This document shows, piece by piece, positions 1 to 64,000 of a stretch of 64,000 bases of DNA; within the stretch, counting starts at the first letter, position 1; every line of letters begins with the position of its first letter. The translations under genes and the position numbers were made by a program. A model generated the notes under the pieces. It was not told the origin of the DNA. It saw only the letters and a list, made by a program, of their open reading frames with translations, and did no database searches. The stretch comes from Acidobacteriota bacterium (GTDB lineage Bacteria; Acidobacteriota; Terriglobia; Acidiferrales; UBA7541): positions 1 through 64,000 of the forward strand of contig QHZD01000042.1 of NCBI GenBank assembly GCA_003225315.1, given 5' to 3'.

Positions 1-707
1 CCGCGACATTGAACTATCAGTGGCAGAAGAACAGCGTGAACATCGGGGGAGCCACTGGGGCAAGCTACACGACACCAGCGACCACAACTTCCGATAGCGG
101 ATCGACGTTCCGAGTAGTGGTGACGAATACGGCGGGAACAGTTACGAGCGCGGCGGCGACGCTAACTGTGAGTGCAGCAGCAGTGGCGCCGACAATCACG
201 ACACAGCCGGTGAATCAGACCGTGACGGCGGGACAGACGGCTACGTTCGCAGTAGTGGCGGGCGGAACAGCGCCGCTGAGCTACCAGTGGAAGAAGAATG
301 GGGCGAGCATCGCAGGGGCCACGGCGGCGAGTTACACGACGCTTGCGACGACGACGGCGGATAGCGGGTCGACGTTTGCTGTAGCAGTGACGAACACAGC
401 AGGGACGGTAACGAGCGCGGCGGCGACGCTAACTGTGAGTGCAGCAGCAGTGGCGCCTACGATTACGACGCAGCCAGCAAATCAGACCGTGACGGCGGGA
501 CAGACGGCTACGTTCGCAGTAGTGGCGGGCGGAACAGCGCCGCTGAGCTATCAGTGGCAGAAAAATGGGGCGAACATCACAGGAGCCACGGCGGCGAGTT
601 ACACGACGCCTGCGACGACGACAGCGGATAGCGGGTCGACGTTCGCAGTGGTGGTAAGCAATTCGGCGGGAACGGTGACCAGCGCGGCAGCGACGTTGAC
701 GGTGAAC
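1..707 (+). repeat. 267-bp tandem repeat inside the Ig-like gene
   Basis: A unit of 267 bp (89 codons) repeats in tandem. The landmark gcagcagcagtggcgcc occurs at 174 and again at 441, and the block around cagacggctacgttcgcag is almost identical in both copies. The first unit (1-173) is cut by the window edge; complete units run 174-440 and 441-707. The period is a whole number of codons, so copy-number change would keep the frame. Confidence 0.9.
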
Positions 708-1589
708 CCGGCTCCGGCCCCAGCAATCCAAGTGAGTCCGATTAACTTTGGAAATGACGTGGTTGGCACTAACCTGTCCCAGGCACTGATCATCAAGAAC
801 ACCGGCGCGGCTACGTTGACCATTACTCAAATCACTGAAACTGGTTCAGCCTTCTTCAGCGTCAGTGGATTTACTTTGCCCCTAAATGTAAACGCGGGGC
901 AGCAGACTACAATTACGGTGGCTTTCCTGCCGACTTCTGTTGGCCCTGCTTCCGGTAACATCTCTATTACGAGCAATGCACTGACTTCGCCGACATCTGT
1001 CGCTCTGTCAGGCACGGGAATCGCCGCTACTCTTACGCTCGGCATCAATCCGACCAGCCTGAGTTTCGGCAATGTCGCGACGGGGACTTCCTCGGCTACA
1101 CAAAATGTAACCATCACGAATACCGGCAATTCGAGTGTGACGATTTCCCAGATAAACTTTGGCGTATCAGGTTTCACAATGACAGGCGGAAGCGCGCCTG
1201 TAACTCTTTCTCCATCGCAAAACCTCGTCCTGACCGTCCAGTTCAGTCCAACGATAGCCGGGCCCGCAAACGGAAGTATTTCGATTGTGAGTAATGCCAC
1301 CGGGTCACCCGCCGCGGTTCCTGTATCAGGAACGGGAGTTGCGCCCATACAGCATTCGGCGACGCTAACCTGGAGTGCCAGCACTTCGACGGTGTCCGGA
1401 TACAATATTTATCGCAGCACGGTCAGCGGGAGTGGGTACACGAAGATCAACTCTTCATTGGTTAGCGCTCTCACTTACACCGATTCGACCGTACAGGGCG
1501 GCACGACTTATTTCTATGTGACTACTTCGGTGGACTCCGGCGGTAGCGAGAGCTCCTTCTCCAACGAAGTGACTGCCAATATCCCGTAA
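3..1589 (+). CDS. Secreted Ig-like / choice-of-anchor-D / Fn3 repeat protein (5' end outside window)
   Basis: The reading frame is open to the left edge of the window, so this is the C-terminal part of a larger protein; the TTG at 9 is not a credible start. Visible order: about two and a half Ig-like repeats with the recurring core SYQWxKNG..I.GAT..SYTT (to about residue 235), then two choice-of-anchor D (HYDIN/ASPM-like) domains (about 240-450, e.g. INFGNDVVGT and LSFGNVATGT), then a fibronectin type III domain ending ...SNEVTANIP. The composition is very rich in Thr, Ala and Ser, as in secreted adhesin-like proteins of Acidobacteriota. No catalytic motif is seen. A surface or extracellular binding role is inferred only from the domains. 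It ends on TAA. Confidence 0.85.
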   Translation, partial: ATLNYQWQKNSVNIGGATGASYTTPATTTSDSGSTFRVVVTNTAGTVTSAAATLTVSAAAVAPTITTQPVNQTVTAGQTATFAVVAGGTAPLSYQWKKNGASIAGATAASYTTLATTTADSGSTFAVAVTNTAGTVTSAAATLTVSAAAVAPTITTQPANQTVTAGQTATFAVVAGGTAPLSYQWQKNGANITGATAASYTTPATTTADSGSTFAVVVSNSAGTVTSAAATLTVNPAPAPAIQVSPINFGNDVVGTNLSQALIIKNTGAATLTITQITETGSAFFSVSGFTLPLNVNAGQQTTITVAFLPTSVGPASGNISITSNALTSPTSVALSGTGIAATLTLGINPTSLSFGNVATGTSSATQNVTITNTGNSSVTISQINFGVSGFTMTGGSAPVTLSPSQNLVLTVQFSPTIAGPANGSISIVSNATGSPAAVPVSGTGVAPIQHSATLTWSASTSTVSGYNIYRSTVSGSGYTKINSSLVSALTYTDSTVQGGTTYFYVTTSVDSGGSESSFSNEVTANIP

Positions 1590-1926
1590 GTGTGTCTATT
1601 GCACACTAGTGCGTACGAGCGATCGGGATAAGCGGTAGCGACTTATTTTTGATTCCAAAAATCCCAGTAGACTCAGGTTGTTGCAGATGAGTCAGTGTCC
1701 AGAGCTTCTTAGAGATACCGGCCAGGATAGCGTTACTGGAATTACCTGAGACTTGGCACAGTAAAAACCTGCAAAAGCAGGGTTTTCCACGGTCCTCACT
1801 ATTTTCCGAAGTTCATTCCTCCCATAGAAAGTGTTGTAAGTCACTCCAGCCCTGAGGATCGTGTTGCGCCACCCTCCTCTAGCCAGGGACGCAATTCGTC
1901 CAAGAAAAAGCCAAGGGGGGAAGTCC
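1590..1926. other. Intergenic region, no gene seen
   Basis: This 337-bp gap separates two plus-strand secreted-protein genes. It has no convincing ORF. It holds one hairpin (1764-1786) and, at its right end, an A/G-rich Shine-Dalgarno sequence (aggggggaa, about 1913-1922) that decides the GTG start of the next gene. No promoter hexamers could be chosen with confidence. Confidence 0.5.
1764..1786. terminator. Possible bidirectional hairpin terminator
   Basis: An A-rich arm aaaacctgc and arm gcagggtttt pair with one bulged G around an aaaa loop. The A tract on one side and T tract on the other give the shape of a short intrinsic terminator in both directions. The T tract is short and part of the stem, so this is weak evidence. 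Confidence 0.3.
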
Positions 1927-4005
1927 GTGAAAGTATCATGCGTGTGTCTGCTGCCTGTCGTGGTCGCACTATTGGGGGGATGCTCTGCCGGAATGAAAGC
2001 AGATCCACCGAGTCCATCTTCTGAAGTCACTTTGGCCCCGAGTGGCGCTCAAGCCATCGACTTTGGGCAGAAGGTAAGTCTTAGCGCATCGAGTGCGAAC
2101 GGCACGTCGATTCAGGGAGTCACTTGGAAGTTAGGAGGTGCCGGTTCCCTCTCCGGGCAGACGCCAACTTCCGCTACTTACAATGCGCCCAGCTCTGGCA
2201 ATACGGGAACGGCGACAGTGACGGCTACTTCTGTAACGGATTCCGCAAAGTCCGCGTCGGTAACCATCAACGTCACGCCCGCTCCATCCGTGACCACGAC
2301 GTCGCTTCCGGCAGGGACACAGGGCACGGCGTACAGCCAGACAGTGGCGACTTCCGGAGGCGCCGGGATGGTGACGCTGGCGGTCAGCAGCGGAGGCTTG
2401 CCGGCGGGGTTGAGTATGGACTCGTCAGGGCACATCACGGGCACGCCGGCGGGGCCGAGTGGAACAACTAGTTTCACAGTAAAGGCCACGGACTCGAGCA
2501 GCGCGGGCGCGCAATCTGCGGTGCAGAATCTGAGCATTACGGTCAACAGTTCCACGCCAGCCATGACTTGTGGATCCGGGCATGAATCCCTGCTGAATGG
2601 GCAGTACGCATTCACCATGCAAGGTTTCGATCCAAACGGGGCGGTGGCACTGGGCGGCATGTTCGATGCCGACGGCGCGGGGCACATTGCGCACGCAGTC
2701 GGCGTAGAAGACATCAACAACAGCACAGGGGTTCAAACAAACGTTTCCATAGACGGCGCCAGCAGCTCGTATTCCGTGGGTGGTGACAACCGCGGGTGCG
2801 TGGCTATTGCGACTTCCGCTGGAACGGCGATCTACCGGTTTGCGCTTGGAGTGATCAGGTCGGGCGTAGCGAGTAAGGGCCGCTTCATCGAGTTTGATAA
2901 CACGGGAACGCTGGGGTCGGGAGTCTTCGAGAAGCAGGATCCCAGTGCGTTCTCGGCGTCCGGGATTAGCGGCAACTACGCATTTGGCGCCGATGCGACG
3001 AGCGCGCTTGTCAACAGCAGTCGCAACCGATTCGCCATGGTAGGTGCGTTTGCGGCGAACGGAAGCGGAGGCATTACCAGCGGCGAGCTGGACGCCAATA
3101 ATAGCGGCAACGTCAATAAGACTGGCGGTTTGAATTATCCGACGAGCGGCTTGGCTTTTACTGGGAGTTATGCGGTGTCATCGAACGGCCGAGGCACGAT
3201 GAATCTCATGGTCGGAACACAAACCGTCAACATGAGCTTGTACATGGTTTCCGCTAGCGAAGTATTGTTTGTCAGCGTCGACCCAGAGTCGAGCAACGCT
3301 CCGTTTACGGGATCGGCACTGCAGCAATCGGGGGCGCCATTTTCGATTTCGTCGATGAGCGGGCCGAGCGTTCTTTACGTGAGTGGGCTGTGCGCAAGCT
3401 GCGGGCCGAATGCGACGCCAGCTTCGGACCTGATCGCGGGCATATTCACGGTCTCGAATTCCGGGAGTTATTCTTTTACTGGAGAAGAAAGCAAAGCAGG
3501 AGGCATTTCATCGTTCAATGATGCGGCGACTGTTAGCGTAGCTCCTAACGGCAGGGTGAGTGCAGCGGGGGGAGCGCGGCCTCCTCTGCTTTATCTAGTG
3601 AGCTCGGGCAAAGCGTTTGTGATGCTGGTGGATGGAGGAGTGTACGCAGGCTTCGCGGAGCTGCAAACCGGAGGACCGTTCACGAATCATTCCGCGAACG
3701 GGACGTACGCCTTCGGCTCGATCACGGTGACGCACCAGAACATAACTCACGAGTCCGGCGTGGCCACGTACGACGGTATAGGGACGGTTTCAGGAACGAG
3801 TGACACAGCGTTGGCAGGCTCGACCTCGTCGAATCCAAGCATAAAACCTGATCAGGCTTTCAACTATACGTACCTGGTTTCCCCAAACGGGAGGTTGGCG
3901 TTGACGAACGGCCCGGTGATCTACCTCATTTCACCGACCAAACAAGTGGTCTTGAATTCGGACCCATCGGATCTGTATCCGAGGCTTGAACCCGTGGAGC
4001 AGTAG
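1927..4005 (+). CDS. Secreted lipoprotein with Ig-like domains
   Basis: Start chosen at GTG 1927: it follows a strong aggggggaa ribosome site and gives a lipoprotein signal peptide (VKVSCVCLLPVVVALLGGC, lipobox LGGC). The longer frame from 1861 lacks these. The mature part begins with a bacterial Ig-like segment, then a putative-Ig (He_PIG-type) domain with the LPAGLSMDSSGHITGTP signature (about residues 120-205). The rest has recurring beta-rich units beginning LLNGQYAFTMQGFD / ISGNYAFGAD / SANGTYAFGS, a repeat style I associate with acidobacterial surface lipoproteins. No enzyme motif is visible. The likely location is the outer membrane or cell surface; the function is unknown. Confidence 0.8.
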   Translation: MKVSCVCLLPVVVALLGGCSAGMKADPPSPSSEVTLAPSGAQAIDFGQKVSLSASSANGTSIQGVTWKLGGAGSLSGQTPTSATYNAPSSGNTGTATVTATSVTDSAKSASVTINVTPAPSVTTTSLPAGTQGTAYSQTVATSGGAGMVTLAVSSGGLPAGLSMDSSGHITGTPAGPSGTTSFTVKATDSSSAGAQSAVQNLSITVNSSTPAMTCGSGHESLLNGQYAFTMQGFDPNGAVALGGMFDADGAGHIAHAVGVEDINNSTGVQTNVSIDGASSSYSVGGDNRGCVAIATSAGTAIYRFALGVIRSGVASKGRFIEFDNTGTLGSGVFEKQDPSAFSASGISGNYAFGADATSALVNSSRNRFAMVGAFAANGSGGITSGELDANNSGNVNKTGGLNYPTSGLAFTGSYAVSSNGRGTMNLMVGTQTVNMSLYMVSASEVLFVSVDPESSNAPFTGSALQQSGAPFSISSMSGPSVLYVSGLCASCGPNATPASDLIAGIFTVSNSGSYSFTGEESKAGGISSFNDAATVSVAPNGRVSAAGGARPPLLYLVSSGKAFVMLVDGGVYAGFAELQTGGPFTNHSANGTYAFGSITVTHQNITHESGVATYDGIGTVSGTSDTALAGSTSSNPSIKPDQAFNYTYLVSPNGRLALTNGPVIYLISPTKQVVLNSDPSDLYPRLEPVEQ

Positions 4006-4134
4006 CGAAAGCGATTGTGGGAAGGCAACCGACGCACGCACGGACTTCGGTCAGTTTTCAAGCGCAACACGAGTTGCGACTGCGGAACACCTGTACGGAG
4101 GGACAGATTGACGGTATAGCGGGGGCAGCCGAAG

Positions 4135-4491
4135 ATGGTGGCCATGAGCGAAGTCACTGCAGCCTCACCCCGGCGAAGCTCGAGAGTCTTTCACAAAATG
4201 CGCGTACAAGCGCAGGGCCGCGCCCACAACGGCAAGAAGTTCCGCGAGACATGCGAAACCGTGGTCGTCAACGGCTTTGGTGGCCTCTTGCTGCTGAAGC
4301 ATGAAGTGAACAACGGCGAAATGCTGGTAATTACGAACCCTGAGACGCAAGAAGAACTGGAATGCCGCATTGTCTACCTGGGTGATCTGGGCGCCAGGGG
4401 GCAGCGCGTGGGGATCGAGTTTCTTACGCCGGCGCCGCGCTTCTGGGGAGTAGACTTCAGCATCGAGCCCACCTCCACTAACGTTCACTAG
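4135..4491 (+). CDS. PilZ-domain protein with degenerate c-di-GMP motif
   Basis: 118 aa. The N-terminal RRSSR matches the RxxxR half of the PilZ c-di-GMP site. The C-terminal VGIEF and ...FWGVDF fit the PilZ beta-barrel as seen in acidobacterial proteins. The second motif, normally D/NxSxxG, reads NGFGGL here, so the Ser and its spacing are lost. c-di-GMP binding is therefore doubtful and the protein may be a receiver-type PilZ that does not bind nucleotide. Start is ATG 4135; ATG 4144 is a close alternative. The 3' end lies 6 bp from the convergent msrQ. Confidence 0.75.
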   Translation: MVAMSEVTAASPRRSSRVFHKMRVQAQGRAHNGKKFRETCETVVVNGFGGLLLLKHEVNNGEMLVITNPETQEELECRIVYLGDLGARGQRVGIEFLTPAPRFWGVDFSIEPTSTNVH

Positions 4492-4497
4492 AAATAC

Positions 4498-5148
4498 TCA
4501 ACGAGCCGCGTCGGCGCGAGCACCCTCCGATGAAAGCTTCGCAACCACGACGGATCTTCGCCGTGAAAGCCAGCCCCCCACTCGCCACAAAAGCAGGATA
4601 GCGACAAGCGCACCGTAGAAGAGTGGCATGCGCACATCAGATTTGACCTTCCAGTAGTAGTGGATTACGCCCGCAACCGCCGCGAAATAAATGGCGCGAT
4701 GCAGCATTTGCCAGCGCTTCCCGCCGAGGCGGCGAATCCAGCCCGCCGTCGAAGTCATTGCCAGCGGAACCAAAAGCAGGAAACCGAGAAAGCCGACAGT
4801 GATGAATGGTCTCTTGGCAACGTCTTTCCATATGGCCGCAAGATCGAAAGATTGATCGGGGCCAAGATAGGTTAGGAAGTGGAGACACACGTAGAAAAAA
4901 GCAAAGAGGCCAAACATGCGGCGGAAGCGGATGAGATCAGGGAGGTTCAGAAGCTTGCGGAAGGGCGTTATGCATAAAGTGATGATAAGAAAACGTAATG
5001 TCCACCGGCCGGTGGTGAGCTGAATGAACTCGACGGGATTTGCACCGAGGCCATTATGAAGTGCGCGCCAAATCAGCGCATCAAGAGGAACCAGGCAAAG
5101 CAAGAAAACGGCGACCTTGGTCCATTTGCTGGTGAGAAGAGCACGCAT
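4498..5148 (-). CDS. msrQ: MsrQ, heme-binding membrane subunit of MsrPQ
   Basis: 216 aa, about six membrane segments, ferric-reductase-like (YedZ) family. Conserved His residues lie in the helices CLHFLTYLG and LHRAIYFAAVAGVIHYYWK and probably ligate heme. In characterised systems MsrQ passes electrons from the respiratory chain or flavin to MsrP in the periplasm. It follows msrP on the same strand with a 14-bp gap, the usual operon order. Family length is about 200 aa, so the gene is complete. Confidence 0.93.
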   Translation of the reverse strand: MRALLTSKWTKVAVFLLCLVPLDALIWRALHNGLGANPVEFIQLTTGRWTLRFLIITLCITPFRKLLNLPDLIRFRRMFGLFAFFYVCLHFLTYLGPDQSFDLAAIWKDVAKRPFITVGFLGFLLLVPLAMTSTAGWIRRLGGKRWQMLHRAIYFAAVAGVIHYYWKVKSDVRMPLFYGALVAILLLWRVGGWLSRRRSVVVAKLSSEGARADAAR

Positions 5149-5162
5149 TCGGGAATTCCCGG

Positions 5163-6125
5163 CTAGTAGTTCTTCTTCAGGTCCATGCCGTTATACATGC
5201 TGGCGACCTGATCGTCATAGCCGTTGAACATAAGGGTGGGGCGCTTGAAGATTTCGCCGAGACGACGTTCCTTAGCCTGACTCCAGCGCGGGTGATTCAC
5301 GTTGGGATTTACGTTCGAATAAAAGCCGTACCAATTGGGCACGGACAAATTCCAGGTGGTCGGCGGCATCTTCTGCTGGAACTTGATCTTGACGAGCGAC
5401 TTGATGCTCTTGAACCCATATTTCCAGGGGATGACCATCCGCACCGGCGCACCATCTTGATTTGGCAATGACTCTCCGTACATGCCGACGCAAAGGAGCG
5501 TGAGAGGATTCATCGCCTCGTCCAAACGAAGACCTTCGACATAGGGGAATTCGATGCCGGCCCAGCGTCCCAGAGGCATCTGGCCCGGATCATAGTAGCT
5601 TTGGAACGCCACGAATTGCGCTTTCGGTGTGGGTTCCACGAGCTTGATAAGACTGTTGAACGAAAAACCAATCCAGGGAACAACGATGGACCACGCTTCC
5701 ACGCAGCGGTGGCGGTAGATGCGCTCCTCAAGGGGGGCAACCTTGAGAATTTCGTCCATGGTGAACTTGCGGGGCTTCGCGACTTCGCCTTCGACGGAAA
5801 CGACCCAGTTGGAAGTGTTGAAGTTCTTTGCATTCTTGGCGGGATCGCTCTTGTCGGTACCGAATTCGTAAAAATTGTTGTAGTGCGTAACGTCCTCGTA
5901 GGAGTTCTGTTTTTCGGAAGTGCTGAAGTCGCTCTTGGCAAGGTTCGTGAATTTCGTCGCGGCAAATGCGACCTGCGGCGGTAAGGCCAAATCAAACAGG
6001 CTCTTTCCGGCGACTGCAGTTGCGCCCACGATGCCCATGACGCGCAGGAATCTACGGCGGTCCAAGTAGACGGACTTCGGCGTGACGTCGGCGTAAGTCA
6101 AGTCTGGGGCCTTGCGGATCAACAT
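5163..6125 (-). CDS. msrP: MsrP, periplasmic molybdopterin methionine sulfoxide reductase
   Basis: 320 aa. A Tat signal (RRRFLRVMG, residues 23-31) is followed by a sulfite-oxidase-fold molybdopterin domain. Cys141 in RHRCVEAW is the expected molybdenum ligand. MsrP repairs oxidised methionine in periplasmic proteins, taking electrons from MsrQ, whose gene follows directly. The start ATG is preceded by a clear ggaggaaag ribosome site. Length and motifs agree with a complete YedY/MsrP. Confidence 0.95.
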   Translation of the reverse strand: MLIRKAPDLTYADVTPKSVYLDRRRFLRVMGIVGATAVAGKSLFDLALPPQVAFAATKFTNLAKSDFSTSEKQNSYEDVTHYNNFYEFGTDKSDPAKNAKNFNTSNWVVSVEGEVAKPRKFTMDEILKVAPLEERIYRHRCVEAWSIVVPWIGFSFNSLIKLVEPTPKAQFVAFQSYYDPGQMPLGRWAGIEFPYVEGLRLDEAMNPLTLLCVGMYGESLPNQDGAPVRMVIPWKYGFKSIKSLVKIKFQQKMPPTTWNLSVPNWYGFYSNVNPNVNHPRWSQAKERRLGEIFKRPTLMFNGYDDQVASMYNGMDLKKNY

Positions 6126-6333
6126 CGCTTTCCTCCGGGTCTACTCGGGCATTTCGGCTTGGCTAGTATCTTATATCTATTTCGATGCTGGAACTTTGCC
6201 GGGGGCTTTCCCTTGTTTCTTGTTGAACGGGCTCGTTCTGGCCCCTTGCGAATGAGAGTTCTTTGCGGCGCAAAAGTTACAGCAGAGTTACCGACGCTGA
6301 CATGGGGATTTCCTTGGGGATTTGCTTCTCAGG

Positions 6334-7848
6334 CTAGCCGTGGAGCTTTTTGAGCACTTTTTGAGCGGCTTCGACACCGTAGTATTGAGCTTCTTCGAAA
6401 ATGGAGATGCCGCTTAGGTCGGAGTTGGCGAAGAGGATGCGGTCGTTCGGGTGCCTCAAACGGCGGCGCTCCTCGGAGAAAATCGAGCCAACGGCGGGGC
6501 GGATCATGGCGTGGCCCATGCGCATGACGTCAATGCGCGAGAGGCACTGGCGAATGTCGGAGTGGACGCGTTCGAGATCGTGAAGAATGGCCTCCTTCCA
6601 GTAGGCCCAATCCTTTTCGAGGAGAAGCTGGCGGTTCTGCGCAGGAGCGCCCTCGGCGAGGGCCCAGTAAAAGGTCCAGACGGTGCGGTCTACGTGTGTG
6701 CGCAGGCTCTGGTGCATCGCGTCGACGTAGCCGAGTGTGGACGAATCTAGGAAGACGGTGTCCCAGGAGGGTTCGGCGCCGCGCGAGTCCGGATAGCGAT
6801 CGAGCGTGAGGTTGGCGGTGAGCCAAGGGGAATAGACGAAATCATGAAGCCGGGGAAAATTGTCGAGGAGATAGGGGGCGAGGAACGTGGGCGCGGCGAA
6901 GATGACGAATTCGGACTGAAATTCGATATCGCCCACAAAGACGCTCGCGCCTCGGCGAGTCTGCGTGATGCGGTGGACCATCTGACCGGTGCGAATGTTT
7001 GCGCCGAGACGCTCGAGGAGGCGGCGAGTAATCCAGCCATTGCCTTCGGGCCAGGTGAGCGGGCCTTTTTCCTCGGGCTCGCGGGAAGAAAAATAATGGA
7101 TGCCAGCCCAGGCGGAAGTGTCGCTCGCGAGCGCGCCGTAATCGTCGCGGCAAGCGTAGTTCATGTACCAATGAAGAAGGCGGGAGTCGAAGCCTTGCTG
7201 ACGAAGCCAGTCTGAAAAGGAAATGCGATCGAGATGCTTAGATTTTGAAGAGAGGCCGAGTTCGAGTGGAACAGTGAAGGCTCCACTTTTGCGAAAGTCC
7301 GCGAAGACATTCTCGAGGCGTTGAAACTGCTCGCGGTCTTTCGAAGTGAGACCAACAGCGGGCTCGATGCCTTCCTGCCAACGGCCGTAGAGGAAGAGGC
7401 GCTCCTGCGGAGAAAAAGCGAGATAACGCTCTTCCCATTGGCCATTTTTCAATACGCCGAGATCTTCGAAGAGTTCGCGAACGCACACGGCTTTCGGCCC
7501 TGGGACCGGCACGTAATGCGCAGCCCAGGGATACGCGGTGAATTCGTTCTCGCCCCAGCGGGCGTTGCCGCCGGCTTGTTGATTCATTTCGAGAAGGACA
7601 AAGTCGGTGAAGCCGCGCTTGCGAAGGCGCCAAGCGGCGCTGAGACCGGCGATTCCCCCGCCGACGATGACGACGGGGACTTTTTCGATGCGCTTTGCAC
7701 CGGGGAATGCGGTGCGATCGCGCAAGAGATGGCCCATCTGAAAGGAATCGTTGACAAAAGAGCCTGCGATCTTTTTTTCACTTTTTAGGGAAAGGCCGAC
7801 GAGCGCCGCACTGCCAAGACCGAGAAACTTGCGGCGGCCCAGCTTCAA
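6334..7848 (-). CDS. Tat-exported FAD-dependent amine-oxidase-like oxidoreductase
   Basis: 504 aa, last gene of the polyamine/SPFH operon. The N-terminus carries a Tat signal (GRRKFLGLGSAALVG). A dinucleotide-binding motif GGGIAG at residues 63-68 is followed by LLEMNQQAGGNARWG, typical of flavin amine oxidases/NAD(P)-binding-8 proteins. Its start overlaps the stop of the upstream aminopropyltransferase gene by four bases (ATGA-type), implying translational coupling. Oxidation of a polyamine or other amine outside the cytoplasm is an inference from fold and context; a carotenoid-desaturase-like or protoporphyrinogen-oxidase-like activity is not excluded. Confidence 0.8.
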   Translation of the reverse strand: MKLGRRKFLGLGSAALVGLSLKSEKKIAGSFVNDSFQMGHLLRDRTAFPGAKRIEKVPVVIVGGGIAGLSAAWRLRKRGFTDFVLLEMNQQAGGNARWGENEFTAYPWAAHYVPVPGPKAVCVRELFEDLGVLKNGQWEERYLAFSPQERLFLYGRWQEGIEPAVGLTSKDREQFQRLENVFADFRKSGAFTVPLELGLSSKSKHLDRISFSDWLRQQGFDSRLLHWYMNYACRDDYGALASDTSAWAGIHYFSSREPEEKGPLTWPEGNGWITRRLLERLGANIRTGQMVHRITQTRRGASVFVGDIEFQSEFVIFAAPTFLAPYLLDNFPRLHDFVYSPWLTANLTLDRYPDSRGAEPSWDTVFLDSSTLGYVDAMHQSLRTHVDRTVWTFYWALAEGAPAQNRQLLLEKDWAYWKEAILHDLERVHSDIRQCLSRIDVMRMGHAMIRPAVGSIFSEERRRLRHPNDRILFANSDLSGISIFEEAQYYGVEAAQKVLKKLHG

Positions 7849-9341
7849 TGACTGATGTCCTTCCAGTCGTTCTCGTAGGTGCGAACGAGGATCTGGCTGT
7901 TGAGCTGGTTAGCGGGCATGGAGAGCGGCGCCATGTCCGGCGGAAACTGAAAGAGTGCTGGGAGGTCGTCTACGCTGACGAAACGCAATCCCGTGGGAAG
8001 CGATTTGGGCGGCAGGTATTCGTGAGTGCCGGCCAGGACGAAGCCCCATTCGCCGAAGGAGGGAACGTAAACGTGATAAGGAAAAGTTTGCAGGCCGGAT
8101 TGTTTCAATGTTTGCGCAATGCACCAGAAGGAATCGCGGGCAAACATGGGCGATGTGCTTTGCACCACCATAAAGCCCTGCGCGCTAAGGTGGCGCGCGA
8201 CGGCGCGGTAGAACGCCGTGGTGTAAAGCTTGCCGAGCGAATAATTCGTGGGATCGGGGAAATCGATGACGATGAAATCGAAATTGTCCGCGTTCGAAGC
8301 GACCCACGGAAACGCATCGGCGTTGATGACGTGTACGCGCGGAGAGAGCAGCGAGCTGGCATTGAGCCTGGTCAGCATGGGGTTCGAGGAGAAAATCCTG
8401 GTCATTTCGGGGTCGAGGTCGACGAGCGTGATGCTTTCGACCAGCGGATACTTCAGGATTTCGCGGACGGCAAGGCCATCGCCTCCGCCGAGAATCAGCA
8501 CTCGGCGCGGAGCGGGAATGGCCGCCAGGCCCGGATGGACAAGCGCTTCATGGTAACGGTATTCGTCGCGGGAGCTGAACTGCAGGTGGCTGTTGAGAAA
8601 AAGACGCAGGTCGTCCTTGAAGCGCGTGAGGACAAGATGCTGATAACGAGTGTCACGGGCAAAAATAATTTCGTCGGCGTAGATATTGTCCTCGGCGGTG
8701 GCGGTGATGCGCTTCGCCTCTGCGAACCCCGTACCTAGTCCAAACAAGACTAGAAGACAGGCAACGCGCAAGCCGCGAGTGGCGGAAAGTTGGTTCGCGA
8801 AAAGGAACGTGCTCCAGAGCGCAACGGCGGCATTAATCAAACCGAACAACATCGCAGAGCGCACAAGACCGAGACGTGGCACCAGCAGAATGGGAAAGAG
8901 GAGCGAAGCTCCAAGGGCACCGAGATAATCGAAGGTAAGAACGTGCGCAATCACGTCGCGAAACTGGTAGCGGTCCTTGACAATGCGCATCAGCAACGGG
9001 ATTTCCAGCCCGACCAGAACGCCCATCACAACGACCAGCGTGTACAGAATCAATTCGAATCCCTGGGTAAAGGCAAACGCGAGCATCAGCAGCGCGGAGG
9101 AAAATCCGCCGACAATTCCAAGGAGTAGCTCGATCCACACAAAGCGATAGGCGAGGCCGCGATTGACATAGCGGGAAAGTGCGCTGCCGATGCCCATCGC
9201 GAACAGATACGTGCCGATGATCGTGGAGAATTGAAAAACGCTATCGCCAACGAGATAGCTGGCGAGCGTGCCGGCGACAAGCTCATAAATGAGGCCGCAA
9301 GCCGCGACGAGCAGCACGGAAATGAACACGAGGAGGCCCAT
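7845..9341 (-). CDS. Membrane-fused spermidine synthase-like aminopropyltransferase
   Basis: 498 aa. The N-terminal ~205 residues form about seven membrane helices; the C-terminal part is a spermidine-synthase domain. Seen motifs: YHEAL (263-267), GGGDG (285-289, S-adenosyl ligand binding) and DFPDP (360-364), which keeps both Asp of the usual DSSDP active site. It should transfer aminopropyl groups from decarboxylated S-adenosylmethionine, the product of the AdoMet decarboxylase encoded five genes upstream in this operon. The polyamine acceptor cannot be read from sequence. The membrane fusion suggests the product is made at the inner membrane. Confidence 0.88.
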   Translation of the reverse strand: MGLLVFISVLLVAACGLIYELVAGTLASYLVGDSVFQFSTIIGTYLFAMGIGSALSRYVNRGLAYRFVWIELLLGIVGGFSSALLMLAFAFTQGFELILYTLVVVMGVLVGLEIPLLMRIVKDRYQFRDVIAHVLTFDYLGALGASLLFPILLVPRLGLVRSAMLFGLINAAVALWSTFLFANQLSATRGLRVACLLVLFGLGTGFAEAKRITATAEDNIYADEIIFARDTRYQHLVLTRFKDDLRLFLNSHLQFSSRDEYRYHEALVHPGLAAIPAPRRVLILGGGDGLAVREILKYPLVESITLVDLDPEMTRIFSSNPMLTRLNASSLLSPRVHVINADAFPWVASNADNFDFIVIDFPDPTNYSLGKLYTTAFYRAVARHLSAQGFMVVQSTSPMFARDSFWCIAQTLKQSGLQTFPYHVYVPSFGEWGFVLAGTHEYLPPKSLPTGLRFVSVDDLPALFQFPPDMAPLSMPANQLNSQILVRTYENDWKDISH

Positions 9342-9344
9342 AGG

Positions 9345-9557
9345 CTAGTGGATCGCGGCAGCAATGATGATGCAGAGGCCGAGAGACATGGCACCGACAA
9401 GAATGGCGAGCGCCATGTTGTGCTCCTGCACGATTTCCTTCCAGAGATGGTACGGCGTGAGCTTGTCCATCACCATGAAGGCGATCACAAAGATAAAAAT
9501 TCCGACAAACGCGAACACCAGGGCAGCGACGATGTTGCCGAGCGGAACAAGGTTCAT
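9345..9557 (-). CDS. DUF350 (YjfL-like) small membrane protein
   Basis: 70 aa. Start taken at ATG 9557 because aggaggcaaataag lies directly upstream; the longer frame to 9719 runs antiparallel through the preceding gene. Two hydrophobic helices (IVAALVFAFVGIFIFVIAF and MALAILVGAMSLGLCIIIAAAI) are separated by a charged loop containing DKLTPYHLWKEI, typical of DUF350. In E. coli the DUF350 protein YjfL is encoded next to a PspA-like protein. Here it sits 3 bp before the aminopropyltransferase gene. Single DUF350 units usually occur as two repeats, so this is the short form. Molecular function is unknown. Confidence 0.85.
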   Translation of the reverse strand: MNLVPLGNIVAALVFAFVGIFIFVIAFMVMDKLTPYHLWKEIVQEHNMALAILVGAMSLGLCIIIAAAIH

Positions 9558-9558
9558 C

Positions 9559-9744
9559 TTATTTGCCTCCTGTGTAGTGGTGATAGCCGCTGTAAACCGA
9601 GCGGTACGAACCGGGATTATCGCGGACGGATTTCGGAACGTTCTTGAGCTGATTGATGGTGTCGAGGCTCCAGCCGCGGTATTGACCGAAGGCCGCGGTG
9701 CCGAGAACCAGGAATCCATAAAGAAGATAGAATTTTCGGAACAT
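9559..9744 (-). CDS. Small secreted or membrane-anchored protein
   Basis: 61 aa. The N-terminus is a signal peptide or anchor (MFRKFYLLYGFLVLGTAAFGQ); the remainder is polar with several Tyr, His and Gly (SYRSVYSGYHHYTGGK). The start overlaps the DUF4178 stop (TAATG) and the stop is one base before the DUF350 start, so the spacing itself argues for a real gene. No family recognised. Confidence 0.65.
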   Translation of the reverse strand: MFRKFYLLYGFLVLGTAAFGQYRGWSLDTINQLKNVPKSVRDNPGSYRSVYSGYHHYTGGK

Positions 9745-11069
9745 TATTCGTCCTCTCCCGAACTGCTGGACAATTGCATGGGCGGATGATCGCTTTCGGA
9801 CCAGCGGGACCGCTCAAAGGTATGAGCGCGAAAGGAAATGATGAGTACGGGCGCGAGTAACGCGAGAAAAGCGATGCCGTAGATTCCGAAGACGGGCACG
9901 TCATGGGTCACATCGACGGTGTACGGAATAACGGGAAGGGAAGGATCCGCCTCCGGCTCAATGCGAAGATAGTAGTGGCCGGGTGGGACACTTGGAATCA
10001 CGACTTCGTCGTTCTGCTTGCCTTCAGTCCACGAGCCATCACTGTCGTAGCCGTAGAAGTAGCTCACTTCGCGGCCAAAGTCCCAGGCTTGCCCGGTGTC
10101 CTGATTGATGAGCGCGTAGTTCAAATAAATCCAGTGATTACTGACAGGGGCGTAGGTTTTCACTTGCACCGTCGAAGTGCGTCCAGTGAGTTCGAAAACA
10201 TCCGTAACGAAAGAAGCCTCGGCTTTTGAGTCAGCGCGGCTGTACCGATAGGTTTGCCAAAACACCGGCTCTTTTTTTGCTCGCATATCGAAACCGGCTA
10301 TGAGCGCGAGAAGTAGCACGGCAAAGGCGGCGAAGGCAACCCACATTCCGGCGAGGTTAGTCGTGACGGGCGAAGGCTGATTTTCGTAAACGCCCATCGC
10401 TTCGGGCGGAGCGCCGTGGAGTTTAAAGGCCTCCCAGATTTCGCGACCGTACATGTACTCGCCAATGGACCAGGTAACTTCCTTGTCTAGCTTCTCGCTG
10501 GAGAGGACGCGCGGGGGATGCACATAGTCCGTGACGGCAGCCTTTTCGCCGACACGAACCTGCCATGGAAATTCACCGAGAACAAAATCAGTGCTGGCAT
10601 CGCACGTCTGGAAATGCTTGTAGATTTCGCCAAGGTAGTTGGCAGAGGTTCCCTCGCTCATCGGAAGCATTTTGCAGATGCTGATGTCGTTCCAATGGCC
10701 GTTGTATTCACTGAGGTAGCGAATGCCTTTGTAAGGATTGAAAAGGACATATTCGTGCCAGCAATAAGTGATTCCGTCGACCTGCGTGCTGCGCCGTTGG
10801 AACCCGATGACTTCGTAGTCGGTACCGCGGAGCTTGCCGCGCGTGCCAAGAGGAATGAGGGGCCTGACATCGCTTGTTTTGATTTCGAATTGCTGGAGGA
10901 TGGCCAGATTGGGATCTTTGGCGTCGAGGATGCAATGACAGCTCGCGCATACGACGGTTTCGGCCTGGCCGAACGAACGCAAAACAATGGCTGCGCCGCA
11001 CTTCGGACAATTCAGCGCCTTCGCTTGTGCCTTGGGAGGCCCGGAAAGTGGCGGAGTGCTCGCGCTCAT
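9744..11069 (-). CDS. DUF4178 protein with zinc ribbon and membrane helices
   Basis: 441 aa. The N-terminal zinc ribbon uses Cys21, Cys24, Cys41 and Cys44. A DUF4178 beta-domain follows (LGTRGKLRGTDYEVIGFQRR ... YCWHEYVLFNPYKG). Two hydrophobic segments appear later, AAFAVLLLALIAGF and YGIAFLALLAPVLIISF, with a beta-rich domain between them that is probably extracytoplasmic. The start overlaps the stop of the second DUF4178 gene (TAATG). DUF4178 proteins recur next to polyamine and SPFH genes, but I know of no established activity. Confidence 0.88.
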   Translation of the reverse strand: MSASTPPLSGPPKAQAKALNCPKCGAAIVLRSFGQAETVVCASCHCILDAKDPNLAILQQFEIKTSDVRPLIPLGTRGKLRGTDYEVIGFQRRSTQVDGITYCWHEYVLFNPYKGIRYLSEYNGHWNDISICKMLPMSEGTSANYLGEIYKHFQTCDASTDFVLGEFPWQVRVGEKAAVTDYVHPPRVLSSEKLDKEVTWSIGEYMYGREIWEAFKLHGAPPEAMGVYENQPSPVTTNLAGMWVAFAAFAVLLLALIAGFDMRAKKEPVFWQTYRYSRADSKAEASFVTDVFELTGRTSTVQVKTYAPVSNHWIYLNYALINQDTGQAWDFGREVSYFYGYDSDGSWTEGKQNDEVVIPSVPPGHYYLRIEPEADPSLPVIPYTVDVTHDVPVFGIYGIAFLALLAPVLIISFRAHTFERSRWSESDHPPMQLSSSSGEDE

Positions 11070-11701
11070 TACCAGCCCTCGAAACTGCGAAGATTCTTCA
11101 GTTTGAGATCCTCGAACTGCACGAATTCACCGAGGTACAGAGCCGGTTCGGGATCGCTGTAATCAAGAGTGGCGAATTTCGTGGACTCAGTGCGCAAGTC
11201 GACGAAGGTGACGTCCGTCTTGTCCCAATACTGAAATGGCAATTCGCCCTCGACGCCGCGGTAATGCGCAGGAGTGATGACGGTCACAGTATAGGGTTGG
11301 TTGTTCCAAGTGAATTGCTGGCCGACATGAACCTGGGTTGGGGCGGGAAGATTCTGCGCCGTCGAAGATAAAGAGAGCGCGTATTCACTCTGAGCGTCAG
11401 ACAGCCAGGCGCTTGCGCCGTCGTTCATCATGACGTGCCACTCATTCCAGCCGCCCTGATCGTACTCGTAAAGGATGCGGCCGACCACCACGAACGCCTT
11501 GTTGCCGTACTTGCCTTCGGTATTGATCTGAATGGGTGAGCTGTCCGGCGGAAGGTCAGCGACCTGGCCGACTTTTTTCAGGTCCACATTAGTGCGGACA
11601 AGGATGCTCTTACAAAAACCGCAAACGGTCTGGACACTGCTGGACCAGCGAAAAACAATCTTGGCGCCGCAGTTCGGACAGTTGGCAACAGGCTGGGTCA
11701 T
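11069..11701 (-). CDS. Soluble DUF4178 protein with zinc ribbon
   Basis: 210 aa. Zinc ribbon Cys8, Cys11, Cys27, Cys30; then a DUF4178 core with INTEGKYGNKAFVVVGRILYEY and GWNEWHVMMNDGASAWLSDAQ. There is no membrane helix, unlike its larger neighbour. A second half-repeat (VGQQFTWNNQPYTVTVI) resembles the first DUF4178 strand set, so it may hold two related units. It is translationally coupled to the next DUF4178 gene. Function unknown. Confidence 0.87.
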   Translation of the reverse strand: MTQPVANCPNCGAKIVFRWSSSVQTVCGFCKSILVRTNVDLKKVGQVADLPPDSSPIQINTEGKYGNKAFVVVGRILYEYDQGGWNEWHVMMNDGASAWLSDAQSEYALSLSSTAQNLPAPTQVHVGQQFTWNNQPYTVTVITPAHYRGVEGELPFQYWDKTDVTFVDLRTESTKFATLDYSDPEPALYLGEFVQFEDLKLKNLRSFEGW

Positions 11702-11740
11702 CGGGAGCGACTCGTTAGGCTTGCGCCATGAGGTCCTTCC

Positions 11741-12112
11741 TCAGTCACTGACGGCCTGCTTCCATTGGGATTCGTAGGGCCTCTGTAGCCGCCGGACTGA
11801 GACGGAATCTGCCTCAAAGAGTTGCCGCAGAATCGTCTCGAAATCCCATTCAGCGCGCGGAAGGCAACAGAAGAGATTGAGGCAGAGCGAGCCGTGCTCC
11901 GGAAAGGTGTGACACGCGAGATGCGACTCCGCGAGAAGGCAAAGCCCAGTGATGCCCCCGGTGCCGGGAAACTGATGCCAATGCGTTTGGCCGACGGGCC
12001 GGAGCTTCATCTCGCGAATAATGCCGCTGAATAAATTCTGCAAGACAGCAACGTCACGCAGCGGCTGGGAAGAGCATCCGAAAGCTTCGACCACCCACTC
12101 GATTCCGCTCAT
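11741..12112 (-). CDS. speH: S-adenosylmethionine decarboxylase proenzyme
   Basis: 123 aa, the size of the bacterial class 1b enzyme. The motif ESHLACHTFPE gives Ser63, the self-cleavage site that becomes the pyruvoyl group, and His68, needed for processing; Cys83 is in the expected place for the catalytic acid. The residue numbers coincide with those I recall for the Thermotoga enzyme. It makes decarboxylated AdoMet, the aminopropyl donor for the spermidine synthase-like protein of the same operon. It lies 18 bp after the SPFH gene. Confidence 0.93.
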   Translation of the reverse strand: MSGIEWVVEAFGCSSQPLRDVAVLQNLFSGIIREMKLRPVGQTHWHQFPGTGGITGLCLLAESHLACHTFPEHGSLCLNLFCCLPRAEWDFETILRQLFEADSVSVRRLQRPYESQWKQAVSD

Positions 12113-12130
12113 GGCAGACGAGACGCCACG

Positions 12131-13129
12131 CTACGTCTGAGGCTTTCCGCATTCCGGACAGAATTTAGCGCTACGCGGAATGGGCTTGCCACATTCGCCG
12201 CAGAATTTCGTTTCGGCAGCAGGGGCTCCAGCCGGCCCAGGGGCTGTCCCACTGGAAGGCGCCGAAGTCGATTTCTTGACAGCGTCCATCATGGCCTGGC
12301 CCATGGCCACGCCGGCACCGAGACCCGCGCCCATTCCTACCGCGCCTCCGCCCTCATTTCCGGCGGCGATGGGGATGGACTGCGCCACTTGATATTGGGT
12401 AAATTTGCCCATGTCGCCGAGCACGTTCATACTGATGCGCTGATCGAGCACTTTCTGCAGCTCATCCGGCAACGAAAGGTTCTCGACCACAAAGCTATTC
12501 AGCGTGAGCCCATAGTCCGTGAACGACGGTTTGAGGGTTTCGCTGATCTTCTCGGCGAGTGCGCCCTGGTTCGCGGCCATATCCAAGAACGGCACCTGGC
12601 TGGCGGCGAAAGCATCCGTCATTTTAGCAACGATGGTGTTCCGTAACTGGCCTTCGAGATCGGGAACGCGGTAAGTATCGCGCGTGCCGCTGATCTTGCT
12701 GTAGAACGATTTGGCATCGCTCAAGTGATACGAATAAATGCCGAAGCCGCGAAGACGAATTGCGCCGAATTCCTTGTCGCGAATGGAAATGGGATTCTGC
12801 GTTCCCCAATGCTGATCGGTCTGAATGCGCGTTGAGAAAAAATAGACATCTGATTTAAACGGCGATTTGAATGCTTTGTCCCAGTTCTTCAAGTAAGTCA
12901 GGATGGGCAGCGTCTGCGTATTCAGCGTGTAAAGTCCGGGGCCAAAGGTGTCCGCAACTTTCCCTTCATTCACAAAAACCGCGGCCTGCGAATCGCGAAC
13001 GGTCAGCTTGCCGCCATTCTGGATCTCGCGATCCTGCATGGGATAGCGGTAGGCCAGGATGCCTTCCTCTGGCTCAACCCATTCGATGACATCAATAAAC
13101 TGCTTGGTGATGAAGTCGCGAAGGCTCAT
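12131..13129 (-). CDS. SPFH-domain protein with C-terminal zinc ribbon (YdjI-like)
   Basis: 332 aa, first gene of the operon. Residues about 1-240 fit an SPFH/band-7 domain of the YdjI (virion-core-protein-like) type (EPEEGILAYRYPMQDREI ... SFVVENLSLPDELQKVL). A Gly/Ala/Met-rich linker follows (about 255-285), then a double CxxC zinc ribbon (CGECGKPIPRSAKFCPECGK). In Bacillus subtilis YdjI helps recruit the PspA-like YdjF to the membrane. No pspA homologue lies within the window. Ribosome site gagggg lies upstream of ATG; a promoter is at 13184-13212. Confidence 0.9.
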   Translation of the reverse strand: MSLRDFITKQFIDVIEWVEPEEGILAYRYPMQDREIQNGGKLTVRDSQAAVFVNEGKVADTFGPGLYTLNTQTLPILTYLKNWDKAFKSPFKSDVYFFSTRIQTDQHWGTQNPISIRDKEFGAIRLRGFGIYSYHLSDAKSFYSKISGTRDTYRVPDLEGQLRNTIVAKMTDAFAASQVPFLDMAANQGALAEKISETLKPSFTDYGLTLNSFVVENLSLPDELQKVLDQRISMNVLGDMGKFTQYQVAQSIPIAAGNEGGGAVGMGAGLGAGVAMGQAMMDAVKKSTSAPSSGTAPGPAGAPAAETKFCGECGKPIPRSAKFCPECGKPQT

Positions 13130-13183
13130 CGGAGGCCCCTCTTCCGGCGCGCTCGTGAACAGGAATAGCGGCCAGTGAAAGCG

Positions 13184-13212
13184 ATGCTACGGTGCAGTTT
13201 GCAGTGTGTCAA
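13184..13212 (-). promoter_or_regulatory. Sigma-70-type promoter of the SPFH/polyamine operon
   Basis: Read on the minus strand: TTGACA (13207-13212), a 17-bp spacer and TAGCAT (13184-13189). The -35 is a perfect match to consensus, the -10 matches four of six, and the spacing is optimal. It lies 55 bp upstream of the first start codon. Confidence 0.6.
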
Positions 13213-13383
13213 TGGTGCTCATAAAAATACAATTGAGCGAATATAGCCAGGCGCAATCTGAAATAAAGCAATCTGCGCTAGCCCCAGGGAATTGAAGCAG
13301 TTACACCTCTCACGAGATTGCAACGGTATTACAAAATCTTTCGTGATTTTGCCGAGGCTTGAATCTTTGGACATGGACCAACT

Positions 13384-16338
13384 TTATCGCTGCTCTGACT
13401 CGCCACGATGAAAGCTTTCGGGCGGACCGAGGTAACTGGGTTTTACACCGCCCAGATTCACGACAAGCTTTTGCAGCACAACGCCGGGATCCACCATCCA
13501 GAACTTCAGCGTGTGATAGCCCGATCTTGCCAATAAGTGTGTGGACCGCACTTTGCGGACGCTGTCCTTCACCGAGGTTCCCCAGTCGTCCACCGAGTTC
13601 TGCGCGAGGGCATCAATGACCTGAGGCGCTTCGTCGTCGAATGAAACGGCATATCGCAGGCCGCGACCGGGCACGAAATTCAACGTGGGGGAGAGGATGG
13701 CCTCCACCTCCACAGTGCGCGGGTCGAAGAGATACAATTTGTATTCGAGGCGCGGAGAATCTCGCGGGGGCGTGACGCTTTCCGCCGTCACGGGAAACAC
13801 GGACATGGACGACAGCGTCCGTCCGAGGTCGTCAATCTTTTCCCATCGCGCGTAGGGCCCGTCGACTTTCTTAGTGTAGTGCACCGCTTCCATCGAAACG
13901 TACCCATCGCTCTCCACAAATCCATCCAGCGATTCTCGTGTCAGGTCTTGCGGACGAAAAGCCTTCACGTTCACGACAAACTCTTGTGTGCTGCTCCTCC
14001 TGATTTTCAAGGAGCCGTTTGTTAAACCCAAAGGGGCCCTTTTCCAGTCCACGCTAACCCACACGCGCCGTTCCTTCTCAATGGTTCCTTGCGACTCGCT
14101 CAGCACGATCCAAGGGGCGCTCGAGGAGGCGGAAAACACGAACGGCGCTCTACCTCGATTGAAAACGTCGATGTAGTGGCGTTGTTGGTTAAAGGCGTCA
14201 AACGGAGGGAGAGTTGGTTCGGCCGGAGACCCGGGCCAAGCATTCGCTGAGCCTTCAACTGCCACGCCGAGCTGCGCCGGGGCAGGAATCTCAATCTCGG
14301 TGACCTTGGGCATAGCGTTCACCGGCGGTTGGTTCCAAAATGTGTAGCCGATGTGGGTTTGATCCATCATATGGTCCCACTTGCCGTGAGCCAGCACGTG
14401 GTTGTAATGGGCTGAGAGATCCGCGTCGGCCTGAAACAAGGCGCGCGCCGCAGCGGCTGATTCGTTCGCGCTGGCACGACCTTGGCTGGCGTAGAGCTGG
14501 TTTCTGGCTGCAGTGATGTACAGCTCCGTCACGATTGCGGACGCTTTCGTGGGATAGAGCACAAGTTCGAAGAAAGCGTCGCGTTGGTTCTCCGGCAACT
14601 TGCTGTAAATCTTTTCCGCTTTCGCCACCGCGGCCTGGAAATCAGCGAACACCGTGTCCGCTTCCCGATAATCGATGAGGCTGAACGTGCCGGGCTCAAG
14701 CAACTCGGGTTTGCCTCGGCCGTTGTATTTCGTGTACTTCGAAAGTACGGCCGCAATGTCCGGCGCGAACTGTGTCCCAAATTGCCGTGCCACCCAGAGT
14801 CTTGTGAATTCACCGATTCTTTCTTTGGGCCAGTTGTCCGGCTTCCACGCCATGTTCAGAAAAAAATCGATGGGCAATTCCATGGGTTTCAAGTCACCTA
14901 CGTTGACAATCCAAATGCGATCGGCGCCGTAGTGATACGCGAGATTCATCTGCTCCCAAACCTTGGCAATCGGAATAGTGTTCAGCCACTTGTAGGAACG
15001 CGGATCTCCGACGTAATCGAAGTGATAGTAGATTCCAGCGCCGCCGCTACGTTTTCGTTCCTCCGGTGTCGGCAACCTGCGGATATTTCCCCAGTTATCG
15101 TCGCACCAGAGCAGAGTCACGTCGTCGGGAACACGCATACCCTTCTCGTAGTATTCCTGCACTTCCTTATAGAGGGCCCAGTCCTGGGGCACTTTGGATA
15201 AGTCGGGGTTTACGCGGTCCGCGATTATCTTGCGCTGATCCGCCACGATCTTTTCCAGCAAGGCGATATTAGCGCTCTCGGACATGGGGAGGTCTCCGTC
15301 TCCGCGCATGCCGAGCGTGATGATGCTCTCGTACTCCTTGTTGCGCTCGATCCCTTGATCCCAGAACTCCCTCAGGACTTCGGCATTTTTCGAATAATCC
15401 CACGGACCCTTTCCATGCCGCTTCCACTCCTGTTGTGCGCGCAGCATCGGTTCGTGATGAGATGTGCCCATTACAATGCCGTATTCGTCTGCGAGCGGGG
15501 CATTCAGGGGGTCATCCTCGTTGAAGGCGTTGTTCCACATCGCGGGCCAGAGGTAGTTGGCCTTCAATCGCAGCAGCAGTTCAAAAACCTTGGTATAGAA
15601 CTCATGATTGTAGTTGCCGTATTTTTCTTTCACCCATCCGGTGAGGGATGGCGCTTCATCGTTCAGGAAAATTCCGCGGTACTTAACTGCAGGCGGTCCC
15701 TGCACATAGGTGCCAGGCTTTACAAAGAGTTCATCGTGATGCTGGAAGGGAACGTCAGCCCACCAGTACCACGGCGAAACCCCAATCTGGTCGGAAAGAT
15801 CATAGATGCCGTAGATTGTTCCTCGTTTATCGCTTCCCGCGATAATCAACCCGCTGGCCACGCCTGGCAATGGCTTCGACACGACGCGAATGAGAAACGA
15901 TTCCCATTTGCCGGCAATGGGCGTCACATCGATTTTGCGATCGCGGATCAGTTCATCGATGATTTTGCTTTTTCCAACAGTACCAACGACGATCACGTTT
16001 GATCCCAGGTTGTTTTCATCGTGCGCGATCGCTGGGGTGTGGTTCGTAACGCGTTCGATGTCCGCTTGCAAATCGTTGACCGCGCGAACCACGCCTGGAA
16101 AATCCAATGAGTCCACATAGAGAGTTGCGGCGGCGCTTCGCGTGACGATGCTGAAATCACCAGGGTGATAAGCTGAGTCTACATAGCGATCCTCACCGAT
16201 GGTGATAGCGTGAAGAAGAGAAGAGCCCAGCAAACATAGAACGATTACCAGCGATGTCTTACCAGGATTGAATATCAGCGACGGCTGGCCACGACCAGTG
16301 TCCGGCGAAAAAGACACGCGAGAGAAACCGAGGGTCAT
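13384..16338 (-). CDS. GH115 alpha-glucuronidase
   Basis: 984 aa with a signal segment (TSLVIVLCLLGSSLLHA) near residues 28-45. Central GH115 features: YRGIFLNDEAPSLTGW, LRLKANYLWPAMWNNAFNEDDP and TSHHEPMLRAQQEWKRHG. The C-terminal ~250 residues form beta-rich domains as in other family members. GH115 enzymes remove 4-O-methyl-glucuronic acid side chains from glucuronoxylan. Just upstream on the same strand are a TonB receptor, a ROK regulator and a CE15 glucuronoyl esterase, which makes glucuronoxylan the likely substrate. The length is normal for the family. Confidence 0.92.
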   Translation of the reverse strand: MTLGFSRVSFSPDTGRGQPSLIFNPGKTSLVIVLCLLGSSLLHAITIGEDRYVDSAYHPGDFSIVTRSAAATLYVDSLDFPGVVRAVNDLQADIERVTNHTPAIAHDENNLGSNVIVVGTVGKSKIIDELIRDRKIDVTPIAGKWESFLIRVVSKPLPGVASGLIIAGSDKRGTIYGIYDLSDQIGVSPWYWWADVPFQHHDELFVKPGTYVQGPPAVKYRGIFLNDEAPSLTGWVKEKYGNYNHEFYTKVFELLLRLKANYLWPAMWNNAFNEDDPLNAPLADEYGIVMGTSHHEPMLRAQQEWKRHGKGPWDYSKNAEVLREFWDQGIERNKEYESIITLGMRGDGDLPMSESANIALLEKIVADQRKIIADRVNPDLSKVPQDWALYKEVQEYYEKGMRVPDDVTLLWCDDNWGNIRRLPTPEERKRSGGAGIYYHFDYVGDPRSYKWLNTIPIAKVWEQMNLAYHYGADRIWIVNVGDLKPMELPIDFFLNMAWKPDNWPKERIGEFTRLWVARQFGTQFAPDIAAVLSKYTKYNGRGKPELLEPGTFSLIDYREADTVFADFQAAVAKAEKIYSKLPENQRDAFFELVLYPTKASAIVTELYITAARNQLYASQGRASANESAAAARALFQADADLSAHYNHVLAHGKWDHMMDQTHIGYTFWNQPPVNAMPKVTEIEIPAPAQLGVAVEGSANAWPGSPAEPTLPPFDAFNQQRHYIDVFNRGRAPFVFSASSSAPWIVLSESQGTIEKERRVWVSVDWKRAPLGLTNGSLKIRRSSTQEFVVNVKAFRPQDLTRESLDGFVESDGYVSMEAVHYTKKVDGPYARWEKIDDLGRTLSSMSVFPVTAESVTPPRDSPRLEYKLYLFDPRTVEVEAILSPTLNFVPGRGLRYAVSFDDEAPQVIDALAQNSVDDWGTSVKDSVRKVRSTHLLARSGYHTLKFWMVDPGVVLQKLVVNLGGVKPSYLGPPESFHRGESEQR

Positions 16339-16468
16339 ATATCTGTTATCAGAATACCGCCGCAGGACACCGCCGGGGTGGCCGCGATGTCCTTGGTGGT
16401 GAGACTCGTGGACGTTAGCGCTTGTCTGGTCGCTTTTGTTCGACAGGATTCACCCCGTCATCCTACGG

Positions 16469-19400
16469 TCAGAAGATCACCTTCCCGGAAAACCAGAGAG
16501 TGCGCTGGCCGGTGAGGTTGCCGGCTTCGCTGGAAAACTGCGGTCCGCTCGCCGTGGAAGTAATGACTCCGAAATTCGAGCTGTTGGAGGTCGAAAATGT
16601 TGTGTTGGGGTTGCCGAAATTTGGCGTATTGGTCACGGCAAAGGCGTCCACGCGGAATTGAAACTTCACCCGCTCTGTAATCGGGAAGTTCCGCAAAAGT
16701 CCGGTATCTAGGTCAAAGAAGCCAGGCCCGCGAAGGATGTTGCGTCCAGCAGTGCCATAGCGGGGTGTCCCCGTTACCTGAGCAAACGAGATCACCGAAA
16801 AATACTGGCAAGTTGGGTCGTTGAGGGCGCAGTTCACGAATTTACCCGTCGTTGGATCCTGGCGCTGGACGTTTCCTGTGATAACGATTGGGCCGATCAA
16901 ATCCGGCGTAAGAGTCGCTCCTCCCGCGTGAGTATTGTCCGTACCCCCGGTGACCGTCAGAGGAACACCGCTGTAACGGCTCATAATCCAGTTCAATTGC
17001 CAACCGCCCGCCAAAATGTTTGCGATGCCATGTTGCGCCCAGCGCCTGCTGCGGCCGAAAGGCAGCTCGTAAACACCGAAAGCCTGGAAATTGTGGGGAC
17101 GGTCAAAACCAGCAAGGGCTTTGTTGTCTCCCCAGTTGGCGGGAAAGGGATGGAAGACCGCTCCCTCGTTTTCACCGTAGTCGATGGCCTTAGAGAACGT
17201 GTAAGCAAAACCGATCACCGATCCGCCGCTGAACCGTCGCGTTAGTTTGGATTGCAGGGAATCGTAGTAGGTGATCTTGAAGGGCGCCACGGCATTGATA
17301 TCGCCCCAGCAGTTCGCACTCGGGCACGCGGCCGGATTGGCATTGAGCAGGCGCCTTTGGTTCGCGGTAGCCGCCGCTCCCGGTGAGCCGGCGTTGATGT
17401 TGAGCCCCAAGGGGATGCGAATACCACGCGTTCCGACGTAGCCAGCCTCGGCCACCCATCCAAGGAACTCATTTTGCACGATCAGGTTGTAAGACTCCGC
17501 ATAGCCGCGGTGAAAGGGATTGGCCACAGTAGTCGTCCCCACAAAGTTGGGGAGGCGGATCACGCCGTTGCCTAGCCCAGTGAAAGGTACAAGAGTAATC
17601 CCCGTTACAAGGCCCGGGTAAGGAGCGAGATTTGCGTTGGTGCCTGTAAGGCTTGCGGATGGCGCGAAAGTACTGCCGAAGAGCTGGCTTGCCTGGTAAT
17701 CCATATTGGTGATGTTGGGGTAGGTGTCCCGCAGAGCCCGGAAGTTGTTCGGGTCTACGCTAATTCCGTATCCCGCGCGGATCACCGTCTTGCTCCTGAG
17801 CCGGTAAGCGATTCCAAAGCGCGGAGCAAAGATTCCGTGGCCGACGTCGACGCCATCGTCCTCAGGAACTGATCCAAGCCCTCCGATAAAAACGTTGCCG
17901 GTGGCAGGGTCGAAAAATTTCGCGCCGGTATGATCGCTGCTTGCGAACGGATAGTATTCCCATCGCACGCCATAGGTGAAAGTCAGCTTTTGAGTCACTT
18001 GCCAGCGGTCCCGCGCATACCAGGCCCAGGTGGTGAAGCGCAGCGCGTTGGGGATGATGTTCTGGACGACCTTGCCGTCGCGCTGCGGGAGACCAAGCAA
18101 GAATTGGGCAAAACTGTTGTAGGCGTTGCCTGTCCCCCCTGCGTACGGGGCGCCACCCAGGGAGGTGACACTTCCGTCGAACCCAAAGGTGCCTCGCGGT
18201 GTGCCGAAAGTTCCTCCCTGAGGTTGGAAGTGGTTGATCCCACTGTGGTAGTATTCAAGACCGAAGCGCAGATCGTGCCGTCCTTTTATCCAGCCGAGGT
18301 TGGTGTTAGCTACATATTGATTGTCCCGGAAGGTGAACGGATTGCCGGTATTCGCATTTCCGAGATTCGCCCAACCTGTGATCTGAAAGGCAGGAATGCC
18401 ACCGTAGATGGGGTCGGACCCATTCGTACCCGGAATGTGCAAGGTGTCTAGGCCGAAGTTCGTTCCAATATCTACGTTTTGAGCATTGAGGCGTAGCCGC
18501 GTGTATCCGGCGTTCAAATCCCACAGCATGTTCGGGGAAATCTGGTGGCTGCCGCCCAGCGCCACGCTTTGGACCCGGCTCGATGCGTTGCCGTTCTGTC
18601 CACCGCCAGTGGCGTCGCCCCCTGCCGATCCCAAAGCGGGCGGGTCGAAAATGAGGGAGGGGGAAATGCTGTACCGGGCGAACACCATGGACTTAGTGTC
18701 GGGCACATAATTAACCTTCGCGTCGATTCTGCTTAGATTGTACTGAGGCGCTCCAACGGGAATGAAGTTGTTCGTAATATTGGTTGGGTTGTTGGGATCG
18801 CCCACATTGAGTGCTGGAATCAGGGAAGCCATTTTCATTGCTGCGGGATCGATGCGGTTCGTGGGAATGATGTTTCCCGGAAAAGCTGTGCGTCCAGTAC
18901 CGTCCGCGTTTCCGGTGTTGGGATCATAGACGCATCCCACAGCTGGCGTGGAATTGCAATTTGAAAACGGAACTGTACCTCCGCCTGATGTAGGAACGAG
19001 TGTGCCGACGGCTGGTAAGAGAGTGGAGAAGTCGCCGTTCCGGATGGAATTGGGCGCGACGTTCTTTGCCGCTCCACCCGCCGTCCGGATTTTCGTGCCC
19101 TCATAAGCCCCAAAGAAAAACAGTTTGTCCTTCTTGATGGGACCGCCAAAGGTTCCGCCATATTGGTTGAAAATATTCTTGGGTTTTACGGGCTGCACAA
19201 CGGCCGGTCTGAAGTAGTTGCGCGTGCGAAGCTTATTGTCGGTATGGTACTCGAAGGCCGTACCGTGAAATTGATTGGTGCCTGATTTGACGATTACGTT
19301 CGCCGCGAGGCCGCCGGCCATGCCCTGCTCGGCGTCAAAGTTGTTGGTTACTACGTTCACGGATTCGATGGCGTCCGCGGAGGGGATGTAGGCAACATTC

Positions 19401-20083
19401 GCGGGGAGCCAAGTATACGTGTCCACGGCACCGTCGATCCGTGTGTTGTTGTTGTTGATGGACAGCCCGTTGACGTTGGTGGTCATGGCCCGCTGGGGAT
19501 TCCCTGCGGCCGAGTTGTTTTCTCCCAGCAAGCCCGCCCCGGGAACGATGCGGTAGGCGGACTGGAAGTTTCGCCCATTAGAGGCCAGCAGGGGAAGGTC
19601 CGAGATTTCTTTTGAGTCGAGGTCCGTATGCACGTCAGCGCGGTCGGTCTGAAGTAACGGCGCCGCGCCCGTCACAGTAACCGCCTCGACCTGTTGTCTC
19701 ACTTGAAGCTGCACGTCAATGCGCCGCGTGGTATTCGCGTCGATACGAACGTTCTCCGCCAAGAAAGAGCCAAAGCTCGTCGCCGAAACAGTAACCTTGT
19801 AAACGCCCGGCAGCAATTCGGCGAAGCGATAGACGCCGACTGAATCCGTAGTCGTCTGACGCGATACGCCCGTCGCCGTGTTGAGCGCTTCTACTTGCGC
19901 TCCAGGCACGACTGCTCCCGATGGGTCGGTAACGTTTCCGGTCAAAACTCCGTAAAGCACCTGCGCTTTCGCGGCGCTGGAGAGAATACACAATCCCAGC
20001 AGCAGCATTGCGATAGAAAATTTCAAGAGCCCACATTTCTTGAAGAGAACATCCGCACTGCACGCCACAATTCGTCTGGACAT
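16469..20083 (-). CDS. Oar-like TonB-dependent receptor (xylan-type locus)
   Basis: 1204 aa. The start is placed at ATG 20083 since ggagggg lies just upstream; this gives a signal peptide (FSIAMLLLGLCILSSAAKA). The N-terminus holds a carboxypeptidase-regulatory-like domain (GNVTDPSGAVVPGAQVEAL), then a plug with LSINNNNTRIDGA and VNVVTNNFDAEQG, and a large barrel ending in aromatic/hydrophobic strand ...LWFSGKVIF. Such Oar-like receptors are abundant in Acidobacteriota. Import of oligosaccharides released by the neighbouring GH115 and CE15 enzymes is inferred from position. No SusD gene is nearby. Confidence 0.9.
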   Translation of the reverse strand: MSRRIVACSADVLFKKCGLLKFSIAMLLLGLCILSSAAKAQVLYGVLTGNVTDPSGAVVPGAQVEALNTATGVSRQTTTDSVGVYRFAELLPGVYKVTVSATSFGSFLAENVRIDANTTRRIDVQLQVRQQVEAVTVTGAAPLLQTDRADVHTDLDSKEISDLPLLASNGRNFQSAYRIVPGAGLLGENNSAAGNPQRAMTTNVNGLSINNNNTRIDGAVDTYTWLPANVAYIPSADAIESVNVVTNNFDAEQGMAGGLAANVIVKSGTNQFHGTAFEYHTDNKLRTRNYFRPAVVQPVKPKNIFNQYGGTFGGPIKKDKLFFFGAYEGTKIRTAGGAAKNVAPNSIRNGDFSTLLPAVGTLVPTSGGGTVPFSNCNSTPAVGCVYDPNTGNADGTGRTAFPGNIIPTNRIDPAAMKMASLIPALNVGDPNNPTNITNNFIPVGAPQYNLSRIDAKVNYVPDTKSMVFARYSISPSLIFDPPALGSAGGDATGGGQNGNASSRVQSVALGGSHQISPNMLWDLNAGYTRLRLNAQNVDIGTNFGLDTLHIPGTNGSDPIYGGIPAFQITGWANLGNANTGNPFTFRDNQYVANTNLGWIKGRHDLRFGLEYYHSGINHFQPQGGTFGTPRGTFGFDGSVTSLGGAPYAGGTGNAYNSFAQFLLGLPQRDGKVVQNIIPNALRFTTWAWYARDRWQVTQKLTFTYGVRWEYYPFASSDHTGAKFFDPATGNVFIGGLGSVPEDDGVDVGHGIFAPRFGIAYRLRSKTVIRAGYGISVDPNNFRALRDTYPNITNMDYQASQLFGSTFAPSASLTGTNANLAPYPGLVTGITLVPFTGLGNGVIRLPNFVGTTTVANPFHRGYAESYNLIVQNEFLGWVAEAGYVGTRGIRIPLGLNINAGSPGAAATANQRRLLNANPAACPSANCWGDINAVAPFKITYYDSLQSKLTRRFSGGSVIGFAYTFSKAIDYGENEGAVFHPFPANWGDNKALAGFDRPHNFQAFGVYELPFGRSRRWAQHGIANILAGGWQLNWIMSRYSGVPLTVTGGTDNTHAGGATLTPDLIGPIVITGNVQRQDPTTGKFVNCALNDPTCQYFSVISFAQVTGTPRYGTAGRNILRGPGFFDLDTGLLRNFPITERVKFQFRVDAFAVTNTPNFGNPNTTFSTSNSSNFGVITSTASGPQFSSEAGNLTGQRTLWFSGKVIF

Positions 20084-20153
20084 AACCCCTCCACTCAAGT
20101 GAGATAACTGGTCCAAGCGACGAGGCACCCCACCTCTTTGCCTGGAAGCACTT

Positions 20154-21374
20154 CTAACCTGCCAGGGACCGAATCCGTCGAAACCCCTTTTCTTCGAACT
20201 CTTGGGGGCCTGCTAACGGGCCAAAATGCTTTTGCAACACCAAAGCGACGGTTCCGCGCAAGCGCGCCAGAATCCCTTCAGCGGGTCGCACGTGAGGAGG
20301 ATGGCCCCCAGGAAGGCCCATGGCCACTTCCGATTCGATAGCTGGCCCAAATCGCCGCCATTGACGGGTGAGCTCACCGACGACGACGACTTCCTCGGGA
20401 GCTAATCCTGCAACGAGCATACGCATCCCTCTTCCGAGTGCGTGCACCATGCGGTCCAGGGCCTTGACTGCCAGAAGATCTCCGGACTCGGCCAAAACGA
20501 GCAGATCTTGGAAGGTCAGTCCATCGGAGGACTTGATCGATTCGTGGTAGTAGCGCAGGGCGGCCCGGTTGGATGCGTAGACTTCCCAACATCCCCGGCC
20601 GCCACACGTGCAGGACGGTCCGTTGGGATCGAGTGACACGTGGCCAAACTCTCCCGCCATACCATTCATTCCTCGTATCAATTGTCCGTTCGCGAACACC
20701 CCGGTACCGATCCCCTCGGAAACAGTGACGACGACGAAGTCGCGCACCTTTTCTCCGTGTCCAAACCAAACCTCAGCGAGTACACACGCATTTGCCGCGT
20801 TTTCCACCTCCACGCGCACGCCCGTGGCGTCCTCGATCGTTCCCTTAATGTCGAATTCCGGCCATCCAAGGTTCGGGGCGAAAACGATTCGCCGGGACAG
20901 GTCATTGAAACGCCCGGGGATGCTGATCCCGATTCCCTCGAAAACGCGGTCCGAGTAAACTTGCATCAAGTGGCGAATCTTTGCTGCGAGGGCGCCTGCC
21001 GTAACCCCAGGATCTCGAGTTGTGGGCATTGTTTCCTGGGAGAGGAAATTCCCATTCACGTCAGCCACGCCTACCGTTGTTTGGGCGGGCCGCAGGTCTG
21101 CTACCAGAATCGCGCGTCGATCATTCAACCGAAGGAAAGTAGGCCGTCTCCCGCGGGGCAACCGGCCGATGGGCCCATGGACTACCCATCTTTCACGAAT
21201 CAGCTGTTCGGTGATGAGCGAAACGGTACTTCTTTGAAGCCCTGAAACGCGGGCAAGATCGGCACGGGAAATCGGCTGGCGGCGCCTTATCAGGTTGAGA
21301 ACGACACCGCGATTAATGTCGCGAGCCGTTTGGCTCGAGGCGACTTGCGTGTTAGTGAAGTCAATGCGTTTCAT
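20154..21374 (-). CDS. ROK-family transcriptional regulator
   Basis: 406 aa. N-terminal winged HTH (about residues 25-65: ISRADLARVSGLQRSTVSLI), then a ROK domain. The ROK zinc signature is complete: His245 in GEFGH and Cys255, Cys257, Cys262 in CTCGGRGC. XylR/NagC-type regulators use this layout to sense a sugar and repress uptake genes. It sits between the CE15 gene and the TonB receptor on the same strand, so it probably controls this locus. No palindromic operator was found with certainty in the flanking gaps. Confidence 0.92.
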   Translation of the reverse strand: MKRIDFTNTQVASSQTARDINRGVVLNLIRRRQPISRADLARVSGLQRSTVSLITEQLIRERWVVHGPIGRLPRGRRPTFLRLNDRRAILVADLRPAQTTVGVADVNGNFLSQETMPTTRDPGVTAGALAAKIRHLMQVYSDRVFEGIGISIPGRFNDLSRRIVFAPNLGWPEFDIKGTIEDATGVRVEVENAANACVLAEVWFGHGEKVRDFVVVTVSEGIGTGVFANGQLIRGMNGMAGEFGHVSLDPNGPSCTCGGRGCWEVYASNRAALRYYHESIKSSDGLTFQDLLVLAESGDLLAVKALDRMVHALGRGMRMLVAGLAPEEVVVVGELTRQWRRFGPAIESEVAMGLPGGHPPHVRPAEGILARLRGTVALVLQKHFGPLAGPQEFEEKGFRRIRSLAG

Positions 21375-21549
21375 TTAGTCCTAGTCCCGCACTATATTGT
21401 CGATAAATTGGCTATAAACTGCATTCTTCCTCCTCAAAGAGCTGCAAATGCAAAGATGCATATGCAAGCGACCGTATTAAATTCGCGACACGAACTATAT
21501 GCGTGCCTTTCTTACTAGTGTCAAGCGAAATTTTTGATGCTTGGCAGGT

Positions 21550-23751
21550 TTACTGGAGATTCTGCTGACGTGCCACTGTATGTCCCATCTTTTCAGTGGC
21601 TGCGGCGGGATCGCCCGTGGGCGGTGGGGCGTGATCTACGGCAGCGGGGGACCCCAGTAACTCAGTAAGGATCGGTTTCAACGCATCTGCCCACACTTGA
21701 TATGTCTTCACGGTTGGATGAAGTTTGTCTCTTGCATTTATCATCCCATCGAGCAGCCTTCCATCACCGTCGGCCAGTTTGCCGTTGATATTCAGATATC
21801 GAATCTTTTGGCCATCAGCGAGCTCCGACAGATTGCGGTTGATCCTGTTGATGAGCGGCATGAACGCCATGTTGTCGTTCCTCGGGAAGATCCCCATCAC
21901 TATGATTGTTGCCGCGGGCGCCTTCTCTTGAATCACATGCAAAATCGCCTGAAGACCTCGAGTAATGTCGTCTGCTTTCGCGTCGACTCCACCTGGGGTC
22001 GTTAGATCGCCAACGTTGTTTGTGCCCGCGAGCAGAACGACCACTTTTGGGTTGACTCCGTCCAACTCGCCGCTTTCTAAGCGCCAGCGGATGTTCTGCG
22101 TTCGGTCACCACCCCATCCGAAGTCAGCGGCGTTCCAGCCGAAGAAATTCTGCTTCCAATTAGCGAGGAGGTCCGGGTAGTCAACGGCACCCCACCTTCT
22201 TGTGATCGAGTCCCCTTCGAAGTAAACGTCGATCCCGGCTTGCTTGGCCTTTGCGAGCAGCTGGGAATGAGCAACCAGAGAGTTTGCGTCCGTCCGAAAA
22301 ACCGGCTGATCGGCAGGAAGTTCCCACCGTGCCGGATGATAGTTGAAGAACTTGTCCGCCCAGGGGATGAAGAATTTCCAGTTCGGAGCATCGGTGTGGC
22401 CGGCGTCGTGCTGCCGCCATGCGAGTTGGCCATCGAGAAGCCCAGTATTCACTGGTGGCATCTTTGCGCTGTGATAGTCATCATTCACACCCAGGTCTTT
22501 CGCACCCAATAGCTGGAAGACAGCACCTGCGGCCACGGTCGCCAGGAAGCTGCCGTGTTGGTCCAGCCACTTTGCGTCTCCCATTTCGGGGACTCCATAA
22601 CTGATGAACGTCAGTCGCGGTGCGCACAGCGCAATCAGTTCGTTCGAGTCTACGGGCAAGTTGCTGGCATTCTTACTCCCGAACGAAGCCTGGGCTGCGC
22701 CGTACTTCAAAAAACTACCTGCCATCCAGTGATATTCGCCGGACCCCGTAAGATTCTCGACCTGTTCTCCAAAATTGCGTCTGTGTGGTTTGACGCCACC
22801 TTCCCCGGAGGAGCCCACCAGGACGGCTGCAAAGCGAGTATCGAACGCCATGGTAACGAGCGCAGCCTTGCCATAACGAGAAACACCTTCGATGCCAACA
22901 CACTTCGCATCAACGCTCTTGTCCGTCTCCAGATAATCAAGACCGCGAGAGGCGCCCCAGCCCCACGCCCGCAACGCACCCCAATCCTCCGGCTTTCGAG
23001 CCTGGCCCTTATTTGTAAGTCCAATGATCCCCTTCGTCAGACCTGAGCCGTTGTCCGCTTGTATGGTACTGGTGTCGAGGAGCGCGTAACCCCACCCGCC
23101 GGCAATGAGTTGTTCCGTCGAGGGCGGATCACTCCCCATCATCTTCTTAAATTCCGGGTGGCTTGCGATGAACTGGCGGATGGCCGCGCTGCTGAACATG
23201 ATCATTACCGGCACGGGACCTTTCGCATTCCGGGGCGTGACCAGCGTCATCTCGATATCTACGTTAATCAACGGGTACGCCGTGTTGTCCACATGTCCGA
23301 CCAACTGCTTCTCAACGACGGAGAAAACACCGGTCTTCGAATCGGTTGTACTCTTCACGGCCCAGGTCACTTTAGGCACATTGGGCGGTATGCGGCCGAC
23401 GACCTCTCGCTCGAAGTCTTCGACAATTTCCGGACGTCGCTGATTCCACCACTGTTCCGCTGACGTGACCTTTTGCCCGCCCTTCAACGTGAGCGCATCG
23501 GGCAGATCACCATATGGGTTAGCCTCCGCTTCATCGTAGTTGGCGTGATTGGAGTCCTTTTCGTTCCCGCTCGGCCCAGCACGGAGCGCTTTGATCCCCA
23601 GCTGATCCATCATGTTTTGATGGTCCTGTTCGGCCGTCCAATTCGTCGGCGGCGATTGCTGTCCCGTGGCCATCTGACAAATGAGGACGGGCATAGCGGC
23701 GAACGCGGCAACCCTCAACAGTGCTTGCTTCGAGTGCGTGGCAAAAATCAT
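21550..23751 (-). CDS. CE15 glucuronoyl esterase fused to an SGNH esterase
   Basis: 733 aa from ATG 23751 (chosen because it gives a compact signal peptide; GTG 23784 would add 11 residues). N-terminal half: CE15 fold with nucleophile motif GVSRYGK (Ser291) and a plausible catalytic His in DAGHTDAPNW (about 452). C-terminal ~220 residues: SGNH hydrolase with GDSI (513-516), GGD (block II), GTNN (576-579) and DKLH (Asp675, His678). CE15 cleaves lignin-glucuronate esters; SGNH domains often remove acetyl groups from xylan. The fusion fits debranching of glucuronoxylan together with GH115. Confidence 0.9.
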   Translation of the reverse strand: MIFATHSKQALLRVAAFAAMPVLICQMATGQQSPPTNWTAEQDHQNMMDQLGIKALRAGPSGNEKDSNHANYDEAEANPYGDLPDALTLKGGQKVTSAEQWWNQRRPEIVEDFEREVVGRIPPNVPKVTWAVKSTTDSKTGVFSVVEKQLVGHVDNTAYPLINVDIEMTLVTPRNAKGPVPVMIMFSSAAIRQFIASHPEFKKMMGSDPPSTEQLIAGGWGYALLDTSTIQADNGSGLTKGIIGLTNKGQARKPEDWGALRAWGWGASRGLDYLETDKSVDAKCVGIEGVSRYGKAALVTMAFDTRFAAVLVGSSGEGGVKPHRRNFGEQVENLTGSGEYHWMAGSFLKYGAAQASFGSKNASNLPVDSNELIALCAPRLTFISYGVPEMGDAKWLDQHGSFLATVAAGAVFQLLGAKDLGVNDDYHSAKMPPVNTGLLDGQLAWRQHDAGHTDAPNWKFFIPWADKFFNYHPARWELPADQPVFRTDANSLVAHSQLLAKAKQAGIDVYFEGDSITRRWGAVDYPDLLANWKQNFFGWNAADFGWGGDRTQNIRWRLESGELDGVNPKVVVLLAGTNNVGDLTTPGGVDAKADDITRGLQAILHVIQEKAPAATIIVMGIFPRNDNMAFMPLINRINRNLSELADGQKIRYLNINGKLADGDGRLLDGMINARDKLHPTVKTYQVWADALKPILTELLGSPAAVDHAPPPTGDPAAATEKMGHTVARQQNLQ

Positions 23752-23907
23752 GTTTGACTCTCGAACGGAGATATTATCAGACACGCAATCGGTTGGTGTC
23801 CTTTTAGTCTCAATCGCAAATGACGCGATCTGAGCGAAGGTTTCGAGGGACGGTCAGAGTAGAATCGTTTCTCGCAGAGCACGCCACATCTGCTATGCTA
23901 CCGCGTC

Positions 23908-24573
23908 ATGCGACGCCGTGAGTTCCTCACCCTGTCGGCGGCCAGCATCGGCGGAGTGCTCGTCTATTCGCTTGATCGTGAAGTCTTTCGGTTTTCCGCA
24001 CAAACTAACCAATCTGTTCACATTCCTCTTCGGTTTTTCACTCAATCGGAAGCTCTTATTGTTGCCGCCGCCGCCTCACGAATTTTTCCGAGCGACGAAA
24101 CGGGCCCTGGCGCGCGGGAAGCGGGCGTCCCTATCTATATCGACCGACAATTAGCTGGACCCTGGGGACGAGACCGCTACCGCTACACACAAGGACCGTT
24201 TGAAGAGAATGCCCCGGCGGAGTTCGGCTATCAGGGCAAAGCGACGCCACAGCAGATCTATCGCGAGGGACTGAAAGGCTTGAAAGGCTTCAACCGCTTG
24301 AAGGCCGAGGAACAAGACGACACGCTGAAGCAGATCGAAGCGACTTTGTTTTTCTCGCTCCTCCGGCAGAACACCATCGAAGGTATGTTCTGCGATCCGA
24401 TGCATGGTGGGAATATCGACATGGTGGGCTGGCAACTAATTGGTTTTCCAGGCCCACGAATGAGCAACTATGACGACGTCGATAAGCACTTTGGTGAAGC
24501 GTTTCGCCCGAAACCCGCCGGCTTGCGCCAGGTGACGCGCCGCAAAGTCCGTCCCGGCGAGGATCTGGAATGA
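23908..24573 (+). CDS. Gluconate 2-dehydrogenase subunit 3-like protein (Tat)
   Basis: 221 aa. Starts with a Tat signal (RRREFLTLSAASIGG). The body matches the gluconate 2-dehydrogenase gamma family (LIVAAAASRIFPSDETGPGAREAGVPIYIDRQLAGPWG). It is the escort subunit that carries the GMC catalytic subunit, which lacks its own signal, through the Tat system. Its stop overlaps the start of the GMC gene by four bases. No cytochrome c subunit gene follows, so the electron acceptor is unknown. Confidence 0.9.
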   Translation: MRRREFLTLSAASIGGVLVYSLDREVFRFSAQTNQSVHIPLRFFTQSEALIVAAAASRIFPSDETGPGAREAGVPIYIDRQLAGPWGRDRYRYTQGPFEENAPAEFGYQGKATPQQIYREGLKGLKGFNRLKAEEQDDTLKQIEATLFFSLLRQNTIEGMFCDPMHGGNIDMVGWQLIGFPGPRMSNYDDVDKHFGEAFRPKPAGLRQVTRRKVRPGEDLE

Positions 24574-26333
24574 AGACATTGCCATCCGTGGATGTGGTGA
24601 TTATCGGGGGCGGATGGACAGGCCTGCTGATGGCCAAGGAACTTGGCTCGCGTACTGCGCTCAACGTGGTCGTGCTGGAACGCGGAGGGCCAAGAAGGAC
24701 CGACGACTACAACGACGACATGGATGAACTGGACTACACCATTCGCTTCCGCATGATGCAGGATGTTTCCCAGGAAACAGTGACGCTCCGGCACGATTCG
24801 AGCCAGCGCGCCCTTCCCCTTCGTCAGCACGGTTCTTTCCTTCCCGGCTCTGGTGTCGGCGGTGCGGGGGAGCACTGGAGCGCGGTGTGCCCCCGATTTC
24901 TGCCGGATTGCTTCGAAGTGCTCTCCCGTACCACTGAAAAATACGGCTCCAAACGCTTGCCCGAAGACCACGCGATTCAAGACTGGGGCATCACTTACGA
25001 CGAGTTGGAACCACACTATACACGCGCCGACTTGCTCCTCGGCATCTCGGGCAAAGCCGGAAACATTCGCGGGCAACAAATCGAAGGAGGCAATGTCTTT
25101 GAAGGTTGGCGCAGCGCGGAATACCCCACGCCACCGACCAAGATCCCCTACTTTTCCTCAATATTCGCCGAAGCTGCGAAGACTCTCGGCTATCATCCTT
25201 ATCCGGTTCCAGCGGCGACTACCAGCCGCGCCTACACAAATCCGGATGGCATTTCGCGCCCGGGCTGCACTTATTGCGGCTACTGCGAAACCTTCGGCTG
25301 CATGATCGGCGCAAAGTCTCAGCCTACCAACACTCTCCTCCCCGTCATCGAGAAGCACAAAAACGTTTCGATTCGCACTGGTGCCTGGGTTCGCCGCATC
25401 GTGCACGACGCAGCGGAGAACAAAGGAAGCGCCCGTGGTGTCATCTACATCGATGCAAATGGTCAAGAAGTCTTTCAGCCTGCGGAGTTGATCTTTCTTG
25501 CTTCCTGGACTCTTAACAATACTCGTCTGCTTCTTCTTTCCGGCATTGGTAAAGCCTACAATCCCGGCACGCGGAAAGGATCGTTAGGACGCAACCTCAC
25601 GCATCAAGTTGCTTTCTCCGCTGTAACTGCCTTCTTTGAAAAACCGCTTAACCGCTTCATGGGCTCCGGCGCATCGGGGATCATGCTCAGTGACCTGGAC
25701 GGTGACTTATTTGACCACAGCAAACTTCCCTTCCTGCGTGGGGGCACTCTGGGCGCTAGGAGTGCGCGCTCACTTCCCATTAGCGAGTGTGGTGTCGTTC
25801 CAAAATCGGTGAAATCGACCTGGGGCTCGGAATGGAAAAAAGCGGCGCTCCACTATTATGACCGCACCGGTCGAATCGGCTTCTCAGGCGAGCATCTTGC
25901 CTACCAGGACAACTACATGGACCTGGATCCGGTCTACAAAGACCATTTTGGTGACCCCTTGCTCCGCCTCACGCTCGACTGGCGAGAGAATGAACGAAAA
26001 ATGGCCGATTATATGACCACGAAAGCCATGGAACTCGCTCGTGAGATGGGAGCGAAAGAAGTTACCCCATTTTCTGGCCTGCGAAGTTACGATGCAACGC
26101 GCTACCAATCCTCCCACGTTCAGGGCGGCGCCATCATGGGAAGTTCTCCAGAAAGTTCGGTCGTGAATCCTTACCTGCAGCACTGGCAGCTCTCGAATCT
26201 TTTCGTGCTCGGCGCATCCTCGTTCCCTCAGAACGCCTCTGCAAATCCCACACCTACAATCCTAGCGCTGACCTATCGCACTGCTGATGCCATCGTTGAT
26301 CGGTATCTGAAAAATCCCGCGGCCTTGGCGTGA
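24570..26333 (+). CDS. GMC-family oxidoreductase, catalytic subunit
   Basis: 587 aa. FAD-binding GGGWTG near residue 15; VLERGG after it; GMC C-terminal motifs SSHVQGGAIMG and NASANPTPTI, the latter with the usual active-site Asn. A Cys-rich stretch (PGCTYCGYCETFGC) resembles that of gluconate/2-keto-gluconate/sorbitol dehydrogenase catalytic subunits. It has no signal peptide and is coupled to the Tat-bearing small subunit, so it probably acts in the periplasm on a sugar, polyol or sugar acid. The substrate cannot be told. Confidence 0.9.
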   Translation: MKTLPSVDVVIIGGGWTGLLMAKELGSRTALNVVVLERGGPRRTDDYNDDMDELDYTIRFRMMQDVSQETVTLRHDSSQRALPLRQHGSFLPGSGVGGAGEHWSAVCPRFLPDCFEVLSRTTEKYGSKRLPEDHAIQDWGITYDELEPHYTRADLLLGISGKAGNIRGQQIEGGNVFEGWRSAEYPTPPTKIPYFSSIFAEAAKTLGYHPYPVPAATTSRAYTNPDGISRPGCTYCGYCETFGCMIGAKSQPTNTLLPVIEKHKNVSIRTGAWVRRIVHDAAENKGSARGVIYIDANGQEVFQPAELIFLASWTLNNTRLLLLSGIGKAYNPGTRKGSLGRNLTHQVAFSAVTAFFEKPLNRFMGSGASGIMLSDLDGDLFDHSKLPFLRGGTLGARSARSLPISECGVVPKSVKSTWGSEWKKAALHYYDRTGRIGFSGEHLAYQDNYMDLDPVYKDHFGDPLLRLTLDWRENERKMADYMTTKAMELAREMGAKEVTPFSGLRSYDATRYQSSHVQGGAIMGSSPESSVVNPYLQHWQLSNLFVLGASSFPQNASANPTPTILALTYRTADAIVDRYLKNPAALA

Positions 26334-26565
26334 AGGGCAGATTCGGCGTGAGAAAATCGCACTTCCCGCTGTCCCCACTCCCTGGTGCTCAACTCTGTTG
26401 CCATAGATCTTGGCACTTTCGAGCTAAGCGCGCGAAATTGGGTACACCAAGAGCCAAATTGGACAATAGTTCTAATCCTCCTAAATCGATGCTTGAGAAA
26501 ATGTAAAGGACGCCCTTCACGAAACAATTTGAACCGAAGTCCGATTGTTGTAGCCTCTTCATGAA

Positions 26566-28065
26566 ATGAAACCTCTTTCTGTTGTTTTGCTAATGCTACT
26601 CGCGGTGCCGTGTTTTGCAGCGGAATTGACGGGGAATTGGGCGGTTCGCGACCCCTTGCCCGACGGCACCTTTCGCACTACCTACCTGGATCTCCATCAG
26701 GAAGGCTCCCGCATAACCGGATCGATTCGGGTCACTCAGTTTTATTACAAGATTGTCGAGAGCACCTGTGGACCTGATGGATTCACGCTCACCGGGAGCA
26801 TGATGGACGGAACCAATGAGCGCCGCGTGAAATATGAAGGCAAGCTTGTGGGTGACGAGTTGCACGTGGCCACGCGAAGGCGGCCCGATAGCGAGCTCAT
26901 CCAGATGATCGCTCACCTTGCTCCACCTAGCGAGGGCGCCTATCCCGCGCGCCTCCCGCCGCCGGTAATTCATAAGGTTCCGTACAACGGCCTTGCCAAA
27001 ACGCCTCCTATGGGCTGGAACAGTTGGAATAAGTTCGCAGGCCGTGTGGATGACGCCGCTGTGCGCTCGATGGCCGATGCCATGGCCACCAACGGGATGA
27101 AGGATGCGGGCTATCAGTACATCAACATTGACGACACGTGGGAAGCGAGCCGCGACCCGCAAGGAAATATCACTACTAACAAAAAATTTCCGGATATGAA
27201 AGCTCTCGCCGACTACGTGCACAGCAAGGGTTTAAAGATCGGCATCTATTCTTCTCCCGGCCCCAATACCTGTGCCGGATACGAAGGCAGTTACGGCCAC
27301 GAAGAACAGGACGCACGGACCTATGCGGCGTGGGGCATCGACTATCTGAAGTACGACTGGTGTGGCGCTCGCAATATTTATACCGATCAGGAAATGCAAG
27401 CCGTTTACCAGGAGATGGGTGAGGCGCTTCTGAAATCGGGGCGTCCAATTCTCTACAGCCTTTGTCAGTATGGCCGCGATGATGTGTGGAAGTGGGGACC
27501 CGAGGTAGGCGGCAATGCCTGGCGTACCACGGGAGACATTCGCGACACCTGGGACTCGATGACCAAGATCGGTTTTTCACAAGCCGAACTGGCTGTGTGG
27601 GCTGCGCCGGGACATTGGAACGATCCGGACATGCTCGAAATCGGCAACGGCGGCATGACCGACGACGAATACCGAACGCACATGAGCCTGTGGTCCATTC
27701 TCGCTGCGCCTCTGCTCGCCGGAAACGATTTGCGAAACATGACCCCCACGATCCTGGAGATCCTCATCAACCGGGAAGTCATCGCCGTCGACCAGGACAA
27801 GGATGGCAAACAGGGCCGGCGCATTGCGAAATCCGGAGATCAAGAAGTCTGGGTGAGGCCACTGTCTGGAGGCGCGCAGGCAATTGGATTGTTTAACCGC
27901 GGCGACGCGCCGGCAAAGATCACGGCCAAGTGGTCGGACCTGGGCTTGAAGGCGCACGCGCACGCGAGAGATCTCTGGGCTCACAGCGATCTGAAGCTGG
28001 ACGGGGAGGAATACTCGGTGACTGTGCCCGCGCACGGCGTGGTGATGCTTCGTATCGCGAAGTGA
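26566..28065 (+). CDS. GH27 alpha-galactosidase with N-terminal beta-domain
   Basis: 499 aa. Signal peptide MKPLSVVLLMLLAVPCFA. An extra beta-rich domain occupies about 20-120. The GH27 barrel starts at TPPMGWNSWNKF (146-157). The nucleophile is Asp264 in YLKYDWC and the acid/base Asp324 in TTGDIRDTW, as expected for the family. A C-terminal beta-sandwich follows. It removes terminal alpha-galactose (or, in some members, beta-L-arabinopyranose) from plant polysaccharides. A 232-bp gap separates it from the GMC gene. Confidence 0.93.
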   Translation: MKPLSVVLLMLLAVPCFAAELTGNWAVRDPLPDGTFRTTYLDLHQEGSRITGSIRVTQFYYKIVESTCGPDGFTLTGSMMDGTNERRVKYEGKLVGDELHVATRRRPDSELIQMIAHLAPPSEGAYPARLPPPVIHKVPYNGLAKTPPMGWNSWNKFAGRVDDAAVRSMADAMATNGMKDAGYQYINIDDTWEASRDPQGNITTNKKFPDMKALADYVHSKGLKIGIYSSPGPNTCAGYEGSYGHEEQDARTYAAWGIDYLKYDWCGARNIYTDQEMQAVYQEMGEALLKSGRPILYSLCQYGRDDVWKWGPEVGGNAWRTTGDIRDTWDSMTKIGFSQAELAVWAAPGHWNDPDMLEIGNGGMTDDEYRTHMSLWSILAAPLLAGNDLRNMTPTILEILINREVIAVDQDKDGKQGRRIAKSGDQEVWVRPLSGGAQAIGLFNRGDAPAKITAKWSDLGLKAHAHARDLWAHSDLKLDGEEYSVTVPAHGVVMLRIAK

Positions 28066-28207
28066 GCGCATGCAAGGGTTTGCGCTCAGGCAGCAATTGA
28101 AGTTGGCAAGGTCGTTCACTTTTCGCCGAAGTACACGGACGCCCTGCGTCGGCTAACACCTGAGTCCTGGACTCCCTATCAAACCCACTGAGTGGCCGTC
28201 GGCTGCC

Positions 28208-29578
28208 ATGCACACAGGAGAGACCATTACGACCGAAAGAGATTTGCTTTCCCGGAAGAAGTTTTGTGAGGTGCTGGGCGGGACACTCTTGTCGACACTC
28301 GCAAAGCCGAAACTTCTTTTCCCTGGCGCTAGTGATGCGCGCCGTCCTGCGATCGACGTAGCCGCAATTGATCGGGCGCGCATTCTGCGCGCCGCGAGAC
28401 GATACCTGCGGGAGGCACCCCTTACGATTACGTCTTTCCCCGCCGCGCGCCGCGCCGGAGGTAAGCACGACTATTTCTCTGAAGGCGACTATTGGTGGCC
28501 GGACCCGGCAAATCCTACCGGTCCGTTCATCCAGCGCGACGGCTTGACCAATCCGGACAACTTTACCGATCACCGCCGCGCGCTCATTCGGTTGAGTGTC
28601 CAGATGCCCGCACTTTCCGCGGCGTGGCTGATCACAAAAGAGGAAAGCCATGCGGCACACGCTGCAGCGCATCTACGTGCCTGGTTTGTTGACGAAACAA
28701 CGCGTATGAATCCGAATCTCGAATTTGCACAGGCGATTCACGGGCGGACTGCCGGCCGGGGCATTGGAATCATTGATACTGTGCATCTCGTTGAGGTGGC
28801 GCGCGCCGCTGCGGCGCTGGAAGGTTCGAAATCGTTTACGAGTGAAGTAGGGGATAAGGTGAAGCGCTGGTTTTCCGAGTATCTCACCTGGATGACGACT
28901 TCCCCGCACGGTATCGAAGAACGAGAAGCAAAGAATAATCATGGAACCTGCTGGGTTCTGCAGGTGACTGAGTTCGCGCGTTATACCGAAAACGCTGAGC
29001 TTGTGCGGTTCTGCCGAAAGCGGTTTACTTCTGTGCTCGTACCGAATCAAATCGCGCCAAACGGCAGCTTTCCCCTCGAGCTGGCGCGCACGAAGCCCTA
29101 CGCGTATTCGTTGTTCAATCTCGACGCACTTGCCACCGCGTGCCACATTCTTTCCATCGGACAAGACTCTCTCTGGGAATTTGAATTGCCAGATGGCCGC
29201 GGCATGCGAAAGGCATTGGAATACATGTTTCCGTACATTGCAGACAAGACGAGCTGGCCCCTGCCGGCTGATGTGCAATATTTCGATCACTGGCCGGTGC
29301 GTCAGCCCAGCCTGCTCTTTGCGGGTCTTGGTCTTTCTCGGATGGACTATCTAGAGCTATGGCAACGGCTCAATCCTGATCCAACCGTGGCCGAAGTCAT
29401 CCGAAACTTTCCGATTCGGCAGCCTCTGCTCTGGCTGTTCGACAAAGCACGCTCGATTTCTTTAGCCCCCCATCATCCACAGACCTGCTCCACACCAATC
29501 GCGTCGGCTCAGCGTACTTGGCAAGCTGTCTCAGGAGGGGCAATGGGCACACCTTGGGTCAGACTGTCATTCGGGTAG
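28208..29578 (+). CDS. Alginate-lyase-fold polysaccharide lyase (PL5/PL38-like)
   Basis: 456 aa. The N-terminus has a Tat-like SRKKFCEVLGG followed by a hydrophobic stretch, suggesting export. The alpha/alpha-toroid alginate_lyase domain shows DYWWPDP, DNFTDHRR and the family hallmark NNHGTCW (about 239-245). Related PL38 enzymes cut glucuronan, PL5 cuts alginate. A uronic-acid polymer as substrate is inferred. The last ~23 codons overlap the 3' end of the convergent regulator gene by 70 bp. Confidence 0.85.
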   Translation: MHTGETITTERDLLSRKKFCEVLGGTLLSTLAKPKLLFPGASDARRPAIDVAAIDRARILRAARRYLREAPLTITSFPAARRAGGKHDYFSEGDYWWPDPANPTGPFIQRDGLTNPDNFTDHRRALIRLSVQMPALSAAWLITKEESHAAHAAAHLRAWFVDETTRMNPNLEFAQAIHGRTAGRGIGIIDTVHLVEVARAAAALEGSKSFTSEVGDKVKRWFSEYLTWMTTSPHGIEEREAKNNHGTCWVLQVTEFARYTENAELVRFCRKRFTSVLVPNQIAPNGSFPLELARTKPYAYSLFNLDALATACHILSIGQDSLWEFELPDGRGMRKALEYMFPYIADKTSWPLPADVQYFDHWPVRQPSLLFAGLGLSRMDYLELWQRLNPDPTVAEVIRNFPIRQPLLWLFDKARSISLAPHHPQTCSTPIASAQRTWQAVSGGAMGTPWVRLSFG

Positions 29579-30681
29579 AAGTGATCGACCGTACGCGGCG
29601 TTATCAGCTTATGTTCCACAAACACCGCTGGAGGGACTGGCCGCCGGTTCAGAATATCCAGGCTGACGCGAATAAGGTCCTCGCCATAGCGTTCTGGAAA
29701 GAAAGCAACCGACCCCAGAAGACGAGTGTTTGGCTGGCGCAACTCAGCTCTTCCTTCGGGGGAAGCATTGTGCCCCATGATTGCGCAGCACTCGCTGCGG
29801 CCCGCCTCTTGGAAAGCGCGCAGTGCCCCGAGCGCGCTCGGATCATTAATGGCTCCCACCAACTGGCGGCGCGCCCGCGTCGAACGCAAGTGTTTGCGCA
29901 CGGCTTCAAAGCTCGGCCCCAATTCGCCGTCGCCGTCAAGGTGCGTGATCCGGCATTCCTTCGCCGCGGGCAGAAAAGAGCCGAGTCCAACCAGAATCCC
30001 TGTGAGCCGCATGCGCGGCAAATTTCCGGCGCGTGGCAACTCAAGCAAGATGATCTCGTCCAGTTCCGAGTACCAGTTTTCCTTTACCCATCTGCCGAGG
30101 TAACGCCCGGCAATCAGACCAGCCTCGTAGTTGTTCGCGCCGTAGTAGGTGGCGCCCGGATGCGGAATATCAATTGCAATTAACGGAATGCCAGCTTCGC
30201 GGTACTTCGCTGCGACAATTGGGGCGACATCCTGGTCGGTTTGAAACTCGATGACCAAGTCCACTTTTTCGCGGACCAAGAGGTCTGCATTGTGCTGCGC
30301 GATCTTCGCGCTGTAGCGGTTATCGAGGGAAATCAGTTCAATCCCCTCCGCAACCGCGGCTCGCTGCAGGCTGACGGAAACCTCCCTGGAAAATTGATAG
30401 TCGGCTCCTTGTGCGGCATACCCGAGGCGATACAGTTTTTGCTTCCAAGGCCGAAGGCACGACTGATAGAGGTTCTCCCCCACCTTTTCCACCATGCCGC
30501 ATTTCTCGAGCGTATAGAGCAGCCGAAACACCATCGTCTTCGGCAGGCCACTCCGAGAGGCAATTTCTCTGAGACGTAGGGCTTCTCCTGGAGACCGGAA
30601 TGCTGTAAACAGCCGGGAGGAGTGGACAACAGACTTGACCAGGTAAGCGTCCCTAGAGCGGACATCGCAGTCCATAGGCAT
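29509..30681 (-). CDS. IclR-type HTH fused to sugar-binding periplasmic-protein domain, regulator
   Basis: 390 aa. Residues about 14-75 form an IclR-type winged HTH (LREIASRSGLPKTMVFRLLYTLEKCGMVEK). In place of the IclR effector domain there is a type-1 periplasmic-binding-protein domain of the LacI/ribose kind (about 85-380: VDLVIEFQTDQDVAPIVAAKYREAGIPLIAIDIP; ISFGV-like NDPSALGALRAFQ). It has no signal peptide, so it is cytoplasmic. It is divergent from rhaI across a 229-bp region holding a perfect palindrome, and probably controls the rhamnose genes. ATG 30675 is an alternative start. Confidence 0.82.
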   Translation of the reverse strand: MPMDCDVRSRDAYLVKSVVHSSRLFTAFRSPGEALRLREIASRSGLPKTMVFRLLYTLEKCGMVEKVGENLYQSCLRPWKQKLYRLGYAAQGADYQFSREVSVSLQRAAVAEGIELISLDNRYSAKIAQHNADLLVREKVDLVIEFQTDQDVAPIVAAKYREAGIPLIAIDIPHPGATYYGANNYEAGLIAGRYLGRWVKENWYSELDEIILLELPRAGNLPRMRLTGILVGLGSFLPAAKECRITHLDGDGELGPSFEAVRKHLRSTRARRQLVGAINDPSALGALRAFQEAGRSECCAIMGHNASPEGRAELRQPNTRLLGSVAFFPERYGEDLIRVSLDILNRRPVPPAVFVEHKLITPRTVDHFYPNDSLTQGVPIAPPETACQVR

Positions 30682-30822
30682 GGAAAGATAGACCGGTCAG
30701 AGCGTTTTGCCAAGCGAAATCTAGCCAAATCTATCTGCGACCCTGGCTCAAAGCCAAGTCCCAGTGCCTGGCCTAAGCTCTTGCGCTCATACTACTTTTG
30801 AGAGAGGGGAGGGCAGAATCGA

Positions 30823-30834
30823 CATTGCGCAATG
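30823..30834. promoter_or_regulatory. 12-bp perfect palindrome, candidate operator
   Basis: CATTGCGCAATG is a perfect inverted repeat in the divergent region between the IclR-PBP regulator and rhaI, 77 bp before the rhaI start. A direct repeat gccaa also lies nearer the regulator (about 30704-30730). Operator function is an inference from position and symmetry only. Confidence 0.35.
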
Positions 30835-30910
30835 CGAAATGCTCATTCCTCTAAAGAAATATCGTGACTCAGATCGCAACAGAAATGTACGCTCCCTCTC
30901 GGAAAATCGT

Positions 30911-32101
30911 ATGCGCTCGCAGGAGACAGATAGAGTATTCCAATCGCTGGAAGAGTTCCGCATCGAAATTCCTTCCTGGGGTTTCGCAAATACCGGCACT
31001 CGCTTTGGAAAGTTTACTCAGGCGGCCGCTGCCACGACTCCCGAAGAAAAGTTCAGCGATGCGGGCCAGGTTCACTTGCTCACCGGCGTTTGCCCAACTG
31101 TGGCGCTGCACGTTCTGTGGGATCTTCCCGAAGGAATCCAGAGTACAGACACAGTGAATAAACTGGCCGCGCGCTACGGTATCCGTCCCGGCTCGATCAA
31201 CCCTAACCTGTTTCAAGATCAAGTTTACAAGTACGGATCATTTGGCAATCCCGATCTATCCATCCGTGAGCAGGCGTTGCGGCATGTCAAAGAGAGCATC
31301 GAGATTGCCCAGCATCTGAATAGCCGCGATATCTCCTTGTGGTTTGCGGACGGGTCAAATTATCCGGGTACGGCGAATATCCGCCAAAGAAAGCGGTGGT
31401 TCGAGGAGTACCTACGAGCCTCTCATGCCGCCCTGGCTCCTTATCAGCGGATGCTAGTGGAATACAAGCCGTTCGAGCCGGCTTTTTATCACACCGATCT
31501 CGCCGATTGGGGCATGTCCCTATTGATGGCGCGCACAGCAGGTCCTAGAGCCAAGGTTCTAGTCGACACGGGGCACCATTATTTATCGCAAAATATCGAG
31601 CAAATTGTGGCTTGGCTCTTGTCGGAGAACATGTTGGGCGGATTTCACTTCAATGATCGCCGGTATGCCGACGATGATCTGACCATGGGATCCATCGATC
31701 CTTATCAGGTTTTCCGGATCTTCAATGAGATTCTCTTTTTCGAGCGGGAGACGGGAAAACGGGCTGACATCGCATATATGATTGACCAAAGCCACAACCT
31801 TAAAAACAAGATTGAGGCCATGATTCAGACGGTAGTCATGGCACAGCAACTCTATTCAAAAGCAGCACTCGTTGACCACAAGAAGCTCGCCGAGGCCCAA
31901 AACGACGCCGACCTCCTGGGAGCCGAATCCATATTGCAGGACGCCTTTGCGACGGACGTAAGACCCGCGATTCAAGAATGGCGCGCTTCCAAAGGGATGC
32001 CAACGGACCCCTTGAACGCATTTCGCGAGAGTGGGTACTTACTGCGCATTACCAAGGAGCGGGCAGCACGAAGCGCACAGAGCGTCTCTTCTTATGCCTA
32101 G
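30911..32101 (+). CDS. rhaI: L-rhamnose isomerase, RhaI type
   Basis: 396 aa from ATG 30911; the frame is open back to GTG 30764 but that segment resembles nothing. Family signature IPSWGFANTGTRFGKF is near the start. Metal-site residues are visible: Glu in LVEYKPFEPAFYH, Asp in VLVDTGHHY, His and Asp in GGFHFNDRRYADDDL. It converts L-rhamnose to L-rhamnulose and belongs to the Pseudomonas stutzeri-type RhaI rather than E. coli RhaA. The stop overlaps the start of the rhaB remnant by 8 bp. Confidence 0.92.
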   Translation: MRSQETDRVFQSLEEFRIEIPSWGFANTGTRFGKFTQAAAATTPEEKFSDAGQVHLLTGVCPTVALHVLWDLPEGIQSTDTVNKLAARYGIRPGSINPNLFQDQVYKYGSFGNPDLSIREQALRHVKESIEIAQHLNSRDISLWFADGSNYPGTANIRQRKRWFEEYLRASHAALAPYQRMLVEYKPFEPAFYHTDLADWGMSLLMARTAGPRAKVLVDTGHHYLSQNIEQIVAWLLSENMLGGFHFNDRRYADDDLTMGSIDPYQVFRIFNEILFFERETGKRADIAYMIDQSHNLKNKIEAMIQTVVMAQQLYSKAALVDHKKLAEAQNDADLLGAESILQDAFATDVRPAIQEWRASKGMPTDPLNAFRESGYLLRITKERAARSAQSVSSYA

Positions 32102-32438
32102 TAGCAGGCCAACCAAGACCTATCTTGCATTCGATTTTGGCGCTGAAAGCGGTCGCGCTGTTTTGGCGCATTTGCATGCAGGCACAATCAGGACTGAGGA
32201 AGTCCATCGATTTCCAAATGCGCCGGTATCTTACGGTGGTTCTTTGCACTGGGATGTTGCGCGGTTGTGGTGGGCAGTAGGAAAGGCGCTCGCGAAACTC
32301 GACAAAACAAAACTGGAGGGGATCGGCGTGGACGCCTGGGGTGTTGATTATGCGCTTTTGGGAGATCGAGGCGAACTGCTCCAGAATCCCTACCATTACC
32401 GCGATACGCGCACGAATGGACAAGAACGTTTTCAGTGA
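32094..32438 (+). pseudogene. rhaB: Truncated rhamnulokinase (RhaB) N-terminal remnant
   Basis: About 114 codons matching only the first quarter of a FGGY-type rhamnulokinase: YLAFDFGAESGRAVL, GSLHWDVARLWW, GIGVDAWGVDYALL, NPYHYRDTRT. Intact RhaB is about 470-490 aa. At 32410-32418 the family sequence NG-M-DK-VF continues in the next frame (atggacaagaacgtttt), as if about 5 bp were lost at the repeat aatgg. After about 20 more bases the kinase similarity stops. The rest of the catalytic domains is missing and rhaM follows within 80 bp. No kinase activity is expected. Confidence 0.82.
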
Positions 32439-32517
32439 ACGTGACGGGAAATTATCTTCTGGCCCGCGAAAGCGGGTATTCAAAGACCAAAATCTGCCAG
32501 CGATAGGCAGGGACGTC

Positions 32518-32835
32518 ATGAAGCGCGTGTGTTTTGTGCTGCTGGTGAAGCCGGATCGTCTCGAGGAGTACAAACAACGCCATCGTGTTGTTTGGCCCGA
32601 GTTGCAGGCTGCACTGCGCGAAGCCGGTTGGAACAACTACTCACTGTTTCTCCGGCCCGACGGGCTGCTCGTCGGTTATTTGGAAACCACGGATTTCGAA
32701 CGTGCGCGTGCGGAGATGGCCAAACGAGAAGTAAATGAACGCTGGCAGCGCGAAATGGCTGGGTTTTTCGTGCAGCCTGAGGGCGTTTTGCCGGATCGTA
32801 TGATGGTTCCGTTGGAAGAAGTATTTCATTTGTAG
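32518..32835 (+). CDS. rhaM: L-rhamnose mutarotase
   Basis: 105 aa, the normal family length. RHRVVWPEL contains His22 at the same position as in E. coli RhaM, followed by GWNNYSLFL and a C-terminal LEEVFHL. It interconverts alpha and beta anomers of L-rhamnose. Start ATG 32518; a longer frame exists upstream but it runs through the rhaB debris. It lies 18 bp before rhaT. Confidence 0.93.
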   Translation: MKRVCFVLLVKPDRLEEYKQRHRVVWPELQAALREAGWNNYSLFLRPDGLLVGYLETTDFERARAEMAKREVNERWQREMAGFFVQPEGVLPDRMMVPLEEVFHL

Positions 32836-32853
32836 TTCGCACTTGATGACGAA

Positions 32854-34080
32854 ATGACTCCAAATCCTGCCCTGGGAGTGTTTCTGCACTGGCTCGGTGG
32901 TCTCGCGTCCGGCAGCTTCTATGTGCCTTATCGCGGCGTGAAACACTGGGCGTGGGAAACATTTTGGCTCGCAGGCGGCATATTCAGTTGGATCATTGCG
33001 CCCTGGCTCCTGGGTCTGCTCATCACCAAAGATTTGGGAGCAGTTCTCTCCGAGAGTCCCAAGATCACGCTCTTCTGGACTTTCTTCTTTGGCCTGCTCT
33101 GGGGAATTGGCGGCTTGACGTTCGGATTGACGATGCGTTATCTGGGGCTCTCGCTCGGCATGGCGGTTGTTCTAGGCCTCTGTGCTGCATTTGGAACACT
33201 GATGCCGCCGATTTTTCGTGGTGAGTTCATGACGCAGGTCCTGGGGACAAACTCGGGGCGAGTGATTCTTTTGGGAATTGTTGTCTGCCTGGTTGGTATT
33301 GCCCTTGCCGGATTGGCAGGCGTTTACAAAGAACGGACCATGTCGCCCGAACAGCAGAAGGCCGCAATCAACGAATTTAACCTGAAAAAGGGAGTTGCTG
33401 TGGCCACGCTGTCCGGAGTCATGAGCGCCTGCTTTGCCTACGGGTTGGCGGCGGGAGATCCCATCAAATCACTAACGTTGAGGCATGGCACACCGGTTCT
33501 CTGGCAGGGATTGCCAGTGCTGGTTGTGATTTTGATTGGCGGCTTCACCACAAATTTCATCTGGTGTGTGATCCTCAATATCCGGAACAAGACCGGATAC
33601 CAGTATTTCCGTTTACAGTCGCGATCACTTAACCCAGTCGAGCAACAAGAAACGATCATCGAAACGGCCATCGATGCTTATGGTCGAGAAGTGGTCGAGC
33701 ACCCGGCTTCCTCAATGAAAGTAGTAGATCTCGAACAAAGGTCCGTGATTCCCGTGGCCGAACCTCCCACAAAAAAGCAACATCTGGTCCGAGTCCCCAT
33801 GTTGGCGAACTATTTGTTCTGCGCCTTGGCCGGCACGACCTGGTATTTCCAGTTTTTTTTCTACACAATGGGCGAAACACAGATGGGCAGATACAAGTTT
33901 TCCAGTTGGACGCTCCACATGGCTAGCATCATCATCTTTAGCAGCCTATGGGGGATCAGCTTGAAAGAGTGGAAAGGAGCGGGAGTCCGCGCAGGTTGGT
34001 GCCTTTTCTTCGCTCTTGCCCTGCTGATCGGGTCGACTGCCATCGTTGGTTATGGCAACTACCTTGCGCTGCTGCATTAG
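32854..34080 (+). CDS. rhaT: L-rhamnose/proton symporter RhaT
   Basis: 408 aa, about ten membrane helices. RhaT signatures: LASGSFYVPYRGVKHWAWE, GGIFSWIIAPW, WGIGGLTFGLTMRYLGLSLG and a C-terminal WYFQFFFYTMGE. It takes L-rhamnose across the inner membrane with protons. It continues the rhaI-rhaB'-rhaM operon, so uptake, anomer conversion and isomerisation are kept even though the kinase gene is broken. Confidence 0.95.
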   Translation: MTPNPALGVFLHWLGGLASGSFYVPYRGVKHWAWETFWLAGGIFSWIIAPWLLGLLITKDLGAVLSESPKITLFWTFFFGLLWGIGGLTFGLTMRYLGLSLGMAVVLGLCAAFGTLMPPIFRGEFMTQVLGTNSGRVILLGIVVCLVGIALAGLAGVYKERTMSPEQQKAAINEFNLKKGVAVATLSGVMSACFAYGLAAGDPIKSLTLRHGTPVLWQGLPVLVVILIGGFTTNFIWCVILNIRNKTGYQYFRLQSRSLNPVEQQETIIETAIDAYGREVVEHPASSMKVVDLEQRSVIPVAEPPTKKQHLVRVPMLANYLFCALAGTTWYFQFFFYTMGETQMGRYKFSSWTLHMASIIIFSSLWGISLKEWKGAGVRAGWCLFFALALLIGSTAIVGYGNYLALLH

Positions 34081-34407
34081 CGGATTCCTATCGGCCCTTC
34101 CGATTCGTCACTGCAAGTTCTTCAATTGATCGTTTTGTGGGGCGAAACGAGCTACTTTATGGGCGGAGCGCGCGTCGCATGCAGCCAAAGATGATCCTTC
34201 ACTAAGTCCAATTGCTTCAGGATGCGGCAGTCAACTGGGACTTCGGGAGGAATTTTGCACTGAGGAACGCGTTTGGCTCGTCTCGAATCGCTTGGCGCCC
34301 GCTCCGGCAGGGGACTAGGGTCATGTGCTAGGTATGTCTTTATTTGCATTGATTTCGGCCTTCCGACGGAACGGCAAGTTAGTGTGTCCGTCAAAAGGAG
34401 ATCAAAA
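34081..34407. other. Intergenic region upstream of second TonB receptor
   Basis: A 327-bp gap with no convincing gene. The right half is more A/T-rich (tctttatttgcattgattt, about 34337-34355) and may hold a promoter, but hexamers are not clear. Its end carries aaaaggag 7 bp before ATG 34408, which decides the receptor start. The gap suggests the receptor has its own transcript. Confidence 0.5.
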
Positions 34408-37400
34408 ATGCCCCGTACGCCTCTCTTCGGAACGATTTGTGTGGCCGGATACGCTGCATTGCTTGGCCTCTGGTCCCCGAATGCCAGAGCGCAGCAGGTA
34501 AACGTCGCTCAAGTGTCCGGACGAGTCACTGACGGCACGGGAGCGGCTGTGGCTGGAGCGGAGGTCAGGATGATCGAGACCCAGCGCAACATCGCGCACA
34601 CTGCTGCCACTGATCAACAGGGAGAGTACGTTCTACCGGGACTGCCAGTTGGGCCCTATCAGCTTGAAGTCAAGAAAGAGGGGTTCAAGAGTTACAGCCA
34701 AACGGGAATTGTGTTGCAGGTGAACGACCACGTAACGCTCACCGCGGTTCTTGCTGTGGGCTCGTTAACCGAGACGGTGGAGGTGAAGTCGGCTGCCGCT
34801 TTGATTCAGACCGAGAACGCTTCGGTCTCGAGCGTGGTGGACTCGCAGCGCATCTCCGAGCTTCCCTTGAACGGCCGCTATGTCACACAGCTCGTTCTGA
34901 TTTCGGGCGCGTCGATGATGGCGCCGGGGGGCGACGAAACCGGCAGCAAAAACTTCTATAGCTCGGTCACCATTTCCGTGGCCGGCGGGCAAGCCAACGG
35001 AACAAATTACCTGCTCGATGGGGGCGATAATAACGATACTTTCTCGAACGTCAATCTGCCATTTCCGTTTCCTGACGCGCTGCAGGAGTTCAGCGTGGAA
35101 ACTAGCTCTCTACCAGCCCGAAACGGGCTACACCCAGGCGGTGTCGTGAACCTTGTCACAAAGTCCGGAACGAACAGTTTTCACGGCGCCGTATTCGAGT
35201 TCTACCGCGGTGGTGTCTTTAACGCAGCGCCGCATTCTTTCCTCACTGCAAGTGGCGGCTCCACTCCCGATAACCTGCTCCGCAATCAATTTGGTGGCGT
35301 AGTCGGCGGGAAAATCATTAGGGACAAGCTATTCTTCTTCGCGGGCTATCAGGGCACAAGGCAGCATTCCGCATCGGCGGCGAGCACGCACACAGCGACC
35401 GCAGCTGCGCTAGCTGGCGACTTCACTGCCTTAGCGTCTCCCGGTTGCACTGGATTAACGGCAGGCAAGACTTTGAAGTCACCGTTCGTGGGGAACCAAG
35501 TGAATCCTTCTTTGTTTGATCCCGCCTCAGTTAAGCTGTTTAGTGGCGGATACGTCCCGATTTCTAGCGACCCTTGCGGCTTATTGAATTATGTCTTGCC
35601 TGCGATCGATAACGAAAACCAGGAAATCGGCCGCATGGACTACGTGTTCAGCAGCAAGCATAATCTCTACGGGCGTTATTTCATTGATGATTTCCAGGCT
35701 CCACCACCATTTGACATCCACAACCTCATATTGACCGCGACTCCCGGAAACTGGGAACGCGCTCAGAGCCTTACCATCGGCGACAGCTATTCCGTCAATT
35801 CCAGTCTGGTCAACTCCTTTCACGTGACCGGCTCGCGCCGCCGCGATAACCGCGGCGTGAACCCGAGTGACATCAATCCAACAACGCTCGGCAGCAACAT
35901 GTATGTCGCCATCCCAAACTTTCTGCTCACTGCGATCAGCGGTTATTTCGGCCTCGGGTGCGGCACGTGTGCTCCCGGCCACTTTAATGTGAACACCTGG
36001 ACGGAAGCCGACGATGTGGACTGGATCCGCGGGCGTCATCACTTCGCTTTCGGTGCGCTTGTGATCCGGACGCAGAACAACACACTTACAGGTTTTGATG
36101 AAAATGGCACGTTTACATGGAACGGATCGTTCACCGCGGGTCCTACAGGTGGCGACGGACTCGCGGATTTTCTACTCGGGAAGTATAGCGGCTTTACCCA
36201 AAGTCGCGCCCAGCAGGTGGCCTATCGCTCGACAATCCCGAGCTTTTACGGACAGGATACGATCCGGCTCAGTAGGAAGCTGACGCTGACAGCCGGTCTG
36301 CGCTGGGAGCCGACACTGTGGCCGTCGGACTTGTTTCACCGCGGAAGCATTTTCGATATGAATGCGTACCTGCAGAACCAGCACAGCACGGTGTACCCCA
36401 ATGCGCCTGCCGGTATGCTGTTCTTCGGCGATCCGGGCGTGCCCGCAGGATTCACGAACAACCATCTGATGAACTTCGCTCCGCGCATCGGGATCGCCTG
36501 GGATCCCTCAGGCAACGGCAAGCAAAGCATTCGTGCCGGCTATGGAATCTTCTACGACTCTGCCATGGTGTGGTACTCGCAAAGACTAACGTCCAACCCG
36601 CCGGTCGTCAATCAGATTGACAATGCCAGCGGGTGCGGCACGTTTTCGAATCCGTGGCTCAACTATTCAAACTCCACTGGTTGCGGGTCTGCAAATGCAA
36701 ATCAGAATCCATTCCCCGCCACCGGGGCCATCTTTCCGGGTGGCTCATTCTGGGTTTCGTTGCCTCCGGACATGAGGCCCATGTACATGCAGCAATGGAA
36801 CCTGAGCTGGGAGCGCCAGTTCTTCGGCAACTGGGCGTTTTCGCTTTCTTATTTGGGCAACCGCAGCGTTCACATTCCTTTGTCGTATGACTTCAACGCC
36901 CCACAGGTTACAGCGGCCGCCTGCGCAGCGGCGCCAGGCGGCACATGCACGAAGGATGCAGGAAATGAGGCAGCTCGACGCTTTCTGACACTTACAGCAG
37001 GTGGGGTGAGCGCACCTCAGAACCCTGGCGGCGTCGGAATCCTGGACATGGCTTGGCCGAACGGCTTTTCGAATTATCATGGACTGCTTGCCAGTCTGAA
37101 TCATCGATTTAGTAAAGGATTCTCACTCAATACGAACTACACCTATTCAAAGTGCATGAGCATTGGGGACTTTAACGGAGACCTCCGTGGCACGTACTTC
37201 CAAATCCAGAACAATCCGCGCGCCGACTACGCCGTCTGCAATTTCGATATCACACACATTTTCAACGCCACGATGGTTGCGGGCAGTCCCTTCCATGGAA
37301 ACGGAGCGATGCGCTGGCTCTTGGGCGGATGGCAATTCGCACCGGGGATTCGCGCCCAGAGCGGATGGCCGATTGACATACGCTCGGGCACGGACACTTC

Positions 37401-37827
37401 TTTCACCAATGAAGGCAACGACCGGGTAAACATCGTTGCAGGGCAGCCGCTCTACCTAAACCAGTGGCTGCCCTGCAACACGACCGGGACGACGCAGTGT
37501 TATTTCGTCTTCAACAAAGCCGCCTTCACACCTCCAAATGGGGCCTTCGGCAACATTGGACGCAACTTTCTGCGTTCGCCGGGAACGTTCAATATGGACG
37601 TGGCGGTCAGCCGGATTTTTCCAATCCGCGAACAGAAACAGGTTGAGTTTCGATTTGAGGCCTTCAACGCCATCAATCATTTCAATCCGAGCATTGGAGT
37701 CCCCGGCACAACTGCAGGCTGGAATTCCTCCAACTTTGGCCGGCAGAGCGGCGCGAGCACGCCTGGGTTCGTTCCCAGCGCATTCGACCCGAGGATTCTG
37801 CAACTCGGATTCAAGATGCATTGGTAG
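34408..37827 (+). CDS. Oar-like TonB-dependent receptor (rhamnose locus)
   Basis: 1139 aa from ATG 34408, chosen for aaaaggag 7 bp upstream and the signal peptide ending SPNARAQ. Carboxypeptidase-regulatory-like domain (VSGRVTDGTGAAVAGAEVRM), plug (ISELPLNGRYVTQLVLISGA; NYLLDGGDNNDTF; PGGVVNLVTKSGTNSFHG), then a barrel of about 900 residues ending ILQLGFKMHW. Nine bases separate it from the GH106 gene, so they are one operon. Uptake of rhamnose-containing oligosaccharides is inferred from the neighbours. Confidence 0.9.
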   Translation: MPRTPLFGTICVAGYAALLGLWSPNARAQQVNVAQVSGRVTDGTGAAVAGAEVRMIETQRNIAHTAATDQQGEYVLPGLPVGPYQLEVKKEGFKSYSQTGIVLQVNDHVTLTAVLAVGSLTETVEVKSAAALIQTENASVSSVVDSQRISELPLNGRYVTQLVLISGASMMAPGGDETGSKNFYSSVTISVAGGQANGTNYLLDGGDNNDTFSNVNLPFPFPDALQEFSVETSSLPARNGLHPGGVVNLVTKSGTNSFHGAVFEFYRGGVFNAAPHSFLTASGGSTPDNLLRNQFGGVVGGKIIRDKLFFFAGYQGTRQHSASAASTHTATAAALAGDFTALASPGCTGLTAGKTLKSPFVGNQVNPSLFDPASVKLFSGGYVPISSDPCGLLNYVLPAIDNENQEIGRMDYVFSSKHNLYGRYFIDDFQAPPPFDIHNLILTATPGNWERAQSLTIGDSYSVNSSLVNSFHVTGSRRRDNRGVNPSDINPTTLGSNMYVAIPNFLLTAISGYFGLGCGTCAPGHFNVNTWTEADDVDWIRGRHHFAFGALVIRTQNNTLTGFDENGTFTWNGSFTAGPTGGDGLADFLLGKYSGFTQSRAQQVAYRSTIPSFYGQDTIRLSRKLTLTAGLRWEPTLWPSDLFHRGSIFDMNAYLQNQHSTVYPNAPAGMLFFGDPGVPAGFTNNHLMNFAPRIGIAWDPSGNGKQSIRAGYGIFYDSAMVWYSQRLTSNPPVVNQIDNASGCGTFSNPWLNYSNSTGCGSANANQNPFPATGAIFPGGSFWVSLPPDMRPMYMQQWNLSWERQFFGNWAFSLSYLGNRSVHIPLSYDFNAPQVTAAACAAAPGGTCTKDAGNEAARRFLTLTAGGVSAPQNPGGVGILDMAWPNGFSNYHGLLASLNHRFSKGFSLNTNYTYSKCMSIGDFNGDLRGTYFQIQNNPRADYAVCNFDITHIFNATMVAGSPFHGNGAMRWLLGGWQFAPGIRAQSGWPIDIRSGTDTSFTNEGNDRVNIVAGQPLYLNQWLPCNTTGTTQCYFVFNKAAFTPPNGAFGNIGRNFLRSPGTFNMDVAVSRIFPIREQKQVEFRFEAFNAINHFNPSIGVPGTTAGWNSSNFGRQSGASTPGFVPSAFDPRILQLGFKMHW

Positions 37828-37836
37828 AGCAGCCAA

Positions 37837-40584
37837 TTGAAAACACTTCGCAGTTTATTGTTCCTACTACCAATTGTTGCAGGTTTCTTCGTGTATGCGG
37901 CCAGGCCAACCGGGCCTGCAACCGAATTGGAGATATTGCGTCAAAACTTCTCGAATCCTCCTGACGACAGCCGGATCTTGATGCGCTGGTGGTGGTTCGG
38001 GCCTGCGATGACGAAGCCGGAACTTGCGCGCGAACTTAGCAAGATGAAGGAAGGCGGAATCGGAGGAGTTGAAGTTCAGCCCGTCTACCCGCTTGAACTC
38101 GACGATCCCGCGCGCGGCTTCCACAACTTCCCCTATCTGTCCGATGAATTTATCGATGATCTGCACTTTGCGGCGGACGAAACGCGCAGACTCGGTCTGC
38201 GCATAGACGTGACACTTGGGAGCGGCTGGCCTTTTGGGGGGCCGCACATCCCTATAACACAGGCGGCTGGTGCACTGCGAATTGTAACGACGGCTGTTCC
38301 CCTGGGAGCATATTCACTAGCCGTCCCCAGCATTGGCGCTGGCGAGCAGTTGATCGCGGCGTTCCTGGCACCCGGCGAGCCGAAAAACTTTTTGGCATCT
38401 GAAGCCCGGCAGATCCTCGAGATTCAGAATAGCCGGCTTCACCTTCCAGAGAACCTTACTGGCCCGCATGTCGTCCTGTTCTTCATCTCGAGCCGGACAG
38501 GGATGATGGTCAAGCGGCCAGCCATTGGTGCCGAAGGGTTCGTCCTCGATCACTTTGACCGCGGGGCAATTGAGAATCATCTTCACACCGTCGGAAACCG
38601 GTTGATGGAAGCCTTTGGAGACGATCCTCCCTATTCCGTCTTCAGTGACAGCCTGGAAGTGTATGGTTCGGACTGGACCAGCGACCTGCTGCGAGAATTC
38701 TACCAGCGCCGTGGCTATGATTTAACACCGTACTTGCCAGCCCTGGTTCAAGACATCGGTCCCAAGACTTCGGACATCCGCCATGATTGGGGTAAGACGC
38801 TTACCGAACTGATTGATGAGCGCTATCTCGCTCCAATTCGAGAGTGGGCGGCCCAGCACAAGACACGTTTTCGTTCTCAGACATACGGGATCCCCGCTGT
38901 TACGCTGTCCAGTAATGCTTTGGTGGACCTGCCGGAAGGCGAAGGCACACAATGGCGAAGTTTCTCAACTACCCGTTGGGCCTCATCGGCGAACCACCTT
39001 CTGGGAGGGAATATTACTTCCGCTGAAACCTGGACGTGGCTGCATTCTCCCGCCTTTCGAGCGACACCACTCGATATGAAAGCGGAAGCCGACTTGTTTT
39101 TTCTGCAAGGAGTCAATCAGCTTGTCGGGCACGGATGGCCGTATTCGCCGAAAGAGGCTGGCGAGCCGGGATGGGCATTCTACGCTGCCGGGGCGCTCAA
39201 TGATCACAATCCGTGGTGGCCAGTCATGCCGGACGTTACGCGCTATTTGCAAAGGATCAGCTATGTCCTCCGCCAAGGCAAGCCCCCGAATGATGTCGCG
39301 CTCCTGTTGCCCACGGATGATGCCTGGGCACAATTCACAGTTGGGAAGGACTCCGTCAGCGAATCGATGGAGCGGTTGCTTGGACCGGTCGTAATTCCCC
39401 AAATTATTGATGCGGGGTTCAATTTCGATTTTATCGACCCGGAAGCGATCGCTGAGACAGGCATTCCCTATGCGGTTCTGGTCTTGCCAGGTGTAGAACG
39501 GTTGTCCCTGGCGACCTACCGCCAGATCGAGACGTACGCACGCAATGGCGGCATCGTGATTGCTCTCCGCAATCTCCCATCGCGGGCTCCCGGCTTGCTG
39601 GAGTCGGAAGCAGATACTCCTCAAGTCCGTGAAATCTCGCAGGTTTTGTTCCACGCTTCAAGCGGAAAAGGCCTTCTCGTTTCAGAAGAAAGCCAACTTG
39701 GCAAAGTGCTGGCGCAGCAAGTCAAGCCTGACTTCAAGACTTTTTCTCCGACGCCGGAAATTGGCTTCGTGCATCGCAAATTGCCCTCTGCCGAAATCTA
39801 CTTCCTGGCGAATACAAGCAACCGGCCCATTTCCACAACCGCTACATTTCGCGTCTCGGAACCCCATGCAGAATGTTGGGACCCTTCTTCCGGGGATATC
39901 TCGCCAGCCAACACAAACCCTGTGCTCGAACTGAATTTGCAGCCCTACGAATCACGGGTCATCATCTTTTCTGCTGGTAATCCTCAGGTCGCTGTTCAAT
40001 CTAAACCAAAAATTTCCATGTCTGTACCTGCTCGCGACGTGCTCGATCTGGGAACCGACTGGACTGTCAGTTTCTCAGAGCTTGGTCGAATCCTTCATAT
40101 GGATAAACTGCACTCCTGGACGGATGACGAAGAGACGCGGTTTTATTCAGGCAGGGCCGTCTACGAGAAAAACATCACCGTTTCCCCGAGGACTCTAAAT
40201 CCGAGAACTCGCGCGTACCTTGACTTCGGTCCGGGAACAGTTGTCGAACGGCCGCAAGCCGGCCGCCCGCGCATGCGCGCCTGGTTGGAAAGTCCCGTTC
40301 GTGAAGCCGCGCAAGTTTTCGTAAACGACGAGCCTGCGGGCTCGATCTGGAAGCCTCCCTATGAATTGGACATTTCAGGCAGGCTCCACTCCGGCGAGAA
40401 TCATTTGAAAATCGTCGTTGGAAATCTGGCTATCAATCCTCTTGCGGGCCGCTCACTCCCGGATTACAAGCTGCTTAACAGCAAGTATGGAGTGCGCGCG
40501 GTTCCTCAAGACATGGAGAACTTGCAGCCCTTGCCTTCAGGTTTGGTCGGTCGGCCCCGGTTGGTTTTCCAAGAAGGGCCATAG
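37837..40584 (+). CDS. GH106 alpha-L-rhamnosidase
   Basis: 915 aa with TTG start (37837): it gives a clean signal peptide (KTLRSLLFLLPIVAGFFVYA), and no ATG precedes the conserved domain. N-terminal GH106 hallmark RILMRWWWFGPAMTKPEL and GGIGGVEVQPVYPL; later VTLGSGWPFGGPHI and SDSLEVYGSDWTSDLL. C-terminal beta-sandwich with VFVNDEPAGSIWKPPYELDI. It releases terminal L-rhamnose from pectin or other plant glycans, feeding the RhaT/RhaI route encoded just upstream. Confidence 0.92.
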   Translation: MKTLRSLLFLLPIVAGFFVYAARPTGPATELEILRQNFSNPPDDSRILMRWWWFGPAMTKPELARELSKMKEGGIGGVEVQPVYPLELDDPARGFHNFPYLSDEFIDDLHFAADETRRLGLRIDVTLGSGWPFGGPHIPITQAAGALRIVTTAVPLGAYSLAVPSIGAGEQLIAAFLAPGEPKNFLASEARQILEIQNSRLHLPENLTGPHVVLFFISSRTGMMVKRPAIGAEGFVLDHFDRGAIENHLHTVGNRLMEAFGDDPPYSVFSDSLEVYGSDWTSDLLREFYQRRGYDLTPYLPALVQDIGPKTSDIRHDWGKTLTELIDERYLAPIREWAAQHKTRFRSQTYGIPAVTLSSNALVDLPEGEGTQWRSFSTTRWASSANHLLGGNITSAETWTWLHSPAFRATPLDMKAEADLFFLQGVNQLVGHGWPYSPKEAGEPGWAFYAAGALNDHNPWWPVMPDVTRYLQRISYVLRQGKPPNDVALLLPTDDAWAQFTVGKDSVSESMERLLGPVVIPQIIDAGFNFDFIDPEAIAETGIPYAVLVLPGVERLSLATYRQIETYARNGGIVIALRNLPSRAPGLLESEADTPQVREISQVLFHASSGKGLLVSEESQLGKVLAQQVKPDFKTFSPTPEIGFVHRKLPSAEIYFLANTSNRPISTTATFRVSEPHAECWDPSSGDISPANTNPVLELNLQPYESRVIIFSAGNPQVAVQSKPKISMSVPARDVLDLGTDWTVSFSELGRILHMDKLHSWTDDEETRFYSGRAVYEKNITVSPRTLNPRTRAYLDFGPGTVVERPQAGRPRMRAWLESPVREAAQVFVNDEPAGSIWKPPYELDISGRLHSGENHLKIVVGNLAINPLAGRSLPDYKLLNSKYGVRAVPQDMENLQPLPSGLVGRPRLVFQEGP

Positions 40585-40753
40585 CGTGATAGGCCGGTGT
40601 CAATGGCGTGCCTCGGCACTGCTGCGCTGAACAAAGGAGGCTCAGTTCCTTCAGCCATGCGTGCAGAAAATTGATGCCCGCAAGAAGCTGCCTAGACAGA
40701 AACTCAGCGGTGCCAGCGGCCAATAGTTGGCTAAACATTACGTCGGAGATCTC

Positions 40754-42454
40754 ATGGCGTCTGTTTCGGTCCTAACCCTCCATCCGCACTCGCTTCGAAA
40801 CGCCGCAATGGCGCTCCTTATATTTGCGAGTGCGGGGTATTTTCCCGCCCCAGGCGCCGAACCGGTGGTGATCACAGTCCACGCCAACCAGACAACCGGC
40901 AGATACCAGCCAGTATGGAATTATTGGGGGGCCGATGAGCCCAACTACGTTTATGCGCGCAACGGCGAGAAATTGCTTCACGAACTGGCCGCTCTGAGCC
41001 CTGTGCCGGTCTACTTTCGTGCTCACAATCTGCTGACTTCGGGTACCGGCGAAGGGTCGTTGAAATGGGGATCGACGAATGTCTACACGGAACTGTCGGA
41101 CGGCACGCCGGTGTACGACTGGACGATTACGGATCGCATTTTTGATGCGCTCACGCGAAATGGCGTCCAGCCGCTGGTGGAGGTCGGCTTCATGCCGGAG
41201 GCGCTCTCGACTCATCCGCAACCTTACCGGCATGATTTCCCGCGCGGCGATGTGTTCACTGGCTGGTCGTATCCGCCGCGCGATTACGACAAATGGCGCA
41301 CGCTCATCACTGCGTGGGTCCGCCACCTCCTTGGGCGGTATGGCGAGAACGTAAAGAACTGGTTCTGGGAAGTCTGGAATGAGCCGGACATCCCCTACTG
41401 GCACGGCACTCTCGAGGAATACAACCGGCTCTACGACGTAACGGCGGCGGCCATACGGCAAGTACTACCGTCAGCTCGGATTGGTGGTCCGGAAACAACG
41501 CGCCCCTCAGGCGCAAAAGCCGGCGCTTTCCTGAGCCAGTTCTTGGAACACTGTGCACGAGGTAGGAACGCTGCCACCGGAGGGGTGGGCGCGCCGCTCG
41601 ACTTCATCAGCTTTCATCCCAAGGGCAGTCCGAAATTCGTGGATGGACACGTAAGGATGGGCATCGCCACCCAACTGCTCGCGGTAGATCGCGGTATGGA
41701 GATCGTTGCGTCCTTCCCGATGTGGAAGAACACCCCTATCATTCTGGGAGAAAGCGACCCGGAAGGATGTGCCGCTTGTCAGGGTGCGCAGAACGGTTAT
41801 CGCAACGGACCGCTTTATGGAGTCACGATCGCCGAAACTACGGCGCGAACCTACGAGCTGGCGCAGAAATACAGCGTCAATCTTAAGGGGATTGTCACTT
41901 GGGCTTTTGAGTTTGAGGATCAGCCATACTTCGCCGGCTTCCGCGAATTGGCAACGAACGGTGTGGACAAGCCAGTTCTCAATGTCTTTCGCATGCTGGG
42001 GATGCTAGGAGGCGATTGGGTCAGCGTGCAAAGCAACGGGGCCCAGCCGTTGAGCAATATGCTTCGGGAAGGCGTTGTGGACGCGCCGGACATCAATGCC
42101 ATGGCCACGCGCCGGCCGCATGAGCTGGACATCCTGGTGTGGAACTATCACGATGACGATGTCGCGACGGATCCGGCTGCCATCTTGGTGCGGATTGAAG
42201 ACGTGCCGGAACAGAAAATGCGTGTCGAGCAGTTCCGTATGGACCCGGACCATAGCAACGCTTACGCCGTTTGGCGGAAGATGGGCAGCCCAGAGCAACC
42301 GACCACAACCCAGCAAGTGCAGTTGGAAAAGGGCGGCATGCTCGAAGCAATGGAGCCACCGGAACTACAGATGAATAACTCAAAGCCGCTTACGGGGACG
42401 CTGGAATTCACGCTCCCGCGACAAGGCGTGGCCCTGTTTCGCCTGTACTGGTAG
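40754..42454 (+). CDS. GH39 glycoside hydrolase (beta-xylosidase-like)
   Basis: 566 aa from ATG 40754 (ggagat 5 bp upstream). Signal segment NAAMALLIFASAGYFPAPGA. The barrel has the acid/base motif EVWNEPD (Glu about 210) and a second Glu candidate in ILGESDPEG. GH39 contains beta-xylosidases, iduronidases and other specificities; the exact one cannot be assigned. A C-terminal beta-domain ends RQGVALFRLYW. It sits after the rhamnosidase gene with a 169-bp gap. Confidence 0.85.
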   Translation: MASVSVLTLHPHSLRNAAMALLIFASAGYFPAPGAEPVVITVHANQTTGRYQPVWNYWGADEPNYVYARNGEKLLHELAALSPVPVYFRAHNLLTSGTGEGSLKWGSTNVYTELSDGTPVYDWTITDRIFDALTRNGVQPLVEVGFMPEALSTHPQPYRHDFPRGDVFTGWSYPPRDYDKWRTLITAWVRHLLGRYGENVKNWFWEVWNEPDIPYWHGTLEEYNRLYDVTAAAIRQVLPSARIGGPETTRPSGAKAGAFLSQFLEHCARGRNAATGGVGAPLDFISFHPKGSPKFVDGHVRMGIATQLLAVDRGMEIVASFPMWKNTPIILGESDPEGCAACQGAQNGYRNGPLYGVTIAETTARTYELAQKYSVNLKGIVTWAFEFEDQPYFAGFRELATNGVDKPVLNVFRMLGMLGGDWVSVQSNGAQPLSNMLREGVVDAPDINAMATRRPHELDILVWNYHDDDVATDPAAILVRIEDVPEQKMRVEQFRMDPDHSNAYAVWRKMGSPEQPTTTQQVQLEKGGMLEAMEPPELQMNNSKPLTGTLEFTLPRQGVALFRLYW

Positions 42455-42571
42455 GCGTCATATCGGAGCGAGCATTGCATTCTCCGACGGTCAGTTGTAA
42501 GTTGGCGGTCGGTCTGCAACAAAAACGCAAATCCCAGGTCGTAAATGGAATAGGAAAAAAGAGAGGTTCCG

Positions 42572-43678
42572 ATGTCCTTCAGACCTCTGGCGATTTCGCC
42601 TGTGAATTGCTTCACTTCTCTGCTGATCGCAACCGCGTTAGTTGTGGGAACTGGAGCATCACGCGTTACGCAATCCACTGTCCCTCAAGCGCCCCCCGTG
42701 TCACCACTTGGTGCTCGCAACGATCTTCCTAATCCGTATCGCCTAGGCCTCAGTTGGGGCCAACTGCCCAACGGAAGAAAATGGGGATCGACGGCTGGGA
42801 TCGCCATCGGTACGGATGGCAACATCTGGGCTATCGACCGATGTGGCGCCTTCGGATCGCAAGGCACAAACTGCGCCGATTCACCGCTCGACCCTGTCCT
42901 CGAATTCGATCCCTCCGGAAAGTTCCTCAAGGGCTTTGGCCATGGGCTGTTCGTGAGCCCTCACAAGATTACCGTCGACAAAGATGGCAATCTCTGGGTT
43001 GCCGATAATGGCCTGAAAGACGGCAGGGGCCAGCAGGTTTTCAAATTCAACCAGGATGGCAAGCTCTTGCTCACCCTCGGCAAGGCCGGTGTGGCTGGAC
43101 CCGGTTCAGACACATTTGATCAGCCGACCGAGGTTGCCGTAGCTCCCAACGGCGACATCTTTGTTGCCGACGGCCACGGCCGTGCCCCCACCGCCAACGC
43201 CCGGATCATGAAATCCGATAAGTACGGAGAGTTCATCAAGACTTGGGGAAAGAAAGGAACGGGGATCGGCGAATTCGACTGTCCGCATACTTTGGCGTTC
43301 GACTCTAGGGGACGCCTTTTCGTGGGCGACCGCCAGAATAACCGCATCCAGATCTTCGACCAGGACGGCCGTTTCATTGCCGAGTGGAAACAATTCGGCC
43401 GCCCGAGCGGAATCTTCATTGACAGGAATGATGTGTTGTACGTCGCTGATTCGGAATCCCGCGGCGGCGAGCAAGGCTACGGATACAACCCAGGCTGTCA
43501 ACGGGGCATTCGCATCGGTAGCGCCAAGGACGGCTCGGTAAAATACTTCGTGCCCGACCCTGGGCCCTATCCGCCCTCCGCTGAGTCCACAGTATCGGAA
43601 GGAGTTGCCGCTGATGCGGCGGGAAATATCTATGGCGCGGAATTCACGATGGACGTGAAAAAGTACGTGAAGAAGTAG
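42572..43678 (+). CDS. Secreted NHL-repeat beta-propeller protein (PAL-like)
   Basis: 368 aa; agagagg lies 8 bp before ATG. Signal region SLLIATALVVGTGA. At least five NHL-type blades are seen (GIAIGTDGNIWAIDR; KITVDKDGNLWVADN; EVAVAPNGDIFVADGHG; TLAFDSRGRLFVGDR; GIFIDRNDVLYVADS). The layout resembles peptidyl-alpha-hydroxyglycine alpha-amidating lyase-like proteins, common in Acidobacteriota. Enzyme activity is not shown by the sequence; a binding role is equally possible. Confidence 0.82.
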   Translation: MSFRPLAISPVNCFTSLLIATALVVGTGASRVTQSTVPQAPPVSPLGARNDLPNPYRLGLSWGQLPNGRKWGSTAGIAIGTDGNIWAIDRCGAFGSQGTNCADSPLDPVLEFDPSGKFLKGFGHGLFVSPHKITVDKDGNLWVADNGLKDGRGQQVFKFNQDGKLLLTLGKAGVAGPGSDTFDQPTEVAVAPNGDIFVADGHGRAPTANARIMKSDKYGEFIKTWGKKGTGIGEFDCPHTLAFDSRGRLFVGDRQNNRIQIFDQDGRFIAEWKQFGRPSGIFIDRNDVLYVADSESRGGEQGYGYNPGCQRGIRIGSAKDGSVKYFVPDPGPYPPSAESTVSEGVAADAAGNIYGAEFTMDVKKYVKK

Positions 43679-43733
43679 CTGAGACAAAAGCCAGCTGCTG
43701 AAATAGGGCTAACAAGGTCATTTCAAAAATCTG

Positions 43734-44542
43734 GTGCCCGTAGCTATGGCTACAACCAAATCAGTCAGTATCTTCGCTGCCTTCGAAGCTATCGTTACCG
43801 TTACTTGGAAGAGTGGCGGGAAAAAGAAACACGGGCGGCGATGGTTTTCGGTCGCTGTTTCGAAAAGGCTCTGGGTGCCTACTTCTGTCAGGAAGATAGT
43901 GCTGCTGCGCTTTTCAAAGAATGGGATGCATACCGCGATGCTTCCTTTGAATTCCGCAAGGGAGAGTCCTGGGATCGGCTCTTCCACCAAGGGGTCCATT
44001 TACTCGAAACATTTGCACGGGACAATCGCGTTCGGATTCACAGTCCAAAGAAAAATCTGCAAATCAAAATGCTTCGGACACTGTCTGGTGGGAGCGAATT
44101 CGTTGCCTATCTTGACGCCGTAGGGGACGTCGATGGCCAGCCGTGCCTGATCGACTGGAAGACCACAACCAGCCGCTATTCAACAGAACCCGAGGGACTG
44201 CTTTCGCTCGATCCGCAACTCATCTGTTATTCCTGGATCAGTGGGATTCCTGACGTAGCACTGGTCGTCTTCGTGCGGAAGCATGCTCCGGAAATTCAAT
44301 ATTTGAGAGCGTCCATCTCGGAAGAGCAGCGTCAAGAGTTCGGGCGTCTTGTGGAAACAACGGCCGGCCAGATTGAAGCGGCTCAGTTTGTTTCGCACAG
44401 CGGTATCCGCTTTCCCCAAAACGGCTGCTTGAGTTGTCCACATCTGGGGCTGTGCCTGAACAACCAGCCGTTAGTCGACACGAATCTCGTGCGCAAGGCA
44501 GGAGCGAGCGACCTTGATTGGCTTGACCAGCTTGTGGATTAA
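43734..44542 (+). CDS. RecB/Cas4-like PD-(D/E)XK nuclease, 5' end disturbed
   Basis: Nuclease motifs: Asp in VAYLDAVG, LIDWKTTT (DxK) and QxxxY in DPQLICY. Four Cys fit a 4Fe-4S cluster as in Cas4/AddB: one at the N-terminus (SYGYNQISQYLRC) and three at the C-terminus (CLSCPHLGLC). The N-terminal part lies upstream of the first in-frame start codon (TTG 43805). The frame is open back to the preceding TAG with no ATG, GTG or TTG. GTG 43734 would give the expected M-P-R-SYGYNQ start if one C were restored in gtgcccgtagc, so a one-base loss is likely. It overlaps or abuts the next gene. Confidence 0.8.
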
Positions 44543-44555
44543 CGGACGGGCTGCC

Positions 44556-45167
44556 GTGGCACCAGAAGTAAATCATCGGCGGGCAGTCTTCGTCTTGGGC
44601 AAGATCGATGAGATCTTGAGTTGGGACAAGACCAAAGAGCAAGAGAAGGACACGCGGTTCGTAGAGCTCGGGGAATACTTGTGCGAGGTCAGGTCGAAGC
44701 AGTACTGGAGGTTGGAGAAGTTGAAGTCATTCGACGAATTTCTCGAAAAACACTTTCCAGAATCGCGCCGCAAGGCCTACTACCTGATGGCCATTCACGA
44801 GAATCTGATGCGAGTGCCGAAGCAGCAACTTCGCGAAGTCGGCTGGAGCAAAGCAGTAGAACTTGTGAGAGTTGCGCGGAAGGACGGGGAAGACTTTGAC
44901 TGTGCAACCTGGTTGCACAAGGCCAGGGAGCTACCGAAGGAAGGTTTTAAGGGAGAGCTAGAACGGCACCTAACAGGCAAGGAAATAGAGTCTTGGGAGC
45001 TTATCTACTTCAAACTCTATAAGAGCCAGCTACCCGTCGTCGAGAAAGCCCTCGAGGCTGCCGGCCTGATGCTCGGAACCGATAGGTCCAGGGGTTACTG
45101 CCTGGAGATGATTTGCGCGGATTTTCTGGCACGTGCAAATCTGGCCGAGACTGAGCCAAAGGATTGA
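44556..45167 (+). CDS. Unknown protein between two nuclease genes
   Basis: About 204 aa from GTG 44556 (TTG 44514 is the alternative, overlapping the nuclease gene). Charged, mostly helical, no membrane segment or signal peptide. Visible stretches: VELGEYLCEVRSKQYWRLEK, SFDEFLEKHFPESRRKAYYLM and a C-terminal GLMLGTDRSRGYCLEMICADFLA. The first half resembles the helical DNA-binding style of phage and plasmid replication-associated proteins, but I do not recognise a family. Its position between a RecB-like nuclease and an HNH nuclease suggests DNA processing. Confidence 0.7.
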   Translation: MAPEVNHRRAVFVLGKIDEILSWDKTKEQEKDTRFVELGEYLCEVRSKQYWRLEKLKSFDEFLEKHFPESRRKAYYLMAIHENLMRVPKQQLREVGWSKAVELVRVARKDGEDFDCATWLHKARELPKEGFKGELERHLTGKEIESWELIYFKLYKSQLPVVEKALEAAGLMLGTDRSRGYCLEMICADFLARANLAETEPKD

Positions 45168-45169
45168 TT

Positions 45170-45409
45170 ATGAAAAGCGCACTGAATTCCACGCGTCTCC
45201 GCCAGAGACAACCTCGACTCAAACTGGATCCGAAACGATACGCGATCGTCCGTGCATGCGTGCTCGAACGAGATGGCTGGCGGTGCCAAGAGTGCGGTTC
45301 CATGGAAGGCCTGGAGGTCCATCACATGAAAGCCAGGGGCCAGTTCGGTGGTGATGTGATGGACAACTTGATTACACTTTGTGTCGGTTGTCACGGCAAA
45401 TGTCACTGA
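45170..45409 (+). CDS. HNH endonuclease
   Basis: 79 aa from ATG 45170. Complete HNH site: CQECG zinc knuckle, LEVHHMKARGQFGGD with the catalytic His pair, MDNLITLCVGCHGKCH with the Asn-His and second zinc pair. It is a minimal single-domain nuclease like those of phages, mobile elements and some defence loci. It starts 2 bp after the preceding stop, so the three genes 43734-45409 form one transcript. Confidence 0.9.
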   Translation: MKSALNSTRLRQRQPRLKLDPKRYAIVRACVLERDGWRCQECGSMEGLEVHHMKARGQFGGDVMDNLITLCVGCHGKCH

Positions 45410-45722
45410 ATGCGCTGGTAAAAACTACGATGCTCAAAGCAAATATGGCGGAGCGGTGGAATCTGGGGACTTGTAAGGCTAAGGAGTCGCTTCGCGACGA
45501 CGAATGACTCTTCAGCATTCGCGCGCCCTAACGCGTGGAACTGGATAAGCCCGCGGGGGGAAGCCGGAGTTCGCTTGTGGCCGAGTCGCTCTGGGGAGCG
45601 AGGCTGCGCCAATGCTAAGCGGTGCTCACGATACACTCGAGTGAAGAGGATTTCGGGTGCCAACTCAAAACAAAACGCCATGCGCAGTTTACGAACGAAG
45701 CTCGGCGCTCCCGTAATCCCAT
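45410..45722. other. Intergenic region between nuclease module and polysaccharide cluster
   Basis: A 313-bp gap between convergent genes. I see no supported gene, tRNA, inverted repeat with a T run, or attachment-site duplication. It may simply be the border between an acquired module and the exopolysaccharide operon. Confidence 0.5.
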
Positions 45723-47117
45723 CTAATAAGCTTGTGGATTTACGAGACCATTGAAGACTGTCAGGAAAATAATCTTAAGATCGAGCACCAGACTCCAGTT
45801 CCGCATATAATAAATATCGAATTGGATTCGATTAGGGATAGAAGTATCACTCCCGCGCAGGCCGTTGACTTGGGCCCAGCCCGTGATTCCGCACTTGACG
45901 TGATGCCGCGCCATGTACCACGGGATTTCCTGTCGAAATTTTTGCACGAAGAAAGTCAGCTCGGGGCGCGGGCCGACCACGCTCATGTCGCCTTTTAGCA
46001 CATTTATGAACTGAGGCAGTTCGTCCAGACTGCTCCGCCGAAGAAAGCGACCGATGGGAGTGATGCGTTGGTCCTGCCGTTGCGTGTGTTGCGAGTCCGA
46101 AGCTTGCGAATCTTGCTCAAACATTGTACGGAATTTCAGCATCCTGAAACGCCCGCCATTCAGCCCCACACGTTCTTGAGCAAAAAATACCGAACCCCGG
46201 GAGGTGAGCTTGATTAAAAGGGCAATAACGAGCATAAAGGGTCCAGCAACCAGTAGAGCCGAGGAAGAGAAGATGATGTCGAAGACGCGTTTGCCAAGGG
46301 CATAGGCGACTGTATCAACGGGATAAGGCCGTACATCAAGTAGCGGAATTCCATAGTAGTCGAAGATCCTTTCCGGAACGAAGACTCCCTCTCCCAAATC
46401 CAATACCATTCGGGCAGGAATGCAGAGGTGTTGAACTGTCTGAAGAATTGTCTGCGCCTCGGCCATTCGCTCCGGTGGCAGTGCCACTATAATCTCGCCA
46501 CAGTGGAAGACATCCACGACATCATCCATGTGATCCCATGCCAGGACTGGTGAACCCTTGGCCGTCTTGTTCTGGCCTGGCAGCGCAACAAAGCAAGCAA
46601 CTTTGCAACGAGCAAGCCGACTTTTCGAAAGTCGTTCAGCGATGCCCGAAGCGAACTCATCGGCACCTAGAACGGCAACTGGAAACCGGCCATTTTGAGA
46701 ATTGTCGATCGCATGCATCACCGCGCGGATTAAGTGAATTAGGCCAAAACTAAGTACAAACATCAGGCTGCAGCCAACGAACACGAAGCCACGCGAAAAG
46801 GTTATTGTCCGATAGCAGAAAAGCAAAGATAAGGACAACAACGTACAATACAGGGTGGCGAGCGCTGCTGTCCTGACGCCCGTTTGGACCGTCACTAGGT
46901 AAACAATGCGATTCAATCGCAAGTGCTCAACCACTAGAGCCCACAACAAGGTTACGAGGATTGTGAAACCGACGTATGCATAATCATCCACTTCTACTTT
47001 GTCGAAGACTTCACTCTGGAAGCGGACGTAACTTGCGATATAGAAAGCAATACCGGGAACCGCAAAGAACGCGATTGTCACCAAAAACTGAATCACGTTG
47101 ATCGAGCGTCTGGGCAT
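45723..47117 (-). CDS. Polyprenyl glycosylphosphotransferase (initiating sugar transferase)
   Basis: 464 aa from ATG 47117 (ggagg 11 bp upstream); GTG 47210 would add 31 residues. Four N-terminal membrane helices, a CoA-binding/Rossmann-like central region, a fifth helix (SSALLVAGPFMLVIALLIKL) and the C-terminal bacterial sugar transferase domain (RVGLNGGRFRMLKFRTM; SLDELPQFINVLKGDMSVVGPRPE). This WcaJ/WbaP-type enzyme loads the first sugar phosphate onto undecaprenyl phosphate. It is the last gene of the exopolysaccharide operon. Confidence 0.93.
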   Translation of the reverse strand: MPRRSINVIQFLVTIAFFAVPGIAFYIASYVRFQSEVFDKVEVDDYAYVGFTILVTLLWALVVEHLRLNRIVYLVTVQTGVRTAALATLYCTLLSLSLLFCYRTITFSRGFVFVGCSLMFVLSFGLIHLIRAVMHAIDNSQNGRFPVAVLGADEFASGIAERLSKSRLARCKVACFVALPGQNKTAKGSPVLAWDHMDDVVDVFHCGEIIVALPPERMAEAQTILQTVQHLCIPARMVLDLGEGVFVPERIFDYYGIPLLDVRPYPVDTVAYALGKRVFDIIFSSSALLVAGPFMLVIALLIKLTSRGSVFFAQERVGLNGGRFRMLKFRTMFEQDSQASDSQHTQRQDQRITPIGRFLRRSSLDELPQFINVLKGDMSVVGPRPELTFFVQKFRQEIPWYMARHHVKCGITGWAQVNGLRGSDTSIPNRIQFDIYYMRNWSLVLDLKIIFLTVFNGLVNPQAY

Positions 47118-47215
47118 AGTAACCTGAACCTCCGGGGAAATTATTTCCGTGACAAGGCGGGTACTCTTGGGGTGAACTCCAAAGCTTAAGTCGTCTAAGC
47201 CCCTTTTCACCTAAA

Positions 47216-48319
47216 CTACGGGGAGCCATTGACAAAAGACATGACCGCCGCGCGCATGCGGCGCTGGAACTGGGGCACGCTCCAACATTCAGCATGCCGA
47301 ACAAGGTTATCCCGGGAAAACTCACATCGCTCGAACTCTCGGACCGCCTGAATCAGCGAATCTGCCGTCTGTTCTTTAAAGAATACCGCTGTCGGCGGAC
47401 TCGCAGAGTGGTTGCGGCCATTGACCGGGATCATTGTCTCCGTGACTCCGCCTTTTCCGTAGCAAATCACGGGCGTTCCGCAGGCATTTGCCTCTAGCGG
47501 GATCAGTCCGTACTCGAGATAGGGCGGGAAGACAACTGCACGGGCTTCGCTATACTCGGCTGCCAAGGTTGCATCATCAACTGTCCCCACAAATAAAACA
47601 TTGCGCTTGGCCATAGCGCGCAGACGCGCCTCCTCTGGGCCGGATCCCACGATGCGTAGCGGGAGACCCAAGCTGTTAAACGCCTCGATAGCAAACTCTA
47701 GTTTTTTCCAACTTTCTAGCCGCGATACCATCAAATAGTGATCTTTTCTGTCTCTGACGGGGCGGAATAATGTAAGATCAACGGGGCAATGGATCACTTT
47801 TGCTGACTTTTCATAATAAGTATGGATGTATTCTTTAGATATCTCAGATATAGCGATGAACTGGTCGACCTTTTGCGCGGCCCGGTAATCCCGATTTCGC
47901 AAGTAATTGAGAAATCGTTTCGTTATCGCAGCGCGCAATGAGGGCCGGAAATACTCTTCGAAATGCCACAGCGCCCTTGTGGGAATATAGCAATAACAGA
48001 CATGCTTACCCGTTGGCGCCGAAACGTATTTTGCGACGGTCGCCGAGCAACTAAGCACCGCGTCGTAATCTCTTAAATCCAGGGACTGCATCACGTAAGT
48101 CGCGAAGGGAAACGACCAGCGAAAAGCGGACGTCGAGCGGACAAACAGGTTGAGCCACGTCGTTCGGATGTTTCGACTGGAGAAGTACGGAAATGTAGTC
48201 TCTGGGTTGTAAGCGAGAGTATATACGTCGGCTTCGGCAAACTCCTCACAAATGTACTGCGCGACCCGTTCGCTTCCGGCCATGCCAAACAACTGATCGA
48301 GAACGATCGCCATCCTCAT
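47216..48319 (-). CDS. Glycosyltransferase family 4
   Basis: 367 aa, GT-B fold. N-terminal MRMAIVLDQLFGMAGSERV; C-terminal donor-binding part SRLESWKKLEFAIEAF, VGSGPEEARL and PPYLEYGLIPLEANACGTPVICYGKGG with the E-x7-E type motif. It adds a sugar to the lipid-linked repeat unit; donor and acceptor cannot be told. The gene appears intact, unlike the dehydratase gene next upstream. Confidence 0.9.
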   Translation of the reverse strand: MRMAIVLDQLFGMAGSERVAQYICEEFAEADVYTLAYNPETTFPYFSSRNIRTTWLNLFVRSTSAFRWSFPFATYVMQSLDLRDYDAVLSCSATVAKYVSAPTGKHVCYCYIPTRALWHFEEYFRPSLRAAITKRFLNYLRNRDYRAAQKVDQFIAISEISKEYIHTYYEKSAKVIHCPVDLTLFRPVRDRKDHYLMVSRLESWKKLEFAIEAFNSLGLPLRIVGSGPEEARLRAMAKRNVLFVGTVDDATLAAEYSEARAVVFPPYLEYGLIPLEANACGTPVICYGKGGVTETMIPVNGRNHSASPPTAVFFKEQTADSLIQAVREFERCEFSRDNLVRHAECWSVPQFQRRMRAAVMSFVNGSP

Positions 48320-48421
48320 AGCAATCGCTCAGAGCTACGATGAAACTCGGTTTTGGGAGGCAAGGTCAATGTTTTGGTTTCGGACGCGCGCCGCGCTCTG
48401 ATCACGAGATGTGACACTTGG

Positions 48422-49395
48422 CTACGAGGCCGCAACCGAGAGTCGATCGGGCGGGTATCCGCGGTTCTCATTGGAGATTGAATGTTTCCCGTTTGAAATA
48501 GCTTCCAGTTCCGCCTGAACCATGACACTGACCAATTCCGGGAAGTCGACTCCGTGGTGCCACTGCAGCTGCTTTCGCGCTTTACTAGTTTCCGCAACAA
48601 GGTCATCCACCTCGGACGGACGGTAGTATAGTGGATCGATCTCCACATAGTTGTGCCAATCCAAGTCCACGCACGCGAATGACAGATCAAGGAAGTCCTT
48701 CACCGAGTGGCTCTCCCCGGTGCCGATTACGAAATCGTCCGGCCTCTCTTGCTGCAACATCAGCCACATCGCTTTGACATATTCAGGTGCGTATCCCCAA
48801 TCGCGTCGAGCTTCCATGTTTCCCAGGTAAAGTTTATCTTGCAGGCCCATCTTGATTCGCGCAGCCGCTTGCGCGATCTTCCGTGTGACAAAGGTCTCGC
48901 CACGGCGAGGGGACTCGTGGTTAAACAAAATGCCACTGCATGCGAATATTCCGTACGCCTCCCGATAGTTTACGGTCACCGAATGCGCAAACAGCTTTGC
49001 GCAAGCGTATGGGCTGCGCGGGTGGAAGCACGTCATCTCGCCTTGCGGCGGAGGGGCTGAGCCGAACATCTCGCTGGAAGATGCCTGATACAGGTGTATT
49101 CGGGAATATCGAAACTGACCCGGACGTGGCTTTGCGCCGCCAGGTTATAGACCTCGTCAGGCCGAATTTCACTGAGGAGCCTGATAAGACTGCTGGAGTC
49201 AGATAGGTCGGCAAAATGCAAAAACATTCGGGCGGTCTTCTGATGCCAATCCGCATACATGGCATCGAGCCGGCCGGTATTGAAGCTGCTCGAGCGACGC
49301 TTGATGCCATGGACCTCGTAGCCTTTATTGAGCAGCAATTCCGCCAAGTAAGAGCCGTCTTGGCCAGTAATGCCCGTAATTAGAGCCCTCTTCAT
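48422..49395 (-). pseudogene. gmd: GDP-mannose 4,6-dehydratase with internal deletion and frameshift
   Basis: The first frame (from 49395) reads [20 protein letters not shown] ... [14 protein letters not shown] and then turns into unrelated residues to a stop at 49033. The second frame resumes at [16 protein letters not shown] (about 49087) and continues with SPYACAK (the Tyr-xxx-Lys pair), [16 protein letters not shown] and RRDWGYA to 48422. Between EYT and YQASSSEM a normal Gmd has about 24 more residues; they are absent and the frame changes at about 49089. The enzyme should be inactive unless the gap is an assembly error. Confidence 0.85.
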
Positions 49396-49500
49396 CGGAT
49401 TCGTATCCTTTCCTTTTCAAGCGGCTAGAATGCATCGACGGCATACACTCGTACCGGTAAGGGAGAAATCAGTTTGCCACCTAGTCTCCTCTTTTCCGAT

Positions 49501-50535
49501 TTATTCAAAGCTGTCTGCTGTCATTCTTGAGTGAACACCCGCTTTTCTCTTTCGAAACCAGCGGTACGTCTTCTCGGTTAGACCCAAAACAACACGTGGG
49601 ATAATGAAAATTGGCACGACTTTGATCCAAAACAGCGGATAAGACCAATACTGTTTGACGTACATCCTGAGGAGCTCAAACTGATCGGAGATGGTAATAC
49701 CCCTGGACTTAAATACTGCCAAGGTCCGTGCCATGCGGTCATTGATCACAATCTTAAAAACATTTCTGTAGGTGCTTGAGTGTGATGGGAAAAGAGAACT
49801 GATGGTTTCCGCATACGCGATATGGGTGATTTGCTGTCTTTTATGAAGGCCCACACGAGAGAGGAAGGAATCGTTCCCGCTACGATAAAAAACGCAAACG
49901 TCACTGACGTAAAACCAATATGCATTTCGTTCCAGAATTTTTCCAATCATATAAACAATAATCCAAGCGTTACAGTGGGGCGTTAGGTTGGTGTTCTTTA
50001 CAATATCCGCCCACAAGGAACGCCGGACCACTTGACAGGAGATGAAACCGAGATGAACTCCCAACGCAGAAAAACATTCGTCGCGGTCGCAAAACAGATG
50101 GTTTCTTCTGAGAGCATTGTGACCCACCGCAGGAACAGTCGCGATGGAGTAGCTCATCGTAGCGTCGAAGGCGGCATAGTTAAGGCTCGCGCCAGCGATT
50201 ACAGGAAACTCTTGAATTAGCTGTAAGACTCGCTCTAACGCTCCTGGACTGAGCAAATCATCGTCACTAAATAGCCAGCAGAATTCGCCATGCGCCATGG
50301 CCACGGATTGAAGAATATCGCGATCCACCCCGCTTCTAGACTCGCTTCCATATGCGTAGATCTGCGGAAAACTTGCCTTTAATGTTTCTATAACCGCAAG
50401 CGTTTCGTCAGTTGACCCACCATCAACGATGACAATCTCTACGCGCTGGTCCGCCTGACTGATGATGCTCCTGAGGCTGGCTTCCAACTCTTTCGCCCGA
50501 TTTAAGGTCGGTATGCAAAAGGATATTTCAATCAT
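49501..50535 (-). CDS. Glycosyltransferase family 2
   Basis: 344 aa, GT-A fold. ISFCIPTLNRAKELEASLRSI, VEIVIVDGGSTDETL and the DxD-like FSDDDLL. The layout with VDRDIL and EFCWLFSDDD matches abequosyltransferase-like GT2 proteins. A hydrophobic C-terminal segment (LFWIKVVPIFIIPRVVLGL) may touch the membrane. It is about 30% like the second GT2 at 50771 by eye, so the pair may come from duplication. Confidence 0.9.
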   Translation of the reverse strand: MIEISFCIPTLNRAKELEASLRSIISQADQRVEIVIVDGGSTDETLAVIETLKASFPQIYAYGSESRSGVDRDILQSVAMAHGEFCWLFSDDDLLSPGALERVLQLIQEFPVIAGASLNYAAFDATMSYSIATVPAVGHNALRRNHLFCDRDECFSALGVHLGFISCQVVRRSLWADIVKNTNLTPHCNAWIIVYMIGKILERNAYWFYVSDVCVFYRSGNDSFLSRVGLHKRQQITHIAYAETISSLFPSHSSTYRNVFKIVINDRMARTLAVFKSRGITISDQFELLRMYVKQYWSYPLFWIKVVPIFIIPRVVLGLTEKTYRWFRKRKAGVHSRMTADSFE

Positions 50536-50814
50536 TTAGCCTACTTGCGCATTTCGCATCATCTTCCAAGCCGGAGGCATTTGGGTCTCACCTAGCTTTG
50601 ACCGGGTCGCGATGTTTAATGCAACCGACACACTCAAAACGAAATAGAAGTAGCCCAGATAGAACTCAAGCCCGGTCAATATTCCTACGACAATCAACGT
50701 AATGAGACCGACGACTAAGCCGGCAACCAACACTAACTCGCTACTGTCTCGTCGTGCCCAGCAAAACCCACTACACCAGCGCCCGAACCCATCTAAGAAA
50801 AGATCCGATGGCAA
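50536..50814 (-). pseudogene. Possible remnant of an O-antigen ligase/polymerase
   Basis: 92 codons from a TTG that lies inside the preceding GT2 gene. Two membrane helices (ELVLVAGLVVGLITLIVVGILTG and FYLGYFYFVLSVSVALNIA) separated by a short turn resemble the last two helices of O-antigen ligase-type proteins. The body of such a protein is missing. The stop abuts the next gene's start. It could also be a real small membrane protein; an intact ligase-like gene is present at 54187. Confidence 0.4.
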
Positions 50815-51802
50815 ATTTCCCGTTCAGATAGAGCGCCGTATTAACGACGATTTTGAAACGGCCCCAAAAACCGCAGAAAGCAAGTACCTTTCTGCTATAC
50901 CCAAATTCCAACAGTTTTGGGCTAATAGCCTCCCATCTCTTGGTGGATTGAATTACCGATCGTAACTTTAACAGCCTATACCAGGGATGCTCTCGAGTCA
51001 TGACCCGCAGAAATGCACGTTTCACTTGCGGATCATCGTAAAATAGTTCATTCGCAAGCAAGAGGTAACCGTCAAAGTCCAACATGTATCGCTTTTCAAT
51101 ACCTTGACTCGAAAAACTATCATTGCCCGGGCGATTTAGGACAAGCGCTGAGGGTATGTACTTGACCAAGCATCGCGTCTTCATAAAAGACAGCAGCGTA
51201 AAGACATGCGCGTAACCCGTCCTACTGAAGCGTTCGTTAAACCCAACGTTCACCCAACTTGACCGCCGGAAGACCATGGCGCACATATAGCAAAAGAGCG
51301 CGTTGTTTGAAGTGGCCAAATTCAGATATGTGAGGAACTGTTCTCTATCCATCAGATCGAATTGATTCGTGGAGCGGTGGTCGGACAGAAATTTTAGGCC
51401 ACGAATTGGTTGCATGTCCGAGTTGCATAGAGTTATATCACACAGATAAATGTCCGCACCCGATTGTATCTCCTCCAGCATTCTGGAAATCGCACCTGGC
51501 CTGATCAAATCGTCGCTAGACATCAGCCAGCAGTATTCTCCTCGCGCCAGCTCGACGGCCGTCGCCATGTCTCTATCCACACCCATATTTTGGGCGCCAC
51601 GATGATAGAGCAGATTCGCAAAGCGATTTTGGAATGAAGCGACTACTTCGGCCGTATTATCCGTGGAAGCACCATCGACTACCACAACTTCAATCGACTC
51701 GTTAACTTGCGGCAAAATACTCTCAAGCGTTTCACCGATAAACGCAGCCCTATTGTAAGTCGGAATGCACACAGATAGTTTTATGGGCTGATCCTCTCGC
51801 AT
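50771..51802 (-). CDS. Glycosyltransferase family 2
   Basis: 343 aa. IKLSVCIPTYNRAAFIGETLESIL, VEVVVVDGASTDNTAEV and the DxD-like MSSDDLI are the GT2 nucleotide-sugar site. VDRDMATAVELARGEYCWLMSSDD places it with the abequosyltransferase-like group, as its neighbour. Its start overlaps the end of the broken methyltransferase frame by about 50 bp. It extends the repeat unit of the polysaccharide. Confidence 0.9.
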   Translation of the reverse strand: MREDQPIKLSVCIPTYNRAAFIGETLESILPQVNESIEVVVVDGASTDNTAEVVASFQNRFANLLYHRGAQNMGVDRDMATAVELARGEYCWLMSSDDLIRPGAISRMLEEIQSGADIYLCDITLCNSDMQPIRGLKFLSDHRSTNQFDLMDREQFLTYLNLATSNNALFCYMCAMVFRRSSWVNVGFNERFSRTGYAHVFTLLSFMKTRCLVKYIPSALVLNRPGNDSFSSQGIEKRYMLDFDGYLLLANELFYDDPQVKRAFLRVMTREHPWYRLLKLRSVIQSTKRWEAISPKLLEFGYSRKVLAFCGFWGRFKIVVNTALYLNGKFAIGSFLRWVRALV

Positions 51803-53100
51803 TGAGCTGATCCTGATTTATGTAGAAGTGCCTATGACAGTTGGCTGTATCGCCGCCAAAAAGAGATTCAATGAACGTCTTGGAACCATTTTGGCGGTTC
51901 AACTCCGGGAGCGGAAAAACCAGCTTAAAGTCCGAGTATTTTGTGTTTTCTTCAAAAAACCTTCTAAAATGCCACGGCAGAACGATCAAATGATGCGGCT
52001 GCATAGCAAGCAATTCGGTTTCCGGGATGATCGGTATCCAGGTTCCCGGCGTGTAGGACCCGAATTTATCTGAATTCACTTCCCCGATATGAGAAATATC
52101 TTTCCCTGTCAGCCCGCAGTATTGCAGAAGGACATTCCCCTTCGTGGAAGCGCCCAGCGCGGCCACGGTCTTCCCTTCGGTTCGGGCGGTCCCGATAAAA
52201 TCAAGTAAGTCACTCTTCGATTTGGCCACGCGCTCCGCAAAGGCTTGGTAGGGCGCGAGTGTATCCAGTCCCATTTCGCGTTCGCGATCAAGGATCTTCT
52301 GTACCGAAGGACAAACGCTCGAATCGCCCCCCGCTTTCGATGCGATAATTGAAAAACTGCCGCCATTGATACCATTGAATTCAACGTCAAGAATCCTGAA
52401 TCCCACACGATCTGCCATCCACTTAATCTGTCGTAAGGCGTAGAATTCCAGATGTTCGTGGCAGACCGTGTCGTAGGAATTCGTCTCCAGCATCGTTGGC
52501 ATGTAGCTCTGCTCAAACATCCATACGCATGAAGGAAATTGGGTCTTCCAAGTCATACAACATGGAAAAAGACGTAATAACCTTGGCTTTCTTTCCGGCA
52601 AAGCGCTCTTTTAGCACTGCGGCCGAGAAGAAGTCGGGAATCAGTTGTATATGCGCCGGGTAGTAGTTGCTGAACTTGACGCCGGTCGGGTCGATGCCCA
52701 CACAAGTCGGTCCGGCCGGATACGCCTGCAAAGTCGTGCTATCGTTGCTACCGATATCGACAACCAGGTCCCCTTTATTCAGTTGGACCTGTCCTAGGAT
52801 TCTTTTCACCTTATTGTTCAGGTGAGCGACCATGCTGGCATTGAGTCCGGAACGATAGCCGTAGTTCTCGCCATACATCTCTCGCAGATCATAGGAATGC
52901 TGCAGTTGCAGCAACCCGCATACCTCGTTACCAGCCACGCATTTGACCAGGCGTAGCGGACCCGTCGTAATATTTGCATTCTTTGCGCGAGGAAACACGC
53001 CTGTAAGCATTTGCTGGCCTAAGTCCAGCACACATTGCAGACGCGTGTTGCCGCAAATCCTGCACTTTTCAATTTTTTTATACACTATTTTCCGCCCCAA
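51750..53100 (-). pseudogene. Sugar C-methyltransferase with internal deletion and frameshift
   Basis: Frame 1 (53100-52513) holds the N-terminal zinc part (CRICGN, VKCVAGNEVCGLLQLQHSYD) and SAM-binding VVDIGSNDSTTLQAYP, ending LYDLEDPISFMR plus three foreign residues and stop. Frame 2 (from about 52535) starts at VWMFEQSYMPTMLETNSYDTVCHEHLEFYAL and holds the C-terminal Methyltransf_14-type domain. Intact relatives have about a dozen residues between FMR and WMFEQSY; these are missing and the frame shifts near 52531. Together the parts look like an NDP-hexose C-methyltransferase. Activity is doubtful. Confidence 0.82.
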
Positions 53101-54076
53101 TTACGCTCGGCTTTCCACTGAGCGTCTGTAGATCCGCCTCAACCATCATGGACACAAGTTCGCGAATACCGACACGCGGTTCCCATCCCAGGGCTTGCTT
53201 TGCTTTCGAAATGTTACCAACAAGCAGAGTCGGTTCCGACGGCCGATAGGCAGCGGCGTCTTCCTGGACATAATCCCGGTAGTCCAATCCCACGTACCCA
53301 AAAGCGCATTCGCAAAACTCGCGAACCGAGTGAGTTTCTCCAGACGCCAGCACGTAATCATCCGCTTGCCGTTGCTGCAACATCAGCCACATGCCGCGGA
53401 CATAATCGCCAGCAAAACCCCAATCCCTGCGGGCCTCCAAGTTGCCGAGGCGAAGTTCGCTTGCCAACCCGAGCTTAATCCTTGCGGCCTCACGGGCGAT
53501 CTTTCTGGTCACGAAATCCAAACCGCGGCGCGGACTCTCATGATTGAATAAAATGGCGGAACAAGCAAAAAGTCCATAGTGCCGCCGATAAATCCGGACC
53601 ATTGAGTCGGCGTAGAGCTTGGCGGCTCCGTATGGACTGCGCGGAATGGCGGGTGTTTGCTCAGACTGAGGGCTCTCCGATTCCGCGCCGAAGATCTCCC
53701 TGCTCGACGCCTGACAAAAACGGATGCTTTGGTCTGTTTCGCGGATTGCCTCCAAAATGCGGGCGACCGCAAGACCGTTCACCTCTCCGATTTCGACAGG
53801 ATCGTCATACATCCCCGAGCCGAAGGAGCAGGCGGCAAAGTTATACAGTTCCTGAGGGCGGCAAAGCGCCAGTAGTTCAGTCGCTCTCCGCTCGTCCAGC
53901 ATATTCCATTCAAGCAGTTCGACCTTCCCCGACAATCCAGCCACGAGATCGGCAGACGCTCTTCGCACATCCCGCGTGGTCCCGATAACCCTATATTCTT
54001 CAGCGAGAAGCAACTCAGCCAAATACGAACCGTCCTGGCCGGCTATGCCAGTAATCAGTGCAGTCTTGATTGTCAT
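53078..54076 (-). CDS. GDP-mannose 4,6-dehydratase-like sugar dehydratase
   Basis: 332 aa, extended short-chain dehydrogenase. NAD(P) motif [16 protein letters not shown], active-site FCQASSREIFG, SPYGAAK (Tyr-xxx-Lys), then [17 protein letters not shown] and NLEARRDWGFAGDYV. It is intact and close to Gmd, but some positions differ (CSFGSGMYDDP for the usual QSHVxxSFExP), so substrate and direction may differ. It may make up for, or act beside, the broken gmd. Its 3' end overlaps the methyltransferase start by 23 bp. Confidence 0.88.
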   Translation of the reverse strand: MTIKTALITGIAGQDGSYLAELLLAEEYRVIGTTRDVRRASADLVAGLSGKVELLEWNMLDERRATELLALCRPQELYNFAACSFGSGMYDDPVEIGEVNGLAVARILEAIRETDQSIRFCQASSREIFGAESESPQSEQTPAIPRSPYGAAKLYADSMVRIYRRHYGLFACSAILFNHESPRRGLDFVTRKIAREAARIKLGLASELRLGNLEARRDWGFAGDYVRGMWLMLQQRQADDYVLASGETHSVREFCECAFGYVGLDYRDYVQEDAAAYRPSEPTLLVGNISKAKQALGWEPRVGIRELVSMMVEADLQTLSGKPSVIGAENSV

Positions 54077-54186
54077 GGTGAAGTCGGCTTCAGGTCGACT
54101 TTTCCGGTACAGCGAAGTAGTGATTACAACCAGAGCAACGATGACAGGAACAACGTAACGAAAGCTGCAGAAGATACCTGAAACAT

Positions 54187-55662
54187 CTATCCCGTCTGCA
54201 TTTCTAGCTCCCCGTCCTTCCTTTTGGAGATCGTGTTACCACCGACCACCAGCAGAGCCAGAAGGACCCAGAAGAGAGTGCTAAATTGAGGGCTTACCTG
54301 AAAGAAAAAATCGACAGAACCGTGCAGAAGCACGCTAAGGATCGCTCCGAGAACCCCGAACGCCAAGGCTTTCTGGAGTGTGTATACCGAGCAACGTAGT
54401 TGGCGCAGTGCCTGCTGAATCGCACGAAAAATGAGTAAGAAAAATGCGGCGAAGCCTACAAGCCCCGTCTCCGCGAGCAGTTGCAGGTAAATGCTATGAA
54501 CTTGGAATTGTCCCGCCGGGATCCATGAAATGTCGCCAACATATGACCCGTAAAGCACAACGAAGTTGCCCCAGCCCACACCAAGGACAGGAGAGTGCCG
54601 GAAAAAATCCCAAGCTATACCCCAAAGAACTAATCGAATCGCCTCGTCATACGCGAAAACTGCCCCCACGTGAGCTGGGTTCAAGGTTTGCATAGCAAAG
54701 AAAAAGCCGATAGCGAGCGCACAAACAGCTCCGAAGAGGGCTAACTTCTTTTTCCAGTTTCCAGAGAAACACAAAATCGCAAGCAGGACGATGCCGCCGA
54801 AAGAGACGAGCCCTCCAAGGCTTTGCGTGCACAGAAGCGCCACTGCTCCAAGCCCTGTAGTCCACACACCGAGTCTTTTCCACCGTCCCTCCCCAAGAAT
54901 CCAGAAGGCCAGAGAGAAAGGAACGATCAAATTTAGGTAACTGGCGAGGAAGTTGCAATTGGCAAAAAAGGAAGGCGCCCTATGTTCCATGGGAGCCAAC
55001 CAGTCCTGGGGATGCAGAAAGAACCAGAAAGATGTATAGTCGCCGATAATCTCCTGCAAAATTGCAAAAGCCGCCGTAACGATCGTAGAAAACAACAGCA
55101 CTTGTAAGATTCTTCGAATGCGCTGCGGTGAATCCACCCAAGACAGAATCACAAAATAGAAACCCAGGGATGTAAAGAGTGCCCAAAGAGAGCGCGCGGA
55201 CTCGAGCGTCAAATCCCCAGTCCCCAAAAGCGCGGGCGCTATCGCCACGCACAAGAACAAAAGCGACGCCTGCGTCAGAGCCGGCCGTAATAACACCCTC
55301 ACTCCTAGTTGCCCACGCAGCAGCCGTCCGAGGAAAAAGCCGATAATCACCAGGGAGCGGAAGGCGACACACACATCGCGAACGGGCACATTCCACTGCA
55401 GCGTCCACCCGAGTGGCATCAAGAAAATGGCAAGCAACAGAACTGCTTCGCTCTCAACGATAGAGAGCGTCAGAACTGCGGCTCCCCCCAGAACAGCAAT
55501 AGCCCAGGGAGCAGTGACAAACAGTGTCGCGACACCGGCAGCCAGTACGCCAACGGCAAGTTCCGCCTTGTGCGCCCAAACCCGATAGAACAAGTCATTC
55601 GAGGTAGGCGGGACTAGGCTACGATTCGCATACTGTTGCGCGTTCTTGGCCAAGTCAGGCAT
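54187..55662 (-). CDS. O-antigen ligase/polymerase (Wzy-like) membrane protein
   Basis: 491 aa, about eleven to twelve membrane helices. The large loop (LHPQDWLAPMEHRAPSFFANCNFLASYLNLIVPF) and VLGVGWGNFVVLYGSYVGDISW ... QFQVHSIYLQLLAETGLVGF carry the His and Arg/Gly-rich features of the Wzy_C/O-antigen ligase family. With a Wzx flippase, Wzz protein and initiating transferase in the same operon, the polymerase role (joining repeat units in the periplasm) is more likely than ligation to lipid A. Confidence 0.88.
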   Translation of the reverse strand: MPDLAKNAQQYANRSLVPPTSNDLFYRVWAHKAELAVGVLAAGVATLFVTAPWAIAVLGGAAVLTLSIVESEAVLLLAIFLMPLGWTLQWNVPVRDVCVAFRSLVIIGFFLGRLLRGQLGVRVLLRPALTQASLLFLCVAIAPALLGTGDLTLESARSLWALFTSLGFYFVILSWVDSPQRIRRILQVLLFSTIVTAAFAILQEIIGDYTSFWFFLHPQDWLAPMEHRAPSFFANCNFLASYLNLIVPFSLAFWILGEGRWKRLGVWTTGLGAVALLCTQSLGGLVSFGGIVLLAILCFSGNWKKKLALFGAVCALAIGFFFAMQTLNPAHVGAVFAYDEAIRLVLWGIAWDFFRHSPVLGVGWGNFVVLYGSYVGDISWIPAGQFQVHSIYLQLLAETGLVGFAAFFLLIFRAIQQALRQLRCSVYTLQKALAFGVLGAILSVLLHGSVDFFFQVSPQFSTLFWVLLALLVVGGNTISKRKDGELEMQTG

Positions 55663-55719
55663 AGTGTGTGCCCGTCCTCGCGCTCCGGCTCAAGTGAGCC
55701 AGCGAGATAGCCGCGACGA

Positions 55720-57123
55720 TCACGAATTAGAGCCCTCCAAAGCAGCGCCGTGGCCCCAGACGCTTGCAAACTCCTCAATCATCCCCACACGGTACAAATA
55801 CACGAGAAAAAACAGGACACACGCGCTCCCAATCAGCACTGGTGAGGCTGTTCTTGCCCCGGCGACCGCCACGCCTACTAGGAGAGCAAAGACGAGCGAT
55901 CTCCGTATCCATCCAAACGGTCTCGGAATTGCCCCCACGGTCCGGCGGAGCCAAAATACATTTTGGGCTAGCAATACAGATTCGGTGACGATCGTGATCG
56001 CAGCGGCAGCCCTCCAAGAATACATGGGAATAAATATCAAATTCCCGATGAGGTTAACACTCAAACAAACTAGCGAGGTCGCAACAAACACCCGCTCGTG
56101 GCCGCCCGCAAGCAGCCTAATGTTTAGTGCATAGTTGACGTAACGTAGAATGACTGCCCAAATGAGAATCTTCAGCGCAATCGCAGACTCGGCGTAGCGG
56201 GCACCAAACAGAAGACCGATGGCTGGGCCGGCGAAAACCATTGTGGCAAGCACCACGACGAAAGCTACGTTCAGCAAGAGTCCCATCGCTTTTTCTAACC
56301 GGTCTCGCTCGGCCGGTGCCTCCCTCGAAAGGGCGGGCAATAAGCTGTAGAGAACGCCGTAAGGTACAAGCTGGATCGTACCGAGCGGCCGATATGCCGC
56401 GCTGTAAACGCCTGTGGCATAGTCTCCCGCCAACCTGGAGAGCATCAGGATATCGAACCGATCGTATAGATTTGTAACGAAGGCGTACGTATTGAAGATA
56501 GCGCTCTTTTCCAACAACTGCCTTGTCCCCAACCAGACACGTCTACTTGGACGGAACATCAGAGCAAAAGCCACACTCACTACAGCCGCAGCTGTCGGCG
56601 CGATAACCTCTGTCGCGATAACCACATTTAGGCCTCTTCCTTGGACCAGAAGGAAAACCGCACCGCCCACAAGTGCCAGGTCAAAGATCAACTCGACGAC
56701 AAGGTATGCAACATACCGACCAATCCCGCGAAGCACTCCCTGAACGGACTCGCTCACCGATCGGGGAGCCAGGCTCAATGAGAGCCAAGCGGTGGCCACC
56801 AACACCATTCGCGTATACCCGAGCACCCAAAGAATGCCAAGCCCTGCCCCTGCGAGAAGAAGCGCGCAACCAAGCCGCAGACACGTGAGCTGTGACGCCA
56901 GCCCCCAACCCACTCGCGCGTCTTTGGCAGATTCCCGAGTCAAATAATCAGCGTAGCCTGATCCCGCGAGCAACAGCGCGTACACACCAAACTGTTGCGG
57001 ACCCAGCTGACGTGCCACAACAACTACGAAGAGCAACCGAAACAACCCTCGTGCGAGCTGTGCACTCGTCAGGAGAATCGCATGGGAAATCTTCGGCTCG
57101 GCTGCTGTAGATATGGCCTTCAC
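55720..57123 (-). CDS. Wzx-type polysaccharide flippase
   Basis: 467 aa, about twelve to fourteen membrane helices, MATE/MVF-like polysaccharide biosynthesis family (GLFRLLFVVVVARQLGPQQFGVYALLLAG; YDRFDILMLSRLAGDYATGVYSAAYRPLGTIQLVP). It moves the undecaprenyl-linked repeat unit across the inner membrane. It lies between the antiterminator and the polymerase gene. Confidence 0.92.
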   Translation of the reverse strand: MKAISTAAEPKISHAILLTSAQLARGLFRLLFVVVVARQLGPQQFGVYALLLAGSGYADYLTRESAKDARVGWGLASQLTCLRLGCALLLAGAGLGILWVLGYTRMVLVATAWLSLSLAPRSVSESVQGVLRGIGRYVAYLVVELIFDLALVGGAVFLLVQGRGLNVVIATEVIAPTAAAVVSVAFALMFRPSRRVWLGTRQLLEKSAIFNTYAFVTNLYDRFDILMLSRLAGDYATGVYSAAYRPLGTIQLVPYGVLYSLLPALSREAPAERDRLEKAMGLLLNVAFVVVLATMVFAGPAIGLLFGARYAESAIALKILIWAVILRYVNYALNIRLLAGGHERVFVATSLVCLSVNLIGNLIFIPMYSWRAAAAITIVTESVLLAQNVFWLRRTVGAIPRPFGWIRRSLVFALLVGVAVAGARTASPVLIGSACVLFFLVYLYRVGMIEEFASVWGHGAALEGSNS

Positions 57124-57166
57124 ACAGCTCCGTTACCCATGGGAATCTCGTACGCGCTCCCTGCCC

Positions 57167-57739
57167 TCATGACAACTCATCCGTAAGTGGCGAAATCGGA
57201 AGCCCGGGCAAAGACCTCTTCGACTCTCCTAGTGGCTGCACCTCCGACGCGTCCACGTCTACGGAGAGGGAGCGCTGTATCAACTCCACGGAAAGGACGA
57301 AACGGAAATTGCCCTTCTTGCGCAGCAAAACGCCTTCCAAGCCGGCGAGAGGGCCACGGACGATGCGCATCCGGCGGCCAACGGTAAGAAAAGGATGCGG
57401 CTCAGCATGTAACCGCTCTGCAAGGCCGGAGCGCAGGATCTCCACTTGTTCATCGGGCAGAGCGGCAGGCATACCGCTGAAACCCACCAGGCGCACCACC
57501 CTAGGAATCTGGAGCACTCGTAACCGCTCAACCAACGCCAGGCGAACGAAGACGTACCCAGGGAACAGCGGCAGATCGAGTCTCACGCGGCGGTCTTTCC
57601 ACCGGCGCACTGAGCCGTACAATGGCAAGAAATGTTCGACACCTCTTGCACGCAGTTCCGCCGCAACCGGCTTCTCATGATTTGCGCAAGTATATGCCGC
57701 ATACCAGTGTGGCTGGACTTGTCCGAGCAGAACCGTCAT
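57167..57739 (-). CDS. NusG-like (UpxY/RfaH-type) transcription antiterminator
   Basis: 190 aa from ATG 57739; ATG 57790 is possible and would add 17 residues. NGN domain: HWYAAYTCANHEKPVAAELRARGVEHFLPLY and LPLFPGYVFVRL; KOW domain: VGRRMRIVRGPLAGLEGVLLRKKGN. Specialised NusG paralogues of this kind travel with long polysaccharide operons and let RNA polymerase read through them. Here the gene is the fourth in the visible part of an 18-kb operon. No ops-like element was identified by eye. Confidence 0.9.
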   Translation of the reverse strand: MTVLLGQVQPHWYAAYTCANHEKPVAAELRARGVEHFLPLYGSVRRWKDRRVRLDLPLFPGYVFVRLALVERLRVLQIPRVVRLVGFSGMPAALPDEQVEILRSGLAERLHAEPHPFLTVGRRMRIVRGPLAGLEGVLLRKKGNFRFVLSVELIQRSLSVDVDASEVQPLGESKRSLPGLPISPLTDELS

Positions 57740-57909
57740 GTCCGAGTGTTGGTTGGCCGTCGAATGTCGAATGGAAGGCGTCTCACCCATACCGTTACAC
57801 CGGTGAACTCACTCCTCGTCTCAATAGGTCACATACAGCTTCGCCCCGTCACTTACAAGGGCACTTGTGACCTAACCCCGTATTTCTGCATAACTTACAA
57901 CCAAAACCT

Positions 57910-59331
57910 TTACAACTTTGTGTCGCGTTCTTCGCCTTCGAGCAGTTCGCCCGCAGTCGCGCTGGAGTTCTTTGCCCAACCCCGCTTCAAGAGCCCATTT
58001 GCTTCTGAACCTGTCCCATTCCTCGAAATCTTCGGCATTCGCGCTTGAACGGTCGCGAACACTTCGGTTGCAAATACTCTTCGTGGATCGCTTACGTCCA
58101 CCCTTTCCCACTGGGCTTTTCCGACGATCCAGGTCATCATCAGCGTGATCCCCAGCATGGTCCCAAGGACCACCATCACGGTACGGGGGGGAAAGGACTT
58201 CTTCGTAGGCACCATCGCCGGGTCCAACACCTTTACGGTAGGAATCTCCTTCGCTTCCTGAACCTTGGCCAACTCATACTGCTGCGTCAGCAGCTCGTAC
58301 ACCGTCTCCTGTATCTTGGTCTGCCGGTACAAGTCCGCGTACGCAACGCCCAGCAACGGCAATTTCCGGATGGAGGGATAAAGCGAGTTTTGGCTCCTTA
58401 GCTCGGCCTGCGTTCCCACACCGCCAATTTCGTTTAGTTTCTTTTGCAGTTCGTTCGCGCGCGCCCCCGCGGAGCGCACACGAACATTGCTGTCGGTATA
58501 GATTTGCTTCAATCCGCTCAGCTCAGCCTGCGCCGCAATCAATTGTCCCTGCAGGGTCGCTGCTGCTTCGACCATGGCTTTCCCTTGCGCGGGAATGTCG
58601 ATCGCTGTGTTCTTGCTGGCGAAATCGCTGAAACTCCTTGCTGCCGAATCCAGTTCCGTCTTTACTCTTTGGAGGCGCTCCTCAAGGAAGATGCGCTCCC
58701 GCCGGGCAGACGAAGTACTAACTTGTGCTACAAGCCGGTCCAACTCCGCAACATAGGCTTGGGCCATTGCGGCGGCGCGCTTGGGATCGTGATCCGTGAC
58801 GCCAATGGAGATAATTCCGCTCTTGCGGTCTTCGGCGATTTCTGTACGTTCCGCAAGGTCCCTTCTCGCGTCTTCGATTTTCGAGTCGCGGTACACCTTT
58901 TTAAGCTGGAATGTCTCGATTAATCCATCTTGCACGGTCGCACTCCCGACGATGCCAACAAAAAGCGCACCGGAGCTCTTTACGCCCAGGAGATCACTTG
59001 CAAGCCCGCCGAAACCACTGACGTTAGGGCCGGAGCGCCCGGCCATTGCAGCCAACATCCCGACTCCCGAGCCCGCCAACCCATCCGGCGGCATTAACCG
59101 CGTCACCGATTGATACCGTACGGGAATCAAAAGCGCGATGATCGCGCTCGCGAGGATTGCGCAAATTCCTGCTCGCAGTAAAAGCCGACGATTTGCCCAG
59201 AAAAGTTGCAGATACGTCAGGAGACTTTGTTGCGTCTCGACTTGCTCCGCCATCAAGGGTACTTCCGAGACGCCATTATCCGGCGTTTCGGGAGGTACCT
59301 CGCGAACCGGCACTCGGCCTGTGGAGCTCAA
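57910..59331 (-). CDS. Wzz/GNVR chain-length determinant protein
   Basis: 473 aa. N-terminal helix (LLLRAGICAILASAIIALLIP), large periplasmic coiled-coil (about 190-350, SSARRERIFLEERLQRVKTELDSAARSF), C-terminal helix (RTVMVVLGTMLGITLMMTWIVG). No Walker motifs, so there is no fused tyrosine kinase. It sets polysaccharide length with the polymerase and export protein. The start overlaps the stop of the PAP2-Wzi gene by four bases. Confidence 0.9.
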   Translation of the reverse strand: MSSTGRVPVREVPPETPDNGVSEVPLMAEQVETQQSLLTYLQLFWANRRLLLRAGICAILASAIIALLIPVRYQSVTRLMPPDGLAGSGVGMLAAMAGRSGPNVSGFGGLASDLLGVKSSGALFVGIVGSATVQDGLIETFQLKKVYRDSKIEDARRDLAERTEIAEDRKSGIISIGVTDHDPKRAAAMAQAYVAELDRLVAQVSTSSARRERIFLEERLQRVKTELDSAARSFSDFASKNTAIDIPAQGKAMVEAAATLQGQLIAAQAELSGLKQIYTDSNVRVRSAGARANELQKKLNEIGGVGTQAELRSQNSLYPSIRKLPLLGVAYADLYRQTKIQETVYELLTQQYELAKVQEAKEIPTVKVLDPAMVPTKKSFPPRTVMVVLGTMLGITLMMTWIVGKAQWERVDVSDPRRVFATEVFATVQARMPKISRNGTGSEANGLLKRGWAKNSSATAGELLEGEERDTKL

Positions 59332-61925
59332 TCCTGATCTCCTGTTTTCGAATCAGTTTGGATCACATGATGGAACGAAGACCGAGAGAACTTTTGCGGC
59401 TGAAATCGAATCTCGACGAAAGCGGCCACATTTCGCTCAGGTCCGGCTTGAATCACAGGAAAGAGCCACCGCTCATACTGCACGGAAGCAGAAAGACTGA
59501 GCGTAGAGCGCACCCAATAATCGCCACGCACGCCAATGTCGGTTAGTGTGCCTCCCCTCGGAATGAACTCTTGGCTGACTTTTTGGTGCCGAAATTTGAG
59601 CTGCAATCGATTGCGCGCTCCGAACCAGTAATTCGACCAAGCCTGAGCGCCTTGCCCTTCGCGCCCGATCCAATTCCCGAGCAGGTTTCCATTGTTGGTG
59701 TACCCGCTCCGCCACGTAATGTTCTCGTAGTAAAAGCCGTGACTGACATTACCTCCTATCGGGTTATCGGTGTAAACGCCCTCGGCTCGAAGGTCCAACC
59801 TGTGAACCAACGGAAACTGAGAAAGATACAACCCCGCGCGCCACGCAGAACGGTCGGCGTAGGCAATTGGAGAAAACTCATCATCCGTATAGCCGTCAGC
59901 ATAAAATGTCAGCCAGTTGCGCAAGCCGGGGAGTCTATACATTAGATCCATTCCGGCAGTCCGATTCCCTGGCTTCGAGGCTCCCCCGGCGTTTTCGTTA
60001 CCAGTACTGAACAGGCTGCGGATGAGCGTGTGGAATGTGAGTGGATAACCAGCTCCGCCGTAGATGGTTGTTCGAAAGAATCCAAACCCCAAATTGCGAG
60101 TGGGCTTGAAGCTGATTTTCTGTCCATGAATGAATGGCTGAGGAGAGAGCGATTGACCGAATTGCCCGACCACTCCAGACGGGTTCTCTAGAAATACTTG
60201 CCCTGCCAACTGGCCAAAGAAAAGCTCCGTCCTCATCGGTCCCAGCCACCCAAGAAGGCCAGGCAGCTTCAGCGGAGTCGTACGGTTAATTCGAAACATG
60301 TTGATCGGTGGCGCATTGTTGCTGAGTGTCATCGAGCCGCCGTCGCCGGGTCCCCATGAGAGGCTCTGCTTCCCGAAGGAAATCTGATAGTTCGACACCA
60401 TCAGGCCAACGTACGCATCGAGCAAACTGAATTGCGTAACCGACGGCTGAGCCGTACCCGGTGGTAACGTCGGATAGAAATCTACCTGCTGAACAACTTG
60501 GCGTGTCGCGAGAGAAAAAGCTGGAATACTCGGGGCGGTTTGCTCTTCGCCGCGTACATAGGCGACCCAAGGACCCTTCGTAGCGTATGCTGAAAAACCG
60601 TTTACCGTGCTCCAGCCTTCGCCGTACGGGCGCCCAAAATCATTGATCTGTGTCTGCCCGAAGGTATAGCCGTCGGTGAGCGGCATGCCCGAGATGTGTT
60701 CCGTACGCGAATAAATAGACTCCAAACGGAGCGTTCCGCGGTCGTCACCGTCCCCCGTAGCTTCACCCTCCGGCCGGAACTCGCGTTGCAACGCATCAAT
60801 GAGCTTTTGTGCTTCGTTGTTATCTTCTCCCGCAAGCTTTTCTTCAGCTTCACTCAGCTGTCGCACGCATTCGCGCCGCGTCCAGGGCCGCATTCCCGCG
60901 AAACCGCTATCAATCAACCCGAGTCCAGTCAGACGGTCGAGAGATGGATAGATCCAGCTGTCAAGCGGAACATAGGGCGAGGCAAAATTCTGAGGACCAG
61001 CGGATTCGAACCCTCGAACGATAGCGCTCCAAGATCTCCATTCCCCGCCGCCGAGATCGGGATCGTGGTGGCGGCTGTAGATGTTCTGCGCCACGAGGTT
61101 ACCGATCACGCTGCCAACAACTACGTCCGATGGAAAGTGCTGATGCGCCTTCACACGTGCGACGCTCACCAATGAAGCCAAGCCGTACGCAATGATCTTT
61201 GTAAAAGGGCCCGGATATTCGTGGGCGATTACCCCAGCCACGGACCACGCTGCAGCAGCATGCTCAGACGGAAACGACGTTCCGCCGCCCTGAAAGAACG
61301 CCCCGCTGCCGTCGCCCTGATACGGTCGTTGGCGCCGCAGTGAGTATTTGAATGATTCGACGGCAACAAAACTGTTCAACGCCGCTTCGCCAGCGAGGAA
61401 ACCGGTCTCGCTCCAATGCTCATTGTGGCTCACGTGTCCCAGCGCCCACATTCCGCCAGCCCCACCGATAAGGGCTGCCACGCCAGCATTTGATAGTGTT
61501 TTGTAATGGCTAATCGTCGTGGGATTCTGCGACAAGTGCTTGTTGAAATCGCGGTCCGTCACGAAAAGTCCGGCCGAGATCCCGCTGAGAGGAACGAGCC
61601 ACTCCGTATCGGAGAACCGGAGTTTCGCGGGGCTCGTCCAGATCCGTTCCTGGTCCCCGAGGAAATCTCTCGCTAGGCCATGAAATCCACGCCCAAATCC
61701 CGCGGTGGGGTAGACTCCCGAGAGATTGCCCGCGTCTTTCGGCTTTTCCGTCTTGATTTCACGAGTCGTATCGGCGGGTTTGCTTGATGACCGGGCATCC
61801 ACGTCCTTTGCGTCCGCGCCCACGCGTTGCTCCTGTGCTTGCGGAGGCCTAGGAATGGAAGAGGGCGCTGTCAGCGTCAGACTTGACGCCGCGCCAAGCG
61901 CGAATATGATGAGTCTCATCTGCAT
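59328..61925 (-). CDS. PAP2 phosphatase fused to Wzi-type capsule assembly barrel
   Basis: 865 aa. Start ATG 61925 (gaagga 8 bp upstream) gives a signal peptide (MRLIIFALGAASSLTLTA); the longer frame to 62210 lies within the SLBB gene and is rejected. PAP2 part: KYSLRRQRP (K-x6-RP), FPSEHAAAAW and RVKAHQHFPSD (R-x5-H-x3-D), all catalytic motifs kept. C-terminal ~480 residues: Wzi-like outer-membrane barrel (YVGLMVSNYQISFGKQSLSWGPGDGG) ending in an aromatic-rich strand. Undecaprenyl-pyrophosphate or lipid phosphatase plus capsule anchoring is inferred. Confidence 0.88.
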   Translation of the reverse strand: MQMRLIIFALGAASSLTLTAPSSIPRPPQAQEQRVGADAKDVDARSSSKPADTTREIKTEKPKDAGNLSGVYPTAGFGRGFHGLARDFLGDQERIWTSPAKLRFSDTEWLVPLSGISAGLFVTDRDFNKHLSQNPTTISHYKTLSNAGVAALIGGAGGMWALGHVSHNEHWSETGFLAGEAALNSFVAVESFKYSLRRQRPYQGDGSGAFFQGGGTSFPSEHAAAAWSVAGVIAHEYPGPFTKIIAYGLASLVSVARVKAHQHFPSDVVVGSVIGNLVAQNIYSRHHDPDLGGGEWRSWSAIVRGFESAGPQNFASPYVPLDSWIYPSLDRLTGLGLIDSGFAGMRPWTRRECVRQLSEAEEKLAGEDNNEAQKLIDALQREFRPEGEATGDGDDRGTLRLESIYSRTEHISGMPLTDGYTFGQTQINDFGRPYGEGWSTVNGFSAYATKGPWVAYVRGEEQTAPSIPAFSLATRQVVQQVDFYPTLPPGTAQPSVTQFSLLDAYVGLMVSNYQISFGKQSLSWGPGDGGSMTLSNNAPPINMFRINRTTPLKLPGLLGWLGPMRTELFFGQLAGQVFLENPSGVVGQFGQSLSPQPFIHGQKISFKPTRNLGFGFFRTTIYGGAGYPLTFHTLIRSLFSTGNENAGGASKPGNRTAGMDLMYRLPGLRNWLTFYADGYTDDEFSPIAYADRSAWRAGLYLSQFPLVHRLDLRAEGVYTDNPIGGNVSHGFYYENITWRSGYTNNGNLLGNWIGREGQGAQAWSNYWFGARNRLQLKFRHQKVSQEFIPRGGTLTDIGVRGDYWVRSTLSLSASVQYERWLFPVIQAGPERNVAAFVEIRFQPQKFSRSSFHHVIQTDSKTGDQD

Positions 61926-61939
61926 CAAATCATCCTTCG

Positions 61940-64000
61940 TCACGGATGGATATACGCCACTGCCAGAGCTACAGAAGAAGCAAGTTGCGCCGATTGCATG
62001 ATCCCCGCCCAGTTCCGGCCACCGATCTTGGGCGCTTTTTCGGGCACAACGATCATGTCTCCAGCACGCAAGGTCGTGCTCATCGGATCGCCTCCCCACC
62101 AACCACTGCCGTTGTTTTTCGCGGCGATTACGGAGCCGTCGGCGCGGACCACAAAGACCGCCTTCTTGTCCGCAATTTGCGTCACTCCGCCGGCCTGGCT
62201 GAGGTACCACTTGGCGCTGTGGCCTGGGCGGTAACTGACAGCTGTCGGGTTAAAGACTTGGCCGTTCACCATCACGTAGCCAGCTTTCTTCGGAACGAAA
62301 AGAGTATCGCCATCGCGGACCTGCACATCTGCCGCCGTGTTTTGCCAAGCTTTCGTATCCGGCGAAATATGCATCACCACGCGGCCGATTGGGGCGCTAG
62401 CTTGCAATTGAGCGAGTGTTGCTTCTGTCTGGCCGATGGCGGTTAGCTTGGCGTTTTTCTGGTCATTGTCTGTTTCCGGCAGCGCTCTGAGCGTTGCCTG
62501 TTGCGCTTTGACGCGCTCCACAAGTTCCATGTGGGATTTCATCTCCAACTCGCGCACTTCGCGCCTCATTAGCACTGCCCCGTAAGGATAAGCTTCCGGA
62601 CCAAACCCTCCACTTCGCGCCAGAACAGAACTCAGGTGTTCTCCAGGTTCAATACCATATGTACCGGCGTGCAAAACCTCCCCGCGTACCGTCACGGACG
62701 CACCGATGTCAGTCCAGCGCGGAAGCTGCCGAATCGTCAAAATGTCGCCGTCGCGCAAGGGGACATCGGTCTTCGGATCTCCATTCATGGCTGATGCCAA
62801 ATTGATCTCGAGCCGATCGCTTGGGCTCTTCTGAGACCCATTCATCTTGAAACGTGCCAGGTCTGCACTCTCCGTGTAGGCGCTTCTTTTTAATCCCCCG
62901 GCTATGCGAACCAAGTCCTCGACGTGCATGTTCGTCGTGAGGGGATAGCGCCCCGGTTTGGTCACTTCACCCTTGATGTAAACCGTCGGAGGATCAACAC
63001 GGGTCGGATTGCGGTGCACCAGTAAGCGGTCACGTGGCTGGATCACGATGTTGTCTACTGGATTCCCCGCAAGGGCCTCGCGGAGATCAACACTCAGAAT
63101 TTTCATGCTCCCGTCGGGCTGCATGCGGAAAAGCTGAAGAGAGTCGAGAGAAGCATCTTGTGTGACACCGCCTGCCTGATAGACCACGTCTCTCAAGTGC
63201 GCTTTGCCCGAAGTGCGGTATTTCCCCGGTTCTCGGACTTCCCCGCCGATCCAAACTTCCGGCGCGGGCTCAAAATCGTAGCGGCTGAATACGCGAACGG
63301 TGTCAAGCGGCTGAAGTTTGGGTGCTGATGCTGGATTCGCCAGAGCCGCGGTTAAGTCGAAACTCTCCACACTCGGATGAAAATCCGGCGGATTCAACCT
63401 GACGATTTCTGCGTAGTGCGGCGCAGGTTCCGGGAGTAAATCTTTATATGAGCCAATCAGGTCAGACAGGTTCATCCCTTGCTTGTAGGAGTATCGCCCG
63501 GGCCGGAGCACATGTCCTTGAATGTAGATGGCGTCTTCGTTGTAAGGAGCAATCGGAAAAATGTGAATTTCGTCGCCGTCATTGACCTTGAAGGCGTCGA
63601 GCTGCTTGTTGGCGGAATCCGCTTCCCGGCCAGCCGAGAGATCGAGCGTGAGCATGGTGCGCTTCTCGTGCGCCTCAACACGCTGGACTTCAATGTGGCG
63701 TAGCGTTGCGGTCGGAAGGATTCCCCCTGCCAGTTCGAGGACATCCGCAAGTGAACTCTCACCGTGCAGCTCGTAAATGGCCGGCCGGCGAACCATTCCG
63801 TCCACCGTCACTTGAGGTCCTAGAGAGGGGACGAGTAGGGTGTCGCCATTTTCCAACCGGCGCATATCAGAGCGCACTCCGTGAAGCAGCAAATCGTAGG
63901 CGTCCACCTCTTCCACAAGTTGCTTTCCACGATAGTGTTTGAGTGCGCGCAGTGAACCGCGAGGGGTTACTCCGCCCGCGGCAAATAGTGCATTTAAGGG
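61940..64000 (-). CDS. SLBB-domain polysaccharide export protein (N-terminus outside window)
   Basis: The frame is open to the right edge (NALFAAGGVTPRGSLRALKHYRG precedes the GTG at 63916), so the N-terminal polysaccharide-export part lies beyond the window. At least 687 aa remain with about six SLBB beta-grasp repeats (VTVDGMVRRPAIYELHGESSLADVLELAGG; VWIGGEVREPGKYRTSGKAHLRDVVYQAGG; VYIKGEVTKPGRYPL; VTVRGEVLHAGTYGIEPGEHLSSVLARSGG; YVMVNGQVFNPTAVSYRPG). It is a Wza-like outer-membrane export channel or its periplasmic extension. It heads the visible operon. Confidence 0.9.
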   Translation of the reverse strand, partial: PLNALFAAGGVTPRGSLRALKHYRGKQLVEEVDAYDLLLHGVRSDMRRLENGDTLLVPSLGPQVTVDGMVRRPAIYELHGESSLADVLELAGGILPTATLRHIEVQRVEAHEKRTMLTLDLSAGREADSANKQLDAFKVNDGDEIHIFPIAPYNEDAIYIQGHVLRPGRYSYKQGMNLSDLIGSYKDLLPEPAPHYAEIVRLNPPDFHPSVESFDLTAALANPASAPKLQPLDTVRVFSRYDFEPAPEVWIGGEVREPGKYRTSGKAHLRDVVYQAGGVTQDASLDSLQLFRMQPDGSMKILSVDLREALAGNPVDNIVIQPRDRLLVHRNPTRVDPPTVYIKGEVTKPGRYPLTTNMHVEDLVRIAGGLKRSAYTESADLARFKMNGSQKSPSDRLEINLASAMNGDPKTDVPLRDGDILTIRQLPRWTDIGASVTVRGEVLHAGTYGIEPGEHLSSVLARSGGFGPEAYPYGAVLMRREVRELEMKSHMELVERVKAQQATLRALPETDNDQKNAKLTAIGQTEATLAQLQASAPIGRVVMHISPDTKAWQNTAADVQVRDGDTLFVPKKAGYVMVNGQVFNPTAVSYRPGHSAKWYLSQAGGVTQIADKKAVFVVRADGSVIAAKNNGSGWWGGDPMSTTLRAGDMIVVPEKAPKIGGRNWAGIMQSAQLASSVALAVAYIHP

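Follow-up and report, generated by a model that had tools for sequence, protein, structure and literature searches.

Eight co-directional open reading frames lie on the minus strand between positions 13129 and 6334 of the window, by which we mean the whole 64,000-nt stretch of DNA for which open reading frames were listed (Table 1). In transcription order, the intergenic gaps measure 18, 39, -1, -1, 1, 3 and -4 bp. This tight spacing (-4 to 39 bp) on one strand, together with one good promoter-like site, confirms the eight-gene operon proposed in the first-pass annotation. A scan of 551 bp returned two promoter-like sites against 0.4 expected, the second being on the plus strand. We regard the operon as going beyond chance because its gene order recurs in other phyla. 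Genes for MsrP and MsrQ, absent from the first-pass annotation, lie 208 bp further downstream with the same orientation, and a scan of the intervening gap (6125-6334) revealed neither a promoter-like site nor a minus-strand terminator-like site.

Table 1. Genes and promoter-like site of the operon, in transcription order
Feature	Position	Strand	Basis
Promoter-like site TTGACA-17-TAGCAT, 5' of SPFH gene	13184..13212	-	consensus scan, 10/12
SPFH (Band_7_1) protein, C-terminal zinc ribbon, 332 aa	12131..13129	-	PF13421 257.4 bits; PF13240 (Zn_Ribbon_1) 28.3 bits
Class 1b AdoMet decarboxylase (SpeD/SpeH), 123 aa, AESH and CHTFPE motifs	11741..12112	-	PF02675 83.1 bits
DUF4178 protein, 210 aa, zinc-ribbon-like N-terminal CxxC pairs	11069..11701	-	PF13785 56.2 bits
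Large DUF4178 protein, 441 aa	9744..11069	-	PF13785 72.9 bits; AlphaFold pLDDT 91.7; structure comparison
Small protein, 61 aa, one N-terminal hydrophobic segment, tail ending GGK	9559..9744	-	alignment of 38 matches
DUF350 (YjfL-type) protein, 70 aa	9345..9557	-	PF03994 55.6 bits; alignment
Membrane SpeE, 498 aa	7845..9341	-	NF002956 674.6 bits; Spermine_synth (Pfam) 125.5; AlphaFold
Tat-signal FAD amine-oxidase-like enzyme, 504 aa, TTG start	6334..7848	-	PF01593 48.1 bits; RRKFLG; family alignment

All Pfam matches of the operon genes exceed their curated cut-offs. The AdoMet decarboxylase is placed in class 1b by PF02675 (83.1 against a cut-off of 25) and stays under the cut-off of the SAM_DCase_Bsu equivalog TIGR03330 (64.1 against 75.65). 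The ESH, CHTFPE and CC positions are present in the alignment, and by our own mapping S63, H68 and C83 of the T. maritima enzyme would correspond to its putative pyruvoyl serine, histidine and cysteine positions. A profile search of the host genome found one AdoMet decarboxylase and one PF01564 gene. The membrane SpeE passes the cut-off of the membrane polyamine aminopropyltransferase family NF002956/PRK03612 (674.6 against 472). An alignment of 40 SpeE proteins shows the GGGDG motif, the paired Asp of DxPDP, Q254 and YHE to be invariant; the catalytic residues of an aminopropyltransferase are retained, and spermidine synthase activity is putative.

The flavoenzyme belongs to the FAD amine oxidase superfamily (PF01593, 48.1 against a cut-off of 19.8), and its N-terminal GRRKFLG is the basis of the Tat assignment. 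The twin-arginine pattern is found in 89 of 96 homologous N-termini, a set that includes duplicates and some overlong starts, and in 88 of 94 once identical ends are removed and a slightly different pattern is used. These homologues support, as a prediction, the earlier proposal of an exported flavoenzyme. A strict lipobox occurs in 31 of the 88 twin-arginine N-termini and in none from the host's own genus. By profile, the enzyme is linked weakly to MAO, SpdH and putrescine oxidase, and polyamine oxidase activity is putative. Second-tier relatives (E 1.4e-92 to 8.6e-46) occur in seven genomes that have no membrane SpeE; five of the seven loci were read, and in none of the five does another operon family stand beside the flavoenzyme. 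One of the seven genomes carries a soluble SpeD-SpeE pair on another contig, unlisted at the survey cut-off.

The large DUF4178 protein consists of a CxxC zinc ribbon, the DUF4178 beta domain and two helices, 236-263 and 395-423, both read as transmembrane. The beta-sandwich between them (about 264-392) is predicted to be periplasmic, and it is this part, not the DUF4178 domain, that dominates the structure matches. The 61-aa protein has no Pfam match and is conserved in many relatives. We considered it as a general substrate and rejected this candidate, as it was undetected in any Bacteroidota or Pseudomonadota locus, where so short and variable a protein may be missed. Elsewhere, an unnamed His-rich membrane protein is a common additional partner.

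The association of these families has been noticed before. Fusions of MFS and spermidine synthase domains were reportedly linked to AdoMet decarboxylase and DUF350 by Li et al. in 2019 (Biochem J 476:2579), so that membrane SpeE, AdoMet decarboxylase and the DUF350 linkage would be common to both sets. Our analysis differs in predicting a half-MFS with a periplasmic catalytic domain, and extends the picture by an exported oxidase, a test of co-occurrence with DUF4178 and the separate polyamine cassette of the host described below.

The neighbourhood family itself is already published as comparative genomics: the relevant section of Ravi et al. 2024 (PMC11237479) describes PspA/CesT-7TM spermidine-synthase-DUF350-DUF4178 operons, with variants that include AdoMet decarboxylase, polyamine oxidase and band-7. 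With its 7TM spermidine-synthase fusion, DUF350 and DUF4178, our operon falls into operon group 2 as defined there. Unlike the operons of that section, it has no PspA or CesT/Tir among its eight genes. A search that covered these eight genes and MsrP/MsrQ found no CesT/Tir-PspA dyad, and band-7 takes its place. Whereas the published band-7 comes with 2TM-SHOCT, the one found here carries a zinc ribbon. That section does not discuss a Tat signal on the oxidase, the side on which the catalytic domain lies, or the His-rich partner. Related, too, are the E. coli yjfIJKL-yjfC type operons, which have a PspA homologue (group 3 of the same section). Their YjfC is reportedly a peptide spermidine ligase. 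DUF350 and polyamine-type chemistry are common to these operons and ours; there the enzyme is an ATP-grasp ligase, whereas here it is a membrane aminopropyltransferase.

We surveyed 247 genomes of the phylum Acidobacteriota, which as members of one phylum are not independent samples, and counted as membrane-SpeE genomes the 47 whose match reached at least 325 bits. DUF4178 is found in precisely these 47 of the 247 genomes, which span 21 genera. AdoMet decarboxylase is present in 46 of the 47 compared with 37 of the 200 others, supporting the association made in the first-pass annotation. The exception has SpeE and DUF4178 with no AdoMet decarboxylase match, on short contigs, and in one family (f24) the decarboxylase is present and unlinked to the operon. 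Strong flavoenzyme matches were found in 43 genomes, all inside the 47; the remaining four are without one, and weaker matches turn up in ten genomes beyond this set. Across 72 loci, the pairwise distances calculated for SpeE, the flavoenzyme and the large DUF4178 protein correlate with r of 0.89-0.93 (permuted maximum 0.14). Two duplicate loci, L100 and L101 (of L078 and L076), were left out of this correlation and of the SpeE tree, in which SpeE is found in nine phyla. The operon genes are kept together well outside the host's genus. Dispersal of the genes in related genomes, named in the first-pass annotation as grounds for abandoning the idea, was looked for, and the genes do stay together in several phyla. 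Co-inheritance of the eight-gene set as one unit is supported.

The SPFH gene is of the YdjL type by its Band_7_1 domain and C-terminal zinc ribbon (Pfam search). The 45 Acidobacteriota loci were reduced to 43, as L054 and L057 lost SpeE at gene calling despite matches there; one of the 43 (L073) has only a partial, more distant SpeE match. SPFH occurs in all 11 own-genus loci against 13 of the 43 overall. The two non-genus loci that have it are L044 and L055, in the latter of which it lies apart on the opposite strand. Of 80 named loci, 36 lacked flanks or a called SpeE, leaving 44 well-flanked ones, of which 27 have SPFH; the DUF4178 count for this set is too low, because one fused DUF4178 frame (L116) carried the label 'small'. 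From its presence in 13/43 and 27/44 loci, SPFH is therefore an optional part. The idea that it is an essential scaffold is rejected, and the scaffold role given to it in the first-pass annotation is putative.

In the AlphaFold model of SpeE, an MFS-half bundle (about 1-186) is followed by an additional helix (188-207) and by an aminopropyltransferase-type domain from about 220; the chain has one half plus a seventh helix and does not contain the two MFS halves (12 helices). Aligning residues 1-215 with VIA-align gave MFS-half matches with Z of 17.5-19.8, the six-helix half-fold being matched by FLVCR2 at Z 19.8 and rmsd 2.2 with 177 aligned. The 50 entries listed for SpeE bear names that we take to be those of MFS transporters. 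Foldseek alone found no match under E 0.001 for the membrane half.

Loops 2-3, 4-5 and 6-7 carry on average 2.75, 3.33 and 2.58 K/R, compared with 0.05, 0.85 and 1.32 in loops 1-2, 3-4 and 5-6. Two values speak against the topology proposed below: loop 5-6, expected on the outside, averages +1.27 in net charge, and for loop 4-5 a net positive charge is seen in only 65%. Of 113 short forms, 86 have the excess of K/R at the N-terminal side of the helix preceding the catalytic domain and 3 have it at the C-terminal side. Taken together, loop charges and helix counts suggest that the catalytic domain is periplasmic, on the same side as the predicted location of the Tat-signal flavoenzyme. The membrane location given in the first-pass annotation thus stands, and the side changes: the MFS-half model, loop charges and flank tests place the chemistry probably at the periplasmic face. 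What is new here is this reading of the SpeE membrane part as one MFS half plus a seventh helix, with a predicted periplasmic catalytic domain.

A possible alternative, in which we have limited confidence, leaves the domain in the cytosol: helix 7 would not span the membrane, the acceptor would be cytosolic or in the inner leaflet, and the MFS-like half would export or flip the product, on which the Tat flavoenzyme then acts. The donor dcAdoMet is itself cytosolic, which favours this arrangement, as does the hydropathy count of only six helices in 23 of 113 short forms (seven in 89, eight in one). The flank test on the helix preceding the domain is neutral in 25 long relatives (9 versus 8). 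However, the hydrophobicity of helix 7 (mean of the best 19-mer 2.0; at least 1.6 in 37 of 40) speaks against this arrangement, as does the net negative charge (-1.48) of the residues that follow it in the short family. Helix parity also argues against a cytosolic domain, although 3 of 25 long relatives have an even count before it. Moreover, where relatives possess a second membrane half, the domain is flanked by helices at both ends, and the additional helix after it has more K/R on the far side in 15 of 20 and on the near side in 2 of 20. AdoMet decarboxylase is missing from 17 of the 26 genomes that have long relatives without a short form, long forms being counted here as open frames from about 530 aa upwards whose match is weaker; the long relatives may therefore do other chemistry.

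The host genome encodes a separate cassette of a pyruvoyl arginine decarboxylase, a deoxyhypusine-synthase-like protein, an AguB-like protein and a probable AguA. By its gene content, this cassette looks able to make putrescine and could make a triamine. A PF02784 search of the host found LysA alone, and a PF01276 search found nothing. We had at one stage argued that the host was without a putrescine source, so that the acceptor could not be putrescine; this was dropped once the pyruvoyl arginine decarboxylase, AguB-like protein and probable AguA were found. Given the separate putrescine-type cassette, the operon is unlikely to be a bulk polyamine pathway, and making a polyamine, as first proposed, is unlikely to be its main role.

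We likewise judge it unlikely that the operon encodes an ordinary membrane-tethered spermidine or aminopropylagmatine synthase that converts putrescine or agmatine to a soluble polyamine, with the MFS part as exporter and the flavoenzyme as a periplasmic SpdH-like oxidase or dehydrogenase. The separate host route could already supply putrescine and a triamine, and the strict DUF4178 coupling would be left without explanation. Moreover, the fusions of Li et al. reportedly gave no spermidine and no complementation, and a non-putrescine acceptor is said to have been proposed. The catalytic residues kept in SpeE do speak for such a synthase. A pyruvoyl arginine decarboxylase is found in 7 of 25 operon genomes, host included, and many others have a PF02784 match in an open frame at least 600 aa long, a candidate SpeA. 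The flavoenzyme profile also matches P. aeruginosa SpdH weakly (1.8e-10, signal region included). This spermidine dehydrogenase is described, in the relevant part of PMC11107197, as having a strong Tat signal and suggested to be periplasmic; the FAD amine-oxidase superfamily and the Tat signal are thus common to both enzymes. Unlike SpdH, the operon flavoenzyme has its own invariant residues in the family alignment and stays below the equivalog cut-offs of the 25 families listed.

A membrane-stress sensor, with SpeE and the flavoenzyme as binding or sensory domains without metabolic flux and SPFH/PspA-type effectors, seems highly improbable to us. PspA/CesT or band-7 genes do stand alongside related operons in the relevant section of PMC11237479. 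This reading is opposed by the invariant catalytic residues in 40 SpeE proteins, by AdoMet decarboxylase in 46 of 47 genomes and by SPFH itself being optional.

With about even confidence, we propose that the operon is an envelope aminopropyl-transfer device with an exported oxidase and not the cell's main polyamine pathway. Judging by family and motifs, cytosolic SpeD would decarboxylate AdoMet. SpeE, by its predicted topology a half-MFS bundle plus one helix with a periplasmic aminopropyltransferase domain, would carry either dcAdoMet or the acceptor through the membrane and may do so as a homodimer. It would aminopropylate an acceptor in the envelope, for which free putrescine is an improbable candidate. 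The flavoenzyme, predicted to be exported by Tat, may then oxidise the aminopropylated product outside. The DUF4178 and DUF350 proteins, the small protein and, in the host's own lineage, SPFH could form a membrane-bound holding or sensing complex.

More tentatively, SpeE may be a group transferase that works outside the cytoplasm, as may, by homology, the wider MFS-spermidine synthase fusions. A half-MFS made complete by dimerisation would export dcAdoMet, and lipids, peptidoglycan or proteins of the envelope would receive the aminopropyl group from the catalytic domain. The flavoenzyme would then oxidise the new amine groups to aldehydes, with cross-linking of the envelope as a possible outcome. 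We know of no precedent for dcAdoMet export. Envelope cross-linking is the boldest step of this group-transferase reading; lysyl oxidase, which cross-links collagen, offers an analogue.

If the SpeE domain faces the periplasm, the NCBIfam label polyamine aminopropyltransferase would hide an envelope-modification system, to our knowledge with the first AdoMet-derived transfer chemistry outside the inner membrane. A periplasmic domain, if true, would also explain why AdoMet decarboxylase is retained despite a separate polyamine route. For a neighbourhood known to us only as a gene list, the model says where the reaction takes place, what the donor is and in which order the steps follow, in a form that can be tested.

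The eight-gene arrangement proposed by the first-pass annotation was borne out, including the gene list, the small gaps and the promoter, here a TTGACA-17-TAGCAT site (table). The 61-aa protein has a single hydrophobic segment, and the membrane SpeE is 91–93% identical to its nearest named relatives among the matches listed, from Acidobacteria MAGs. Beyond the gene for the flavoenzyme, an FAD amine-oxidase-like protein, lie MsrP and MsrQ genes, and the MsrP cluster (c1) recurs beside the flavoenzyme in 8 of 11 own-genus loci. MsrP/MsrQ carry out periplasmic methionine sulfoxide repair; their position would fit H2O2 release by an exported oxidase.

Coordinates of the operon and associated features (L-numbers denote fetched loci)
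Feature	Position	Strand	Details
Eight-gene operon	13129 to 6334	minus	intergenic gaps 18, 39, -1, -1, 1, 3, -4 bp; order: SPFH with zinc ribbon, AdoMet decarboxylase, DUF4178, larger DUF4178 protein, 61-aa protein, DUF350, membrane SpeE, flavoenzyme
Promoter-like site	13212-13184	minus	TTGACA-17-TAGCAT; site scan
MsrP and MsrQ genes	5163-6125 and 4498-5148	minus	208 bp beyond flavoenzyme gene
Separate host polyamine cassette	L180:4524-5081, 7349-8422, 8583-9476; L186:1329-2402		pyruvoyl arginine decarboxylase, deoxyhypusine-synthase-like, AguB-like, probable AguA
His-rich partner family members	L069:6529-7578, L173:12136-13215		plus 18 others; alignment A2

Operons of this kind are already known. 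Part of PMC11237479, the sole mention of DUF4178 within the literature searched, describes operons in which 7TM-spermidine synthase, DUF350 and DUF4178 accompany PspA/CesT, as well as versions that include band-7, AdoMet decarboxylase and polyamine oxidase.

The anatomy and co-inheritance of the operon could be established computationally. Across 247 phylum genomes, whose shared ancestry means that co-occurrence figures are not independent trials, membrane SpeE is present in 47, spanning 21 genera and 15 families, and DUF4178 (PF13785) occurs in the identical set of 47. AdoMet decarboxylase is found in 46 of these 47 genomes versus 37 of the 200 others; in one family, f24, it lies elsewhere in the genome and is absent from the eight neighbourhoods fetched. 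Within the host's order, membrane SpeE is found in 12 of 95 genomes, all in the host's own genus (12/36). Strong flavoenzyme matches (E below 1e-180) occur in 43 genomes, every one inside the 47, and weaker relatives (E 1.4e-92 to 2.2e-21) in ten genomes outside. Five second-tier flavoenzyme loci from genomes without membrane SpeE (L188, L189, L190, L191 and L193) were examined, and no other operon family adjoined the gene.

All eight families are present in 11/11 own-genus loci. Where SpeE was called in Acidobacteriota (43 loci), DUF350 is present in 41, large DUF4178 in 37, flavoenzyme in 37, the small protein in 36, AdoMet decarboxylase in 28 and SPFH in 13. From the 80 best among the matches listed, 44 named loci had enough flank and a called SpeE, and these hold DUF4178 (37), flavoenzyme (37), DUF350 (34), AdoMet decarboxylase (32), SPFH (27) and the small protein (18). 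By title or tree groups, they include Acidobacteriota, Gemmatimonadota, Pseudomonadota, Bacteroidota, Verrucomicrobiota, Myxococcota, Spirochaetota, Nitrospinota, Bdellovibrionota and Elusimicrobiota; in some Pseudomonadota loci (L140, L145, L146) SpeE has no operon partner beside it. Over 72 loci, correlations between the pairwise distances of SpeE, the flavoenzyme and the large DUF4178 protein are 0.89–0.93, and those involving DUF350 are 0.74–0.77. Acidobacteriota are scattered over several separate places in the SpeE tree, a pattern consistent with either transfer or ancient paralogy. In genome G077, two distinct membrane SpeE genes face each other (L051:11494-12960, plus strand; 17689-18999, minus strand), and the second adjoins a DUF350 gene truncated at the edge of the contig.

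The catalytic domain of SpeE is alignable to aminopropyltransferases of solved structure. Invariant residues in 40 SpeE proteins include GGGDG (285-289), D360, D363, Q254, YHE (263-265) and further positions. The fold of the membrane half, residues 1-215, was established computationally as a model (pLDDT 92.5) with helices at 2-31, 34-58, 63-91, 95-121, 127-180 (taken as two) and 188-207. A Foldseek search with these 215 residues gave no match under E 0.001; VIA-align matched residues ~1-186 with Z 17.5–19.8 to 50 entries that by their names are MFS transporters, mostly to their C-terminal halves. On the strength of these matches, we read the membrane part, as modelled, as a single MFS half plus a seventh helix.

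MFS halves begin in the cytosol. In 40 SpeE proteins, mean K/R counts are 2.75, 3.33 and 2.58 in loops 2-3, 4-5 and 6-7, and 0.05, 0.85 and 1.32 in loops 1-2, 3-4 and 5-6; net charge after helix 7 is -1.48. The last helix before the catalytic domain is K/R-richer on its N flank in 86 of 113 proteins and on its C flank in 3. In the long relatives (~530 aa or more; 25 read), the domain is preceded by seven predicted helices in 19 proteins, by 13 in three, by 12 in one and by six in two; 20/25 have further helices after it. The first of these has its K/R excess on the far side in 15/20 and on the near side in 2/20. The resulting layout, 6+1, domain, 1+6, is that expected if both MFS halves are normally oriented and the domain lies outside. 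We therefore predict, with moderate confidence, a periplasmic catalytic domain, a placement not found proposed in the literature searched. However, loop 5-6 has a net charge of +1.27 in the 40 proteins, which counts against this reading, and the helix before the domain in the 25 long relatives lacks K/R flank bias (9 vs 8). The rival to a periplasmic domain is that helix 7 does not span the membrane. In the long MFS-spermidine synthase relatives (L194, L195, L198, L200-L219), some seven helices mostly precede a catalytic-like domain and another six or seven follow it. The chemistry of these relatives may differ from that of the short form, because AdoMet decarboxylase matches are missing in 17/26 genomes with a long relative and without the short form.

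The flavoenzyme is predicted to be exported via Tat: a twin-arginine pattern occurs in 89/96 family N-termini. PMC11107197 notes that SpdH of P. aeruginosa bears a Tat signal. Invariant residues in 25 aligned members include H111-Y112, E140, D235-D236 and D363. In the model of the large DUF4178 protein (pLDDT 91.7), a zinc ribbon and a beta domain come first, followed by one long helix, a beta-sandwich and another long helix. At Z 7.8–10.6, the sandwich (264-392) is similar to many other domains of this fold class, p24 GOLD among them, a likeness between folds that indicates no function for the modelled protein.

In the two locus surveys, 9 and 12 loci hold an extra partner gene after or close to that of the flavoenzyme. 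The protein, of ~350 aa, looks hydrophobic by eye; 20 aligned members share the invariant residues H62, H117, H247 and H331 and the motif HFxRQQxG, and members searched gave no Pfam/NCBIfam match above cut-off. Strong matches (E below 1e-120) occur in 19/247 genomes, all within the 47, and six further genomes show weak matches alone; none was found in the host genome.

PF01564 and AdoMet decarboxylase are each represented by a single gene in the host genome. Apart from the operon, contig 1 carries a pyruvoyl arginine decarboxylase gene, which rules out a host without a putrescine source, a deoxyhypusine-synthase-like gene below every equivalog cut-off shown, an AguB-like gene scoring under its cut-off and an ORF resembling agmatine deiminase by eye. 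Given this cassette, the host could make putrescine, and perhaps also a triamine, independently of the operon.

To a known kind of operon, this analysis adds a predicted side for the catalytic domain, the reading of the membrane part as half an MFS fold, strict co-occurrence and an additional partner. The most probable interpretation of the operon is an envelope module for aminopropyl transfer and oxidation, in which the donor would cross the membrane, an acceptor would be aminopropylated, the product would be oxidised and the remaining operon proteins may act as a scaffold.
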